NCBI GenBank assembly: GCA_014324045.1
Contig: JACOMY010000024.1
Span: 1-64,000, forward strand
Reading direction: 5' to 3'
DNA from: Rhodospirillales bacterium
Lineage (GTDB): Bacteria > Pseudomonadota > Alphaproteobacteria > Kiloniellales > JACOMY01
Length of the DNA stretch: 64,000 nucleotides
In this document: one piece after another, positions 1 through 64,000 of the stretch
Position numbering within the stretch: the stretch's first letter is position 1
Layout of the letters: every line of letters begins with the position of its first letter
Made by a program: the position numbers and the translations under genes
The notes under the pieces: generated by a model
Databases searched by the model: none
Seen by the model: the letters and a program-made list of their open reading frames with translations, nothing else
What the model was told of the DNA's origin: nothing

Positions 1-17
1 AAAAACGCGGGCCCAAA

Positions 18-94
<77 letters not shown>

Positions 95-310
95 AATCTA
101 TAAACGACACCGCCAAAGCTTCACGGCCGTGAAATGACGAATGCGGAACGGCCAACGGCGAAATTCCCACCAAACTGTCCCGCAGGTTCATGACCCCAAT
201 CTGCTTACCGCCTCGCTCCTTCGACATCAAATCGAGACGATCCTGCCTCCGCGCAAAGTCTCTAGTATGGCTTTCGGTTAAACACGCTGTAAAATTCCGG
301 CATAACGCCT

Positions 311-1762
311 TCATAGGTTCGGGGTACACCTTGAGAAATCTCTCCACTCTCCTCGGACCACTTCATCGCCCGCGGGAGTTGAAGATGCCGGTCTCTTATG
401 CCAAGTCCGGGATGCGACTGTCGTATCGAGGCCATGATCGCCATCGCCTTTGACTGGATCGGGCCGCCACCCTGGCGATAGTAAGGCACTCAACAACGCC
501 TTCAAAGACTCGACAGGGCCTGGAGACCGGCCTGTGATGTCGAGTGTTGCAATCAAAAGACTCTCCTCGGCGTCTCGGTTTGCAATGGCGTAGCGCGTGC
601 AGATCGGGTCGGGCGGTAGCCCACCATGATGTGGATAAAGCAACATCACCTGCGAGCATCCGTAAAGCCGGCTGTAGGCCATCGACTGGTAAACATCGCC
701 CTGGCCGACACCGTGTGGCCGGTCGTCCCTATGCGGTGCCATGCCTTTCCATTTCGTGTCGATAACCATCCGGGGGTGCTGACCTTCGTAGATGATGAGA
801 TCCGGTTGCGTGCGAAACCGCCCCGTCCCATCTGCAAAAAGGCAGTATCGGTAGCCGCCCTGCGGTACAATACGATAACCGCTGCCGGCTAACACGCGGG
901 TCGACAGGCGGGCTACGTATCGCTCGAACAGAGCGCTCATCTCGAAGAGCAACGCATAACCGTCAATCGATCCTGTGCTGGTTTGCTGATGCCGGTTGGA
1001 CAGGAACAACCGCGCGAAGGAAAGAAGCTCTTGCCATCGCTGGTCGTTCCGGTCCAGGGCGATCCGGTCCCAGTGCAGGGACGGAACGGGAACCTCGGTG
1101 ACATCGGCATAAGCGAGGCTGATCGCGCGCAGCCTACGTCGATTGTCGGCGGCCTGAGCGAGTCGTTGCAGGCCTGTCACCACGGCGCGCATCACCCGGT
1201 TCAGGGCGGTATCGGGCGACAGGGCGTCAAAGCGGCAGGCGAGTCTCTGCGGTGCCGTAGCATGGCGTGAAAACTGCCGGGTGACATCGAGCTGTCCGCG
1301 CATGGCAGGAAGGTCGTCGGCGTGTTGCAGGTACCGTCGGGGCAGACCCATGCGCACCGCATCCACCAATCGGGAGCAGAAAAGACGGATCAACAGCTCC
1401 AGAATGGTGTCTTTCTGCCATCCAAGCTGCGCCAGCGAACCAGCCTCAATGCGCAGATCGTGTACGACCGCCAGCATGTCGATGAGGCGGCGGCGAAGAG
1501 CATCGTCAGTGGCCTCGCGCTCGCCCAAGCCCTCGATCTTCGGCAAGATTTCCAGCTGGCACCCCTCGGTGGCAATCACACCAACCACGCCTCGCGCTCG
1601 TAAGCCTTTGCGGCCATGTTCGAGAACGCCCTCGCCGCCGCGGCCTGCGAAGGCGGATCGCGCAGCAACTGCGGCAATCCGGTCGGCCTGCGCCTCCGGG
1701 ATCGTCCTGTCGTCTTGGCCGTAGCCGATGCGCTGCCATTCGCGGAGGGTGCGCTGGATCAT
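311..1762 (-). CDS. mcrC: McrC-like component of a 5-methylcytosine restriction system
   Basis: Partner of adjacent McrB (ATGA overlap at 1759-1762); PD-(D/E)xK-like stretch 'RTQPDLIIY...MVIDTKWK...DVYQSMAYSRLYG'; C-terminal ~55 aa look non-native. Confidence 0.85.
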   Translation of the reverse strand: MIQRTLREWQRIGYGQDDRTIPEAQADRIAAVAARSAFAGRGGEGVLEHGRKGLRARGVVGVIATEGCQLEILPKIEGLGEREATDDALRRRLIDMLAVVHDLRIEAGSLAQLGWQKDTILELLIRLFCSRLVDAVRMGLPRRYLQHADDLPAMRGQLDVTRQFSRHATAPQRLACRFDALSPDTALNRVMRAVVTGLQRLAQAADNRRRLRAISLAYADVTEVPVPSLHWDRIALDRNDQRWQELLSFARLFLSNRHQQTSTGSIDGYALLFEMSALFERYVARLSTRVLAGSGYRIVPQGGYRYCLFADGTGRFRTQPDLIIYEGQHPRMVIDTKWKGMAPHRDDRPHGVGQGDVYQSMAYSRLYGCSQVMLLYPHHGGLPPDPICTRYAIANRDAEESLLIATLDITGRSPGPVESLKALLSALLSPGWRPDPVKGDGDHGLDTTVASRTWHKRPASSTPAGDEVVRGEWRDFSRCTPNL

Positions 1763-3747
1763 GATTGTTTGAGAAGCCTCGCGTAATCGAAGCCTTCATC
1801 GCGCACATCCCAACGGAAACGAGGTGGCGCGGCGCCATTGTCGAGGCCCGGCGGCGAGTCCAGAACAGAGCGGTTGAGGAAGCCACCCGCAATCTTCCCG
1901 TCGTGAGGCTCCAGGTCGCCCAGGACCGCCGCGATCTTGGCCCAGTCCTCAAAGAAGTACTCGGCCAGAAGCGGGATTACCTTGTACCGCATGACGTCAT
2001 CGACATCGGCGGGTGTGTCGCAGCCGATGAAATAGGCATGCCCGAGCCGATGGTCCCGATCGCAGAGATATTCGATGCGCTCATTGAGGATCGACAGGAG
2101 GCCGGGCAGATCGATCCCGGTACGCTTGGCCGCTCCTGCCAACACAGATGGTTCAGGCATCAGCTCGCGGAAGGCGAAGCGCCGTCGCAGCGCCGTATCG
2201 AGCAGGGCGATGGACCGGTCGGCGGTGTTCATCGTGCCGATGATGTGCAGGTTCGAGGGGACGCCGAACTTCTCCCCGGAATAGGGCAGACGCACCTTGA
2301 TCTGGTTCGGTTGGCCAAGCCGCTTGCCGGGTTCGAGAAGTGTGATCAACTCGCCGAATACCTTGGAAATATTGGCGCGGTTGATTTCGTCGATGATGAG
2401 GACGAAAGATTGAGGCCCCGCCGGGACCTTCGTCTGAGGGCTGTTCATATAGCCTTCGAGAGCTGGAACATTGAGGCGGGTTTTTTCGAGTAGGTAGATC
2501 GATTGGGTATCGAAGCTTTCGGAGTATATCTTTCGGACCTCGACGCCCTCGCGGTCGACCCAGAGCCATTGTACCGCTCGCCGATGGTGGTAAAGTCCTT
2601 CGGGACGTGGAATGAACTCGTACCCCCCGGCAAAGACGCCGATCGCCCGAAACAGGCTATCGCCCTTCGACAGAATGACAATGTCACCCTCATGCACATG
2701 ATTGCAGAAGGTGTCCAGCATTCCGGACCGGACAGGAAGACTGGCGCTGTGATCGCCGTCCGGCTCTTTCGTCAGGATCTCGCTCAGGGGGATCAGCGTC
2801 GCCCGGCTGGTGTAAGCGCCAAAACGAATTGCCTGCGCGGAGGGCTTGGCGTCTTTCAGCCGCCGCAACGCCTGCACCCAAACCGATGTCGCGCCAGACT
2901 TGCCCGCCCAATGGGTTCCGGCAAAAATGCCGTTCAAGCCGCTGTGTTGATTCGCAACAGCCAGGTAATTGTGACCGTTCTTGTAAACAACACGAAGCCC
3001 CAACAAGCCCAGCATGCGCACAGCTATGTCGTAATCGGCGCCGCGTTCCAGGCCGCTCGGTTGCGAAGCAAGCTCGATCCATTCGGCAACACTCCGCCTT
3101 GTGCCGTTGCGTTCCGGATCGACGGCCTGGCTCAGCAGATGGTCGCGGCACCGGATCCCGTCGCGGACGTCCGGGTCGATCTGGCTCAGCACCGGCGCCT
3201 GTAGCTGCTCGACGACTTCGGCGCTGTTATCGAAACCGAGGAGCGTGTATTCTCCCTCGATGGGTTCTTCGAAAAGAGGCGCGTCCTTCGGGCTGTTCGC
3301 TTCACCGATCGACATTTTGAAGACTTGCCGGCCCTCCACCTGTACCCTGTCCTTTGCCGGTGAGTGTCCAAGGCTCATCTCGGCGCGCTTTGCGATGCGC
3401 CGAAAAATGCCCGGCACGGTCTCCAGCCGGAATCCGGCCGTGGATGTGTTCTCACCATCATCCGCGCGCGTCGTGGGCTGTCGCCCCTCGACGAATTCTT
3501 CATATGCCATGGACTGGTGGAAGGTGACGAACTCGATTCGTCCGGCGGCCACAAGACGTCGATAAGCGGCCATGAGTTTATCGCGCTTCCTCGGCACCGA
3601 TTCCCCGCACAGGCGCAGGGCTTCTTCAGCTGTTCTGAAGGTCTTCCCGGTTCCGGGCGGGCCGTAGAGGATGAGATTTGTCGGCGCTGTCGTTTCCTGT
3701 TGTTTGGCATTGGCCATGTCTTTTTCTTTCATTCCGGTTGGCCCCAA
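1759..3747 (-). CDS. mcrB: McrB-like AAA+ GTPase subunit with a large insertion containing an EVE/PUA-like segment; start could be 3732 or 3717
   Basis: Walker A 'LYGPPGTGKT', 'VTFHQSMAYEEFVEG', Walker B 'FVLIIDEINRANISKVFGELITLLE', 'IGTMNTADRSIALLDTALRRRFAF'. Confidence 0.9.
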   Translation of the reverse strand: MGPTGMKEKDMANAKQQETTAPTNLILYGPPGTGKTFRTAEEALRLCGESVPRKRDKLMAAYRRLVAAGRIEFVTFHQSMAYEEFVEGRQPTTRADDGENTSTAGFRLETVPGIFRRIAKRAEMSLGHSPAKDRVQVEGRQVFKMSIGEANSPKDAPLFEEPIEGEYTLLGFDNSAEVVEQLQAPVLSQIDPDVRDGIRCRDHLLSQAVDPERNGTRRSVAEWIELASQPSGLERGADYDIAVRMLGLLGLRVVYKNGHNYLAVANQHSGLNGIFAGTHWAGKSGATSVWVQALRRLKDAKPSAQAIRFGAYTSRATLIPLSEILTKEPDGDHSASLPVRSGMLDTFCNHVHEGDIVILSKGDSLFRAIGVFAGGYEFIPRPEGLYHHRRAVQWLWVDREGVEVRKIYSESFDTQSIYLLEKTRLNVPALEGYMNSPQTKVPAGPQSFVLIIDEINRANISKVFGELITLLEPGKRLGQPNQIKVRLPYSGEKFGVPSNLHIIGTMNTADRSIALLDTALRRRFAFRELMPEPSVLAGAAKRTGIDLPGLLSILNERIEYLCDRDHRLGHAYFIGCDTPADVDDVMRYKVIPLLAEYFFEDWAKIAAVLGDLEPHDGKIAGGFLNRSVLDSPPGLDNGAAPPRFRWDVRDEGFDYARLLKQS

Positions 3748-3982
3748 GGCGCTGCCGGAAGCAGGTATACAGATCGTCTCGCCGAGTCCGGAATGGAAGA
3801 AAGTGACCGGGCTGTTGGGGACTCCGGTATATTTTACCTTTTTTGCGGGCCGGATTAATAGACTGTGCCATCACCTTGCCGAATTAGATCGGTGTCTTGC
3901 ATGTGAATTATTCCTTGTCGATCAGGTCCGGTCAGCCGATTAAAGTCTCATAACCTGACAAAGTTGACTGTCCCTGGCGGCC

Positions 3983-4870
3983 CTACGATCTCGCTCCGGT
4001 TTTGGCGGGAAGCAGCCCGTCGGGGCGGATCAAGAGGGCGGCGATGACGGCGCTCAGCACGATCGCATCGCGGTAAGGTGCCAGTCGGTCAGGCAGGAAG
4101 GCTTGTGTCAGGACTTCGAGCGCACCGACGACAAAACCGCCGAGCACCGCGCCGCCAAGGCTGCCTAGCCCGCCGAGCACTGTAGAAATGAATGCCTTCA
4201 GAACCGGGAAGAAGCCCATCAGCGGGTCGACCGAACCGCGTTGTGCCGTCCAGATCACCGCGGCGATTCCGGCAAGGATGCCTGAGATTGCGAAAGACAC
4301 GGCCACCACGCGATTGGCCTTGACGCCCAGCATCCGCAGCATCTCGAAATCCTCGGCCGCGGCGCGCATCGCCATTCCCATCGCGGTGCGGCGCAAAACA
4401 AAGGTGAGCGTCCCCAGCGAGGCGAACGTCACCAGGATCGACGCGGTGGGCACCACACCGATGGTCATTCCCGCAATCTGATAGCTGCCCGACCAGGAGG
4501 ATGGGAAAGAAATCGGAACAGGCCGGGCCGAGATGCCGTTCTGGAACAGGACCTTTAGGATTTCGGACACTGCGAAGCTGGCGATCAGGAGAGAGACTAC
4601 ATCTGCCCCGCGCATCGCCCGGAAGGTCACGCGTTCCATTGCCAGCGCCATGAACAGAGCCGCCCCGATGCCGATGACTAAGGCCGCGAACGGCGGAAAG
4701 CCGAAGGTCATGGAAAGGAAAATGCCATAGCCGCCGAATGTCATGAGCTCGCCATGGGCGAAATTGATGAGCCGCACAATGGAAAAGACAATCGCTAGCC
4801 CCAGCGCCAGCATCGCGTAAATGCCGCCAAGGCTGAGCGCGTTGACGATTTGTTGCAACAGCAGTTCCAT
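3983..4870 (-). CDS. branched-chain amino acid-type ABC transporter permease (LivH family)
   Basis: 'LLLQQIVNALSLGGIYAMLALGLAIVFSIVRLINFAHGELMTFGGY'. Confidence 0.93.
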   Translation of the reverse strand: MELLLQQIVNALSLGGIYAMLALGLAIVFSIVRLINFAHGELMTFGGYGIFLSMTFGFPPFAALVIGIGAALFMALAMERVTFRAMRGADVVSLLIASFAVSEILKVLFQNGISARPVPISFPSSWSGSYQIAGMTIGVVPTASILVTFASLGTLTFVLRRTAMGMAMRAAAEDFEMLRMLGVKANRVVAVSFAISGILAGIAAVIWTAQRGSVDPLMGFFPVLKAFISTVLGGLGSLGGAVLGGFVVGALEVLTQAFLPDRLAPYRDAIVLSAVIAALLIRPDGLLPAKTGARS

Positions 4871-4876
4871 GGCGCC

Positions 4877-5590
4877 TCAGGCCGCCAGATAAGCGGATTT
4901 CAGGATGTCATCGCCCATCAAATCGCTCGGCGCCCCCGAGGCGGCGACAGAACCATTGGCCAACACCACCGCGTGATCGGCCACCTCAAGCGCCAGGGTG
5001 GCATTTTGTTCGACCAGCAAGATGGAGATGCCTTCGGCTTTCAGCTCTTCTATAATGCCGAAGATCCTGTCTACCATTTGCGGTGCAAGACCCAACGAGG
5101 GCTCGTCCATTAACAAAAGCTGCGGTTCGCTCATCAGCGCGCGGGCAACGGCCAGCATCTGCTGCTCGCCTCCCGACAAGAGCCCGGCAAGTTGCCTGCG
5201 GCGCTCGCCCAGAATCGGGAATCGCTGCATCAGCGCAGCGCGGCGCTCGGCAGCGGTCTCGGCATTCCCTGCGGCAGAGCCCGCGAGGATCAAATTCTCT
5301 TCTACCGTGAGCGAGGCAAAGATGCGCCGCCCTTCGGGAGAAATGGCCAATCCGGCGCGGACGATCGCATCTGGCGCAGCTCGTGTCATATCCTGGCCAA
5401 AGATCGAAATTCTTCCCGCTGCCGAGGGCACAACACCGGCGATTGCCATCACCGTACTGGTCTTGCCCGCCCCGTTTGCGCCCAAGAGAGCGGTGATGCC
5501 CGCCTTGGGCACCACCAAGTCGATGCGGCGCACTGCCCGGACCGGGCCATAGCGCACATCCAGAGCGTTTATGTCCAGAACGGCTTGCAC
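4877..5590 (-). CDS. ABC transporter ATP-binding protein (LivF family)
   Basis: Walker A 'LLGANGAGKTS', signature 'LLSGGEQQMLAVARAL', Walker B 'LLLMDEPSLGLAP'. Confidence 0.94.
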   Translation of the reverse strand: MQAVLDINALDVRYGPVRAVRRIDLVVPKAGITALLGANGAGKTSTVMAIAGVVPSAAGRISIFGQDMTRAAPDAIVRAGLAISPEGRRIFASLTVEENLILAGSAAGNAETAAERRAALMQRFPILGERRRQLAGLLSGGEQQMLAVARALMSEPQLLLMDEPSLGLAPQMVDRIFGIIEELKAEGISILLVEQNATLALEVADHAVVLANGSVAASGAPSDLMGDDILKSAYLAA

Positions 5591-5601
5591 CCTATTTGAG
5601 C

Positions 5602-6750
5602 TTACGGCTTGGGCAGGATGGCCGGATCGGCGGACTGACGCAGGACGAACTCCTTGTCGCCCGAGGCCGAGATCCTGGCTACCACCACATCGCGCAGCGG
5701 CATCCGGTCGGTTCCCGCGAAGGTGAAGTTCGACATTATGCCTTCACCGTTCTCAATGCCCGCCATGGCTTCGCTCACCGCGGCCGGATCGGTGCTGCCT
5801 GCGGCATCGATCGCCTGCTCGATCATATGTGCGATATCGCAGCCGTTGACGTAGTAGTTGTTGTCCGGTTCGGTGCCGGTTGCGGCCTTGAACCGGTCGA
5901 TGAAGTCGGCATAGGCCGAGCCCTCATCCGGGAAACCGCCCGAGGTATGGACCACCCCGGTCACAACATCGCCCAAGCCGCGTATCGTGGGTGTGTCGAG
6001 TACGTCACCGCCCATCACCTGGGTATCGAGCCCGGCCCCGCGCAGCGCACGGATGAACGCTGGGAAATCAGGCTCCCAGGCCCAGGTCACAATAAGGTCC
6101 GGTGGGGTTGCCGCGCCCTGAATGGTGGTCACGATGGCCGAAAAATCGGGCTGGTTCAGCGAATAGTTACTTTCGCCCACAACCTTGCCGCCAAGAGCGC
6201 TGAAGGCCTCGCCGAAGTATTCCGGCCCGCCGAGGGTGTAAGCGCTATCGGGTGACTTTACCAGCCAGACACTCTCGAATCCCTGCTCGCGCGCATAGCC
6301 TGCCAGAACGGCGGCCTGCTGGTTGTCGGCAGGGTAGCTGCCGAACACATGTGGGCCAACCTGAGTCAGAACCGGCGCGGTGCCCGCGAATGTCATGGTT
6401 GGGATCATGTCGGCGGCGGTAATCTGCGCCGCGGCGATCGTCGGGTCGGCATCCGCAGAGGACACAATGAACTCTGCGCCTTCGTCGATCATCTCCTGCA
6501 CCACTTGCACGCCCACAGCGATGTCGGAGCGGGTGTCCTTGACGATCAGCCTGACCGGTATGGTACCGTTCAGCCCGCCTTTGGCGTTGATCTCGTCAAT
6601 GCAGAACTGAAAGCCCGCGTAGGCCGGGCCATCATAGGGTGCAAGATAGCCGGACTGGGCCGACATCACACCGATCACATAGTCTTCGGCGCAAGCGGCG
6701 CTGCCAATAGCCGAGATGGCGCTCGCCATCAGGAGTGTTTTGGTCTTCAT
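5602..6750 (-). CDS. Liv-type ABC transporter substrate-binding protein
   Basis: Signal peptide 'MKTKTLLMASAISAIGSAACA' and periplasmic-binding fold 'YVIGVMSAQSGYLAPYDGPAYAGFQFCIDEINAKGG'; start moved to internal Met. Confidence 0.9.
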   Translation of the reverse strand: MKTKTLLMASAISAIGSAACAEDYVIGVMSAQSGYLAPYDGPAYAGFQFCIDEINAKGGLNGTIPVRLIVKDTRSDIAVGVQVVQEMIDEGAEFIVSSADADPTIAAAQITAADMIPTMTFAGTAPVLTQVGPHVFGSYPADNQQAAVLAGYAREQGFESVWLVKSPDSAYTLGGPEYFGEAFSALGGKVVGESNYSLNQPDFSAIVTTIQGAATPPDLIVTWAWEPDFPAFIRALRGAGLDTQVMGGDVLDTPTIRGLGDVVTGVVHTSGGFPDEGSAYADFIDRFKAATGTEPDNNYYVNGCDIAHMIEQAIDAAGSTDPAAVSEAMAGIENGEGIMSNFTFAGTDRMPLRDVVVARISASGDKEFVLRQSADPAILPKP

Positions 6751-6791
6751 GCTAAGATTCCCTCTGTTGGATCTGGACGGCCTCGATTGGT

Positions 6792-8633
6792 TCAATTTTG
6801 CCCGGCTACGCGTGCCGTCCGACCGCGCCCGATATAGGCTTCGATCACGCGCACATCGGCGCGGACCTTTTCCGGGGTGCCTTCTGCAACCTTTTGCCCC
6901 CGGTTCATCACGACAATCCGGGCCGAGAGCCGGTTGACGAATTTCAGATCGTGGTCGATCAGAAGGATACCGATATTGCGGTCACGCCCGATGGTCTCTA
7001 ACCGGTCGGCGAGGTCATCGGTCTCGGCCGGGTTCATGCCGGCGGCAGGCTCGTCAAGCAGCAGGATCGCAGGCTCTTGAGCGAGCGCGCGTGCGATCTC
7101 AAGCCGCTTACGCGCGCCATAGGGCAAGTTTTCGGCCCGCATATCTGCGATGTCGTCCAGGTCGAAGGCCGCAAGTTCGCGAAGCGTGACTGCGTGCGCC
7201 TTGGCTCGGGTGTGGCCCGCAGCCAAAGCGGCAACCAGCACGTTTTCATAGGCGGTCAAACCGCTGAACAGCCGCAGATTCTGAAAACTCCGCGCAACGC
7301 GGCGGTTGATCACACCGTGGGGCGGCAGATAGGTCAGATCTATGTCCCCGATACGGGCTGTACCTGTATCGGCGTCGTATTGCCGGGTCATCAGGTTGAC
7401 GAGCGTCGATTTGCCCGCACCGTTGGGGCCGATGAGGCCGGTAATCCGGCCCGTCGGTACCTCAAAACTCACACCGTCGACGGCTTTGACGCCTGCGAAA
7501 TTTTTCGATAGACCTTGCGCTACAAGCTGCATTTCGCCCACTGGCACAGGGGCGTCGGCTGGGCGCGTAGCGCGCCCAACCCGTCGCAGAAGCAAGGCGC
7601 CCGCGCCGGGACCAAGCTCGAACCCGCCTACAATCCCTTGCGGGCGTAGCCAAATCACTAAGAGGATCGCCAGGCCAAGCGCCACAGTGGTCAGACCAAA
7701 GACTTCGGGTAGAGTGAAGCCCAGAACGGTCGTGCCCCCCTCGAGGTTGCGGACCGAGTTCTGCATAAACGTCACGGCGATCACGCCCACAACCGCGCCG
7801 CCGACCGAAGCCATGCCGCCCACGATCATCATCACGACTTGGGCGAACACCAGGTTGAGATAGAAAGATGCGGGCGAGAAAGCGCCAAGGATATGCCCAT
7901 AGAGCGCGCCAGCGACGGTAGCCATCGCGCCCGACAGGCTCCAGGCGATCAGCCGGGCGCGGCTCGGTGCGATCCCCAGCACGGTCGCGGCGTCCTTGTC
8001 ATCGCGTACAGCGCGGGCGAAGAGCCCCCAGCGGCTCTCGCGATAAACCCGCGCGATCAGGACGAACACCAACGCCGCGATCAGGACAATGAGCAGATCG
8101 GTTACACGCGGCACGCCATAGAAGGTTTGGCTGCCCCGAGTAATCTCTCTTGCGCTTACGGCGACGGAATGGACGATGATCAACAGCCCCAGCGTGGCGA
8201 TGGTGGCCGAGGCCCCCGCAAGCCGTGCAATCGCGCTTCCGGTCAGCAAAGCCACCGCCAGCCCGGCCAGCGCTACGAAGGGCATCGCCATCAAGACCGA
8301 CAGCTCATATCCCGCCAGCCATCCCGGCAAATCCGGCAGGGCCGAACGTTGTAGCCCTACAGGCATCGTCAAAATGCCGGACAGATAGGCGCCCACGGTC
8401 ATAAAGGCCCCATGGCCGAAGCTTACGATCCCAGTATTACCGCAATAGACCATCAGTGAGACAACTGCCGCCACGTTCACACACATCAATACGGCAATGC
8501 GCTCACCCGTGCGCCCAAAGCCCCAGACCAGTACCGCCACTGTGACTAGCAGCACCGCCAGCGACGCAACCGTGCGCAGTCCATTGGCCGCTTGCAGCCG
8601 TGTTGGATGGGTATTGAGCGAAGGTGCGTTCAT
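6792..8633 (-). CDS. fused Liv-type permease (LivM-like) plus ATPase (LivG-like)
   Basis: N-terminal membrane domain followed in the same ORF by 'GLIGPNGAGKSTLVNLMTRQY ... LPYGARKRLEIARALAQEPAILLLDEPAAGMNP'; start at MNAPSLNTHP. Confidence 0.9.
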   Translation of the reverse strand: MNAPSLNTHPTRLQAANGLRTVASLAVLLVTVAVLVWGFGRTGERIAVLMCVNVAAVVSLMVYCGNTGIVSFGHGAFMTVGAYLSGILTMPVGLQRSALPDLPGWLAGYELSVLMAMPFVALAGLAVALLTGSAIARLAGASATIATLGLLIIVHSVAVSAREITRGSQTFYGVPRVTDLLIVLIAALVFVLIARVYRESRWGLFARAVRDDKDAATVLGIAPSRARLIAWSLSGAMATVAGALYGHILGAFSPASFYLNLVFAQVVMMIVGGMASVGGAVVGVIAVTFMQNSVRNLEGGTTVLGFTLPEVFGLTTVALGLAILLVIWLRPQGIVGGFELGPGAGALLLRRVGRATRPADAPVPVGEMQLVAQGLSKNFAGVKAVDGVSFEVPTGRITGLIGPNGAGKSTLVNLMTRQYDADTGTARIGDIDLTYLPPHGVINRRVARSFQNLRLFSGLTAYENVLVAALAAGHTRAKAHAVTLRELAAFDLDDIADMRAENLPYGARKRLEIARALAQEPAILLLDEPAAGMNPAETDDLADRLETIGRDRNIGILLIDHDLKFVNRLSARIVVMNRGQKVAEGTPEKVRADVRVIEAYIGRGRTARVAGQN

Positions 8634-8983
8634 CCACCAGTCCCGGCCGGTTCGCCAATCGACTCGGCAGTGGTGACCTGCCGACAATAGCCCTTGATGG
8701 TGCGCAAGTTGTGGTCGTGACGCTCTTGCGTGTGGCCCAGGCAGGCGTCGGTCACCTGCATGACCTCGACCCCTGCGGCCTGGCAGGCAGTCTGAAGCGC
8801 TTGCATGTTCGGGATCGCACTTGCTTCGAACTGCTCAAAGAACCAGAGGTATTGCTCGTCGAACGCCGCTTGCGAAAGATCCTTGAACTCCGCCTCCTCA
8901 CGATGGGCCGAGCGATTCTGCACATCGATGAACAAGGGCGCACTTCGGTTCGGAACCAAGGAGGCGTGGCGGGTCAGGGGCAT
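8630..8983 (-). pseudogene. isochorismatase-like cysteine hydrolase with in-frame internal deletion
   Basis: Family N-terminus 'APLFIDVQN...IPNMQALQTACQAAGVEVM' joined directly to family C-terminus 'QVTDACLGHTQERHDHNLRTIKGYCRQVTTAE'; middle with catalytic Lys/Cys absent. Confidence 0.75.
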
Positions 8984-9738
8984 GACGTACTTTCCCTCTG
9001 TTCGGGGATCGCAGCCGCTGACAACGCCGCCCATTTCCCAGTGCCGTCGTCTGCGGTGACCGGATCGTTACGTATCTCGATCATGCAGTGGGGGATGTTA
9101 CGGGGTTCGGCATGGACTGGGGTGAACCGGTCTGACGCATCGTCGATCCGGTAAGGCTTGTCGAGGGCCAGTAAGGCTTCGGATCCGGCTACCTGTACAA
9201 AGTCCATCGGGCGCATGACAAAGCCAGCGTGCCAAGGGCACGATTGTCCAGCGAAGATCGGTGTGAAGATATGCACCGAAAAGCTATAACAGCGGGGATG
9301 GCGCGCAAAGTGCTCGGCGGTCGCTTGATCGAACGGCGAGAAAATTTCGTCGATCTGAGCTTTGCTCTGCCAAGTGGGCACCGCTCGATTGCCGGGGATG
9401 GGCGTAGCGTCGCCGATTTCTGGAATCAAACCCTCTCCGTGCGGCGGGCGGTTCGACTTGACGACAAGACGGCTGTAGGGCTGCAGAATCGACGGCGCAT
9501 TCCGTCGAGCTGCCAAAAGTTTGCCGACGTTCTCTGCACCAATATCCCAGCCGCAATGTCTTTCGATCACATTCCGAGCAACCTCCAACCGGTTCAACGC
9601 TGCAGGGATCGCCTGCCCCGCAGGCTCGCTCACAAGCATCGCCGGGCTGTCACTGTCCGGGTCGATCGCCTCAGCCGGGGCAGTGTCCTCTGGTGCGGGC
9701 AAGATGGTAGCAATGGTCGCTTCCATGCCGTCAAGCAT
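8974..9738 (-). CDS. N-formylglutamate amidohydrolase family protein
   Basis: 'WDIGAENVGKLLA', 'YSRLVVKSNRPP..EGLIP', 'PIPGN', 'IPHCMIEIRND' motifs. Confidence 0.85.
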   Translation of the reverse strand: MLDGMEATIATILPAPEDTAPAEAIDPDSDSPAMLVSEPAGQAIPAALNRLEVARNVIERHCGWDIGAENVGKLLAARRNAPSILQPYSRLVVKSNRPPHGEGLIPEIGDATPIPGNRAVPTWQSKAQIDEIFSPFDQATAEHFARHPRCYSFSVHIFTPIFAGQSCPWHAGFVMRPMDFVQVAGSEALLALDKPYRIDDASDRFTPVHAEPRNIPHCMIEIRNDPVTADDGTGKWAALSAAAIPEQRESTSCP

Positions 9739-9744
9739 GCTGTA

Positions 9745-9798
9745 ATGAAATTTTCAGAGTCAAGAATTTTGCCGTTGACTCTGAAAATAAGCTTTCAT
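9745..9798. promoter_or_regulatory. candidate RpiR operator: perfect 13-bp inverted repeat TTTTCAGAGTCAA(9751-9763)/TTGACTCTGAAAA(9775-9787) flanked by ATGAAA/TTTCAT
   Basis: Read directly in the intergenic region between divergent genes 8974-9738(-) and 9811-10656(+). Confidence 0.8.
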
Positions 9799-9810
9799 GA
9801 AATCCACCCC

Positions 9811-10656
9811 ATGACCGTCCTCGATGAAATTGAGCGCAACTCCGAAAGCCTGACTCCCTCAGAGCGCAAACTGGTGACGGCCCTGTTGTCCGACTATCCC
9901 TATGCGGGTTTGGTTACGATCCAGGAATTGGCGGCCCGCGCCGAGGTGTCGGCTCCGTCGATCACCCGGTTTGTCGCCAAGATAGGGCTGAGCGGATATC
10001 AGGAGATGCAACGCAGTTTGCTGGCCGAACTGAAGGCGGGCAACAAATCGCCGGTCGATGTGCACGAGGCAGGGCGGCGTATAGAAAGCGGGTATCTGGC
10101 CGAGTTCATCTCGCGCGCATCGGCACAGATGCACTCGGCGAGCGATGCCGTGACCGAGGCACAGTTCCTGCGGATCTGTGCCCTCTTGGCCGATCCCAAA
10201 CGCAGTGTTTATGCTCTTGGCGGGCGCAGCAGTGACAGCATCGCCCAGCATCTGTCCTTCCACTTGAGGCAGGCGCGTCAGGGGGTGTCGCATGTGCCGC
10301 GAGATCCGCAGACTTGGCCGGAATATTTGCTGCGGCTGCAACCGGGCGATGTGTTCTTTCTGGTAGATTTCCGGCGATACGAAACGGCTTTGACCCGGGT
10401 TGCCGAGCAGGCCGCCGCGCGAAAGGCGCAGGTCGTTTTGACAACGGACACATGGCTATCGCCAGCCACGCGCCACGCCAGCGAGGTGCTGGCGGTTCCA
10501 ATCGAGACCGGCACAGTCTGGGACAGCTACTCTGCCGCGCTGACCATCATGGAGGCGCTGGTGACCCGCGTGGCCGAGGACAGCTGGGATACAACCCGCG
10601 CCCGTATCGAGGCATGGGATGCTGCGCGGCTGCTGGATGGGTCGGTCGAGACATGA
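9811..10656 (+). CDS. MurR/RpiR family transcriptional regulator (N-terminal HTH + SIS domain)
   Basis: 'LTPSERKLVTALLSDYPYAGLVTIQELAARAEVSAPSITRFVAKIGLSGYQEMQRSL' HTH_6. Confidence 0.93.
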   Translation: MTVLDEIERNSESLTPSERKLVTALLSDYPYAGLVTIQELAARAEVSAPSITRFVAKIGLSGYQEMQRSLLAELKAGNKSPVDVHEAGRRIESGYLAEFISRASAQMHSASDAVTEAQFLRICALLADPKRSVYALGGRSSDSIAQHLSFHLRQARQGVSHVPRDPQTWPEYLLRLQPGDVFFLVDFRRYETALTRVAEQAAARKAQVVLTTDTWLSPATRHASEVLAVPIETGTVWDSYSAALTIMEALVTRVAEDSWDTTRARIEAWDAARLLDGSVET

Positions 10657-10771
10657 TCGATCCGATTTTTGCGGCTACCTGCGATCTGGCGGGTAAGGCT
10701 ACTGAGATCGCACCTGTCGCCAGGATGGATCCGCTGGCGCAATCCTCCGCTTATGCAGAGACCTAGGTGAC

Positions 10772-11842
10772 ATGCTGACAACCCCTTCGGACAGGGCGCT
10801 GGTCCCCTTCGTTAGCGTGGAAAATATGCTGGCGCTGGTGCATCGGCGCGGGCTCGATCGATGCCTGCGCGAGATCACCGATTACATCGCCGAGGACTTC
10901 GCCCGCTGGAACCTCTTTGACAAAACCCCCCGGGTCGCATCGCATTCGCCGATTGGCGTGATCGAGTTGATGCCCACCTCGGATGGCACCCAATATGCGT
11001 TCAAATTCGTCAACGGGCACCCGGCAAATACCAAGCACGGGCTGCAAACCGTCACGGCCTTTGGCGTGCTCGCGGATGTGGGGACAGGCTATCCCAAACT
11101 CTTTTCCGAGATGACGCTGCTGACAGCCCTGCGCACAGCGGCGACGTCCGCGCTGGCCACCCGCACTCTGGCTCCAAAGGGCGCCCAAACTGTGGCAATC
11201 ATCGGCAATGGTGCGCAGTCCGAGTTCCAGATCCGCGCCTTGGCCGCGGTGTGCGGGTTCACCGCCTTCCGCCTCTATGACATCGACGCCGCGGCGACCG
11301 GGCGCTGCGCTGGCAACCTATTGGCGCTGGGCCTGTCGCTGACGGCTTGCGGCTCTGTTGAAGAGGCCGTCGAGGGCGCAGAAGTCATCACCACCTGCAC
11401 CGCCGACAAGCGCTATCAGACCATCCTGACCGATAACCTGGTCGGCGCCGGGGTGCATGTGAATGCGATCGGTGGCGACTGTCCTGGCAAGACCGAACTG
11501 CATCGCGATATTCTGCTGCGCGCTAGTGTCTTCGTCGAATACACCGAGCAAACCAGGATTGAAGGAGATATCCAACAGCTCGACCCAAAGCATCCCGTAA
11601 CCGAGTTGCACGATGTCCTGGCAGGCAAAGCGGCAGGCCGGACCGACGCCGGGCAAATCACCGTGTTCGACGGGGTGGGCTTTGCTATCGAGGACTTCTC
11701 GGCCCTGCGCTGGCTGGCGGATCGCGTGTCCGAGGACGCGCCTTCTGACCAGCTCGATCTTATCACCGACCCAGATGACCCTCGCGACCTTTACGGTATG
11801 TTGCTACGTTACGCGCAGCATACCTCTACGAACATTGGTTAA
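10772..11842 (+). CDS. ornithine cyclodeaminase family protein
   Basis: 'FKFVNGHPANTKHGLQTVTAFGVLADVGTGYPKLFSEMTLLTALRTAATSALATRTLAPKGAQTVAIIGNGAQSEFQ'. Confidence 0.93.
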   Translation: MLTTPSDRALVPFVSVENMLALVHRRGLDRCLREITDYIAEDFARWNLFDKTPRVASHSPIGVIELMPTSDGTQYAFKFVNGHPANTKHGLQTVTAFGVLADVGTGYPKLFSEMTLLTALRTAATSALATRTLAPKGAQTVAIIGNGAQSEFQIRALAAVCGFTAFRLYDIDAAATGRCAGNLLALGLSLTACGSVEEAVEGAEVITTCTADKRYQTILTDNLVGAGVHVNAIGGDCPGKTELHRDILLRASVFVEYTEQTRIEGDIQQLDPKHPVTELHDVLAGKAAGRTDAGQITVFDGVGFAIEDFSALRWLADRVSEDAPSDQLDLITDPDDPRDLYGMLLRYAQHTSTNIG

Positions 11843-12128
11843 GCCGAACCGGTTGGGAGACATCCACGCCAATCGGCATTCAGATGGGCTTTTCGTAAGC
11901 CTCGCGCATGGCCCGAAAAGAAAAGCCCTGAATAGCCGTTTATTGCTAAATTTCATCCGTTAAGGCAAGGTGCAGCATCTGACATTTTGGGCGCGGGGCC
12001 GCTGTCGGTGATGTTGTAAAAAATGTTGTAACGCCTCAGCAGCACATGGCCAGGCATAGATCGCCGGTCAAGCGGCGGGAACGCGCCCATTTCGCGATAA
12101 CAGTTGGACATAAAGGGCCGTTGGCAAC

Positions 12129-12154
12129 GGCGAAACCCGGGGGCGAAACCCGGG
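12129..12154. repeat. two tandem copies of 13-nt GGCGAAACCCGGG
   Basis: 12129-12141 and 12142-12154 identical. Confidence 0.9.
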
Positions 12155-12164
12155 CGCTCGCTTG

Positions 12165-13427
12165 TCAGACCTCCTCGGGAACCCGGATTTCCGCGTTGCC
12201 CCGATAGGCCAGATAGCTCCGTTGAATGGCGATCTGATCGGCGATGAACTTCGCATCGTGCCAGACGCCCCAGATGAAGGAGGAACCGCGACGGGTCTGC
12301 CAGGGGAGACCGACGAAATATAGGCCCGGCTCGCGGCTCACCCCGCGCTGGTGCAGCGGACGCCCCTTGTCGTCAAATGTGTCCGCCTCGATCCACCCGA
12401 AATCGAATTGATACCCTGTAGCCCACAGGATCGTTCCGATCCCAGCCTGTTTCAGGTCGAGTTCGAATACAGGAGACGTCATGCAATCGGGATCGTTCGG
12501 AATGATCCGCGCTTCTGGCTCCGGTGGAAGATTAAGCCCGTTCCGTGCGATGTAGTCGTCGGCCTCGTCCAGTATCGACAGGTAGTTTGCGTCGCCGGCT
12601 TCGAGGTTCTTGCGCAGATCGTCCGAAAAGATGACCAGACCGTCATTGTAGCCTGCGGTCATACCCAACAGAGTAATGCCTTGATGGGCAAGCCTGCGGA
12701 AGTCGATCGTCTTGCCACCGCCGGCGCCGCTGACCGCGATGGTCACATGTTCCGTCCCGGGACCGGGGCTGTCCGCGTTCCATTTGCCAAGGACCCCAAG
12801 CCACCAGACATTGTCGCGCCCGCGATAGCGGCGGGGCGGGCGGTCATGGGGACCGATCGAAAGGTACACCTTGCGGCCCGCCTTCATCAACTCTTCTGCG
12901 ATCTGCACACCGGATGAGCCGCCCCCGACGACCAGGACAGCGCCTTCCGGCAATTGGCCGGGATTGCGATAGGCGTTCGAATGCATCTGAAGCGGGCCTG
13001 CGTCGGCTGGAACAACAGGCGGGATCGCCGGTTTCTGGAAGGGCCCGGTGGCGGCGACCACGTGGCTTGCCTTGATCGTGCCGTTTGAGGTTGCGACTGC
13101 AAAAGATCCGCCTTGCGGGGTCACGGCCGTCACCTCTACCCCGGTTCGGATCGGTGCGTTGAAGCGCTTGGCGTAAGCTTCGAAGTAGGCGGCGACACTT
13201 CCCTTGTCGGCGAAGGCGTCGTCGTCACAGTCGAATTCCAAATTCGGGAACCGGTCATGCCAGGCAGGACCGTTGGCGACCAGCGAATCCCAACGTCCTG
13301 TGCGCCAGCGTTCCGCGATGCGATCGCGTTCAAACACCACATGGTCGATGCCTAGATCGGTCAGATGCTCGCTCATCGCGACGCCAGCCTGGCCGGCCCC
13401 AACCACAACTGTGTCAAATTCTTCCAT
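12165..13427 (-). CDS. flavin-containing monooxygenase-like NAD(P)/FAD oxidoreductase
   Basis: 'FDTVVVGAGQAGVAMSEHL', 'VLVVGGGSSGVQIAEEL' dinucleotide-binding motifs. Confidence 0.88.
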   Translation of the reverse strand: MEEFDTVVVGAGQAGVAMSEHLTDLGIDHVVFERDRIAERWRTGRWDSLVANGPAWHDRFPNLEFDCDDDAFADKGSVAAYFEAYAKRFNAPIRTGVEVTAVTPQGGSFAVATSNGTIKASHVVAATGPFQKPAIPPVVPADAGPLQMHSNAYRNPGQLPEGAVLVVGGGSSGVQIAEELMKAGRKVYLSIGPHDRPPRRYRGRDNVWWLGVLGKWNADSPGPGTEHVTIAVSGAGGGKTIDFRRLAHQGITLLGMTAGYNDGLVIFSDDLRKNLEAGDANYLSILDEADDYIARNGLNLPPEPEARIIPNDPDCMTSPVFELDLKQAGIGTILWATGYQFDFGWIEADTFDDKGRPLHQRGVSREPGLYFVGLPWQTRRGSSFIWGVWHDAKFIADQIAIQRSYLAYRGNAEIRVPEEV

Positions 13428-13527
13428 CGCTGCCTCCCTAACAGTTAATTGAGTACCATAGGCGCGCACCTCGTCACCGGCACACAATGAAAAGCGAAAG
13501 CCTTGCTCGGGTTCTCACTAACCAAGC

Positions 13528-13542
13528 TTAGGCACTGGCTAA
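13528..13542 (+). promoter_or_regulatory. motif copy 1: TTAGGCACTGGCTAA (TTAGG-N5-GCTAA), candidate LysR box
   Basis: Divergent intergenic region between FMO-like gene and ridA. Confidence 0.65.
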
Positions 13543-13623
13543 TCGGAAGTGAGGGAAAGGGTGGTTCCGGCTTTGCGCGTTTGCCGGATAGAACTAGGGA
13601 CATTCTTTGAGAGGACAACGCCT

Positions 13624-14052
13624 ATGGCCCACACCCGCATTCGCACATTCAACACTGCTGACACCTATCCAGAACAGAATCTCGATAACGATCTTTGTCA
13701 GGCTGTAGTCACACAGGGCGGCAAGACCGTCTGGCTGCGCGGCCAATGCCCCCAGAACCTAGACGATGCCAGGAACATCGACAGCCATGACCCGGTAGAG
13801 CAGACCCACAAGGTCATGCAAAACATCAAGCAGTTGATAGAAGAAGCCGGCGGCGAGATGGCGCATCTGGTCAAGGTCGTCGTTTACATCACCGATGTGC
13901 GCTACCGGGAGGCGGTCTACCGGACCATGGGCGAGTATATAAAGGATGTGCATCCAGTCTCGACGGGTCTGGTAGTTCAAGCACTCGCACGGCCCGAATG
14001 GCTGGTGGAGATCGACGGCACCGCCGTTATCCCCGAGGGTTACAGCCCGTGA
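13624..14052 (+). CDS. RidA family protein
   Basis: 'AVVTQGGKTVWLRGQCPQNLD...TVIEEAGG'-type RidA pattern, here 'IKQLIEEAGGEMAHLVKVVVYITDVRYREAVYRTMGEY'. Confidence 0.9.
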   Translation: MAHTRIRTFNTADTYPEQNLDNDLCQAVVTQGGKTVWLRGQCPQNLDDARNIDSHDPVEQTHKVMQNIKQLIEEAGGEMAHLVKVVVYITDVRYREAVYRTMGEYIKDVHPVSTGLVVQALARPEWLVEIDGTAVIPEGYSP

Positions 14053-14723
14053 CCTTTTCGCTTGTGGCCCGCTGCGCCGGGACAGGCATGTTCGGTGTAG
14101 CAATTTCGTCGTCTTCTCCGGCGGTTGCGGCGCGCTGTTCATACGCGCGAGCCGGTGTCGGGGCGGTGGCTAGCCAGAATATCACCGATCCCACCCTCGG
14201 CCCTTTTGCGCTGAACCTCATGCAGGGCGGTATGTCCGCAATCGAGGCCCTTGCCGCTGTGCGCGATCAGGGACGCTTCATCGACTACCGGCAGGTGCTC
14301 GCGATTGACACCACAGGTCGCACGGCGATTCATTCGGGGCCGAATTCGCTGGGGATCTGGGCTCAGGCCGAAGGCCGGGACGTGGCCTCGGGCGGCAATC
14401 TGCTGGCCAATGACGGCGTTCCGGCTGCCATCGTCGGGGGGTTTGAGGATGCCTCGGGCCAGCTGGGCGACAGGCTGATTGCCGCTCTGCGCGGGGGACT
14501 CGCGGCAGGGGGTGAAGCCGGGCCGGTTCATTCAGCGGGCATGCTGCTGGTCGACAAGGTCAGCTGGCCGGTGGCCGATTTGCGCTGTGACTGGACCGAG
14601 GACTGCCCGATCGAAGCGGTGGCGGTCGCATGGGATATCTACAAACCGCAACTCGATGCCTATGTGCAGCGCGCGCTCGATCCTTCGGCCGCGCCGTCCT
14701 ACGGTGTACCGGGGGACGAATGA
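14049..14723 (+). CDS. DUF1028 domain-containing protein (GTG start overlapping ridA stop)
   Basis: 'FSLVARCAGTGMFGVAISSSSPAVAARCSYARAGVGAVASQNITDPTLG'. Confidence 0.88.
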   Translation: MTFSLVARCAGTGMFGVAISSSSPAVAARCSYARAGVGAVASQNITDPTLGPFALNLMQGGMSAIEALAAVRDQGRFIDYRQVLAIDTTGRTAIHSGPNSLGIWAQAEGRDVASGGNLLANDGVPAAIVGGFEDASGQLGDRLIAALRGGLAAGGEAGPVHSAGMLLVDKVSWPVADLRCDWTEDCPIEAVAVAWDIYKPQLDAYVQRALDPSAAPSYGVPGDE

Positions 14724-14941
14724 TGACAGACCCGAGTTTTGACGACTGGCAAGGCAAATCCGCCGCCCTGACGCTCCGGGCGGCTGCATGCCGGGACGGT
14801 GTCCGTCAACACGGCGGACGCTTGTCGGCACAAACGCCATTCGGGGGTATGAAACAGTCAGGATTTGGGCGCGATTTATCGCTGCATTCCTTTGACAAAT
14901 ACACGGCCTTTAAGACACCGTGGATCCAGTACAAGATTTGA
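14720..14941 (+). pseudogene. aldehyde dehydrogenase remnant (PuuC-like): N-terminal ~19 codons joined to C-terminal ~50 codons, plus a 1-nt frameshift
   Basis: Frame 2 'MTDPSFDDWQGKSAALTLR'; then frame 0 'RLHAGTVSVNTAD' from 14781; then frame 2 'LSAQTPFGGMKQSGFGRDLSLHSFDKYTAFKTPWIQYKI'. Confidence 0.8.
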
Positions 14942-14968
14942 GCAGATCGACTGCTTGAGGACCTGCCC

Positions 14969-15904
14969 ATGCTGCACTACACCCTGCGGCAGCTCGAATA
15001 TTTCGTTACCGTGGGCGAGACGGGCAGCATTGCGCGGGCGTCCCAGCGGATCAATGTCTCGTCTCCCTCGATCTCCTCTGCGATATCGCAGCTTGAAGCC
15101 GAATTCGGCCTGCCGCTCTTCGTGCGTCAGCATGCACAAGGATTGTCCCTGACCCAAGCCGGACGGCAGATGTTGGAGCAGGCAAAGCTGGTCCTGCGTG
15201 AAGCCGGCGCGCTGATGGACATCGCGGGGGACATTTCCGGGTCTGTCCGTGGACCGCTCAGCGTGGGCTGCCTGTTGACCTTTGCGCAGCTTGTTCTGCC
15301 CGTTCTGCGCCGTGAGTTCGAAGCAGAATTTCCAGAGGTGCGTATGCGCCAGCGCGAGTTGAACCAGGTGGAATTGTTCAGCGCCCTCAGGCGATCCGAG
15401 ATCGACGTTGCCGTTACCTACGATCTCGATCTGCCGGCCGATCTGCAATTCACCGCTCTGGTCCGATTGCCGCCTATTGCGCTGATGGGCGAGGCGCATC
15501 CGCTCTCCAATCAGGCTGAGGTGACAATGGAAGAGTTGATCGCACACCCGATGGTGATGCTCGATCTGCCGCTGAGTTCCGACTATTTCCTGTCACTCTT
15601 CGACGATGTCGGCGAAAAACCTGTCATCGCCGAGCGCACCCGGGATATGGCGGTGATGCGCTCCATGGTTGGCAACAATTTCGGTTATTCGATTGCCAAT
15701 GTCAGGCCCCTCAGCGATACATCCCCGGATGGCAATATCGTTCGTGTCCTGCCCATCGGCGGTAATATCCGGGCGCTTAGGATGGGGCTCTTGACGGCAC
15801 GAGGTGCCGACCGGTCAAATGTCGTGCGGGCCTTCATGGAATATGCGGGCAAGCTGGTCCGGACAGGGCGGCTTGACCGGATCGGCGGACAGCCACTCGT
15901 GTAA
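14969..15904 (+). CDS. LysR family transcriptional regulator
   Basis: 'YTLRQLEYFVTVGETGSIARASQRINVSSPSISSAISQLEAEFGLPLFVRQHAQGLSLTQAG'. Confidence 0.95.
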   Translation: MLHYTLRQLEYFVTVGETGSIARASQRINVSSPSISSAISQLEAEFGLPLFVRQHAQGLSLTQAGRQMLEQAKLVLREAGALMDIAGDISGSVRGPLSVGCLLTFAQLVLPVLRREFEAEFPEVRMRQRELNQVELFSALRRSEIDVAVTYDLDLPADLQFTALVRLPPIALMGEAHPLSNQAEVTMEELIAHPMVMLDLPLSSDYFLSLFDDVGEKPVIAERTRDMAVMRSMVGNNFGYSIANVRPLSDTSPDGNIVRVLPIGGNIRALRMGLLTARGADRSNVVRAFMEYAGKLVRTGRLDRIGGQPLV

Positions 15905-15905
15905 C

Positions 15906-15920
15906 TTAGCGCGGGCCTAA
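15906..15920 (-). promoter_or_regulatory. motif copy 2 (minus strand): TTAGGCCCGCGCTAA, candidate LysR box
   Basis: Between lysR stop and amine dehydrogenase start. Confidence 0.6.
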
Positions 15921-15993
15921 TCAACGATTTCGCAAGGCGGCCTTTTGCGCTTTGGAATTTGCTGCGACTTTGGCCAAACCGATAGGAGAGCTC

Positions 15994-18072
15994 ATGCTTG
16001 ACGGACGCGATTCCCGCTATGACGTGCTTTTTGAACCGCTGACCATTGGCCCGGTGACGGCCAAGAATCGATTCTACCAGGTCCCCCATTGCAACGGCGG
16101 CGGCTATCGTGACCCCTCGGCGGCAGCTGCCATGCGCGGGATCAAATCCGAGGGTGGCTGGGGCGTGATCTTTACCGAACAGTGCGAGATGCATCACACC
16201 TCGGAAATCGCACCCTTTATCGAATTGCGCCTGTGGGAAGACAAGGACATCCCGATGCTGGCCAAGATGGCGGGCAAGATTAAGGAACACGGGGCGCTGG
16301 CCGGCATCCAACTGGCCTATTCCGGGATCAACGGACCTAATTTGTACACCAAGGAAGTGCCGCGGGCCGTCTCGCCTGGGCCGATCCGCACCTTCACCAA
16401 CGATCCGGTTCAAGCGCGGGCGCTGTCCAAGGAGGAGATCCAGGACCTGCGACGCTGGTTTGTGAACGCGGCGACGCGCGCCAAGGAAGCGGGGTTCGAC
16501 CTGATTTGCCTTTACGGTGCCCATGGGTTCGGCATCTTACAGCATTTCCTGAGCCGCGCGACCAATATGCGCGACGATGAATATGGCGGCAGCCTTGAAA
16601 ACCGCTCCCGTTTTGCCCGCGAGGCGATCGCTGACATGCGCGAGGCTGTCGGCGACACGATGGGGCTGACGTTGCGGGTGAGCCTCGACGAGACCATCGG
16701 CGATCTGGGCTTTTCCAATGCCGAGGTGCGCGAGTTCATCGACATGAATAAGGACCTGCCGGACCTCTGGGATCTGGCGCACGGAACGTGGGAGGATTGC
16801 TCGGGTTCGAGCCGCTTCAAGGAAGAAGCCGCGCAGGAGGCACTGGTGCGCGGCATACGCGAACTGTCGTCGAAACCCGTAGTCGGCGTGGGCCGCTTCA
16901 CCTCTCCGGAGGTGATGGCCAGGATGGTACGCACGAGTCTGTTGGATGCCATCGGTTGCGCGCGGCCGTCAATTGCAGATCCGTTTCTGCCGAAAAAGAT
17001 CGAGACGGGCCGAATCGAGGATATCCGTGAATGCATCGGCTGCAACATCTGCATCACCGGCGACATGACCATGTCAATCAGTCGCTGCACCCAGAACCCC
17101 ACCTTCATGGAAGAATGGCGCAAAGGCTGGCATCCCGAACGGATGAACCCGAAAGGCAGCAGTTCGAACGTGTTGGTTGTCGGCGCAGGGCCAGCGGGTC
17201 TGGAGGCCACGCGAGCGCTGGCGGAGCGCGGTTATGACATTGCCCTGGCCGAGGCGGGCAGGGTTCTGGGCGGGCGCGTGGCACGCGAGCGGCTGTTGCC
17301 GGGGCTGAGCGCATGGGGGCGTGTGGTCGATTACCGCGAATACCAGATCAGCCAGAAACCCAATGTGGAGAGTTACTTCGACAGCGTGCTTGATGCTGAT
17401 GCGATCTTGGAGTTCGGATTCGAGAACATCTGTATTGCCACAGGCGCAAAATGGCGGGCCGATGGGGTCAGTCGGCAGCATGTGGTGCCGATGCCTATCG
17501 ACGCCGCCATGCCGATCTTCACACCCGACGACATCATGGACGGCAAGCGGCCTTCGGGCCGTGTGGTGATCTATGACGACGATCACTATTACATGGGCGG
17601 CGTTATGGCCGAGCTTTTGCAGCAAGAAGGTTGCGAGGTCACCATCATCACCCCGTCAGCCTACCTGTCTGACTGGACGGTGAATACGCTGGAGCAACAC
17701 ACGATTCACAAACGTCTGGCTGAGATGGAAGTGGAGATCGTGCTGAACCGAGGTGTGATTGCCATCTGCGCAGACCATGTGGTGTCGAATTGTACCTATA
17801 CCGACCAGACCCGGCAGATCGACTGTGATGCCGTGATCGTGGTGGCCTCCAAGATGGAGAACAATCGAATTTACCACGATCTGAAGGCGCGCGAGACCGA
17901 CTGGGCCGATGCCGGAATCAAGTCGGTGCGAATCATCGGCGATGCGGAGGCACCCGGGCCAATCGCTTGGGCGACCTATGCCGGCCACCGTTATGCGCGC
18001 GAGTTGGACTGCGAAGATATCGGCGACGCGCTTCCCTTCCGCCGCGAGATCACGGAACTGGCTGTCGATTGA
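15994..18072 (+). CDS. trimethylamine dehydrogenase-family flavoprotein (FMN, 4Fe-4S, nucleotide-binding domain); histamine-dehydrogenase-like substrate pocket
   Basis: 'VLFEPLTIGPVTAKNRFYQVPHC', 'CIGCNICITGDMTMSISRCTQNPTFMEEWRKGWHPERM', 'VLVVGAGPAGLEATRALAERGYD'. Confidence 0.9.
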   Translation: MLDGRDSRYDVLFEPLTIGPVTAKNRFYQVPHCNGGGYRDPSAAAAMRGIKSEGGWGVIFTEQCEMHHTSEIAPFIELRLWEDKDIPMLAKMAGKIKEHGALAGIQLAYSGINGPNLYTKEVPRAVSPGPIRTFTNDPVQARALSKEEIQDLRRWFVNAATRAKEAGFDLICLYGAHGFGILQHFLSRATNMRDDEYGGSLENRSRFAREAIADMREAVGDTMGLTLRVSLDETIGDLGFSNAEVREFIDMNKDLPDLWDLAHGTWEDCSGSSRFKEEAAQEALVRGIRELSSKPVVGVGRFTSPEVMARMVRTSLLDAIGCARPSIADPFLPKKIETGRIEDIRECIGCNICITGDMTMSISRCTQNPTFMEEWRKGWHPERMNPKGSSSNVLVVGAGPAGLEATRALAERGYDIALAEAGRVLGGRVARERLLPGLSAWGRVVDYREYQISQKPNVESYFDSVLDADAILEFGFENICIATGAKWRADGVSRQHVVPMPIDAAMPIFTPDDIMDGKRPSGRVVIYDDDHYYMGGVMAELLQQEGCEVTIITPSAYLSDWTVNTLEQHTIHKRLAEMEVEIVLNRGVIAICADHVVSNCTYTDQTRQIDCDAVIVVASKMENNRIYHDLKARETDWADAGIKSVRIIGDAEAPGPIAWATYAGHRYARELDCEDIGDALPFRREITELAVD

Positions 18073-18077
18073 GCGCG

Positions 18078-19202
18078 ATGCTCGATATCCTCAACCGACT
18101 GATCGCCTTCGATACGGTCAGCGCGAAATCAAACCTCGCGCTTATCGACTTTGTGCAAAGCTATCTCGGCGAACGAGGGTTTCGCATCACCCGACTTGAC
18201 GATCCAGACGAACCGAAAGCCGGGCTTTATGCCGAGATTGGACCGGCAGGACCGGGCGTTTTGCTGTCGGCCCATACGGACGTTGTGCCCGTCGAAGGTC
18301 AGGCCTGGACGCGCGATCCGTTCCGGCTCACGCTTGAGGAGGAGCGCGTCTATGGACGCGGTACCACGGACATGAAGGGCTTCGTCGCGGCCATGCTGAA
18401 TGCCGCCGATGACGCCAGACGTGCTCCGTTGCGCGAACCCTTGAAATTGGTCCTGTCCTATGACGAAGAGATCGGATGTGTCGGGATCTCCCGCATGATG
18501 GAGCGTCTGAGGCCGCTGATCGGCAAGCCGCGCATGGCCATCGTAGGCGAGCCGACCGAGATGCAAGTCGCCATAAGCCACAAAGGCAAACGGGCTTATC
18601 GCGCCATCATCGGCGGCGAGGCCGGCCATTCCGCCATGGCACCACATTTTGTGAACGCGCTGAATGTGGCAGCAGATTTTGTGCAGGCCTTGCAGGGGAT
18701 TGCGCGAGATCTATGCATCAGCGGGGCACAGGACCCGGGTTATGATATCCCCTGCAGCACGGTGCATGTAGGTACCCTTTCGGGTGGGCGTGCCCTCAAT
18801 ATCGTGCCTGACGAGGCGCAGATGACCTTTGAAGTTCGCCATGTGGCGCTGGATGACCCCGACGCCCTGGAAGGTCGCATTATGGCTGCGGCAGAGCGGA
18901 TTTGCGAAAGCTACGGCGCGGGGGCCCAGATTGAGATAGCGTCGCCCAGCAGGTATCCGGGCCTTGACACGCCGCCCGACACGGCGGTTGTGGGCGAAGT
19001 GTCGCGCTTGGCGCTTAGCGGGATAACCAAGGTCGCTTTCGGAACGGAGGCGGGGTTCTTCGCGCAATTAGGTATCCCCACCGTGGTCTGCGGGCCAGGC
19101 TCCATGGCGGGGCAGGGGCACAAGGCTGATGAATTCCTGATGCTGCCCCAATTGACGGCTTGCGAGACTATGCTGAGTCGGCTCGTTGACAGCATGAGCT
19201 AG
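18078..19202 (+). CDS. argE: acetylornithine deacetylase / M20 family peptidase
   Basis: 'LLSAHTDVVPVEGQAWTRDPFRL', 'VYGRGTTDMKGFVAAML', 'MAIVGEPTEMQ', 'HKGKRAYRAIIGGEAGHS'. Confidence 0.92.
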   Translation: MLDILNRLIAFDTVSAKSNLALIDFVQSYLGERGFRITRLDDPDEPKAGLYAEIGPAGPGVLLSAHTDVVPVEGQAWTRDPFRLTLEEERVYGRGTTDMKGFVAAMLNAADDARRAPLREPLKLVLSYDEEIGCVGISRMMERLRPLIGKPRMAIVGEPTEMQVAISHKGKRAYRAIIGGEAGHSAMAPHFVNALNVAADFVQALQGIARDLCISGAQDPGYDIPCSTVHVGTLSGGRALNIVPDEAQMTFEVRHVALDDPDALEGRIMAAAERICESYGAGAQIEIASPSRYPGLDTPPDTAVVGEVSRLALSGITKVAFGTEAGFFAQLGIPTVVCGPGSMAGQGHKADEFLMLPQLTACETMLSRLVDSMS

Positions 19203-19218
19203 TGAAGGGGATGGAGCG

Positions 19219-20079
19219 ATGCGAAAGGTCACGGTTGCAGCAACCCAGATGGCCTGTGGCGCGGAGACACCGGCCAATATCGCGCGGGCAGAGGCGCTGG
19301 TGCGCGAAGCGGCGGGGTGCGCAGATTTTCCTTTTGCAGGAGCTTTTTGCAAGCCGGTATTTCTGCCAGGATGAATATCCGGGCGATCTGAACCGTGCTT
19401 TGCTGGCACAGGGCTACCCAACATTGGCACGCTTTGAAGCATTGGCCGCAGAGCTGCAGGTCGTGTTGCCGGTGTCCTTTTTCGAGCTTGCGGGCCAGGC
19501 GCGGTTCAACTGCGTCGCCGTGATCGACGCCGATGAACGGCGTCTGGGGCTTTATCGTAAGACCCATATTCCCCATGGAGCCGACTATCAGGAGAAATAC
19601 CATTTCTCGCCAGGTGACACGAGGTTTCGCGTTTGGGACACGGCCTTCGGCAAAATTGGCGCCGGCATCTGCTGGGACCAGTGGTTTCCCGAAGCTGCGC
19701 GCGCCATGGCGCTTAGTGGGGCAGAGCCCCGGCTTCGGCTCTCTGAGATCGGGGCGGATGACTGGGATTCCGCCCCCCATTGGCAGCGTGTGCAGCAGGG
19801 CTACGCCGGGGCGGAACCTGGCGCCGCTAATCGCCTCCGGGCCGAGCTGGGCAGATTCGGAACCGAGATGACCTTCTATGGCTCGTCCTTCATCGCCGAC
19901 GAGACGAATTGGAGGCCAAGGTCGCCGAAGCCAATCAGATAAGCCAGACGATGCTGGTTCATGAGTTCGATCTCGGTGCCGTTGCCTGCCACCGAGCCTG
20001 CTTGGGCATCTTCCGTGACCGCCGGCCCGAGCATTACGGTGCGCTGATGACGCTTGATGGACGTTTCGCTCGGTCATAG
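19219..20079 (+). pseudogene. carbon-nitrogen hydrolase (N-carbamoylputrescine amidase-like), frameshifted
   Basis: Frame 1 'MRKVTVAATQMACGAETPANIARAEALVREAAG' -> frame 2 'GAQIFLLQELFASRYFCQDEYPG...GICWDQWFPEAARAMALSGAE' -> frame 1 'EAKVAEANQISQTMLVHEFDL...DRRPEHYGALMTLDGR*'; scrambled patch near 19720-19860. Confidence 0.85.
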
Positions 20080-20129
20080 GAAATACCTAACGCGATAGGC
20101 GCGAAACTTGGACATTTTGTGAAAACAAG

Positions 20130-20144
20130 TTAGGCAGGAGCTAA
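20130..20144 (+). promoter_or_regulatory. motif copy 3: TTAGGCAGGAGCTAA, candidate LysR box; CCTA-N6-TAGG at 20086-20099 upstream
   Basis: About 86 nt upstream of potA start. Confidence 0.6.
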
Positions 20145-20230
20145 GAAGCGCTGAGGGAGTCGAGTCTTCTGTCCCTGGCGCTTCATTCATAGGATCGTCT
20201 TAATTCAACCATGGTCCGGAGACAGAGCCC

Positions 20231-21322
20231 GTGCCGCAGGACAGGGAAATCGCCATTGAAGTGCAAAATGCAGTCAAGCATTATGGCACATTTACCGCCC
20301 TTAAGACGATCTCCCTTTCCATCCGGGACAACGAGTTCTTCACGCTCCTCGGGCCGTCCGGCTGCGGCAAGACCACGCTTTTGCGGATGATCGCAGGCTT
20401 TGAAGATGTGACCGAAGGGGCAATCTACCTTTATGGTGATGAGATCGACAGGCTGCCGCCGCACAAACGGCCGGTAAACACCGTCTTTCAGAATTACGCG
20501 CTGTTCCCTCACATGACCGTTCTGGAGAACGTGGGCTTTGGGCTGGAGATGCTGGGGAAATCCAAGGCCGAGGCCCGCGCGCGGGCAGGCGAGGTGCTAG
20601 AAATGGTCCGGCTGTCGCAATTCGCCGCCCGCAAACCGTCGCAACTGTCGGGCGGGCAGCAGCAACGGGTGGCCCTTGCCCGCGCTCTGGCACCGCGGCC
20701 CAAGGTTCTTCTGCTGGACGAGCCGCTGTCGGCGCTTGACCTGAAATTGCGCAAGGCCATGCAGGTGGAACTCAAGCACCTTCAGCGCGAGACGGGAATC
20801 ACATTCATTTTCGTCACCCACGATCAAGCAGAGGCTCTGACCATGTCGGACCGTATCGCGGTCATGTCCGAAGGGGAACTGCAGCAGCTGGGCGAAGCAC
20901 GCGAGATTTACGAAAGGCCGCGCAACGTCTTCGTCGCGGATTTCATCGGCGATACCAACCTGATGGAAGTGACCGTCGACAAGGTCGAGGGCAGCCGGGC
21001 GCAGTGCCATTTAGGCGGCGGGCACAAGCTGACATGCGATTCCGTCGACGGGATCGGCCCGGGGGCGAAGGTGCACATGTCACTGAGGCCCGAGCGGCTG
21101 TTCCTTTCGGCAGATCCGGTCGAAGCGGAAAGCCTGTCGGGCACGGTGCGGGAGACAATCTATATCGGCACCGATATCGCGACCGTCGTTGAGCTCGAGG
21201 ACGGCCCGCAGTTCACGATCCGGTCGTCGAATTCCACCCGCGGCAATGCTAGAGTCTTCGAAGCGGGAACCCCGGTTGCCGTTAACATGGAAATGGGGGC
21301 GGCACGCCTCCTTGTCGATTGA
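20231..21322 (+). CDS. potA: spermidine/putrescine-type ABC transporter ATP-binding protein (GTG start)
   Basis: 'LLGPSGCGKTTLLRMIAGFEDVTEGAIYL', 'LSGGQQQRVALARALAPRPKVLLLDEPLSALDLKLR'. Confidence 0.93.
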   Translation: MPQDREIAIEVQNAVKHYGTFTALKTISLSIRDNEFFTLLGPSGCGKTTLLRMIAGFEDVTEGAIYLYGDEIDRLPPHKRPVNTVFQNYALFPHMTVLENVGFGLEMLGKSKAEARARAGEVLEMVRLSQFAARKPSQLSGGQQQRVALARALAPRPKVLLLDEPLSALDLKLRKAMQVELKHLQRETGITFIFVTHDQAEALTMSDRIAVMSEGELQQLGEAREIYERPRNVFVADFIGDTNLMEVTVDKVEGSRAQCHLGGGHKLTCDSVDGIGPGAKVHMSLRPERLFLSADPVEAESLSGTVRETIYIGTDIATVVELEDGPQFTIRSSNSTRGNARVFEAGTPVAVNMEMGAARLLVD

Positions 21323-22242
21323 TGGCTGGCGGGGCGGCGCCCGGCGGCTCTGTTCAGAGCAAGACTTACCGTGAGGCGCGTGGTTGGCTCTTGCTGCCCG
21401 CATGGGTGACGCTGGGTATTCTGACCCTTGCCCCGCTGACGATCATGCTTGTCTATTCCTTCCTGACAAAGGAGTTCCGGGGCGGGGTCATCTGGGAGTT
21501 CAGCCTCGACGCCTATGATCAATTCTTCTTTGATCGCGGTCTCTTCGGGGATGAGCCGCCACGCATCGAGTGGACCTATATCGGGATATTCTGGCGCTCG
21601 ATTTGGCAGGCCGGGGCGGCGACGATCCTGAGCCTGCTGATCGGGTTCCCGACCGCCTGTTTCATTGCCACCCGCCCGGAGAAAGAGCGCACGCTCTGGG
21701 TCTTTCTTGTCACTATTCCTTATTGGGTGAACCTGCTCATTCGCACCGTGTCGATGAAGTTCCTACTGCGTGACGAAGGGCCACTGAGTGACGGTCTGAT
21801 AGCCATAGGCGCGATTTCTGAGCCTCTCGGCATCGTCAATACGAATCTCGCTGTGCAATTGGGCCTCTTCTATTCCTACCTGCCATTCATGGTCTTGCCG
21901 ATCTATGCGGCAGTGGAGCGCTACAACTTCGCGCTCTCGGAGGCCGCGGCGGACCTCTATGCCCCGCGCTGGACCGTGCTGCGCCGGATCTTGCTGCCTG
22001 TGGTGAAGCCGGGAATCGTGGCGGGCTGCATCCTTGTCTTCGTGCCTTCGCTTGGCTCTTTCCTTGCGCCGGACCTGTTGGGCGGGGCGAAGAATTTCAT
22101 GATCGGCTCGCTCATCGAAGAACAGTTCAAGGGCAACGCCGGCAATTGGCCCTTTGGGGCGGCGGCGTCGATGATCCTGCTGACACTGGTGCTGATCCTG
22201 CTCATCGCCTCGGCCCGGCAAAGTCAGAAGAGGGATGGGTGA
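21322..22242 (+). CDS. potB: polyamine-type ABC transporter permease
   Basis: Multi-TM BPD_transp_1 protein with '[29 protein letters not shown]'; order after potA. Confidence 0.9.
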
Positions 22243-23054
22243 TGGCAAAACCATACGATCTGCGTCGCTATCCTGGCTTCTTCGGCATCACGATCCTCTG
22301 TCTGGTTATCCTCTACGCGCCCCTCGCGGTCGTTGCCGTCTACAGCTTCAACGCTTCGCCCTCAATCACGATCTGGGAAGGCTTTTCCCTGCGCTGGTAT
22401 GTGGACGTCTTCACCGGGCCGGAAAGTGCCAAGTTCAAGGAAGCCGCCTGGAACAGTTTCATTATCGCCATCGCCGCAGCCACGACGGCCACGGTGATCG
22501 CCACGCTGGCGGCAACGGCGGTCCTGCGTACGGGCAAGTTCCGGCTGCGCACCCTGTCCGTCGGCCTGATCTCGTTGCCGCTGATGGTGCCCGAAATCGT
22601 GACCGCCGTGGCCACGCTGATCTTCTTCAATGCTATTGCCTTTGAAAGGGGGCTGATGACGATCCTGTTCGCCCATATCACCTTTTGCATTCCCTTTGCC
22701 TATATGCCGATTTCGGCCCGCATGCAGGGGATCGAGGCGAGTTATGAACAGGCGGCGATGGATCTTTATGCCACCAAACGCCAGGCCTTCATGCGCATCC
22801 TGATGCCTCTAATGATGCCGGGGATTGTGTCGGGCTTCATCCTTGCTTTCATCATTTCGCTGGACGACTTCATCATCACCAATTTCGTCAAAGGAGCTGG
22901 GGTCGAGACACTGCCCACGGCGATCTTCGGCGCGGTCAAACAGGGCATCAAGCCCAATATCATGGCCATTTCCACGTTGCTGCTTGCCGTGTCCATCCTA
23001 ATGGTGGCATTCTCTTGGCTGATCGGTCGACGGAACCAAGTGGAAGGGCGTTGA
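22242..23054 (+). CDS. potC: polyamine-type ABC transporter permease
   Basis: '[51 protein letters not shown]'. Confidence 0.92.
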
Positions 23055-24082
23055 TGGAGACGATCTATTCCGAGAAGCACCGCCTGCGCGACGCGCAGAC
23101 CGAGCTTTACGGCGGCGAGCTTGTCTATCCCTTCGAGCGGCCTTCGCGTATGGATTATATCCTCGACCGTCTCAACACGGTGAAGCTGGGCTCGATCACC
23201 GCGCCCGATCCTCTGGACATGGTGCCCGTGATGGCCGTGCATGATGCGGGATATGTCGCCTTTCTGGAACGGGCTTGGCCGGACTGGGTCGCGGCCGGGT
23301 TCAAGGGCGAAGCGATTGCAGCGAATTGGCCCGCCCGCCGCATGGCACAGACCTGCCCCGACCATATCGATGGCCAGCTTGGCTATTACGCACTGGCCGC
23401 CGAGACCAGCATCACCGAAGGCACCTGGGCCGCCGCGCGGGCCGGCGCTGCGGTCGCGTTGACCGGGGCCCGGCGCATCCAGGACGGGGCGCGGGGCTGT
23501 TTCGCACTGTGCCGGCCGCCGGGGCATCATGCGGCGTTCGACATGTATGGCGGCTATTGTTTTCTGAATAACGCAGCCATTGCAGCACAGAATCTGCGGG
23601 GCGCGGGCCTTGCGCGGATCGCCGTTCTGGACGTGGATTTTCACCATGGCAATGGCACGCAGGACATTTTCTATGACCGGGACGATGTGCTGTTCGTTTC
23701 GCTGCACGGAGAGCCACAGCAGACCTTCCCCTATTACCTCGGCTATGCTGCCGAGATCGGGATAGGGGCTGGGGTTGGGTACACGCTAAATCTTCCAATG
23801 CCGCCCGGGACCGGCTTCGATGCATGGCGCAGGGCACTGGGGACAGCGCTGGACCGCGTGGCAGAATTCGGCCCCGATGCGTTGATCGTCTCGCTCGGGG
23901 TCGATACGTTCGAGACCGACCCGATCAGCTTTTTCAAACTCCGCTCTGCCGATTTTGTCACCATGGGTGCGGATATCGCCCAGGCCGCTCTGCCCACGCT
24001 GTTTGTGATGGAAGGCGGCTATGACATCACCGAGATCGGGGTCAACACCGTCAACGTGTTGGAAGGATTTCTCAGCCGCTGA
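23054..24082 (+). CDS. histone deacetylase family protein, acetylpolyamine amidohydrolase-like
   Basis: 'FALCRPPGHHAAFDMYGGYCFLNNAAIAAQNLR..GLARIAVLDVDFHHGNGTQDIFYDRDDVLFVSLHG'. Confidence 0.92.
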   Translation: METIYSEKHRLRDAQTELYGGELVYPFERPSRMDYILDRLNTVKLGSITAPDPLDMVPVMAVHDAGYVAFLERAWPDWVAAGFKGEAIAANWPARRMAQTCPDHIDGQLGYYALAAETSITEGTWAAARAGAAVALTGARRIQDGARGCFALCRPPGHHAAFDMYGGYCFLNNAAIAAQNLRGAGLARIAVLDVDFHHGNGTQDIFYDRDDVLFVSLHGEPQQTFPYYLGYAAEIGIGAGVGYTLNLPMPPGTGFDAWRRALGTALDRVAEFGPDALIVSLGVDTFETDPISFFKLRSADFVTMGADIAQAALPTLFVMEGGYDITEIGVNTVNVLEGFLSR

Positions 24083-24145
24083 ACGCGGCCCAACCATGTC
24101 CGCCCGACCGTGCATCAACCAAGCATCAACCAACAGGAGACCAAC

Positions 24146-25183
24146 ATGAAAACACTTCTCAAGACGACCGTTGCGGCCGCCGCCATGGCGCTGATTGCCG
24201 GGGCCGCATCCGCCGAAGGCAAGCTGGTGATCTATCACTGGTTCGAATACATCCCGCAAGAGCTGCTCGACAAGTTCAGCACGGAAACGGGCGTCGAGGT
24301 CGTCATGGACACCTATGACAGCAATGAAAGTCTGCTCGCCTCGCTGAAGGCCGGGGCCCTCGGCACCTATGACGTGGCCGTGCCGGGCGATTACATGGTT
24401 CAGATCATGGCGAACGAAGGTCTTCTCGACACGATTGCCGAAGGCGAATTGGCCAACAAGGGCAACATCGCGCCGGAATGGGCCGACCCAAGCTTTGATC
24501 CTGGCCGGGCATCGTCGATCCCCTATCAATGGGGCTCCACGTCCTTTGCCGTGAGCCGCGATGTCTACTCGGGCGACATCGCCACAACCGATATCCTGTT
24601 CAACCCGCCGGCGGAATTGTCCGGCAAGATCAACATGCTCGACGCTCAGGGTGAAGTGCTGGCCATGGCCGCGCTTCACATGGGCATACCGCAATGCTCG
24701 TCCGACAGGGATCAGCTGCGCGCGCTCAATGACATGTTGCAAGAGGCGAAGACACACTGGGCCTCGTTCAATTCCGATACGGCGAAAGAGGTTCTGGTCT
24801 CGGGCGATGCGGCTGTCGGCCAGATCTGGGATGGATTTGCCGCCAAAGGCCGGGCTGAGGGCGCCAATATCGAATATGCTTTCCCGACGCAGGGCTATGT
24901 GGTCTGGATGGATAACGTCGTGCTCCTGAAGGACGCGCCCAACCGCGAGAATGCGATCAAGTTCATGGACTTTCTTCTGGAGCCTGAAAATATCGCCGCA
25001 GTTTCGAACTTCGCGCGGTACAATGCCGGTTTGACCGCTGTTGGCGAGTTCCTTGACCCGTCGCTCGCCGAACAACCGGAAAGCAATCCGCCTGCCAATG
25101 CTGGCCCTGGGGTCTTCATCGAGGTGTGCGATCAGGCCACCCAGGAAGTCTATGACCAGATCTGGACCAACCTGAAGAAATGA
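24146..25183 (+). CDS. potD: spermidine/putrescine-type periplasmic binding protein
   Basis: 'LVIYHWFEYIPQELLDKFSTETGVEVVMDTYDSNESLLASLKAG' with signal peptide. Confidence 0.93.
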   Translation: MKTLLKTTVAAAAMALIAGAASAEGKLVIYHWFEYIPQELLDKFSTETGVEVVMDTYDSNESLLASLKAGALGTYDVAVPGDYMVQIMANEGLLDTIAEGELANKGNIAPEWADPSFDPGRASSIPYQWGSTSFAVSRDVYSGDIATTDILFNPPAELSGKINMLDAQGEVLAMAALHMGIPQCSSDRDQLRALNDMLQEAKTHWASFNSDTAKEVLVSGDAAVGQIWDGFAAKGRAEGANIEYAFPTQGYVVWMDNVVLLKDAPNRENAIKFMDFLLEPENIAAVSNFARYNAGLTAVGEFLDPSLAEQPESNPPANAGPGVFIEVCDQATQEVYDQIWTNLKK

Positions 25184-25194
25184 TTGTAATTTGA

Positions 25195-25223
25195 CGCCGC
25201 TCCGGATCTCGTCCGGAGCGGCG
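25195..25223 (+). terminator. GC-rich hairpin after potD: CGCCGCTCCGGA-TCTCG-TCCGGAGCGGCG
   Basis: Perfect 12-bp stem, 5-nt loop, 12 nt after potD stop; no clear U-tract. Confidence 0.8.
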
Positions 25224-25625
25224 CAACCGAATTAGGCAGAAGATTTGGTTTGTACAAGTTTCAATTGCTAAGTGTCTGTGCTAATCTTTGGCGATATTGC
25301 TCGTCAGCGCTCTTATAGTCTACTACGACATGCATACGAAGTAGATTGGTTCTGTCGCGGAATCAAACATTTATTTGGCCCGCAAGATCGCTTTATCCTT
25401 TGTGCTTTTTCACTGACTTTCAGCGACTGGGGCCATGCTGCCAATTTATCGTGCAAGGCAGAGTCGGTGACATTGCATCGAAGGTCCGGCCATCGAAGGC
25501 CCAGCAATGACACTTTACCTACAAGAAAGCTATAAGTTGTTCAAAATCGAAACCGAAGCGCATGGGCAGGAACGAGACTAAACCGGCAGCTTCAAATACA
25601 GAATGCGCAGATAGGTTTGCTCGGA

Positions 25626-26633
25626 ATGCAAGTTGCTTCGCAGAATATCGCACCTTGGCGTATATCTTGCGCGCCGATGATGGACTGGACCGACCGCTAT
25701 TGCCGGGCGTTCCATCGGATGCTGACTAGGCGGTCTGTGCTCTTCACCGAGATGGTGACGGCCGGCGCCGTGGTGCATGGGGACCGGGCAGGCATCTTGG
25801 GCTTCGATGTGCTTGAGGAACCCGTGGTCTTGCAGTTGGGCGGGAGCGATCCGGAAGAGCTGGCGCCGGCCGCCGAAGCCGCTGCCACCTTCGGGTACCG
25901 CAGCCTGAACCTGAATTGCGGCTGCCCCAGCGACCGTGTGCAAAAGGGGCGCTTCGGAGCGTGCCTGATGGCAGAGCCGGCTCTGGTGCGGGACTGCGTG
26001 TCAGCCATGGCGGCGGCCAGTGGCCTGCCGGTCAGCATCAAGTGCCGCATCGGAATCGATGCGCAGGAGGACTATGCCGATCTGCGCCGCTTCGTGGATA
26101 TCGTCGGAGAGGGCGGTGTCGGCTGTTTCTATGTGCATGCCCGTAAGGCCTGGCTACAAGGACTGTCGCCGAAGCAGAACCGCGAGATTCCGCCTTTGCG
26201 CTATGAGGTGGTGCAGCGGTTGAAGGCTGAGCGGGCGGACCTTCAGATTCATCTGAACGGCGGCATCCTCTCGCTCGATCAGGCCGCGGCGGCGCTTGCC
26301 TGGGCCGACGGGGTCATGATCGGCCGCGCGGCCTATCGGAATCCTTTCTTGTTGGCATCGGTGGACTCACGCTTTCATGGCGATACCAACCCGGTCTCGA
26401 GCCGGGCCGAGGCGGTCGAGGGGTTGGTGGCCCTGGGCGGACGTTTGCGCGAGGAGGGGCGTCCCTTGAAGGATTTAGCACGCCATACCTTGGGCCTGAT
26501 GAACGGCTTGCCGGGCGCGCGGGTTTGGCGACGGATGATCGGCGAGGGCATGCGCGATCCGGCGGCTGAGCCCAACCTCTTCCGGCAAGGCTTCGCCTCG
26601 GTGCGCGAGCGGTCTGCGCGCGACGCTGCTTGA
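25626..26633 (+). CDS. dusA: tRNA-dihydrouridine synthase A
   Basis: 'ISCAPMMDWTDRYCRAFHRMLTRRSVLFTEMVTAGAVVHGDR', 'LNLNCGCPSDRVQKGRFGACLM', 'HARKAWLQGLSPKQNREIPPLRY'. Confidence 0.95.
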   Translation: MQVASQNIAPWRISCAPMMDWTDRYCRAFHRMLTRRSVLFTEMVTAGAVVHGDRAGILGFDVLEEPVVLQLGGSDPEELAPAAEAAATFGYRSLNLNCGCPSDRVQKGRFGACLMAEPALVRDCVSAMAAASGLPVSIKCRIGIDAQEDYADLRRFVDIVGEGGVGCFYVHARKAWLQGLSPKQNREIPPLRYEVVQRLKAERADLQIHLNGGILSLDQAAAALAWADGVMIGRAAYRNPFLLASVDSRFHGDTNPVSSRAEAVEGLVALGGRLREEGRPLKDLARHTLGLMNGLPGARVWRRMIGEGMRDPAAEPNLFRQGFASVRERSARDAA

Positions 26634-26841
26634 GATCCATCCCCTTGATTGCCGCGCTTCGGCCGCTTGGGACAGTACGGCCGGCCGATCCAGTTTTCCA
26701 GGAACAAAAAGTTGGAAGTTATCGCAGACTATCAGGCGAAACGTAACATAACCGGCCTAGACGGCAAGCTGGCCGGCATTCCTGCCGAAGACTAGAGCGG
26801 AGCTCGGACCGAGGGGGCTTCCCTAGACCCGCAGCGACTCG

Positions 26842-27306
26842 CTACAAGGCCTCGACAGCCTCCAATACAGCCTCGACATGCCCGGGGACCTTGACCTTGC
26901 GCCATTCCTGGCGCAGCACGCCATCACCGTCGATCAAGAAGGTGGCGCGGTCGATGCCCATGTAGGTCTTGCCGTACATCGATTTCTGCACCCAGGTGCC
27001 GTAGGCCTCGCAGACCTTGCCGTCCTCGTCGCTACCCAAGGTGAAGGGCAGTTCGTACTTGGCCTTGAACTTGTCGTGCTTGGCCACGCTGTCGCGCGAC
27101 ACGCCGATCACCACGGCGTCGGCGCCGGCAAAGGCGGCTAGGTTGTCGCGAAAGCCACAGGCTTCCTTGGTGCAGCCGGGGGTGTCGTCCTTCGGATAGA
27201 AGTAGAGAATAATCTTTTTGCCCTTTAGGGCAGCCAGGCTAGCTGTGCCGCCTCCGTCCGTCGGCATGGTGAAGTCGGGGGCGGGTTTACCGATCTCTGT
27301 CGTCAT
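26842..27306 (-). CDS. bcp: thioredoxin-dependent peroxiredoxin (BCP family)
   Basis: 'IILYFYPKDDTPGCTKEACGFRDNLAAF'. Confidence 0.95.
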   Translation of the reverse strand: MTTEIGKPAPDFTMPTDGGGTASLAALKGKKIILYFYPKDDTPGCTKEACGFRDNLAAFAGADAVVIGVSRDSVAKHDKFKAKYELPFTLGSDEDGKVCEAYGTWVQKSMYGKTYMGIDRATFLIDGDGVLRQEWRKVKVPGHVEAVLEAVEAL

Positions 27307-30295
27307 TCCTCTTTTCTCCTCGGTTTTCGCTATCCAACTTGGGCAGGCGGCCCGCGGGGCCGGCAATGTGTTGCTCGAAGCAGTCCGCCACCATGCCTGC
27401 AACCTCTTCCAATGCGTGTTGCAACCAGCTGAAGTCAAGGGCGCTGCAAGAGCGGGCGATGCCGGCCCGGATGGCCTCGGGCGCGTTGCCGACGTCGGCG
27501 GCCAACTGACTGTCGCCCAAGGTGAGGCGGACATACTCTTGCAGATGTTTGAGAAAGTGCACGGACCCCGCCAGTTCCTCCATCTCGTCCTGGTCCTGGA
27601 TGCCCTCCTGGCCCAACGCCAGGAAGGTCCCGTCGGTAGTCCTCCCCACCACCGCCGGGTGGCGATGAGCGACTGCAAGCTGCCAGTATTGCGCTAGGAA
27701 TTCGCAGTCCAACAAGCCGCCGCTGCGCAGCTTCAGGTCCCACGTGCCCGACGACGGTTTCTCCCGGCGGATGCGGGCGTGCATCGATGCCACCTCGCGC
27801 AGCAGGTGGTCGGGATCGCGCTTGGCGCAGATCACGTCGCGGATTGTCTCCGCCACCTCGTTGCGGAAGGCAGGATCCAGCGACAGCACGCGTGCACGGG
27901 TCAAGGCCATGTGCTCCCACACCCAAGCTTCCTTGGCGTGGTAGCGCCGGAAGCTTTTCAGGGTGGCGACCAGCGGGCCGGCGTCGCCGGCCATGCGCAG
28001 CCGCATATCGATCTCGTAAAGCCTGCCCTCCGCCGTCGGTGCGGTGATGGCGCTGATCAGACGTTGCGCATAGCGGGTGTAGTAAGAAGTCGGATCCAAC
28101 GACTTCTCTCCGTCCGAGCCGACTACGCCCTCCGGCACATCGTAGAGGAAAACCAGGTCCAGATCGGACGTGAAGGTCATCTCGCGGCCGCCCAGCTTAC
28201 CCAAGGTTACGACGGCAAAACGACCGCCGGGCACCAGCCCATGGCGCCGAGCGAATTCGACCTGCACCCGCTTCAGCAGAATTTGGATCAAGGCGTCGGC
28301 CAGATCGCTGAGACGCCGCGCCAGGGCACCTTCAGTCGCCAATCCCAGGAGCATCTGAACGCCCGCCTGGAAGCGGCGGTCGTGCACACTATGTCGCACG
28401 AGGTCCAACTCTTCCTCGTAGGAGCGGGCGGATGCCAGTTGTTGTTCCACCTCTTTGGTAAGGGCACCGCGCTTCGGTAGGGGTTGGAAGAAGTCCGGTG
28501 AGAGCATGGCGTCGATAAGCGCCGGCCGGCGGGCCAGATGTTGGCCCAACGCCGGCGCACTGCCGAAGATGCCGGCCAGCAATTCCAGCATCTGCGGATT
28601 GGCCCTCAGTGAGGCGAAGATCTGCATGCCCGTTGGCAAGCCGCCGAGAAAGGCATCGAAACCGGCAATCGCCGCATCCGGATCGGCGCTGTTGCCCAGG
28701 GCCTGCAGCAGGCTCGGCATCAGCAGGGTGAGGTACTCGCGCGCTGCGGTGCTGCGGGTGGCACGGTAGCGGCCGTGTTGCCAAGAGCGGATCAAGTTGA
28801 AGACCCGTTCTGGGTCGGCGAAGCCTAGCTTGGTCAGGGTTTCGGCGGTGCCGGGTTCTGGCTCGCCGGTGAAGACCAGGTTGCCCAGCGGATGGGCTTC
28901 CGCGTCGTCCTCCTCGAAAAGATGGGCATAATGGTCTTCTACCCGGTGCAGGTGGAACAGCAGATCCTTGCGCAACGCGGCGGCATCCGGATAGCCGAGG
29001 AAGGCTGCCAGGCGGGCGATTCCTGTCTTGTCCGACGGCAGGCTGTGGGTTTGTTTATCTGCAACCATCTGCAGGCGGTGCTCAACCCGTCTGAGGAAGG
29101 CATAGCTCTCCCCCAAGTCCAGTGCTACCTGCGGCTCGATCAAACCTTCCTGAGCCAGAGCGGTCAGCGCATCAACGGTGCGGTTTTTGCGCAGATGCGG
29201 CAGGCGGCCGCCCCAGATCAACTGCTGAGTCTGAGCATAGAACTCGATCTCGCGGATGCCTCCGCGCCCCAGTTTGACGTTGTGTCCCTCGATCGCCACC
29301 ACGCTGCCGCCCTTGGCGGCATAGATCTGGCGCTTGATGGCATGAATGTCCTGGATTGCCAGGAAGTCGGGACTGCGTCGCCAGGTGAAGGGGCGAATCT
29401 CGCCCAGGAAGGACCAGCCCATTGGCAGGTCGCCGACCGCCGGTCGGGCCTTGATCATCGCCGCCCGCTCCCAGTTCTGGCCCAGGCTCTCGTAGTAGCT
29501 GAGGGCGGCGTTGATCCGCACTGCCAAGGGCATGGCGCCCGGGTCGGGGCGCAGCCGCAGATCGACCCGGAAGCCGTAGCCGTCGGCGGTCCGCTCGCTC
29601 AATAGTAACACCAGGTCGCGCGTGATGCGTTGCGCCATCTCGTCGGGGCCGCGCCGTTCGGTCACTGGCAAGCGGGTGGGGTCGAACAGCACGATGAGGT
29701 CGATATCGGAGGAGAAGTTCAGTTCGCGCGCGCCAAGCTTGCCCATGGCGAGCCCGACATAGCCGCAGTTTTCCAGAGGTCGGCCGGGATCGGCCAACTG
29801 CAACTCCTTGCGCGCCGCACCTTCCAGCAACAGGTGCGTCAGCGCAGCCTCCAATAGACCGCAGGCCAGGTCGGAGAGCGCACCGGTCACCTGATCCAGA
29901 TTCCAGCGGCTGGTCAGGTCGCTTAGGGCGATGATCATGGCCGCGCGTCGCCGTATGAGGCGCAGGCGGCGCATGATCCCGGTGCGTTCCTCATCCTCCG
30001 GGCGCCGAGCCAGCTCTTCCATCTGGCCCTTGAAGACGGCATCGGGTCCCTGTTGGATCAGATGTGCGAAGAGCTTCGGTTCCTTCAGCACGCAATCTGT
30101 CAGGAAGGGGCTTTGCGAGAAGATGGCAGTTAGGAGGCGACGCGGCTCGGCGGCTGCCGTAACCTGGGTAACGAGGTCGGACTCGCCTCCGAGGCTGGAA
30201 AGCTTGTCTTGCCAACGTTCGAAGCCGAGTTGGGCCTCGTCACCGGCGAAGGGGCGTGGTAGCGAGTCCGGTAGTGGATCTGGAAAAAGAGACAT
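27287..30295 (-). CDS. glnE: bifunctional glutamine synthetase adenylyltransferase / deadenylase
   Basis: Two nucleotidyltransferase modules: 'LAMGKLGARELNFSSDIDLIVLFD' and 'VTLGKLGGREMTFTSDLDLVFLYD'. Confidence 0.96.
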   Translation of the reverse strand: MSLFPDPLPDSLPRPFAGDEAQLGFERWQDKLSSLGGESDLVTQVTAAAEPRRLLTAIFSQSPFLTDCVLKEPKLFAHLIQQGPDAVFKGQMEELARRPEDEERTGIMRRLRLIRRRAAMIIALSDLTSRWNLDQVTGALSDLACGLLEAALTHLLLEGAARKELQLADPGRPLENCGYVGLAMGKLGARELNFSSDIDLIVLFDPTRLPVTERRGPDEMAQRITRDLVLLLSERTADGYGFRVDLRLRPDPGAMPLAVRINAALSYYESLGQNWERAAMIKARPAVGDLPMGWSFLGEIRPFTWRRSPDFLAIQDIHAIKRQIYAAKGGSVVAIEGHNVKLGRGGIREIEFYAQTQQLIWGGRLPHLRKNRTVDALTALAQEGLIEPQVALDLGESYAFLRRVEHRLQMVADKQTHSLPSDKTGIARLAAFLGYPDAAALRKDLLFHLHRVEDHYAHLFEEDDAEAHPLGNLVFTGEPEPGTAETLTKLGFADPERVFNLIRSWQHGRYRATRSTAAREYLTLLMPSLLQALGNSADPDAAIAGFDAFLGGLPTGMQIFASLRANPQMLELLAGIFGSAPALGQHLARRPALIDAMLSPDFFQPLPKRGALTKEVEQQLASARSYEEELDLVRHSVHDRRFQAGVQMLLGLATEGALARRLSDLADALIQILLKRVQVEFARRHGLVPGGRFAVVTLGKLGGREMTFTSDLDLVFLYDVPEGVVGSDGEKSLDPTSYYTRYAQRLISAITAPTAEGRLYEIDMRLRMAGDAGPLVATLKSFRRYHAKEAWVWEHMALTRARVLSLDPAFRNEVAETIRDVICAKRDPDHLLREVASMHARIRREKPSSGTWDLKLRSGGLLDCEFLAQYWQLAVAHRHPAVVGRTTDGTFLALGQEGIQDQDEMEELAGSVHFLKHLQEYVRLTLGDSQLAADVGNAPEAIRAGIARSCSALDFSWLQHALEEVAGMVADCFEQHIAGPAGRLPKLDSENRGEKRNDDRDR

Positions 30296-33200
30296 CGACG
30301 ACCTCGATTGCGGAGAAGCACCCTGCGGCGACAGTGCGTAATGGTCAAGCCGCACATCTGCGCCGGCCATTGCGCTTTCGCGCACACAGGCCACAAAGCC
30401 GCGTGTTCCGGGTTTGTGCCATTATCTTGGAAGCCCTCATCGGCTTCATTTTTCTTCTGTTGGTCCTGTGCGGTTTTCTCTTCTGGCGCCTGGTGGAGGG
30501 TCCGGTATCGCTGGATTTCCTGACGCCGATCCTGGTCGAGGACTTCGATGCTCGAAACGCTGCCGACTCTAAGGCGCGTATCACCGGAACGCGGCTCTTT
30601 TGGGACGACAAGCGGCAATCCTTAGAACTGCAGGTGACGGGGTTGACGGTCGATAACGGCCAGAGCACCCGCTCCTTCGTGTTGCCGCTGGCCAGCATCG
30701 ATTTTTCATTTGGGCGTTTGCTTGAAGGCAGGGTCGAGGTCACCAATGTCGAGATGGTTGGCGCTAGGCTGACAGTACGCCGCAATGCCGACCAAGGCTT
30801 CGAGGTGCTGCTATTCCAGCCTCCGCAGGCAGCACCAACCCCATCGCCTGGCGTAGACCCGGATTGGACCGGAGGGGTGGAGCGGCCGGTCCTCTCGTCC
30901 GGAAGCCTGGATGGAGAGGCCGCGCTATCGGCCATCAACGCGTTGTTGAGCAAGGATGCGCTGGGACCACTGGCCGATCTCGGCACCCTGTCGCTGACCC
31001 TGTCGCAAATCGTCGTCGACGACCGGGTTTTGGGCTTTCACTGGACCATACCGGCAGAGCGCATCGTTCTCCGGCGCACACTGGCCGGTCTCGGTGGCGA
31101 GCTCGACGTCGGGCTGCCCTTCGGCAAGGTCAGGACGAAGGCGAGCCTGGCCTTCTCCTACAACAGCGCTGATAGGACCCTGGATATCGCAGGGCAGATC
31201 GACGACCTGGATATGGCCGCCCTCACCAAGCTGCTGCCGCAGGTCGATGGCCTGACGGTTCTGGACAGCATCTTGAACGGAGATATCTCCGCCACCCTCG
31301 GGGGCGCCGGAAGAGTGTTCTTCGTTGACTTCGAACTGAAGGCCGGTGCCGGTTTTCTGCGCCCCGCCAAGGATGTGATGCCGCCAATTCCGATCACCGG
31401 TGGTGCCATCAACGGCCGTATCGATTTGGCTGAAGCTGCGCTTTCGATCTACGACGCACGTGTCGCGACGGGGACGGCGGAAGATCCCGGCCCGGAGATT
31501 GCTGCGACGCTGCGTTTGGCGCCGCAGATCGGCCAGGACTGGTGGCTGGAGATGACGGCGCAGGCTTCGCAGTTTCCTGTGCAGCAGTTGAGTTGGCTCT
31601 GGCCCTCGGTCTTCGGCACCAATGCCCACGCTTGGGTGGTGGAGAACATAACCAAGGGCCAGGTCGACAGTCTGGCGGCAGCAGTTAGCTTTCGCCTGAC
31701 GGAGGCTGGCGCTGCCTATCGTTCGTTGTCCGGTCATTTCAATTTCTCCGACCTGACTCTCCACTACCTGCGCCCGATGCCGCCAATGGCTGCCCTCACC
31801 GGCACCACCAAGGTCGAAGGCGACACTATGCTGTTCGAGGTGAAGAGCGGCCAATCCGAGGGATTGGACCTGGGGCCCGGCACCGTGCGGATCTACGACC
31901 TGAGCGAAACGCTGCCGAGGATGCAGATCGATATGCCAGCCATAGGCAAAGTGGCGGACATGCTGGCCGTGTTGGATAAACCGCGTCTGGCACTGATGTC
32001 TAAGGCTGGCATCGACTGGCGCGGCGCCGAGGGGCGCGGCGAGGTTCAGGTCTCGATGGGCTTTCCCATTCTGGATGATCTGACAGAGAAGGACATCGAC
32101 CTCTCGGTCACTGGACGCTTTCAGGATGCGGTCATGCCGAGGGCCGTCCTGGGACAGGAGATTGCGGCGCGTAGATTGACTCTCGCTGGCACGATAGACC
32201 ACCTGACCTTGAAGGGAGATGCTGAAGTGGCCGGTAGCGCCGTGGCCGTCGATTACCTACAGAAATTCGATGGCAGTCTCTTCTTAAAGGGATCCGGCCG
32301 CGCCATTGAGGCCAAAAGCTTGATCGCCTTGATCCCAGCCTTGAACGGCAGCGTCGAGGGGCGCGTCGCCGGCGATTTCGATATCGAAGGCAACCCCGGG
32401 CGTCACTTGACGATCGCAGCCAAGGCCGACCTTCAGAACGCGGGCATCACGTTGCCGAACGCCAATTGGCGCAAGCATCCGGGGACGCCCGGTCGGGTGA
32501 GCGGCGAGGTCGTTCTCGAGCGCGGTGAACTGAGCCGGATCGACCGACTCGATCTCGATGCCAAAGGGCTTCGGCTGATCGGCTCCATTGGCCTGCGGGA
32601 GGGAACGAAGCTCGATCGTGCTTCCTTCTCGACGGCCAAGTTTCGTGAGTTCGATCTGACCGCGCTGCGCTTGACCCAGCAGCCCAACCTTCTATCGGTC
32701 GATGTGGCCGGTCCCGGCGTGATTGATGCCAGGGGCTGGATCGCCGCCGACTCGGCGCCGGCCGGGAAAGACGACCGCAAGCTGGAGGCGGCGGACGCAC
32801 CGGGCCGCGTCGAGGTAATCCTGCGGGCGCCGCAGACTGTCTTGCTGCCGGTGGGGGAAGTTCGGCAGGTCACCGGCAGTATCGACAAGGGCGGGGAGAA
32901 CCTATTCCTCAACCTCACCGGTCAACTCTACCAAGGCGGCGGTCCGAAGGGGCAACTGTCCGTAGCCGTGCAGCCCGAGGGTCCGGGTCGCCGGGGTGCG
33001 ATCTCGGTTGCGAATCTGGGCGCCCTGCTGCGTGCATTGAACAGCATAGACTACGTCCGCGGCGGCGCCTTGATCTGGCGCGGACGCACTGCGCCCGGCG
33101 CGCCTAAAGGCGCTCTGAAAGGGCCAATCGACATCGGTCCTTTCCGGCTGACCGAGATCCCCAGCGGCTTGCAGGTAATCACGGTGGCAGGTCTTACCGG

Positions 33201-33633
33201 GATCAAAGATGCGTTGGAGGGACCGGGCGTTTCCTTCGATCGACTCTCCGGCGACCTGGCGATCGCCGACGATCGCTTCACCAGCAAGCAGCTGCGGGCC
33301 ATCGGTTCGGCGCTCGGAATCCTGGTCAGCGGCCAGGTCGACGTGAGCGACGACAGGATCGACATCGAAGGCAAGGTGGTTCCGGCCTACGCCATCAATC
33401 GCTTACTCGATTCCATCCCGGTCTTTGGGTGGGTTATTACCGGCGGTGAGAATCAAGGGCTCTTCGCCGTCAGCTACGATGTCGAAGGCTCGCTCAAAGA
33501 CCCTAGGGTTACGATCAATCCGCTTTCCGCACTTGCTCCACCGATCCTGCGCTCGTTCGTCGAATTGCTCGCCGACGGGAACGGCGGTGCCGGCGGCGGC
33601 ACCATCAAGGAGCCGGAACGGTCGCTGCGGTGA
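30256..33633 (+). CDS. AsmA-like / DUF3971 (YhdP-type) membrane-anchored protein; true start may be GTG at 30336
   Basis: Single N-terminal TM segment 'ILEALIGFIFLLLVLCGFLFWRLV' and long repetitive beta-rich body ending in an AsmA-type C-terminus. Confidence 0.8.
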   Translation: MVASPVVDLEKETSTTSIAEKHPAATVRNGQAAHLRRPLRFRAHRPQSRVFRVCAIILEALIGFIFLLLVLCGFLFWRLVEGPVSLDFLTPILVEDFDARNAADSKARITGTRLFWDDKRQSLELQVTGLTVDNGQSTRSFVLPLASIDFSFGRLLEGRVEVTNVEMVGARLTVRRNADQGFEVLLFQPPQAAPTPSPGVDPDWTGGVERPVLSSGSLDGEAALSAINALLSKDALGPLADLGTLSLTLSQIVVDDRVLGFHWTIPAERIVLRRTLAGLGGELDVGLPFGKVRTKASLAFSYNSADRTLDIAGQIDDLDMAALTKLLPQVDGLTVLDSILNGDISATLGGAGRVFFVDFELKAGAGFLRPAKDVMPPIPITGGAINGRIDLAEAALSIYDARVATGTAEDPGPEIAATLRLAPQIGQDWWLEMTAQASQFPVQQLSWLWPSVFGTNAHAWVVENITKGQVDSLAAAVSFRLTEAGAAYRSLSGHFNFSDLTLHYLRPMPPMAALTGTTKVEGDTMLFEVKSGQSEGLDLGPGTVRIYDLSETLPRMQIDMPAIGKVADMLAVLDKPRLALMSKAGIDWRGAEGRGEVQVSMGFPILDDLTEKDIDLSVTGRFQDAVMPRAVLGQEIAARRLTLAGTIDHLTLKGDAEVAGSAVAVDYLQKFDGSLFLKGSGRAIEAKSLIALIPALNGSVEGRVAGDFDIEGNPGRHLTIAAKADLQNAGITLPNANWRKHPGTPGRVSGEVVLERGELSRIDRLDLDAKGLRLIGSIGLREGTKLDRASFSTAKFREFDLTALRLTQQPNLLSVDVAGPGVIDARGWIAADSAPAGKDDRKLEAADAPGRVEVILRAPQTVLLPVGEVRQVTGSIDKGGENLFLNLTGQLYQGGGPKGQLSVAVQPEGPGRRGAISVANLGALLRALNSIDYVRGGALIWRGRTAPGAPKGALKGPIDIGPFRLTEIPSGLQVITVAGLTGIKDALEGPGVSFDRLSGDLAIADDRFTSKQLRAIGSALGILVSGQVDVSDDRIDIEGKVVPAYAINRLLDSIPVFGWVITGGENQGLFAVSYDVEGSLKDPRVTINPLSALAPPILRSFVELLADGNGGAGGGTIKEPERSLR

Positions 33634-34173
33634 GCGCAGGAAACAGGCGCTGTAAGCCTTGGCGCTCGGCGAAGGCCAAGAACGCATCGCGCTCCCGCAC
33701 ATTAGCGGTGGAAAGAGGCCTAGGTTCACTCCTGCGTTCAACAGGACGCGGCGGAGGTAGAAGCCGATCTAGGCCGTCGTAGGGTCGCCGGAGAATAGCT
33801 CGAAGACTGCATCCTGTTGAGTAGAGTGAAGGCTAACCGCGCTCGCTCGGAAAGAACTCCAAGGTGATGCGATGATAGAAAGCATTGATTCATGGGCCGT
33901 TTTGCTCGAATCTGGCATCTCTGCGTCTAGCGCCAAAGCGTTGCGTGCCTCCGGGGCGGGACTGCAGATCAGTGTTTTGTTGGCTGGGATCGAGGGATCG
34001 AAGAAGGAGATCTCGGCCATAGCTCGCTTGCGGTCGCCCAAGGACAGGCCGAGATCCTTGAGGTCGCTTTCCTCCAAAGCCTCCAGGATGTCAGTGCCGA
34101 TATCCTTGGCTGCGATGAGATCCGCATGCTTCTCCAGACCGTGCTCCGCCAGCCAGGGCCGAGTTTCGCTCAT
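33605..34173 (-). pseudogene. remnant of a SAM-domain protein (SAM/adenylate-cyclase type suspected): N-terminal SAM domain and a separate C-terminal fragment
   Basis: 34173 downwards 'WLAEHGLEKHADLIAAKDIGTDILEALEESDLKDLGLSLGDRKRAM'; frame at 33605-~33710 reads 'ANVRERDAFLAFAERQGLQRLFPALTAATVPAP*'. Confidence 0.5.
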
Positions 34174-34205
34174 GGCTTAGTTTGGCTTGCGGTCGCAAGC
34201 GTCTC

Positions 34206-35477
34206 TTAGTTTACTGACTTTACAAGTACATGACGTTTTTTGCCTGCCGAGAGCTTGATCACACCCTCGGCGGAAAGGTCTGCTGTTGTGATCGCCTGGG
34301 TCTCGTTCTTGGCTGGCCGGTCGTTTATGCGCGCCCCGCCGCCCTTGATGAGGCGCCGCCCCTCGCCGGAGGAGGCGGCAAGGCCAGCTTCCTTCAACAA
34401 ATGGAAGAGGGCGATGCCTTTCTCCAGGCGGCTCAATGGCACCGCGATGCCAGGCAGATCGGCGCCCAGTCCGTCGCCCTCGAAGGTGCGCCGTGCGGTC
34501 TCTGCTGCCTGCTCTGCGGCTGCGGCGCCGCGCAGTAGGGTGGTCGCAGCGTTGGCTAAGATCTTCTTCGCCTCGTTCAACTCCGCACCCTCCAGGACCT
34601 CTAGCCGGGCGATCTCTTCCAGCGGCAGTTCGGTGAAGAGGCGCAGGAAGTGGCCGACGTCGCCGTCCTCGCAGTTACGCCAGAACTGCCAGTAGTCGTA
34701 ATTGCTCAGTCGTTCCGGCGAGAGCCAGATGGCGCCGGCCTGGGTCTTGCCCATCTTTTGGCCCGAGGCGGTGGTGATCAATGGTGTGGTGAGGCCAAAG
34801 ACCTCCTTTGAGGAGACCCGGCGGGTCAGTTCGATGCCGTTGACGATATTGCCCCACTGGTCGGAGCCACCCATCTGCAGACGGCAGCCATGGCGGCGCG
34901 ACAGCTCCAGGTAGTCGTAGGCCTGGAGGATCATGTAGTTGAACTCCAGGAAGGTTAGCGGTTGCTGGCGGTCCAGGCGTAAGCGCACCGAATCGAAGGC
35001 CAACATGCGGTTGATGGTGAAGTGACGGCCGACGTCGCGCAGCAGCGGAATGTAGGTCAGCCCGTCCAGCCAATCGGCGTTGTTCACCATTATCGCGTCC
35101 GTCTCCCCCGTACCGAAGGAAAGGAAGGGCTCGAAGTTGCACTTGATGCCAGCGATGTTGGCCTCGATGACTTCGCCCGTCAGTAGCTGGCGGCTCTCGT
35201 CCTTGCCGGAGGGATCGCCGATCTTGGTGGTGCCGCCGCCCATCAGTACGATGGGCTTATGTCCGGTCTTCTGCAGCCAGCGCAGGCACATGATCGGCAG
35301 TAGGCTGCCGACGTGCAGACTATCGGCCGTCGCGTCGAAGCCGATATAGGCGGTGATGCGCTCCTTGGCGGCGAGTGCGTCCAGCCCCTCCAGATCGGTG
35401 GCCTGATGTAGGAATCCGCGCGCCTGGAGGATAGCCAGGAAGTCGGAACGCAAGCGGGGCATCGCGGTCGCTTTCAT
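34206..35477 (-). CDS. tyrS: tyrosyl-tRNA synthetase
   Basis: '[29 protein letters not shown]', '[19 protein letters not shown]', '[17 protein letters not shown]'. Confidence 0.96.
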
Positions 35478-35548
35478 CTAGTATTGCCGGTTGAAGACTG
35501 CCGCTGATAGCATGGCGGACGGCAAGCGACCACCTGCGAAAGCGAGCC

Positions 35549-36619
35549 TTGCAGAAAGACTGGATTGTCGGCCTGATGAGCGGCACGTCGCTCGACGGTA
35601 TCGACGCGGCCCTGATCAGAAGCGACGGACAGAGCGTCTTCGAGCGCGGCTCGGCGCTGACCCAACCATACGACCTCGCCTTCCGGGAGCGACTGCGGGG
35701 CTTGCTCGGCGGAAGCGGGCCTGTCGCGGAGGTGGAGTGCGAGCTGACCGAACGCCATGCAGCCGCGGTGGAGGCTTTGCTGAGCACGGCAGGCTTGTCC
35801 CGGGATGCCGTGTCGCTCGTTGGCTTCCACGGCCAAACCATCCTGCACGCGCCGGATAAACGGCGGACCTGGCAGATTGGCGACGGTCCGCTCCTGGCCA
35901 GGCTTTTGGGCATCTCGGTGGTGAACGATTTCCGCACGGCGGATGTTGCCGCCGGTGGCGAGGGGGCGCCCCTGGTTCCGGTCTATCAGCAGGCGCTTGC
36001 CCACGCCTTGGCGAAGCCGCTGGCGGTGCTGAACATCGGCGGGGTCTCTAATGTTACCTGGATCGGAGCGGAGGCGGGCCAACTTTTGGCCTGCGATTGC
36101 GGGCCTGGAAACGCATTGCTTGACGATTGGATGCGGCTGCGTGCCGGGCAACCCTTCGACGACGGCGGACGCGCAGCGGCTACCGGAGATGTGGATGTTG
36201 ACATGCTGGCAGGCGCGATGGCGCATCCTTACTTTACCCGAAAGCCACCGAAGTCCTTGGATCGGGATGCCTTTCAACCGGAGGGGCTCGAAGCTTTGAG
36301 CCTGGAGGACGGGGCCGCCAGCCTGGTCGCCTTCACGGTCGAAGCAATCAGGGCCGTAGTGCCATTGTTACCGACAGCACCTAGGCGCTGGCTTGTGACC
36401 GGTGGCGGTCGCAAGAACCCAGCCATCATGGCTGCTCTCACCGCAGCACTCTCGGCGCCGGTCGGGCCAGTGGAAACCGTTGGCTGGGACGGCGATGCGA
36501 TGGAGGCGGAAGCCTTCGCCTTCTTGGCCGCGCGCGCTCTTGCCGAGTTGCCCTTGACCTTTCCCGGCACCACCGGCGTCTCCGCACCGCAGACCGGCGG
36601 GCGGTTACACCAAGCCTAG
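35549..36619 (+). CDS. anmK: anhydro-N-acetylmuramic acid kinase (TTG start likely)
   Basis: 'VGLMSGTSLDGIDAALIRSDG', 'GFHGQTILHAPDKRRTWQIGDG', 'LNIGGVSNVTWIG'. Confidence 0.95.
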   Translation: MQKDWIVGLMSGTSLDGIDAALIRSDGQSVFERGSALTQPYDLAFRERLRGLLGGSGPVAEVECELTERHAAAVEALLSTAGLSRDAVSLVGFHGQTILHAPDKRRTWQIGDGPLLARLLGISVVNDFRTADVAAGGEGAPLVPVYQQALAHALAKPLAVLNIGGVSNVTWIGAEAGQLLACDCGPGNALLDDWMRLRAGQPFDDGGRAAATGDVDVDMLAGAMAHPYFTRKPPKSLDRDAFQPEGLEALSLEDGAASLVAFTVEAIRAVVPLLPTAPRRWLVTGGGRKNPAIMAALTAALSAPVGPVETVGWDGDAMEAEAFAFLAARALAELPLTFPGTTGVSAPQTGGRLHQA

Positions 36620-37070
36620 GCCGCTTGCAGCTTGCTGTGCGGCACCAGCACTTCCAATCCGCGCTTAGCTATCTCCAAAGAGAGCGGCAGTTGGATCACC
36701 AACTCGCCGTCGCCTTGGACCGGATCGCCGTCCGACCTCTCGGTGGTCTGTAGCCAGCCGTACGCCCTTGCTGCGGTGCAGACGGCTGCGCAGTAGGGCG
36801 ATGCCATAGCGGTGGCCGAGATCGGGCCGGCGCGGCAGGGCCAAATCGCGGGCCAGGACGTTGGCTGTGCCCAGAGCAAGGATATTGGGCGGCAGGGCGT
36901 CGATATTCTTGCCCTGAATCATGCCATTGATGATTTCGTTGATGGTGCCGTCGCCGTCGGCGGCGATGAAACGACGAACCGGTGTCTGACGGCGGCGGCC
37001 GGCAACAGGATTGAAGATCATCAAGATGCCCAGCGGCCTATCTTCACTGACAGCTGCCATATGCATACAT
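36619..37070 (-). pseudogene. diacylglycerol kinase family (DAGK/YegS-like) remnant
   Basis: 'RPLGILMIFNPVAGRRRQ' then 'FIAADGDGTINEIINGMIQGKNIDALPPNILALGTANVLARDLALP', then in another frame the C-terminus 'DPVQGDGELVIQLPLSLEIAKRGLEVLVPHSKLQAA*'. Confidence 0.8.
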
Positions 37071-37149
37071 ATTGAGACCACGTCAAAAACGTTTCTTCTT
37101 GTTGGCGGTTTCACCAATCTCTTGCGACGGGCGCCGCTCACCGAGTTCT

Positions 37150-37538
37150 TTACCTTATGCGAAAAGATCTTTAACCTCTGTTTCGCTGCCAAAACCTATC
37201 TGAACATGGTTCGTCGGCGCCTTGGCCTCAGCTACTGGTCGCTGTCGGCCTATCTGCAGCTCAAGGTCAAGAATGCGTTGCAGTTTATCGACAACTACGA
37301 GACGGCGGTGGCCGAAGAGGCCCGCAAGCGCTGCGTCGACGGCATGATCTGCGGTCATATCCACCATGCTGAGATGCGCAATATCAACGGGATCCTCTAC
37401 TGCAACAACGGGGACTGGGTGGAGATCTGCACGGCCCCGGTCGAGCATCTGGACGAACGGCTGAAAATTTTGTGCTGGGCAGAGGAACGGAGCTTCTCCA
37501 TGCTGCCGCAGACGATGGTCGTGGACGTGGCCGCTTGA
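37150..37538 (+). pseudogene. C-terminal half of a UDP-2,3-diacylglucosamine diphosphatase-like metallophosphoesterase
   Basis: 'RRRLGLSYWSLSAYLQLKVKNALQFIDNYETAVAEEARKRCVDGMICGHIHHAEMRNINGILYCNNGDWVE'; N-terminal D-x-H / GNHD metal motifs absent upstream. Confidence 0.75.
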
Positions 37539-37544
37539 GAGACA

Positions 37545-38549
37545 ATGCGTATTGCAATGGTCACCGACGCCTGGTTTCCGCAGATCAACGGCGTGGTCAG
37601 CACCCTCAGCCGCGTGCGCGAGGAACTGCAGGCGCTAGGCCATGAGGTCACGGTCATCGCGCCCAGCGGCTTCAGGACCGTGCCTTGCCCGACCTATCCG
37701 GAAATCCGGCTGGCCCTGACACCGGGTAGCGGCGTCAGGCGCCTGCTGGAACAGGCCCAACCGCATGCCATCCACGTGCCGACCGAAGGGCCGCTGGGCA
37801 TGGAAGCGCGCCGCTACTGCCTGAAGCACAATCTGCCCTTTACCACCAGCTATCACACCCGCTTTCCCGAGTATCTCTCGGCCCGCGTGTCAGTTCCGCT
37901 GGGCTGGGGTTATCGCTTCATGCGCTGGTTCCATCGGCCTTCCGCCGGCGTCATGGTGGCCACTCCCTCGCTGAAGCGGGAGCTGGACGAGCGCGGCTTC
38001 GGAGAGCTTAAGCAGTGGAGCCGAGGCGTTGACATCGCTCTCTTCCGGCCACGCCCGGAGGAAACACCGATACTGGACCTGCCGCGCCCGGTCTTCCTCT
38101 ATGTCGGTCGCGTGGCGGTGGAGAAGAACATCGAGGCCTTCCTGAAGCTCTATCTGCCGGGCAGCAAGCTGGTGGTGGGCGGCGGTCCGCATTTGGAGGG
38201 CCTGAAGAAGAGTTATCCGGAAGCCCACTTCGTCGGCCCGAAGCAAGGCGAGGATTTGGCACGGCACTATGTTCTGGGAGACGTCTTCGTCTTTCCCAGC
38301 CGCACCGATACCTATGGATTGGTCCTGCTGGAGGCTATGGCGTCGGGCGTTCCGGTTGCTGCTTATCCCGTTACGGGACCGCTGGACGTTGTGGTGCCCG
38401 CGTCCGGCGGGGTTCTTGACAAGGATCTGGGCAAGGCTGCGACCGCGGCGCTCGACAGCGACCGTGGGCAGGCAAGGGCCTATGCCGAAGGCTTTTCCTG
38501 GCAGGCCTGCGCCGAGCAGTTCCTGGGACATCTGGTACCCTTCGCCTGA
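37545..38549 (+). CDS. glycosyltransferase family 1 (GT4-like)
   Basis: 'MRIAMVTDAWFPQINGVVSTLSRVREEL', 'HYVLGDVFVFPSRTDTYGLVLLEAMASGVPVAAYPV'. Confidence 0.92.
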   Translation: MRIAMVTDAWFPQINGVVSTLSRVREELQALGHEVTVIAPSGFRTVPCPTYPEIRLALTPGSGVRRLLEQAQPHAIHVPTEGPLGMEARRYCLKHNLPFTTSYHTRFPEYLSARVSVPLGWGYRFMRWFHRPSAGVMVATPSLKRELDERGFGELKQWSRGVDIALFRPRPEETPILDLPRPVFLYVGRVAVEKNIEAFLKLYLPGSKLVVGGGPHLEGLKKSYPEAHFVGPKQGEDLARHYVLGDVFVFPSRTDTYGLVLLEAMASGVPVAAYPVTGPLDVVVPASGGVLDKDLGKAATAALDSDRGQARAYAEGFSWQACAEQFLGHLVPFA

Positions 38550-38628
38550 CAGCGGCGCGCCGTACGTGCTATGGATCGCTCGCAATTGCCGGCGACCGGT
38601 CCAGCCCAGCTCCCCAGTAGCGTAAGGA

Positions 38629-40449
38629 ATGGGCGTGAAGAAGCAGCACAAGCAAAAATTAAAGCTCTCGGCGCAGACCTATCCTCTGGTCCGCCGCGTG
38701 GTGCAGCAGTATGTGCGTCGCCACATCTGGCGGCTCTTGGCGGCGGTCGTCTGCATGCTGGGCGTGGCCGGCGCCACCGCCAGCATGGCACAGGTGATGG
38801 AGCCCTTGACCAACGAGGTCTTCGACAACCGCGACAAGGACATGGTCTACACCCTAGCGGTGATGATCGTGATAATCTTCACGGTCAAGGGCTTCGCTGC
38901 CTTCGGTCAGGGGGTCTTGATGAGCTACGTGGGTAACCGTGTGGTAGCCGACCTGCAGCAGGACCTGTTCCGCAAGCTTATTTCGATGGACCTAGCCTAC
39001 TACAACGACAATGCCCCGGGCGCGATGATCTCGCGCTTCACCAATGACGTGCAGCGCGTCCGCGGCTCGGTCACCGATACCCTGGTGGGCTGCGGGCGGG
39101 ATTTCTTTACGGCCGCTGCCTTGGTTGGGGTCATGTTCTATCAGGATTGGGTCCTGGCTTTCATGGCCACCGTGGTGATCCCGCTGGTGGCCATGCCGAT
39201 CATCGCTATCGGCAAGCGTATGCGCCGCGTCTCAGACCGCAACCAGCAGCAGATGGGGGTCCTGAACACCCTGCTGGACGAGTCCTTCCAAGGCGTGCGC
39301 CACGTCAAGGCCTACGGCATGGAGGCCTATGAGACCAAGCGGGCCGACCGGGTGATCGATTCGGTCTTCCGCCTGACCCAGAAGGCCGCCGTCATCCGCT
39401 CCATCGTCAATCCCTTGACCGAGATCGCCGGCGGCCTTTCGATCGTGGCGGTGCTGCTCTATGGGGCCGATCAGGTCTTGCTGGAGGCTGGCGACCCCGG
39501 TTCCTTCTTTGCCTTCATCACCGCGGTCCTCTTGGCCTACGAGCCGCTGAAGCGCCTGGCCAAGCTGAACACCAACTTACAAGAGGGCCTGGCGGCCGCC
39601 GAGCGCGTCTTCGAGTTGATGGACAGCGAGCCGAAGATCGTCGATGCGCCGGACGCCAGGCCGCTCCAGGTGGCCGGCGGCGAGGTGGTCTTCGACGAGG
39701 TCTTCTTCGCCTACCACGCCAAGGCGCCGGCTTTGAACGGTCTGTCCCTCGTTGCGCCGGCCGGTAAGACCATCGCCCTGGTGGGTCCCTCGGGGGCGGG
39801 TAAGACCTCGGTCTTGAACCTGCTGCCGCGCTTCTTCGACGTGAACAGCGGCGGCGTCTCGATCGACGGTCAGGATGTGCGTTCGGTGACCGTCCAGTCC
39901 TTGCGGGCTTGCATGGCTTTGGTGAGCCAGGAGATCGTCTTGTTCGACGAGACGGTGCGGATGAACATCGCCTACGGCCGTCCCGACGCCAGCTTGGAAG
40001 AGATCCGAGAGGCTGCTTGCCATGCCGGCGCGCACGACTTCATCAGTGCTATGCCCGACGGTTACGACACCCAGGTAGGACCGCGCGGGGTTAAGCTCTC
40101 GGGCGGACAGCGGCAGCGCATCGCGATTGCCCGCGCGATGATCAAGAATGCGCCGATCCTGTTGCTGGACGAGGCTACATCGGCGCTGGATACGCAGTCG
40201 GAGCGGCATGTGCAGCGCGCGCTCAAGATCCTGATGGAGGGGCGCACCACCTTGGTGATCGCGCACAGGCTCTCCACCGTGGTCGATGCCGACATCATCT
40301 ACGTGATGCAGGACGGCTGTGTGATCGAGCAGGGGAGCCATGCCGGGCTGCTGGCCAAGCGCGGCGCCTATGCCCGCCTCAGCAACGAGCAGCTGTTGAG
40401 CGCGCCGTCGGCGGGCGTGGCCGAGGATCTGGCCGACGCCAAGGCTTAG
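38629..40449 (+). CDS. msbA: MsbA-like ABC transporter (fused TM and ATPase domains)
   Basis: 'IALVGPSGAGKTSVLNLLPRFFD', 'LSGGQRQRIAIARAMIKNAPILLLDEATSALD'; lipid A gene context. Confidence 0.9.
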   Translation: MGVKKQHKQKLKLSAQTYPLVRRVVQQYVRRHIWRLLAAVVCMLGVAGATASMAQVMEPLTNEVFDNRDKDMVYTLAVMIVIIFTVKGFAAFGQGVLMSYVGNRVVADLQQDLFRKLISMDLAYYNDNAPGAMISRFTNDVQRVRGSVTDTLVGCGRDFFTAAALVGVMFYQDWVLAFMATVVIPLVAMPIIAIGKRMRRVSDRNQQQMGVLNTLLDESFQGVRHVKAYGMEAYETKRADRVIDSVFRLTQKAAVIRSIVNPLTEIAGGLSIVAVLLYGADQVLLEAGDPGSFFAFITAVLLAYEPLKRLAKLNTNLQEGLAAAERVFELMDSEPKIVDAPDARPLQVAGGEVVFDEVFFAYHAKAPALNGLSLVAPAGKTIALVGPSGAGKTSVLNLLPRFFDVNSGGVSIDGQDVRSVTVQSLRACMALVSQEIVLFDETVRMNIAYGRPDASLEEIREAACHAGAHDFISAMPDGYDTQVGPRGVKLSGGQRQRIAIARAMIKNAPILLLDEATSALDTQSERHVQRALKILMEGRTTLVIAHRLSTVVDADIIYVMQDGCVIEQGSHAGLLAKRGAYARLSNEQLLSAPSAGVAEDLADAKA

Positions 40450-40457
40450 GCACGTAA

Positions 40458-41201
40458 ATGGCCGGCAAACGCAGAGCCCTAGATCGGCCCTGGCTGCGCG
40501 GTCTGCTCGCCTGGGCGATCTCCTGCTATCTGCGGTTTCTGCGGTTGACCACGTGCTGGCAGTGGGAGGCGCCGGAGGAAACCGAACGCCTGCTGGCCTC
40601 GCGGCAGGGTTTCGTCGGTTGCTTCTCGCACGGCCGGATCGCGCTGACCTACCCGGCCTGGCCGGTGCCGGTCGAGCGCCTGACGGTCCTGACCTCCTCG
40701 CATCGCGATGGCATACTGCTGGCCAAGGCGGTCGAACGGTTGGGCGCGCGGGTGATCAGCGGCTCGGGCACCTCGCCCAGCCAGGGCGGCAAGGAGGCTC
40801 TGGCGGCGTTGTCGGCGATTGCGGCCGAGGGCGACGTGATCGGAATCACGCCGGACGGCCCTAAGGGGCCCGTCCTCAGGGTCAAGGGCGGCTGCATCCG
40901 CGTAGCCCAGGCGGCGAATATTCCCTTGGTGCCCTTCGCCCTGGCGTTGCGGCGGTCCAGCAATCTGAAGACCTGGGATCGCTTCGTCTTTCCCTGGCCC
41001 TTCTCGCGCGGCGTGCTGCTGTTCGGTGCCCCCGTGCCGGCGCCCAAGGAGCGCAGCCTTGCGGCCCTGGAGGCGACGCGGCGGGCAGTCGAAGACTCCC
41101 TCATTGCGCTGACGCAGGCGGCTGACCGCCGCTGCGGCCGGCCCACTCTGGAACCGGGGGAGGATATCGGCAGGCGGCCCAAGAGCCGCAGGAAGGACTA
41201 G
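40458..41201 (+). CDS. lysophospholipid acyltransferase family protein (DUF374)
   Basis: 'LTSSHRDGILLAKAVERLGARVISGSGTSPSQGGKEALAAL...DVIGITPDGPKGP'. Confidence 0.9.
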   Translation: MAGKRRALDRPWLRGLLAWAISCYLRFLRLTTCWQWEAPEETERLLASRQGFVGCFSHGRIALTYPAWPVPVERLTVLTSSHRDGILLAKAVERLGARVISGSGTSPSQGGKEALAALSAIAAEGDVIGITPDGPKGPVLRVKGGCIRVAQAANIPLVPFALALRRSSNLKTWDRFVFPWPFSRGVLLFGAPVPAPKERSLAALEATRRAVEDSLIALTQAADRRCGRPTLEPGEDIGRRPKSRRKD

Positions 41202-41208
41202 ACCGGTC

Positions 41209-42183
41209 ATGCGAGCGCCTGGCTTCTGGTGTCGCGACGGCTTCCTTGCGCGGTTGCTGTCACCGCTGGGGGCAGTCTACACGGCTGCCGGCCGACGACG
41301 TCAGCGCCGAGCGCGGCCGAAACGTCTGCCGATCCCGGTGATCTGCATCGGGAATCTCGTGGCAGGCGGCGCCGGCAAGACGCCCGTTGCCCTGGCCGTC
41401 GCGGCGGCAGTGAAGTCCAGAGGCCTTAGACCCTGCTTTCTTACGCGCGGGTTCGGCGGCAGCCTCGCCGGGCCGCTGTGGGTCGATCCCCTGCGGCAGA
41501 ACGCGAGCGAGGTCGGCGATGAGCCCTTGCTACTGGCCCGGGCCGCCGACTGCGTGGTGTCGGCCGACCGGCCGCTAGGCGCCGACCTAGCACTTACGCG
41601 CAGACCGGACGTCTTGATTCTGGACGACGGCTTTCAGAATCCCAGTCTGGCCAAGGACCTCTCGCTTCTGGTGGTGGACAGCGCCTATGGTTTCGGCAAC
41701 GGTCGAGTGCTGCCAGCCGGCCCCCTGCGTGAGCCGCTGAAGGAGGGCTTGGCGCGGGCTAACGCTCTGGTCTTGCTGGACGGCGACGAACCGAGGTGCG
41801 CCCTGGATCTAGTCTCCGACTTACCGCGGCTTGAGGCGCGCCTGGCGGCTGAGGGCGCCTTCGACGGGCGGCGTGTCTTCGCGTTTGCCGGTATCGGCCG
41901 GCCGGGGAAGTTCTATGCAAGCCTCAAGGCCCTAGGGGCAGAGCTGGTTGGCAGTCTTGCCTTTCCCGATCACCACCGCTACTCCGCCGCAGAATTGAGC
42001 CGGCTCAAGGCCGCGGCCGAGGCGAAGAATGCAGCCTTGATCACCACTGAGAAGGATCTGGTGCGCATCGACGAGGTGGATAGAAAGGGCATCGCGAGCC
42101 TGCCGGTTGCCGTCACCTGGCAGGATCCCGAGACCTTAGCGGCCTTACTGGCGCCTTTGCTGGACTCTCGTCACCGTGGCTAG
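41209..42183 (+). CDS. lpxK: tetraacyldisaccharide 4'-kinase
   Basis: 'PIPVICIGNLVAGGAGKTPVALAVAAAVKSRGLRPCFLTRGFGG', 'LILDDGFQNPSLAKDLSLLVVD'. Confidence 0.95.
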   Translation: MRAPGFWCRDGFLARLLSPLGAVYTAAGRRRQRRARPKRLPIPVICIGNLVAGGAGKTPVALAVAAAVKSRGLRPCFLTRGFGGSLAGPLWVDPLRQNASEVGDEPLLLARAADCVVSADRPLGADLALTRRPDVLILDDGFQNPSLAKDLSLLVVDSAYGFGNGRVLPAGPLREPLKEGLARANALVLLDGDEPRCALDLVSDLPRLEARLAAEGAFDGRRVFAFAGIGRPGKFYASLKALGAELVGSLAFPDHHRYSAAELSRLKAAAEAKNAALITTEKDLVRIDEVDRKGIASLPVAVTWQDPETLAALLAPLLDSRHRG

Positions 42184-43081
42184 CGGTCGCCGGACGCCGC
42201 TGCGCCGCCTGCTGCAGGACCCCTTGGAGGCCCTGCCAGTCTTTCTGCTACTGGGCCTGGCGCGCGTGCTCCCGCTCGACTGGGCATCTGCTCTCGGCGG
42301 CTGGCTGGTGCGCAAAATCGGCCCCCGGATCTCCGGTCTGCAGCGCCGCGCCGAACGCGGGCTCGCCGTGGCCTTCCCGGAAATGGAGGCAGCGGAGAAG
42401 ACCGAGATCGTGGCGCAGATGTACGACAACTTCGGCCGCCTGCTGTTCGAGTATCCACACTTGCCGCAGATCACCGCGCCCGGCAGCGGCCTGGTGGAGG
42501 TGATTGGCGATCACATCCTGCTCGACCTTGTGGCGCGCAAACAGCCGGCGATCCTCATCGGTGGGCACTTCGGCAACTTCGAGATCGTGCCGCGTTACGT
42601 CGCCGGGCGCGGACATCGCCTGAACATTTTTGCCCGCGGTCCTAACAATGCGATCCTGGGTAGTGCCTTGAAACGCTGGCGCGGGGCCGCCCGCATGTTC
42701 GATGGCGGCTTTTCCAGCGGCATGCAGGCCGCCCATGCACTGCGTCGCGGGCAGTATGTAGCACAGCTGATCGATCACCGTTACGACGGCGGCCTGGCCG
42801 TGCCCTTCTTCGGAGAGATGGCCATGACCAATCCCACTATGGCCCGCACTGCCCTGCACCTGAAGCTGCCGGTAGTGCCCTGCCGCACCCAGCGCCTCGC
42901 CGGCGCCCGCTTTCGGATCACGGTTGAGGAACCCCTGCCGCTGCCGGACAGCGACGACCGCGACGCCGATGTGGTCGCGTTGACGCTAGCGATGACGGCC
43001 CGGATCGAGGCCTGGGTCCGCGACGACCCCGGCCAGTGGTTCTGGCTGCATCGCCGCTGGCCCAAAGTGCTCTATCGCTAG
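42176..43081 (+). CDS. lipid A lauroyl/myristoyl acyltransferase (LpxL/HtrB family)
   Basis: 'ILIGGHFGNFEIVPRYVAGRG', 'PGQWFWLHRRWPK' C-terminal motif. Confidence 0.92.
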   Translation: MASGRRTPLRRLLQDPLEALPVFLLLGLARVLPLDWASALGGWLVRKIGPRISGLQRRAERGLAVAFPEMEAAEKTEIVAQMYDNFGRLLFEYPHLPQITAPGSGLVEVIGDHILLDLVARKQPAILIGGHFGNFEIVPRYVAGRGHRLNIFARGPNNAILGSALKRWRGAARMFDGGFSSGMQAAHALRRGQYVAQLIDHRYDGGLAVPFFGEMAMTNPTMARTALHLKLPVVPCRTQRLAGARFRITVEEPLPLPDSDDRDADVVALTLAMTARIEAWVRDDPGQWFWLHRRWPKVLYR

Positions 43082-43091
43082 GGAATCTGCC

Positions 43092-44363
43092 TTAACCCGC
43101 CTGAACGCCTAGCAAGGTCAGCGCTGCGGCGGCCATGACCTTCGCGGAGGCTACCATATCGTCGATGCCGACGAACTCGTCGGGCTGGTGGGCCAAGTCG
43201 AGGATGCCGGGGCCATAGGCGATGCAGTCGTGCAGGTGGCCGATCCGGGCCACATGCTTCTGATCGTAAGTACCGGGGGAGACGACGTATTCTGCCGGCT
43301 TGCCCAGGACCCGCTCGATCTCGCTGGCGACGGCCTGTACCACCGGCGCGTTGCGCTCTGTCATGGTCGGGCCTACGGTCCAAAGTTCCTTCAGCGCGTA
43401 GTCAAACTTCGGCCGTTCGCGCTTCAGGGCTTCCAGAATCTCCATGATCTCGTCCTTCACCTCCTCATAGCTCTCCTCGATCAGGTAGCGGCGGTCGAGG
43501 ACCATGCGGCAGCTGTCGGGGACTAGGGCGCTGGGCAGGCCCTCGAAGTCTTCGCCCAACCCGCCGTGGATTGAGTTGATGTTCAGGGTCGACTGCTTGG
43601 CGCCTTCCGGCACCACCGGCATGGCCGTGCGCTTGGCCGCCAGGGCCGGGTAGAGATCGCGTTCCAAGCGGTCGAGCAGCGCGCCCATGTGGCGGACCGC
43701 GCAGTCGCCCAGGAAGGGCATGGAGCCGTGTGCGATATGCCCGAAGGTCTCAACCTCCGCCCACCAGACGCCGCGATGGCCAAGGCAGATGCGGTCGGGG
43801 TTCAAAGGCTCGGGAATGATGACATGATCGACGCGCGGCTTTGAGAAGTAGCCCTGCTTGGCCAGATAGGCGACGCCGCCGTAGCCGCCAGTCTCCTCAT
43901 CGACGCTGCCGGAGATCTCCACTGCGCCCGGCCAGTCCAGCCCCATCTCGAGCAGCGTTTCCACGGCGACGATAGAAGCCGCCAGCCCGCCCTTCATATC
44001 GCAGGCTCCGCGCCCGTAGATCTTGCCGTCCTTGACCGTGCCGGCGAAGGGATCTTCGGTCCAGCCTTTGCCGGTGGCGACCACGTCGATATGGCCGTTA
44101 AAGTGCACGCAAGGCCCGGGCTGTTTTCCTTCGATCCGGGCGACCACGTTGGTGCGTGGATAGCGGTCGTTGTCGCCGGGACTGCCCTTGCCGCGAAGGT
44201 AGAGGACCTGGAACCCCCGCCTCCGCAAGCGCTCGCCGATGAACTCGGCGCAGGGGACATAGGCGTCGCCCGGCGGGTTTACGGTCGGGATCCGAATCAG
44301 GTCCTGAGTCAGCCGGACCAGATCGTCGCGCTTGTCCTCGATTCGGGCGTGCAGTTCCTGCAT
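43092..44363 (-). CDS. M20 family ArgE/DapE-type deacylase
   Basis: 'PCVHFNGHIDVVATGKGWTEDPF', 'IYGRGACDMKGGLAASIVAVETL', 'SGSVDEETGGYGG'. Confidence 0.92.
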   Translation of the reverse strand: MQELHARIEDKRDDLVRLTQDLIRIPTVNPPGDAYVPCAEFIGERLRRRGFQVLYLRGKGSPGDNDRYPRTNVVARIEGKQPGPCVHFNGHIDVVATGKGWTEDPFAGTVKDGKIYGRGACDMKGGLAASIVAVETLLEMGLDWPGAVEISGSVDEETGGYGGVAYLAKQGYFSKPRVDHVIIPEPLNPDRICLGHRGVWWAEVETFGHIAHGSMPFLGDCAVRHMGALLDRLERDLYPALAAKRTAMPVVPEGAKQSTLNINSIHGGLGEDFEGLPSALVPDSCRMVLDRRYLIEESYEEVKDEIMEILEALKRERPKFDYALKELWTVGPTMTERNAPVVQAVASEIERVLGKPAEYVVSPGTYDQKHVARIGHLHDCIAYGPGILDLAHQPDEFVGIDDMVASAKVMAAAALTLLGVQAG

Positions 44364-44482
44364 GAGACCGGGCCGATGCTCCTTCCGCTTGGATCTGTAG
44401 GGGAAAGCAGTTCCCTCTAGCTTAGCATCACCCGATTAGCTTTCGCATCGTCCCCTCCACAAATCAATTTCGAGAGTGAGGA

Positions 44483-46030
<1,548 letters not shown>

Positions 46031-46186
46031 GGACAGCAGAGACCATAAGGCGGCGCGACCTGTCCAGGGCTGCCGTTCGGCTGGGGCCCGCAGAGCAGAT
46101 CGGCACCCGCAGGCGCTTGACGGATACCAGTGCGAGGGTGATTTTGCTGCAGTTTGGCCCTCTGATTGGCGGGAGTCGTGACACCG

Positions 46187-47125
46187 GTGAACCGCATCGT
46201 CATATCCGAATCAATGGAGGCGGCGGCTCTGGAGAGATTCCCCCCCGGGATCGACTATCTCTACGACCCGACCTTGGTGGAGCGGCGCCAGGCCCTGTTG
46301 GCCAGCCTCGGCGTGGCGGAGGCCTTGATCGTGCGCAATCGCACGCAGGTGGACCGAGCGCTGCTGGAGGCGGCGCCGTCGCTCTCCGTCGTGGGTCGCC
46401 TCGGCGTGGGGCTGGACAACATCGATCTCCCGGCTTGCCGCGCGCGCGGCGTGACGGTTTATCCGGCAAGCGGCGCCAACAAGGTCTCGGTCGCCGAGTA
46501 TGTGATCGCGGCGGCGCTGCAGCTGATCCGCGGCGGTGCCTATGCCCTGGGACCGCAGATGTTGGCCGGTGCCTGGCCGCGCTGGGGCGCGGTCGGCGGC
46601 GAGATCGAGGGCCGGGTTCTGGGCCTGGTCGGCTTCGGCGATATCGCCCGCAGCGTCGCAGTGCGGGCGTTGGCGCTAGGCATGCGGATCTTGGCCCACG
46701 ATCCCTATCTGGACAGTGACGATCCAGCCTGGGCGGGCGCGCAACGCAGCAGTCTCAAGCCCCTCTTGGCCGGCGCCGATATCGTCAGCCTGCATGTACC
46801 GCTGACCCCGGAGACGCGCCACTTGATCGATGCGACCGCCTTGGCAGGCATGAAACCAGGTGCGATCGTCATCAACACGGCACGGGGCGGCGTGGTTGCG
46901 GAAGCCGACTTGGCGGCGGCGTTGCGCGCCGGGCGCTTGGGTGGCGCTGCGCTCGACGTCTTCGAAGAGGAGCCCTTGAGTGCTGCTGCGGCGGCGCCCT
47001 TCGCTGGACTTGCAAACGTCATTCTGACCCCGCACATCGCCGGGGTGACGGCGGAGTCCAATGCCAGAGTCAGCCGAGTCACTGTCGAGAACGTGTTGGA
47101 CGGCTTGGGATTGCTCGATGCCTGA
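46187..47125 (+). CDS. D-2-hydroxyacid dehydrogenase, (S)-sulfolactate dehydrogenase (SlcC)-like
   Basis: '[66 protein letters not shown]' plus paired Ldh2-family gene. Confidence 0.8.
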
Positions 47126-48128
47126 CTTTGAAACGATAGAACCGCACGCGGCCGAAGCTTTGGTCGCAGCGGCGCTGCAAGCAGCAGGGGCTCGTCCGGC
47201 AATCGCCCAGTCCGTGGCGCAGGCACTGGTGGCGGCGGAGGTAGACGGTCAGGCCGGACACGGCCTCTCTCGCGTGGGAAGCTATGCCGAGCAGCTGCGG
47301 GCCGGCAAGGTGGACGGTGCTGCCGTGCCGAAAGTGACGCGGCTGGCGCCGGCCTTCCTCTCAGTCGATGCCCGCGGCGGCTTTGCCTATCCGGCCTTCG
47401 ACTTGGCGATCGATGCGATTGTCAAGACGGCTGCGGAGACCGGCTTGGCGGCGGCCGGCATTCATCGCTCCCACCACTGCGGACAGGCGGGGCGTCATGT
47501 CGAGCGCCTGGCCGAGGCCGGCTGTATGGCCTTGCTCTTCGCCAACACGCCCAAGGCCATGGCACCCTGGGGCGGCAGTGCGCCGCTGTTCGGGACCAAC
47601 CCCATCGCCTTTGCCGCGCCGCAGGCCGAAGGTTCGCCCTTGGTGGTCGATCTCTCCCTCTCCAAGGTGGCGCGCGGCAAGGTGGTGGCTGCTGCCAAGC
47701 GGGGCGATTCGATCCCAGAGGGCTGGGCCTTGGATGCAGAAGGGCAGCCCACCGAGGATCCGGCGGCTGCGCTATCCGGCACCATGATTCCTATGGGCGA
47801 TGCCAAGGGCGCGGCCTTGGTCTGGATGGTCGAGATCCTAGCCGTCGGTCTGACCGGCGCCTGCTTCTCCTTCGAGGCCTCCTCGTTTCTTTCGGCCGAC
47901 GGCGGCCCGCCGGGGGTGGGGCAGCTGCTGATTGCCTTCGACGTGGAGCGGATCGCCGGTGGCGGCTTCCGCGCGCATCTCCAGCGCCTGACCGAAACCG
48001 CATTGGCGCAGCCGGACGTACGCCTGCCGGGTACGCGCCGGCTCGCCCGCCGGGAGGCGGTTGCACGCGAGGGGCTTTGCGTCTCCGCCGCGCTGCTGCG
48101 GGAAGTGCGTGGCTTGGCGGCTTCCTAA
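47118..48128 (+). CDS. Ldh2/MDG2-type oxidoreductase, (R)-sulfolactate dehydrogenase (ComC)-like
   Basis: 'VAAEVDGQAGHGLSRVGSYAEQLRAGKVDG', 'GIHRSHHCGQAGRHVERLAEAGCMALLFANTPKAMAPWGG'; overlaps upstream gene by 8 nt. Confidence 0.8.
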   Translation: MPDFETIEPHAAEALVAAALQAAGARPAIAQSVAQALVAAEVDGQAGHGLSRVGSYAEQLRAGKVDGAAVPKVTRLAPAFLSVDARGGFAYPAFDLAIDAIVKTAAETGLAAAGIHRSHHCGQAGRHVERLAEAGCMALLFANTPKAMAPWGGSAPLFGTNPIAFAAPQAEGSPLVVDLSLSKVARGKVVAAAKRGDSIPEGWALDAEGQPTEDPAAALSGTMIPMGDAKGAALVWMVEILAVGLTGACFSFEASSFLSADGGPPGVGQLLIAFDVERIAGGGFRAHLQRLTETALAQPDVRLPGTRRLARREAVAREGLCVSAALLREVRGLAAS

Positions 48129-48170
48129 GCGTGTCCGGCTACTGGCGGCTTCCTAAGCGTGTCCGGCTAC
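48115..48170. repeat. perfect 28-bp tandem duplication TGGCGGCTTCCTAAGCGTGTCCGGCTAC x2 at the convergent 3' ends
   Basis: 48115-48142 and 48143-48170 identical. Confidence 0.97.
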
Positions 48171-49483
48171 ATCGACTCCACCAGCCAGAGCGAGAGCCAA
48201 GGCAGCGCGATCAGCAGCAGCAGGCGCAGGATGTCGGCCATCCAGAAGGGGGTCACGCCCTTGAAGATGGTGCCCAGCGAGACGTCCTGCAGCACAGAAC
48301 GCAGAACGAAGACGTTCAGTCCGACTGGCGGGGAGATCAGGCTGATTTCGGTCACCACGACCACAAGGACCGCGAACCAGATCAGCGCCATCTCGGGATC
48401 GGAGAGGATCTCGACGCCGAAATCCAACTCGTAGAGCAAGGGATAGAAGACCGGCACCGTCAAGAGGATCATCGAGAGGCTCTCGAGGACGCAGCCTAGT
48501 AGGATGTAGATCAGGACGATGCCCAGCAGCACCAGGTAGGGGTTCAACTCCAGATCGACGATCCAGCCGGCTAGGCCGTCCGGCAGGCCGGCGAAGTTGA
48601 TGAAGTTGGAGAAGATCTCGGCGCCGATGACGATGGCGAAGATCATCGCCGTGGTGCGGGCACTCTCCAAGCAGGCGCGGAAGAGCGCCTCGGGGCCGGC
48701 CTGCCCCATGGTGAGGGCGATGACGAAAGCGGCGGCGGCGCCGACGCCAGCAGCTTCGGTCGGTGTGAAGAATCCGCCGTAAATCCCCACCGTTATGAGC
48801 GAAAACAAGCCCAGAACCGCCAGAACGCCGATCCGTTCGCGTCGGGTGAAGGGCTCCGTGCCTTCGGCCTTGGGGGCCAGATCCGGTTTCAGTTTGACCA
48901 CCGCCGCGACGGTGCCGATATAGAGCAAGACACCGAGCAGCCCGGGGACGATCCCGGCAATGAAGAGCTTGCCGATGTCGGATTCGGTGATGAGGCCGTA
49001 GATGATCATCACCACGCTGGGCGGGATCAGAATGCCCAAGGTACCGCCGGCCGCGATCGAGCCGCTGGCCAGGCTGTCGGCATAGCCGTAATGGCGCATC
49101 GAGGGCATGGCGACCTTCGACATGGTTGCCGCTGTCGCCAGCGAGGAGCCGCAGACCGCACTGAAGCCGCCGCATGCCAGGACCGAGGCCATGGCCAGGC
49201 CGCCGCGGGCCCGTCCCAGCAAGCGGTTGGCGGCGGCATAGAGACCGTGGCTGACGCCGGAGATGGTCAAGAGATTGCCCATCAGGATGAAGAGCGGCAC
49301 CACCGACAGCGAGTAGGAGAGCCCGGTCTCGAAGGCGGCGCTGCCGACCATGGACCAACTGGCGTGCCAGCCGCGCATCAGGGCGAAGCCCACGGCCCCG
49401 ACCAAAGCCATAGCAAAGGCGATCGGAATGCGCGCGAAGATGAGCGCCAACAGGATGGCGAAGCCGATCAGGGCTTCGGTCAC
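48167..49483 (-). CDS. dctM: TRAP transporter large permease (DctM)
   Basis: 'FAILLALIFARIPIAFAMALVGAVGF', 'ATMSKVAMPSMRHYGYADSLASGSIAAGGTLGILIPPSVVMIIYGLITE'. Confidence 0.95.
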   Translation of the reverse strand: MTEALIGFAILLALIFARIPIAFAMALVGAVGFALMRGWHASWSMVGSAAFETGLSYSLSVVPLFILMGNLLTISGVSHGLYAAANRLLGRARGGLAMASVLACGGFSAVCGSSLATAATMSKVAMPSMRHYGYADSLASGSIAAGGTLGILIPPSVVMIIYGLITESDIGKLFIAGIVPGLLGVLLYIGTVAAVVKLKPDLAPKAEGTEPFTRRERIGVLAVLGLFSLITVGIYGGFFTPTEAAGVGAAAAFVIALTMGQAGPEALFRACLESARTTAMIFAIVIGAEIFSNFINFAGLPDGLAGWIVDLELNPYLVLLGIVLIYILLGCVLESLSMILLTVPVFYPLLYELDFGVEILSDPEMALIWFAVLVVVVTEISLISPPVGLNVFVLRSVLQDVSLGTIFKGVTPFWMADILRLLLLIALPWLSLWLVESM

Positions 49484-49977
49484 GAGCGGGCTTTCATGCG
49501 TGTCAGGGCCAGGATCGCGCTGAGTGCAGCCAAGAGGGCTGCAAACCAGGCGAGCGGTGCCAGCGAGAGCGAGAGGGCATTGGTGACCGCGCCGTCCCGG
49601 TCCAGTCTGATCGCTTGCTGCATCAGGCGCCAGGCGATGACGGCCAGCACGACCGCGGAGATGAGCCTGCTTAGGACGCGAAAGAGGCTCTGCAGGGGTC
49701 TGGGCAGGTTGCCGAAGAGCAGATCGACCTCAATGTGCTCACCGGCGCGGGTGGTTAGCGGCAGGGCTGAGAAGATGAGGCCGCAGAGCATCAATTGTGT
49801 CAGCTCGAAGGCTCCGATCAGGGGCGAATCGAACCAGTAGCGGCCGATGACGTCCACTACCGTGACAGCGGTCAGGCCAGCCAGCAGCAGCGCACAGCAG
49901 CCGCCGAGCACCCACTCCATCGGACGGTCAAGGGGGAAAGAAGCCCCATCCTCTCCTGCGTTGCCGTCGCGCGCCAT
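49480..49977 (-). CDS. dctQ: TRAP transporter small permease (DctQ)
   Basis: Four-TM small protein overlapping dctM, 'VVDVIGRYWFDSPLIGAFELTQLMLCGLIFSALPLTTRAGEHIEVDL'. Confidence 0.92.
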   Translation of the reverse strand: MARDGNAGEDGASFPLDRPMEWVLGGCCALLLAGLTAVTVVDVIGRYWFDSPLIGAFELTQLMLCGLIFSALPLTTRAGEHIEVDLLFGNLPRPLQSLFRVLSRLISAVVLAVIAWRLMQQAIRLDRDGAVTNALSLSLAPLAWFAALLAALSAILALTRMKARS

Positions 49978-49990
49978 GGTGGCCGGTCCC

Positions 49991-51028
49991 TTAGGGTGTG
50001 ACGCCGGACTGCTTGCGCAGTTCCCTCAAGGCGGCTGTGCCATCGTAGCCGTCCTGGCCGACGGCCTCGATCCACAGTGCCTCGTAGCCGGCGGCCTTCT
50101 CTATCACGGCGGCCAGGATCTCCGGTGCGGCCTCGTGAATCTCGATGCCGGCGTCGTTCAGCTTGCCGATGGCTTTCGCATCTGCCTTGTTCCAAGCCTC
50201 ACCCACCAACCCGGCGAAGGCTTCGCCGGAGATGGCCTCGATCGCCGCCCGGTCTTCGGGCGAGATCCCGTTCCACTTATCCTCGTTCATCACCAGAAAC
50301 CAGGTGGTGTTGTAGAGACCGCCCGGTACCTTCATGGAGTACTTGATGTCGCCGGTCAGCTTGAAGGCGGTCAGGGCCTCGTAGGTGAAAGTAACGCCGT
50401 CGATGACGCCGCGCGACAGCTTCTCGTAGACCTCGGGCGAGGAGGTGAAGACCGTGGTCGCCCCAAGCGATCCCATGAGGTCGGCGATGTAGCCGCCAGG
50501 CGTTCGGATCTTCAGGCCCTGCACGTCGGCCGGGGTCCCGATCTTGCGCAGGTTGTTATGCAGTATGCCGGGGCCGTGAACGAAGAGGCCCAGGAGCTTC
50601 GTGCCCTTGTGCTCTTTCTGGGCCTCCAGGGGACCGCTGTAAACCTTCCAGAAGGCCTTGGACCCGGCTACGGCATCGTCGCCGATGAAGGAGAACTGAC
50701 CGATGCGCGAGCGCTGGAATCGGTCGTCCTTGGTAAAGGAGTGCAGGCCGTAGGTGATGTCTGCGACGCCGTCTTTTGCCATGTCGTAGTGCGCCGGCGG
50801 AGCGCCCAGCGGTTTGGCCAGCACCCGGACCTCGACGCGGCCGTCGGTAGCCTCTTCGACTTGCTTGGCCCAAGGTTTGATGGCGTTCACTACGATGGGG
50901 TGGCGCGGCGGCAACCAAGACGAGAGCACCAGTTCGGTCTGGGCCGCGGCTGGCGTGGCCAAGGCGGTAAGTACGGTGGCACCGGCCAGACCTGCGGATA
51001 AAAAGACGTTCTTCAGTGGCTTAGACAT
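49991..51028 (-). CDS. dctP: TRAP transporter substrate-binding protein (DctP)
   Basis: 'LVLSSWLPPRHPIVVNAIKPWAKQVEEATDGRVEVRV', 'GLKIRTPGGYIADLMGSLGATTVFTSSPEVYEKLSRGVIDG'. Confidence 0.94.
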   Translation of the reverse strand: MSKPLKNVFLSAGLAGATVLTALATPAAAQTELVLSSWLPPRHPIVVNAIKPWAKQVEEATDGRVEVRVLAKPLGAPPAHYDMAKDGVADITYGLHSFTKDDRFQRSRIGQFSFIGDDAVAGSKAFWKVYSGPLEAQKEHKGTKLLGLFVHGPGILHNNLRKIGTPADVQGLKIRTPGGYIADLMGSLGATTVFTSSPEVYEKLSRGVIDGVTFTYEALTAFKLTGDIKYSMKVPGGLYNTTWFLVMNEDKWNGISPEDRAAIEAISGEAFAGLVGEAWNKADAKAIGKLNDAGIEIHEAAPEILAAVIEKAAGYEALWIEAVGQDGYDGTAALRELRKQSGVTP

Positions 51029-51705
51029 GTTTCCTCTCCCGATTGGATTGCTCGTTGAGCCGGTTTGAAACGATCTGGATGGGCCGCTGCGATGGCCGGA
51101 TGCACCACGCAGGCGGTCTCGATGGCGTGCAGACGGGGCCAGACGGCCGGATCCAATCCCCAGCGTCTGGCGTTGTAGAGTTGCGGAACTAGCAGGCAGT
51201 CGGCCAGTCCGGGGGTCTCGCCCAAGGCAAAGGGATCGCCGCCGGCCTCCGAGGCCAGATGTTCGACGGCTGTAAGTCCAAGCGACATGCGCTCTTGCAT
51301 CCAGGCTTTCCGAGCCACGCCGCCGCCCTCGGCCAGTTCCATGACGCGGGCTACGAAGCCTGGATTGCAGAGGGGGTGCACCTCCGCGGCGATGGAGAGC
51401 GCAATGGCCCGGGCCTGTGCGCGTTCGGCCGGGACAGCGGGTAAGAGCGGCGGCTCTGGGCGGGTTTCCTCCAAGTACTCCAGAATCGCGAGAGACTGCG
51501 TCAAACGCAGACCGTCGATCTCCAAGGACGGCAGCAGTCCCTGCGGGTTGACGGCGCGGTAGGCTTCGCCGTGCTGCGCGCCTGCTAGCAGGTCCACCGG
51601 GCGGCGGTCGTAGGCCAGGCCCTTGAGGCTGAGGCCAATCCGCACCCGGTAGCTGGCCGAGGAGCGCCAGTAGTCGTACAGCAGGGGGCGGCTGCCAGGG
51701 GTCAC
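51013..51705 (-). CDS. maiA: maleylacetoacetate isomerase / GST-like protein (GTG start)
   Basis: 'LYDYWRSSASYRVRIGLSLKGLAYDRRPVDLLAGAQHGEAYRAVNPQGLLPSLEIDG'. Confidence 0.92.
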   Translation of the reverse strand: MTPGSRPLLYDYWRSSASYRVRIGLSLKGLAYDRRPVDLLAGAQHGEAYRAVNPQGLLPSLEIDGLRLTQSLAILEYLEETRPEPPLLPAVPAERAQARAIALSIAAEVHPLCNPGFVARVMELAEGGGVARKAWMQERMSLGLTAVEHLASEAGGDPFALGETPGLADCLLVPQLYNARRWGLDPAVWPRLHAIETACVVHPAIAAAHPDRFKPAQRAIQSGEETCLSH

Positions 51706-52241
51706 GGCGTGAACTCCTTTTCGTGCAGCCAGGCGGCATGCTGAGGCGCACGCTTGGTCTCCGCCCATTCCTCCAGCATGTCCCACTTGACCGCGTCGAG
51801 ACGGGCTAGCTTCTCCGGCTCTTTTTCATCGGGGCAGGAGAGTTCGAGGCGATGCCCGCTGGGATCGAAGAAGTAGATAGATTGGAAGAGTGAGTGGTCG
51901 ATCGGTCCCAGGACCTCGATGCCCTCGGCTTCCAGCGCGGCCTTGAAAGCCAGCAGGGTCTCCATGTCGGCCACCTTGAAGGCGATGTGCTGAACCCAAG
52001 GCGGCGTGTTCTCGTCGCGTCCCATCGCCGGCTTGGTCGGTAGCTCGAAGAAGGCCAGGACGTTGCCCATACCGGCGTCCAGAAAGACGTGCATGTAGGG
52101 ATCGGGTTCCTTGGTGGAGGGCACCCGGTCCTCGGCGATGGCCAGCACGAAGTCCATCTTCAGGTGCTTGACGTACCACTCCACGGTTTCCTTGGCGTCG
52201 CGGCAGCGGTAGGCGACATGGTGAATGCGATCGATCTGCAT
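51702..52241 (-). CDS. VOC superfamily (glyoxalase/extradiol dioxygenase-like) protein
   Basis: 'MQIDRIHHVAYRCRDAKETVEWYVKHL...VQHIAFKVADMETLLAFKAALEAEGIEVLGPIDHSLFQSIYFFDPSGHRLELSCP'. Confidence 0.9.
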   Translation of the reverse strand: MQIDRIHHVAYRCRDAKETVEWYVKHLKMDFVLAIAEDRVPSTKEPDPYMHVFLDAGMGNVLAFFELPTKPAMGRDENTPPWVQHIAFKVADMETLLAFKAALEAEGIEVLGPIDHSLFQSIYFFDPSGHRLELSCPDEKEPEKLARLDAVKWDMLEEWAETKRAPQHAAWLHEKEFTP

Positions 52242-52450
52242 CAGCCTTGCTCCTTCTTGCTCGGTTGCGCGGCAGCCGCCATTGCTTGATCGAGCGTCGT
52301 GCGGTCTCCGATGTGGTTGGCCAGGATCAGAATCAGCCGGGCATTGATGGCCGCGCTCTCGGCCTGCGAACGGCCCTCGTGCAGGGCCAGGAGCGCGGCA
52401 TAGAATCCGTCTGGATCGGGAATGTTGGGCGTGGTGATCAGTTGGGTCAT
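52241..52450 (-). CDS. small DUF2783-like protein
   Basis: 69-aa ORF 'MTQLITTPNIPDPDGFYAALLALHEGRSQAESAAINARLILILANHIGD'; one-nt overlap with VOC gene. Confidence 0.75.
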   Translation of the reverse strand: MTQLITTPNIPDPDGFYAALLALHEGRSQAESAAINARLILILANHIGDRTTLDQAMAAAAQPSKKEQG

Positions 52451-52466
52451 GCTGCGCTTCCTGCTG

Positions 52467-54068
52467 TCACCGGCCCATTGCACGGGCCAGGGCGGTGCGC
52501 ACGGCGGCCGGGTCGTAGGCTTGCCAACGCGCCGCGATATGTTGATCGGGCCTCAGCAGGTAGACGGCGGAGGTGGCAGCCCCTAGATAACGCTCGGCTA
52601 GGGCGCTCCAGCCGTTCTTGGATATGCGCACGACAGTCACCGGCGTTGGACCCAGGTCGAGGCCGTCGGGCAGATCGCAGTCGATCGCCATCAGCGTGAA
52701 GCCACCACCGATCCGGTCCAGCAACCAGCCGTCGGAAGTCGGTGCATCGACCGCGGGGGCACCCGGGCGGGTTTTGGCCGGAAGGCCCGGGTCGTCGGGG
52801 CCGTTGAGGGGCGAGGCGTCGTGAATGGCCGGCAGCGACAAGCGGCCGGAATTTACCAGTGGTCGGGCGAAGGCATAATGCTCGGAAAGATCCAAGACGG
52901 CGTCGCGGAAGAGGCGGCTGGTCTCCGACTTCGGTGTGATGAAGTCGGTGGAGCGGCTGGAGTTCAGGATGTTTTCGTCAGCCGCTTGCACACGCTCCAA
53001 ATCGTAGCTGTCCAGCAGGCTCTCAGGCGCCTTGCCCGCGATCACCAGGGCCAGTTTCCAGCACAGATTGTCAGTGTCCTGAAAGCCGCTGTTGGCGCCG
53101 CGTGCCCCGAAGGGCGAGACTTGGTGCGCGGCATCCCCGGCGAAGAGCACGCGGCCGTGGCGGAAGCGCTCCATACGGCGGCACTGGAAGGTGTAGATTG
53201 AGATCCATTCAAGCTCGAACTTGACCGTCTCGCCCAGCATGGCTTGGAGACGCTTGATCACGCGCTCGGGCTGCTTCTCCAGTTGGTGGTCGATGTCCCA
53301 GCCCAGTTGCAGGTCGATGCGCCAGACCCCGTCGGGTTGTTTGTGCAGCAGCGCCGACTGTCCGCGGTTGAAGGGCGGATCGAACCAGAACCAGCGCTCG
53401 GTGGGGAAATCGGCCTGCATGATCACGTCGGCAATCAGAAAGTTGTCCTCGAACATGCGGCCTCGGAAATCCAGGTTCATCATGGCCCGGATCGGCGAGT
53501 TGGCGCCGTCGCAGGCGATGACCCAATCGGCCTCCAGGCGATAGTTGCCTTCGGGGGTCTCCACCTCCAGGCTGACGCCGTGCTCCGCCGTCTGCAGGTC
53601 GACGACCCGGTTGCGGCCGCGCAGCGTGACGGGGCTGCCGGCATCGGCTAGGGCCTGCAGGCACTGCACCAGATAGTGCTCCAGGTGGTATTGCTGCAGG
53701 TTGACGAAGGCTGGACGCTTGTGGTCTTCCTCCGGCAGCAGGTCGAAATCGTAGACCTGCCGCGCGTCGAAGAAGACCTTGCCGCGGTTCCAGACAACGC
53801 CCTTCTCGACCATGGCATCGCCGCAGCCCAGTCGGTCGAAAATCTCCAGCGGCCGCTTGGCGAAGCATATGGCGCGCGAGCCCCAGCTGACGCGGTCGTT
53901 CTCGTCCAGCACCAGGACCTCGACACCCTGTTGTGCCAGATCGATCGCTGCGGCTAACCCAATCGGACCGGCGCCGACCACCACGACCTTGTGGCGGACC
54001 GGCATCGGCGAATCCTGGTCGGCTGTACGGCGGTAGGGATAGAGTGCTGCTTCGAAGATCTTTTTCAT
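52467..54068 (-). CDS. FAD-dependent aromatic monooxygenase-like oxidoreductase
   Basis: 'HKVVVVGAGPIGLAAAIDLAQQGVEVLVLDENDRVSWGSRAICF', 'GRVLFAGDAAHQVSPFGARGANSGFQDTDNLCWKLALV'. Confidence 0.93.
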   Translation of the reverse strand: MKKIFEAALYPYRRTADQDSPMPVRHKVVVVGAGPIGLAAAIDLAQQGVEVLVLDENDRVSWGSRAICFAKRPLEIFDRLGCGDAMVEKGVVWNRGKVFFDARQVYDFDLLPEEDHKRPAFVNLQQYHLEHYLVQCLQALADAGSPVTLRGRNRVVDLQTAEHGVSLEVETPEGNYRLEADWVIACDGANSPIRAMMNLDFRGRMFEDNFLIADVIMQADFPTERWFWFDPPFNRGQSALLHKQPDGVWRIDLQLGWDIDHQLEKQPERVIKRLQAMLGETVKFELEWISIYTFQCRRMERFRHGRVLFAGDAAHQVSPFGARGANSGFQDTDNLCWKLALVIAGKAPESLLDSYDLERVQAADENILNSSRSTDFITPKSETSRLFRDAVLDLSEHYAFARPLVNSGRLSLPAIHDASPLNGPDDPGLPAKTRPGAPAVDAPTSDGWLLDRIGGGFTLMAIDCDLPDGLDLGPTPVTVVRISKNGWSALAERYLGAATSAVYLLRPDQHIAARWQAYDPAAVRTALARAMGR

Positions 54069-54084
54069 TATTGTCGCCGCACCG

Positions 54085-55035
54085 TCAGGACTGAAGGGCG
54101 GTCCACATGGCCTGGTCGCGCTCTGCGGTCCAAATCCGCGGAGTGTCGATGCCCAGTGCCTCGTCGTAAGCCCGCGCCACATTGAAGGGCAGGCAGTGCT
54201 CGTAGATCGCGAAATCCCCGAACTTGGGATCGCAGTGCTCGCGGCAAGCGGTCATGGCCTCCTTAAGCGAGCGGCCGGCCGCTGCCGCCGCGGCCACTGG
54301 GCGGTAGGTGCTCTCGACGAAGTCGCGGGTCAGCACCAGGGCTTCGCGCACCTGGTCCGGGCTCACCAGCGCATCGCCGCGGCCGGGGGCTAGGGCGCGT
54401 GGCTGGAATTCGGCGATGCGGTCCAAGGTAATTGGCCAGTCGCGCAGGTGGGCGTCGCCGCAATAGCAGGCAGAGTGGAACTCGACGATATCGCCAGAGA
54501 ACATGACGCCGGCATCCGGAATCCAGGTGACGATATCGCCGGCGGTGTGAGCGCGACCGAGGTGCATCAGGTCGACCCGCCGCTTGCCCAGATAGACCGT
54601 CATCTTGTTCCTGAGGGTCATGGTAGGCCAGGTCAGACCCGGGATCGACTGGTGCGACTGAAAGAGCCGGGGGAAGCGGCCGAACTCGCTGTCCCAGTCC
54701 TCCTGTCCACGCTCGTGGATCATGGCGCGGCAAGTCTCTGACGCGATGATCTGTTCGGCGTCATAGGCTGCCGCACCTAGCACGCGCACGGCATGATAGT
54801 GGCTCAAGACCACGTATTTGACGGGCTTGTCTGTGACCTGACGGATCCGCTCGATCACCTGCTGGGCCATGACCGGCGTAGCCTGAGTATCGACCACCAT
54901 AACACCGTTGTCGCCGATGATGATACCGGTGTTGGGGTCGCCTTCGGCGGTGAAGGCGTAGAGATCTGGGCCCACTTCCGTAAAGGAGATGGTCTTGGCT
55001 TCCGTGTCGCCGGTGGATGCGAATGCCTTGGACAT
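54085..55035 (-). CDS. MBL-fold hydrolase-like protein with atypical metal motif
   Basis: 'NTGIIIGDNGVMVVDTQATPVMAQQVIERIRQVTDKPVKYVVLSHYHAVRVLGAAAY...HTAGDIVTWIPDAGVMFSGDIVEF'. Confidence 0.88.
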   Translation of the reverse strand: MSKAFASTGDTEAKTISFTEVGPDLYAFTAEGDPNTGIIIGDNGVMVVDTQATPVMAQQVIERIRQVTDKPVKYVVLSHYHAVRVLGAAAYDAEQIIASETCRAMIHERGQEDWDSEFGRFPRLFQSHQSIPGLTWPTMTLRNKMTVYLGKRRVDLMHLGRAHTAGDIVTWIPDAGVMFSGDIVEFHSACYCGDAHLRDWPITLDRIAEFQPRALAPGRGDALVSPDQVREALVLTRDFVESTYRPVAAAAAAGRSLKEAMTACREHCDPKFGDFAIYEHCLPFNVARAYDEALGIDTPRIWTAERDQAMWTALQS

Positions 55036-55067
55036 GTTGTTGGTTTCCTCCGCAGGGGGGTAGCGTC

Positions 55068-56345
55068 TTAAGGGAATTCGGGGGCGGGCAGGATGCGGCC
55101 CTCGCACGTGCCGAATCCGATACGATAGTCCGCTCCCTCAGCCCAGCCGGTTAGGGTGAGGCTGTCGCCGTCCTCAATGAAAGTACGTTGGGCGCCGCCG
55201 GCCAGGGTCAGGGGATGGCGCCCGGCCCAGGTTAGTTCCAGCAAAGAACCAAAGCCCGAGGAATCAGGGCCGGAAACGGTGCCGGAGCCCAACAGGTCGC
55301 CGCTCTCCATCTTGCAGCCGCCGATAGCGTGGTGGGCCAGTTGCTGGGCGGCGCTGTAGTAGAGATGGCGGGCATTGGTCCGGCTTATCCGGGTCGCCTC
55401 GGCGGCACCGTCTGGCTGCATCCAAACCTCCAACTCGATGTCGTAGAGGCCGGGACCGGGTTCCGACAGGTAGGGCAGCAGAGGCTTCTCGCGCGGCGGC
55501 GTTGCCACTCGGAATGGCTCCAACGCAGTCTTGGGCACGATCCAAGGGCTGATGGTGGTGGCGAAGACTTTGGCCTGGAAGGGGCCCAGCGGCTGATATT
55601 CCCAAACTTGGATGTCGCGCGCCGACCAGTCGTTCAGTAGGACATAGCCAAAGATCATGTGGTCCGCCTGCTGCACCGTCAGGGGCCGGCCCATGCGGCT
55701 GGGCAGGCCGACCACAGCGCCCATTTCCAACTCGATGTCCAGGCGCTGGCTGGGGCCGAAGACCGGGGCCTCGGCATCCTTGGGCTTGGTTTGGCCCAAG
55801 GGACGATGGATCTCGGTGCCGCTGACCACAACTGTGGAGGCGCGGCCGTTGTAGCCGACGGGGATATGCAGCCAGTTGGGCGGCAGGGCATTCTCCGGCC
55901 CGCGGAACAGGCTGCCGATGTTGAAGGCATGCTGACGGCCGGCATAGAAGTCGCTGTAACCCTTGACCGCGAAGGGCAGATGCAGGGTCACCTCCGCCCG
56001 TAGCAGCAAAGCAGAGGCGCGGAGGTCTGAATCCTCGCGCAGGGCGGGATCGCCCGCGGTTTCGAGCAACGACGTCAGATGCTCACGGACCTGCGCCCAG
56101 GTGGCTGGGCCCGCCGCCATGAAGCCGTTGAGCGAGCTGGCCGAGAAGAAGGGTCCTGCTGGCAGCCTTCCGAGGAGGCCGGCGGCCTCCAGACCGGCCA
56201 GGTCGAGGACGCAGTCGCCGATGGCCACGCCGCACCGTGGCGCCGCCCCGGGAGGACTGAACACCCCGTAAGGCAGGTTTTGCAGCGGGAAGGGCGTAGC
56301 GTGCGTCGCTGCGCTTTCGACCCAACTCTTTCGGCCGTCAACCAT
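55068..56345 (-). CDS. fahA: fumarylacetoacetase
   Basis: 'SWVESAATHATPFPLQNLPYGVFSPPGAAPRCGVAIGDCVLDLAGL', 'GYSDFYAGRQHAFNIGSLFRGPENALPPNWLHIPVGYNGRASTVVVSGTEIHRPLGQ'. Confidence 0.95.
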   Translation of the reverse strand: MVDGRKSWVESAATHATPFPLQNLPYGVFSPPGAAPRCGVAIGDCVLDLAGLEAAGLLGRLPAGPFFSASSLNGFMAAGPATWAQVREHLTSLLETAGDPALREDSDLRASALLLRAEVTLHLPFAVKGYSDFYAGRQHAFNIGSLFRGPENALPPNWLHIPVGYNGRASTVVVSGTEIHRPLGQTKPKDAEAPVFGPSQRLDIELEMGAVVGLPSRMGRPLTVQQADHMIFGYVLLNDWSARDIQVWEYQPLGPFQAKVFATTISPWIVPKTALEPFRVATPPREKPLLPYLSEPGPGLYDIELEVWMQPDGAAEATRISRTNARHLYYSAAQQLAHHAIGGCKMESGDLLGSGTVSGPDSSGFGSLLELTWAGRHPLTLAGGAQRTFIEDGDSLTLTGWAEGADYRIGFGTCEGRILPAPEFP

Positions 56346-56380
56346 GATCGCTCCTCCTTGCCAACCATTCCCTCGGAAAT

Positions 56381-56400
56381 TAATTTCATATGAAATTATA
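56381..56400. promoter_or_regulatory. perfect 18-bp palindrome TAATTTCATATGAAATTA (56381-56398) overlapping a minus-strand TATAAT (56400-56395)
   Basis: Read directly in the divergent fahA/marR intergenic region. Confidence 0.8.
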
Positions 56401-56546
56401 TCAAGAAAAAAACTGAGCAATCTCTATAGCTATGGCTTAGGTGCATCTGGAGAAGCCGAGGAACATTCAAGCGATAGGAAAATTTGCAACTCCTTTCTCT
56501 TGAAACTAAATCAATCGCTTTAGCGAACAGTGCTATAGGAGTGCCT

Positions 56547-57041
56547 ATGGCGAAGGAAGCAGCGAGCGAGCTTGATGGCGAGACGGTGCACGGCGATGCG
56601 CGCGCCTTCGACCTGCGCAGTTTCTTTCCCTACCTAGTGCGGACCTACTATCAGGCGGTCAGCGCCTCGGTAACCCAGATCTATGGGCCTCTGCACGGCC
56701 TCAGCGTCTCGGAATGGCGTACCATGGCGGTCTTGGGTTCGCATCGGGTGCTTTCTGCCAGCGAGATTGTCGAACGTTCCAGCATGGACCGCGTGGCCGT
56801 CAGCCGCGCCATCAAGGGATTGCGCGAGGCCGGCCTCTTGAAGCGCGACATCGACGGAGACGATCAGCGGCGTGCAGTCTTGCGCCTGACCCCTAAGGGA
56901 TCGGCGGTCTTCCACGATCTGGTGCCCCGCGTGCGCGCTTTGGAAGAAGACCTGCTGGCCGGCCTCAGCGCCAAAGAGCGCCAGACCTTGCTGTCTCTCA
57001 TGGCGCGCGTCCGCGACAACGCTCTGTCGCTAGCCGGGTGA
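56547..57041 (+). CDS. MarR family transcriptional regulator
   Basis: 'LSVSEWRTMAVLGSHRVLSASEIVERSSMDRVAVSRAIKGLREAGLLKRDIDGDDQRRAVLRLTPKGSAVF'. Confidence 0.95.
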   Translation: MAKEAASELDGETVHGDARAFDLRSFFPYLVRTYYQAVSASVTQIYGPLHGLSVSEWRTMAVLGSHRVLSASEIVERSSMDRVAVSRAIKGLREAGLLKRDIDGDDQRRAVLRLTPKGSAVFHDLVPRVRALEEDLLAGLSAKERQTLLSLMARVRDNALSLAG

Positions 57042-57133
57042 GAGTGCCCGCGGACCTTGGACGAGGTCTAAATTTCTCGCATTGTGGCAGGCTAAACGTT
57101 GTTCCTCCCTTTTTTCGGTCTAGAATCGCGAGC

Positions 57134-58243
57134 ATGAAATACAAAAAGCTCCAACGTGCGGCCGGACGGTGGCATTGGCGCGCCGGCTGTGTGGCTGTTG
57201 CGCTATCGTTCCCATGCCTCCAGCCCTCCATAGCGCAGCAGCTGACCCAGGTGATCGTCGAGCAGGTGCGCCTGGACGATTTTCAAGACCGGGTCGAGGC
57301 TCTGGGCACGCTCAAGGCCAACGAATCGGTAGAACTGACGGCCAAAGTCACCGACCGGGTTGTCGCCATCGACTTCGTAAGCGGGCAGGAGGTCAGAAAA
57401 GGCGACGTTCTGGTCCGGATGACCAACGACGAACAGAGCGCGCTCTTGGAGGAAGCGCGCTCCACTAGGGACGAAGCGAAAGAGCAGTACGACCGCGTGC
57501 GGCCGTTGGCTGAACGCGGCTACGCGACGGGTGCGCAACTGGACGAACGGCAGCGGGAGCACGAGACTGCCAAAGCACGCTATCTCGCTATGCAGATCCG
57601 TATGGACGATCGCCTGGTGATCGCGCCCTTCGACGGCGTGGTGGGGCTGCGCAATATCTCGGTCGGAGCCCTGGTTGGGCCGGGGACAGTCATCACCACC
57701 TTGAACGACCTCTCCAAAATGAAATTGGATTTCTCGGTGCCGGCAACCTTCTTGACCGCCCTGAGGCCGGGGCTGCCGCTGAAGGCGCGCTCCACGGCCT
57801 TAGGCGATAAGGTCTTCGAGGGCTTCGTCTCCTCCCTCGACAATCAGATCGATCCCATCACCCGCTCGATCAAGGTGCGTGCTTTAATCAATAATCCCGA
57901 GCGGCTGCTGAGACCTGGCCTGTCGATGAGTGTCGAACTGGAGAAAGATCCGCGCGAAACCCTGGTAATTTCGGAGGAGGCCTTGGTGCGCCGTGCCGGG
58001 CAGAGCTACGTCTTCGTCGTTGTCGCCGCGCCTGAGGGTGGCGAGATGGTGGAGCAGCGCCGGGTTCAGATCGGCAGCCGGCGCGCTGGCGAAGTGGAGG
58101 TCTTATCCGGTTTGGAGCAGGGCGACTTCGTCATCACGCACGGCACCATTAAGGTGCGCCCCGGACAGCGGGTGACCATTGCGGCCGAGCAGGCTTCCGA
58201 TGTCGAGGTTCGCGATATGATCCGCAAGAAACCTTCGACGTGA
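57134..58243 (+). CDS. RND efflux periplasmic adaptor (MFP) subunit
   Basis: 'ELTAKVTDRVVAIDFVSGQEVRKGDVLVRM', 'LVIAPFDGVVGLRNISVGALVGPGTVITTLNDLSKMKLDFSVP'. Confidence 0.93.
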   Translation: MKYKKLQRAAGRWHWRAGCVAVALSFPCLQPSIAQQLTQVIVEQVRLDDFQDRVEALGTLKANESVELTAKVTDRVVAIDFVSGQEVRKGDVLVRMTNDEQSALLEEARSTRDEAKEQYDRVRPLAERGYATGAQLDERQREHETAKARYLAMQIRMDDRLVIAPFDGVVGLRNISVGALVGPGTVITTLNDLSKMKLDFSVPATFLTALRPGLPLKARSTALGDKVFEGFVSSLDNQIDPITRSIKVRALINNPERLLRPGLSMSVELEKDPRETLVISEEALVRRAGQSYVFVVVAAPEGGEMVEQRRVQIGSRRAGEVEVLSGLEQGDFVITHGTIKVRPGQRVTIAAEQASDVEVRDMIRKKPST

Positions 58244-58270
58244 TCGGTCCCGGAATAGAAGGCTAGGGCC

Positions 58271-61200
58271 ATGTGGCTGTCGGATCTTTCAGTGACGCGA
58301 CCGGTCTTCTCTGCCGTTCTGGCCCTGCTGCTGATCGCCTTCGGTCTGGTTGCTTACGAGCGCTTGCCCTTACGCGAGTATCCGGATATCGACCCGCCGG
58401 TGGTCTCGGTCGAAGTGGCCTATCCCGGTGCCTCGGCCACGGTGGTCGAAAGCCGGATCACCGAACTGATCGAGGGTCGCATTGCCGGCATTGAGGGCAT
58501 CGAGTCGATCTCCTCGTCAAGTAGAGACGGGCGCTCGGACGTGGTGATCGAATTCAACGTCTCGCGCGATATCGATGCGGCAGCCAACGACGTGCGCGAC
58601 CGGGTATCCGGCATCCTCGACAATCTGCCGCCTGAAGCCGATCCGCCGGAGATTCAGAAGGTCGATTCCAACCAAGACGTCATCATGTGGCTAAACCTTA
58701 CCAACACGGAGATGACGGTTCCAGAACTCACCGACTATGCTAACCGCTATTTGGTTGACCGCTTCTCCATTCTCGACGGCGTGGCTCGGGCCCGGGTCGG
58801 CGGACAGCAAGGCTATGCCATGCGGATTTGGCTAGATCGGCAGGCGCTGGCGGCTAGGGGCCTGACCGCGAATGACGTAGAGATGGCGCTGAGGGCCGAG
58901 AACGTCGAGCTGCCGGCAGGCTCCATCGAATCCTATACAACTCAGTTCGGTGTGCGGATCGAACGCTCCTTCCGAACAGCGCAGGACTTTGCCAATCTCG
59001 TTCTGGCCCGCGGCGAAGACGGCTACCTGATCCGCTTGGGCGACGTGGGGGAGGTAGAATTGGGCACGGAAGAAGACCGGACCTTCTTCCGCGGCAACCG
59101 GGTGCCGATGGTGGGCATCGGCATCGTCAAGCAGTCGACCGCCAACACGGTAGAGGTGGCCCGGCTGGTGCACGACGAAGCTGTTCGACTGAACAGGGTT
59201 CTGCCCAGCGGCATGTCGATCGAACAAAGCTACGATACCTCGGTCTTCATCGAGAGCGCCATTGACGAGGTCTACAAGACCCTCTTCATCGCTATCGCCC
59301 TGGTGGTGCTGGTGATCTTCCTCTTTCTAGGCAGCTTCCGCGCCATGCTGGTGCCGGCGGTGACGGTGCCGGTCTCTTTGATCGCCACCTTCATCGTTCT
59401 TCTGATTTTAGGATTCTCCGTTAATCTTCTGACATTGCTGGCAATGGTCTTAGCGATTGGTATGGTCATCGACGATGCCGTCGTGGTGCTGGAGAATATT
59501 CACCGTCGCATCTTACAGTACGGCGAGTCGCCTCTGGTTGCCGCCTTCGAAGGCACCCGCGAGGTGGGCTTCGCAGTGATCGCCACCACCCTGGTGCTCA
59601 TCGCGGTCTTTGTGCCCATCGCCTTCCTGGAAGGCAACGTCGGGCGGCTCTTTTCCGAGTTCGCATTGACCATGGCGGCGGCGGTGGCCTTCTCCAGCCT
59701 GGTCGCGCTATCGCTTTCGCCCATGCTGGCTTCACAGTTGCTGGCACCGCGCGAGAAGGAGAGGGCGCTGGCACGAATCGTCGACCGGGTCTTCCAGGCG
59801 GTGCGGCGGATCTATGCGATAACTCTGGTCGCGGCCTTGCGTCTGCGCTGGCTGGTGGTTTTGATCTTTGTCTTTTCTGTCGCCGCCACGGCTTGGCTCT
59901 ACAAGCAAATCCCGAATGAGCACGCACCGAAGGAAGACCGCGGCGCTTTCTTCGTCCTGGTGAACGGTCCGGAGGGCGCGACCTATGCGTTCATGGAAGA
60001 CTACATGAACGAGATCGAGGCGCGTCTCATGCCGCTGGTCGAATCGGGGGAGATCACCCGCCTTTTGGTGCGGGCGCCACGCGCTTTCGGTACAATTGAG
60101 ACCTTCAACCACGGTATCGTTATCATCGTGCTGAACGATTGGGGCGAACGCCGCAGCGGTTGGGCCATCATGGGAGACATCCGGGCACGCCTCGCCGATC
60201 TGCCCGGCGTGGTAGCCTTCCCGGTAATGCGGCAGGGCTTCGGTCAGCGGGTGAAGAAGCCCGTTCAATTCGTGATCGGCGGCGGCGGCTGGGACGAACT
60301 CGTCGAGTGGCGTGACATCTTCTTGACGGCATTGGAGAAAGATAATCCCGGCTTGATAGGCATCGACTACGATTACAAGGAGACTAAGCCGCAGCTTAAG
60401 GTAGAGATTGACTACGACCGCGCGGCCGAGCTGGGAGTGACAGTCTCGGCCATCGGCCGCACCCTGGAGACCATGCTTGGCTCTCGACGGGTGACAACCT
60501 TCATCGATTCCGGCGAGGAGTACGATGTCATCCTGGAGGGCGATCGCTCGAACCAGAACACGGCCGACGACTTGACCAACATCCATGTGCGTTCGGACCG
60601 TAGCGGCGCCCTGATTCCGCTGTCCAATCTACTGACGGTGACCGAATCGGCGGCATCCAACTCGCTCGACCGCTACAACCGCATCCGCGCCATCACCATC
60701 GAGGCCAATCTGGCCGATGGCCTGGCCTTGGGCGATGCCCTCTCACATCTGGAAATGCTGGTGGACGCCAATCTGCCGGAAGAGGTCATCGTCGACTACA
60801 AGGGCCAGTCCCTGGAACTACGCCATTCCTCGGAATCTCTCCTCTTCGTCTTTGTGCTGGGAATCCTGGTGGTCTTCCTGGTGCTGGCAGCTCAGTTCGA
60901 GAGCTGGATCCACCCCTTGGTGATCATGCTGACCGTGCCGCTGGCGGTGGGCGGTGGGCTGCTGGGGATCTACTCGACCGGCGGGACCCTCAATCTCTAC
61001 AGCCAGATCGGTCTCATAATGCTGATCGGCTTGGCAGCCAAGAACGGCATCTTGATCGTAGAGTTTGCCAACCGACTGCGCGATGCAGGGCGGGCCTTCG
61101 ACGATGCCCTCTACGAGGCCGCGCTGACCCGTCTGCGCCCGATCATCATGACTTCCATCACCACGGCGGCGGGCGCGATTCCCTTGATCCTCTCTGGCGG

Positions 61201-61396
61201 TGCCGGGGCCGAGACGCGTTTCGTGATCGGTGTGGTGGTCTTGGCTGGCGTGCTGGTCTCTACCTTCCTCACTCTCTATGTCGTGCCTGTGGCCTATGGC
61301 CTCTTGGCACGGCGGACCGGGTCGCCCGGCGCGGTGCGGAGGCGTCTGGAGGCGGAACGCAGATCGTCGAGCCTGGGCAAGGAAGCAGCGGAGTAG
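58271..61396 (+). CDS. RND efflux permease (AcrB/MdtB-like)
   Basis: 'SDLSVTRPVFSAVLALLLIAFGLVAYERLPLREYPDIDPPVVSVEVAYPGASATVVESRITELIE' and full-length RND architecture. Confidence 0.96.
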   Translation: MWLSDLSVTRPVFSAVLALLLIAFGLVAYERLPLREYPDIDPPVVSVEVAYPGASATVVESRITELIEGRIAGIEGIESISSSSRDGRSDVVIEFNVSRDIDAAANDVRDRVSGILDNLPPEADPPEIQKVDSNQDVIMWLNLTNTEMTVPELTDYANRYLVDRFSILDGVARARVGGQQGYAMRIWLDRQALAARGLTANDVEMALRAENVELPAGSIESYTTQFGVRIERSFRTAQDFANLVLARGEDGYLIRLGDVGEVELGTEEDRTFFRGNRVPMVGIGIVKQSTANTVEVARLVHDEAVRLNRVLPSGMSIEQSYDTSVFIESAIDEVYKTLFIAIALVVLVIFLFLGSFRAMLVPAVTVPVSLIATFIVLLILGFSVNLLTLLAMVLAIGMVIDDAVVVLENIHRRILQYGESPLVAAFEGTREVGFAVIATTLVLIAVFVPIAFLEGNVGRLFSEFALTMAAAVAFSSLVALSLSPMLASQLLAPREKERALARIVDRVFQAVRRIYAITLVAALRLRWLVVLIFVFSVAATAWLYKQIPNEHAPKEDRGAFFVLVNGPEGATYAFMEDYMNEIEARLMPLVESGEITRLLVRAPRAFGTIETFNHGIVIIVLNDWGERRSGWAIMGDIRARLADLPGVVAFPVMRQGFGQRVKKPVQFVIGGGGWDELVEWRDIFLTALEKDNPGLIGIDYDYKETKPQLKVEIDYDRAAELGVTVSAIGRTLETMLGSRRVTTFIDSGEEYDVILEGDRSNQNTADDLTNIHVRSDRSGALIPLSNLLTVTESAASNSLDRYNRIRAITIEANLADGLALGDALSHLEMLVDANLPEEVIVDYKGQSLELRHSSESLLFVFVLGILVVFLVLAAQFESWIHPLVIMLTVPLAVGGGLLGIYSTGGTLNLYSQIGLIMLIGLAAKNGILIVEFANRLRDAGRAFDDALYEAALTRLRPIIMTSITTAAGAIPLILSGGAGAETRFVIGVVVLAGVLVSTFLTLYVVPVAYGLLARRTGSPGAVRRRLEAERRSSSLGKEAAE

Positions 61397-61639
61397 TGGT
61401 AATGGAGGGTAAAGCAAGATGGTCTTGTCTACTCCCTGGCAGCAGATCGGTGGGGCGCCGAAGGCTTCGCAACTGCCGTTTGCGCCGCTTGGAAGCCATC
61501 TGCCGCGATGGCGAAGCTGACCGCTCCCCGATCCTTCTGCTCCGCTATTCCCGGCTTCCGATCTGCCATCGCTTACCGCTTGTTGAACCGGAACCCTGCC
61601 CCGATGCAATTTCCGCTTCGGTCACAGAAAGAAGATCCC

Positions 61640-62851
61640 ATGTCTGTACGCAACACCTACCGCAGCGGCCCTGACGAGCGCGGCCACTTCGGCATCTTCG
61701 GCGGTCGTTTCGTTGCCGAGACGCTGATGCCCTTGATCCTCGCGGTCGAGGAGGCCTATGGGGCTGCCAAGCACGATTCGAGCTTCGCCGAGGAGATGCG
61801 GTGGCTGCAGGCCCACTACGTCGGCCGGCCGAGCCCGATCTACTTCGCCGAGCGGTTGACCGAGCACTTCGGCGGTGCCAAGCTTTACTTCAAGCGCGAC
61901 GAACTCAATCACACTGGCAGCCACAAGATCAACAACTGTCTGGGCCAGATCCTGCTTGCCAAGCGTATGGGCAAGACCCGCATCATCGCCGAGACCGGTG
62001 CCGGTCAGCACGGGGTTGCCGTTGCCACGGTCTGCGCTCGCTTCAATCTGCCCTGCGTGGTCTACATGGGCGAGACCGATGTTGCCCGCCAGGCGCCCAA
62101 CGTCTTCCGCATGAAGCTCTTGGGCGCCGAGGTTGTGCCGGTCACCGGCGGCACCGGCACGCTTAAGGACGCGATGAACGAGGCTCTGCGTGACTGGGTC
62201 GCCAACGTCGAGAGTACCTTTTACATCATTGGCACGGTGGCCGGGCCGCACCCCTATCCGGCTATGGTACGCGATTTCCAGTCGGTGATCGGCGCCGAGG
62301 TACGCGAGCAAATGCAAGCGCAGGAAGGCCGCCTGCCAGACTCGCTGGTCGCCTGCATCGGCGGCGGCTCTAACGCCATAGGCCTCTTCCATCCCTTCCT
62401 GGACGACGAGAGCGTGCGCATTATCGGTGTCGAGGCGGCCGGCCGCGGGATCGATAGCGGTGAGCATGCAGCCTCTCTCACCGGCGGCGAACCCGGCGTG
62501 TTGCATGGCAACCGCACCTACCTGCTCCAGGACGGGGACGGCCAGATCAAGGACGCCTACTCGATCTCCGCCGGCCTCGACTATCCGGGCATCGGCCCTG
62601 AACATTCCTGGCTCAAGGAGATCGGCCGAGTCGAGTATGTCTCGGTCACCGACAGGGAGGCGCTGGAGGCCTTTCAGCTCTGTACTGCCAAGGAAGGCAT
62701 CATCCCGGCATTGGAGCCGGCCCATGCCCTAGCGCATGTCGCCAACTTGGCACCCGGCCTGCCCAAGGACCACCTGATGGTCATGAATCTCTGCGGCCGC
62801 GGCGACAAGGATGTCTTCTCCGTCGCCGAGCATCTGGGAGTCTCGCTGTGA
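61640..62851 (+). CDS. trpB: tryptophan synthase beta chain
   Basis: '[52 protein letters not shown]'. Confidence 0.97.
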
Positions 62852-63672
62852 GTGCCAAGAGCCGTCTGGAGCACCGCTTCGGTGCCTTGAAAGAGGCCGG
62901 TCGCGGCGGACTGTTTACCTTCGTGACTGCCGGCGATCCCGATCCCGAGACCTCGCTGGCGCTGGTCAAGGGCTTGCCGGCCGCCGGTGCCGATGTGATC
63001 GAACTGGGCATGCCCTTCTCCGATCCCATGGCCGATGGTCCGGCGATCCAGGCTTCCTCGCTGCGAGCGCTTAAGGCGGGCACAACCCTTGAGGGGACGC
63101 TCGACCTGGCAGCCGCCTTCCGTCAGGAGGACTCGGAGACGCCGATCATCCTCATGGGCTACTATAATCCCATCTACCGCATGGGCGTGGACCGGTTTCT
63201 GGAGCGGGCAGTTGCGGCTGGGGTGGACGGTCTCATCATCGTCGATCTGCCGCCGGAGGAGGACGAAGAGCTCTGCAAGCCCGCGATTGCGGCGGGGCTG
63301 CATTGGATTCGCTTGACGACCCCAACCACCGATGACGCGCGCCTGCCGGAGGTGCTGCGTAACGCCTCGGGTTTCATCTACTATGTCTCCATCATGGGAA
63401 TCACCGGCACCAAGTCGGCCAGCCGAGAGGCGGTCGCGGCGGCGGTGACCCGGCTGCAGCGGCACAGCGATCTGCCGGTGGCTGTGGGCTTCGGCATCAA
63501 GACGGCGGAGGACGTGACCGATACCGTAGCCGTTGCAGATGCTGCCGTCGTCGGCTCGGCCCTGGTAGAATGCATGCGCGCGAACCTGGACGAGACCGGC
63601 AAGGCCAAGCCGCAGCTTGTCGAAGAGGTGCTTGCCTTCGTCCGTGCACTAGCGCGCGGCACCCGTGGCTAG
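62848..63672 (+). CDS. trpA: tryptophan synthase alpha chain
   Basis: '[46 protein letters not shown]'. Confidence 0.97.
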
Positions 63673-63760
63673 CGCCGGTATAGGTTGCTAGTGGGCCGCC
63701 ACCGCCTGGAGACTGGGCAAGCGGCCTAGGCTCCAAGTTCGGTTGCAAGGAACGGCGTCG

Positions 63761-64000
63761 ATGAACTGGATCACCAACTACGTCCGGCCCAAGATCCGGG
63801 CTTTGGTCGATAGGCAGGACGACAGCAACGAGACGCTGTGGGAGAAATGCGAAAACTGCGGCAGCATGATCTTCCATCGGGAGCTTACCGAAGCCCACCG
63901 TGTCTGCACCAGCTGCAACCATCATATGCGCCTCGGCGCCAGGGAGCGTTTGGCCCTCATCTTCGACGAGGGCTCGATGGTGATCCACCCGACCGGCGAC
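63761..64000 (+). CDS. accD: acetyl-CoA carboxylase beta subunit, truncated by window end
   Basis: 'LWEKCENCGSMIFHRELTEAHRVCTSCNHHMRLGARERL' zinc-ribbon. Confidence 0.95.
   Translation, partial: MNWITNYVRPKIRALVDRQDDSNETLWEKCENCGSMIFHRELTEAHRVCTSCNHHMRLGARERLALIFDEGSMVIHPTGD

Follow-up and report, generated by a model that had tools for sequence, protein, structure and literature searches.

The closest described relatives of the dehydrogenase analyzed here are the histamine dehydrogenases (HDHs) of Rhizobium sp. 4-9 (UniProt Q60I59, PDB 6DE6, EC 1.4.9.1) and Nocardioides (Pimelobacter) simplex (3K30), together with the trimethylamine dehydrogenase (TMADH) of Methylophilus W3A1 (1DJN). The Rhizobium enzyme uses agmatine and 1,3-diaminopropane at 10 to 13% of its histamine rate (PMC10180351). 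A further member of the same TMADH/HDH family, the 6-hydroxypseudooxynicotine oxidase Pno of Agrobacterium tumefaciens S33, is 46 to 48% identical to HDHs (PMC5500553) but acts in nicotine degradation. HDH has so far been mainly a food-analysis reagent and biosensor enzyme: Our literature search returned no paper placing it in a catabolic pathway, none tying histamine catabolism to HDH in Rhodobacterales, and no report on the genomic context of the Rhizobium sp. 4-9 enzyme.

The closest described pathway is that encoded by the hin genes of Pseudomonas putida U and P. aeruginosa (hinABCD, hinFLHG, and hinK). In the published accounts, HinC is a histamine aminotransferase, HinA a permease, and HinK a LysR-type regulator responding to imidazole-4-acetate (PMC6467879, PMC8231116). 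The same accounts describe HinD as an aldehyde dehydrogenase (ALDH), HinF as an FAD monooxygenase (EC 1.14.13.5), HinL as an enamine deaminase, and HinH and HinG as amidases (PMC6467879), with hinFLHG leading from imidazoleacetate to aspartate (PMC8231116).

The window—the whole 64,000-nucleotide stretch of DNA analyzed here—carries an HDH-like gene among candidate counterparts of these enzymes. We consider it very probable that the protein is a histamine dehydrogenase within a histamine-catabolic cluster serving the full pathway; histamine, not a polyamine, is most likely its natural substrate.

The dehydrogenase and its active site

The gene occupies 15994–18072 on the plus strand as an intact frame, with ATG at 15994 and the stop at 18072, and its 692-residue product combines an Oxidored_FMN domain with an NAD(P)/FAD-binding domain. 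phmmer scores were 1230 bits to Rhizobium HDH 6DE6 (E = 0, which excludes chance resemblance), 822 bits to Nocardioides HDH 3K30, and 528 bits to TMADH; identities over aligned columns were 77%, 55%, and 41%, respectively. No NCBIfam equivalog matched the protein above cut-off. In a 61-sequence maximum-likelihood tree, the window HDH joined the Aliishimia sequence (support 100/100) and fell, with Rhizobium HDH, in a 30-member clade (100/100), Nocardioides HDH occupying a separate branch.

Published Rhizobium HDH residues (PMC10180351) convert to window numbering by a constant offset of 3, and 18 of the 18 active-site and tunnel residues checked are identical in the window protein, among them Gln60, Ile69, Phe72, Glu74, Asn110, Tyr171, His174, Phe176, Trp263, Asp265, and Asp354 (Rhizobium numbering). 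The pocket string common to both enzymes is CQIFENFYAHGFRTWDDM, and the TMADH letters at those columns are CYDRSH-YAHSYRDWEEI. Pocket and clade together bear out the first-pass annotation, which had called the pocket HDH-type rather than TMADH-type. The cofactor sites that it had named are likewise present: The FMN-binding cysteine is Cys33 in FYQVPHC, aligned with TMADH Cys30, and the 4Fe-4S cysteines (C347-x2-C350-x2-C353...C365) align with TMADH Cys345/348/351/364. Rhizobium HDH has the same cofactor cysteines.

TMADH shares the fold, these cysteines, and the Tyr and His of its triad with the window HDH, but its aromatic bowl (Tyr60/Trp264/Trp355) is replaced and most pocket positions are changed. 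The Tyr60 column holds Gln63 and the Trp264 column Trp266, both as the annotation had placed them by eye; its third substitution, Trp355 to Asp, is right by function though not column for column, as Trp355 lies opposite a one-residue gap with Asp357 adjacent. In PMC10180351, this aspartate is numbered Asp358 for the Nocardioides enzyme and Asp354 for that of Rhizobium. Gln63, Trp266, and Asp357 stand as HDH-type residues in the sequence alignment with TMADH and both HDHs. Most paralogs at 49 to 54% identity keep the Trp and Asp and mostly have Glu at the Gln position, so Gln is the sole real discriminator of the three.

Nocardioides HDH shares Gln/Trp/Asp and most pocket residues but has Tyr/Gly/Asp, along with other changes, where the window HDH has the Phe/Asp/Cys triplet of the Rhizobium enzyme (Phe179, Asp268, and Cys269). 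The substrate Trp is followed by Glu-Asp-Cys in the window and by Glu-Gly-Asp in Nocardioides, and Phe179 faces a Tyr. Swaps at these positions of Nocardioides HDH altered redox potential and substrate inhibition (PMC10180351); from its Rhizobium-type residue set, we predict Rhizobium-like kinetics for the window HDH. A single-sequence AlphaFold model reached a mean pLDDT of 34 and was unusable, and 6DE6, at 77% identity, was preferred as evidence.

Gene content and comparison with the hin pathway

The features of the cluster are as follows.

12165–13430, minus strand: HinF-like FAD monooxygenase (FMO), candidate imidazoleacetate monooxygenase; Pyr_redox_3/FMO-like, TIGR04046 relative below cut-off
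13624–14052, plus strand: RidA-family protein, HinL-like enamine/imine deaminase; PF01042, 94% identical to the L001–L003 copies
14049–14723, plus strand: DUF1028 protein, HinH-like, Ntn-hydrolase fold; PF06267 at 189 bits, GTG start, predicted N-terminal Thr
14720–14941, plus strand: ALDH remnant; about 20 codons of the N-terminus and about 39 of the C-terminus survive
14969–15904, plus strand: LysR-type regulator, HinK-like; phmmer and Foldseek best matches include 6m5f
15994–18072, plus strand: HDH, with 6-S-Cys-FMN and 4Fe-4S; 77% identity to 6DE6, identical pocket
18078–19202, plus strand: ArgE/M20 deacylase, HinG-like, candidate N-formylaspartate deformylase; Peptidase_M20, NF005710 and TIGR01892 above cut-off
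19228–20052, plus strand: frameshifted AguB relic, N-carbamoylputrescine amidase-like; three tblastn segments, in frames 3/1/3
20231–21322, plus strand: PotA-like ATPase, proposed histamine importer; 87 to 91% identical to syntenic L001–L003 copies
21319–22242, plus strand: PotB-like permease; 89 to 92% identical to L001–L003
22242–23054, plus strand: PotC-like permease; open frame
23054–24082, plus strand: acetylpolyamine-deacetylase-like protein (Hist_deacetyl), accessory, not conserved; PF00850
24146–25183, plus strand: PotD-like solute-binding protein; 185 bits to E. coli PotD

The reaction set drawn from these enzyme classes, ahead of any comparison with the published hin pathway, came out the same as that pathway. 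An FAD monooxygenase, an enamine deaminase, and two amidases—the amidase activities assigned by fold family—occur in one cluster (12165–14723 and 18078–19202). On Burkholderia, Caballeronia, and Ideonella plasmids (Burkholderiales), the order FMO-RidA-DUF1028-ArgE equals hinF-L-H-G, with ArgE directly after DUF1028 in these hinFLHG-like operons. The best PDB matches of the LysR protein by phmmer were 3fzv and 6m5f (187 and 186 bits; next full-length match, 69 bits), and its model (pLDDT 91) returned 6m5f, described as HinK, as best Foldseek match (E 5.7e-30); at about 33% identity, the resemblance to HinK does not prove that the two regulators share an effector. That FMO, RidA, DUF1028, and ArgE are equivalents of HinF, HinL, HinH, and HinG is suggested by indirect lines: the activities named for the hin products, the order of the genes, and the match to HinK.

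The two systems differ at the first step, assigned to the flavin dehydrogenase HDH in the window and to the aminotransferase HinC in Pseudomonas, and in the transporter, an ABC importer in the window versus the permease HinA. The cluster holds no HinC-type aminotransferase, and the best match in the genome to a HinC-like aminotransferase is 35%. Unlike in Pseudomonas, the window genes all lie in one cluster. The ALDH of the hin pathway is matched in relatives of the cluster but deleted in the window copy.

In the proposed route, PotABCD would import histamine—a role that we infer from linkage alone—and HDH would oxidatively deaminate it to imidazole-4-acetaldehyde and ammonia via 6-S-cysteinyl-FMN, as established for the 77% homolog; the two would take the places of HinA and HinC. 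Electrons would pass via the 4Fe-4S cluster to a carrier, probably electron-transferring ETF by analogy with TMADH. An ALDH would convert the aldehyde to imidazole-4-acetate; because the cluster copy is deleted, that enzyme must be encoded elsewhere in the genome. The HinF-like FMO would hydroxylate the imidazole ring, and the DUF1028, RidA, and ArgE proteins would contribute ring opening, imine nitrogen removal, and formyl removal to give aspartate, the split of the two amide steps between DUF1028 and ArgE being a guess. The HinK-like LysR protein would control the cluster.

Several observations touch individual components. ETF beta/alpha-like ORFs, recognized by their starts, lie near HDH in three loci (e.g., L070, 18713–20400) and are a possible electron acceptor for HDH. 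The window RidA seemingly lacks an Arg that we take, from a motif judged by eye, to be required by imine-hydrolyzing RidA proteins; even so, its copies in other genomes share 94% identity with it. The GTG start of the DUF1028 gene places a Thr right behind the initiator (compare PMC9140057), and the sole PDB relative of its product is 2IMH.

Linkage of HDH to the downstream module

With the HDH protein as query, 80 loci were found, nearly all in Rhodobacterales; linkage counts use the 64 in which the sequence extends 7 kb or more to each side of HDH. LysR genes are present in 60 of these, Rid in 56, FMO in 55, DUF1028 in 53, and ArgE in 49; PotA/B/D are found in 46, a PuuC-like ALDH in 34. FMO, Rid, and DUF1028 all lie within 11.5 kb of HDH in 50 of the 64 Rhodobacterales loci, and two or more of the three do so in 56, leaving eight with none or one within reach. 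Both counts are 0 of 18 for loci of HDH paralogs (47 to 61% identity), most of which come from genomes in the same order as the window. A protein on Rhizobium gallicum plasmid pRgalIE4872d matches the assayed Rhizobium HDH at 676 of 689 residues (98%), and its neighbors are FMO, LysR, ALDH, Rid, DUF1028, ArgE, and Pot genes. Shinella plasmids carry the same kind of HDH cluster.

The reverse test searched for FMO in 398 Pseudomonadota genomes, 38 of which encode a homolog of at least 59% identity. These homologs mostly have Rid and/or DUF1028 alongside, outlining an FMO-Rid-DUF1028(-ArgE) module across Pseudomonadota; neither gene adjoined FMO homologs of at most 46% identity in the five fetched. 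Ten of the 38 genomes encode an HDH of at least 73% identity, within about 7.5 kb of FMO in all ten. In several HDH-less carriers, a class III aminotransferase and an ALDH adjoin the module, with an APC permease in two loci. Aminotransferases at least 57% identical to the two types beside the module occur in 12 of 28 HDH-less genomes versus 1 of 10 HDH genomes, so HDH and the HinC-like aminotransferase are largely mutually exclusive at the first step. Module carriers without HDH include L115, L118, L119, L161–L169, and L173–L178; in about 16 of the 28 such genomes tested, a close HinC-like aminotransferase is missing too, so another first enzyme may exist.

The enzyme class is already known, and the cluster is a hin pathway variant with another first enzyme and transporter. 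We think it likely that HDH and an ABC importer stand in for the aminotransferase and permease of the Pseudomonas pathway in a mobile cluster for histamine catabolism that is common among marine Rhodobacterales and also occurs in Rhizobiaceae, which would give HDH its natural role and make DUF1028 a ring-opening or amide-cleaving hydrolase. The linkage points to a probable purpose for an enzyme known from analytical use, and it predicts histamine degradation by many marine Rhodobacterales, a likely importer, and a testable DUF1028 function. One pathway would swap its first enzyme and transporter between lineages while the downstream module is kept.

Transfer, decay, and alternative readings

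Nucleotide similarity to loci L001–L005 spans about 12164–25204 (13 kb) at 73 to 82% identity and then ends; beyond 25204, L001 alone still matches, weakly (65%), over part of its conserved Dus gene. The genome that carries the segment belongs to an alphaproteobacterial order other than Rhodobacterales. The window HDH is 91% identical to that of Aliishimia versus 56% in the sole same-family genome searched. GlnE, on the same contig 2 kb downstream of the segment, has the opposite affinity, with 52% identity in the same family versus 40 to 42% in Rhodobacterales genomes. The 12.16–25.20 kb cluster therefore appears to have been laterally acquired from Rhodobacterales; a binning error is argued against because the sequence on both flanks belongs to one contig. 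The segment does not stand out in G+C or GC3, and an ABC gene on the left flank (6792–8687) is uninformative for transfer, as none of the genomes compared had a homolog of it at the cut-off used.

The cluster's ALDH and AguB are remnants in this genome. In the slot between DUF1028 and LysR, the last 38 to 39 codons survive at 85 to 87% identity to ALDH, with an N-terminal scrap recognized by eye in the translation. Other loci have a full-length ALDH in this slot; L009 has a full gene, and L007 keeps a 58-codon remnant; no ALDH match was found in L002–L006 or L008, and L001 has a distant match elsewhere. AguB is unbroken in L002 (14569–15414) and L005 but split over frames 3/1/3 in the window.

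The histamine reading is weakened because AguB and the acetylpolyamine deacetylase are of polyamine type and PotABCD resembles polyamine importers. From these genes, the first-pass annotation had drawn its substrate hint, naming histamine, agmatine, or a polyamine. An HDH-family enzyme acting on agmatine, putrescine, or another polyamine, with PotABCD, AguB, and the deacetylase as its pathway, would also suit the roughly 10% agmatine activity of Rhizobium HDH (PMC10180351) and the PuuC-like ALDH of related loci. We nevertheless judge it quite unlikely: Of the 64 loci, 7 have the deacetylase gene close to HDH, and AguB, present in few, is frameshifted here, so the hint is not supported. FMO, Rid, and DUF1028, which do recur beside HDH, match hinFLH, and the regulator is HinK-like. 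We know of no role for these three partners in polyamine breakdown. No AguA- or ureohydrolase-type gene was evident among the recurrent neighbors, judged by sequence starts, and an agmatine route was rejected as the main reading. Most aromatic and acidic positions that we take to contact spermidine are kept in the window PotD, but the equivalent of E. coli PotD Asp168 is Ala, and 46 of 49 close homologs have Ser there, a hint that the ligand may not be spermidine. PotABCD is conserved, but we read it as the putative importer of histamine; some HDH loci carry a different Pot system (PotA at 52 to 60%). Of the candidates proposed, the context picks histamine and does not favor agmatine or a polyamine. 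Trimethylamine or dimethylamine as substrate, to which the common fold, cofactors, and 528-bit match would lend themselves, is extremely improbable given 41% identity, Gln in place of Tyr60, no Trp at Trp355, and differences at most published pocket positions.

A third alternative is compatible with HDH identity and opposes the full-pathway reading: The cluster may have decayed here, HDH merely detoxifying histamine or supplying ammonia. The reduction of ALDH to about 60 recognizable codons, the frameshifts in AguB, and a genome of 2.8 Mb speak for it, and the full pathway is weakened here because the cluster ALDH is deleted and an unlinked one is needed. Yet the frames of FMO, Rid, DUF1028, LysR, HDH, ArgE, and the Pot genes are open, L001–L003 are also without a cluster ALDH but share the core genes at high identity, and the best ALDH homolog elsewhere in the genome (at C6, unlinked) is 51% identical. 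We regard such decay as improbable, and the full histamine-catabolic pathway is preferred.

Just outside the transferred segment, 10772–11842 encodes an ornithine-cyclodeaminase-family protein (NF005762 above cut-off).
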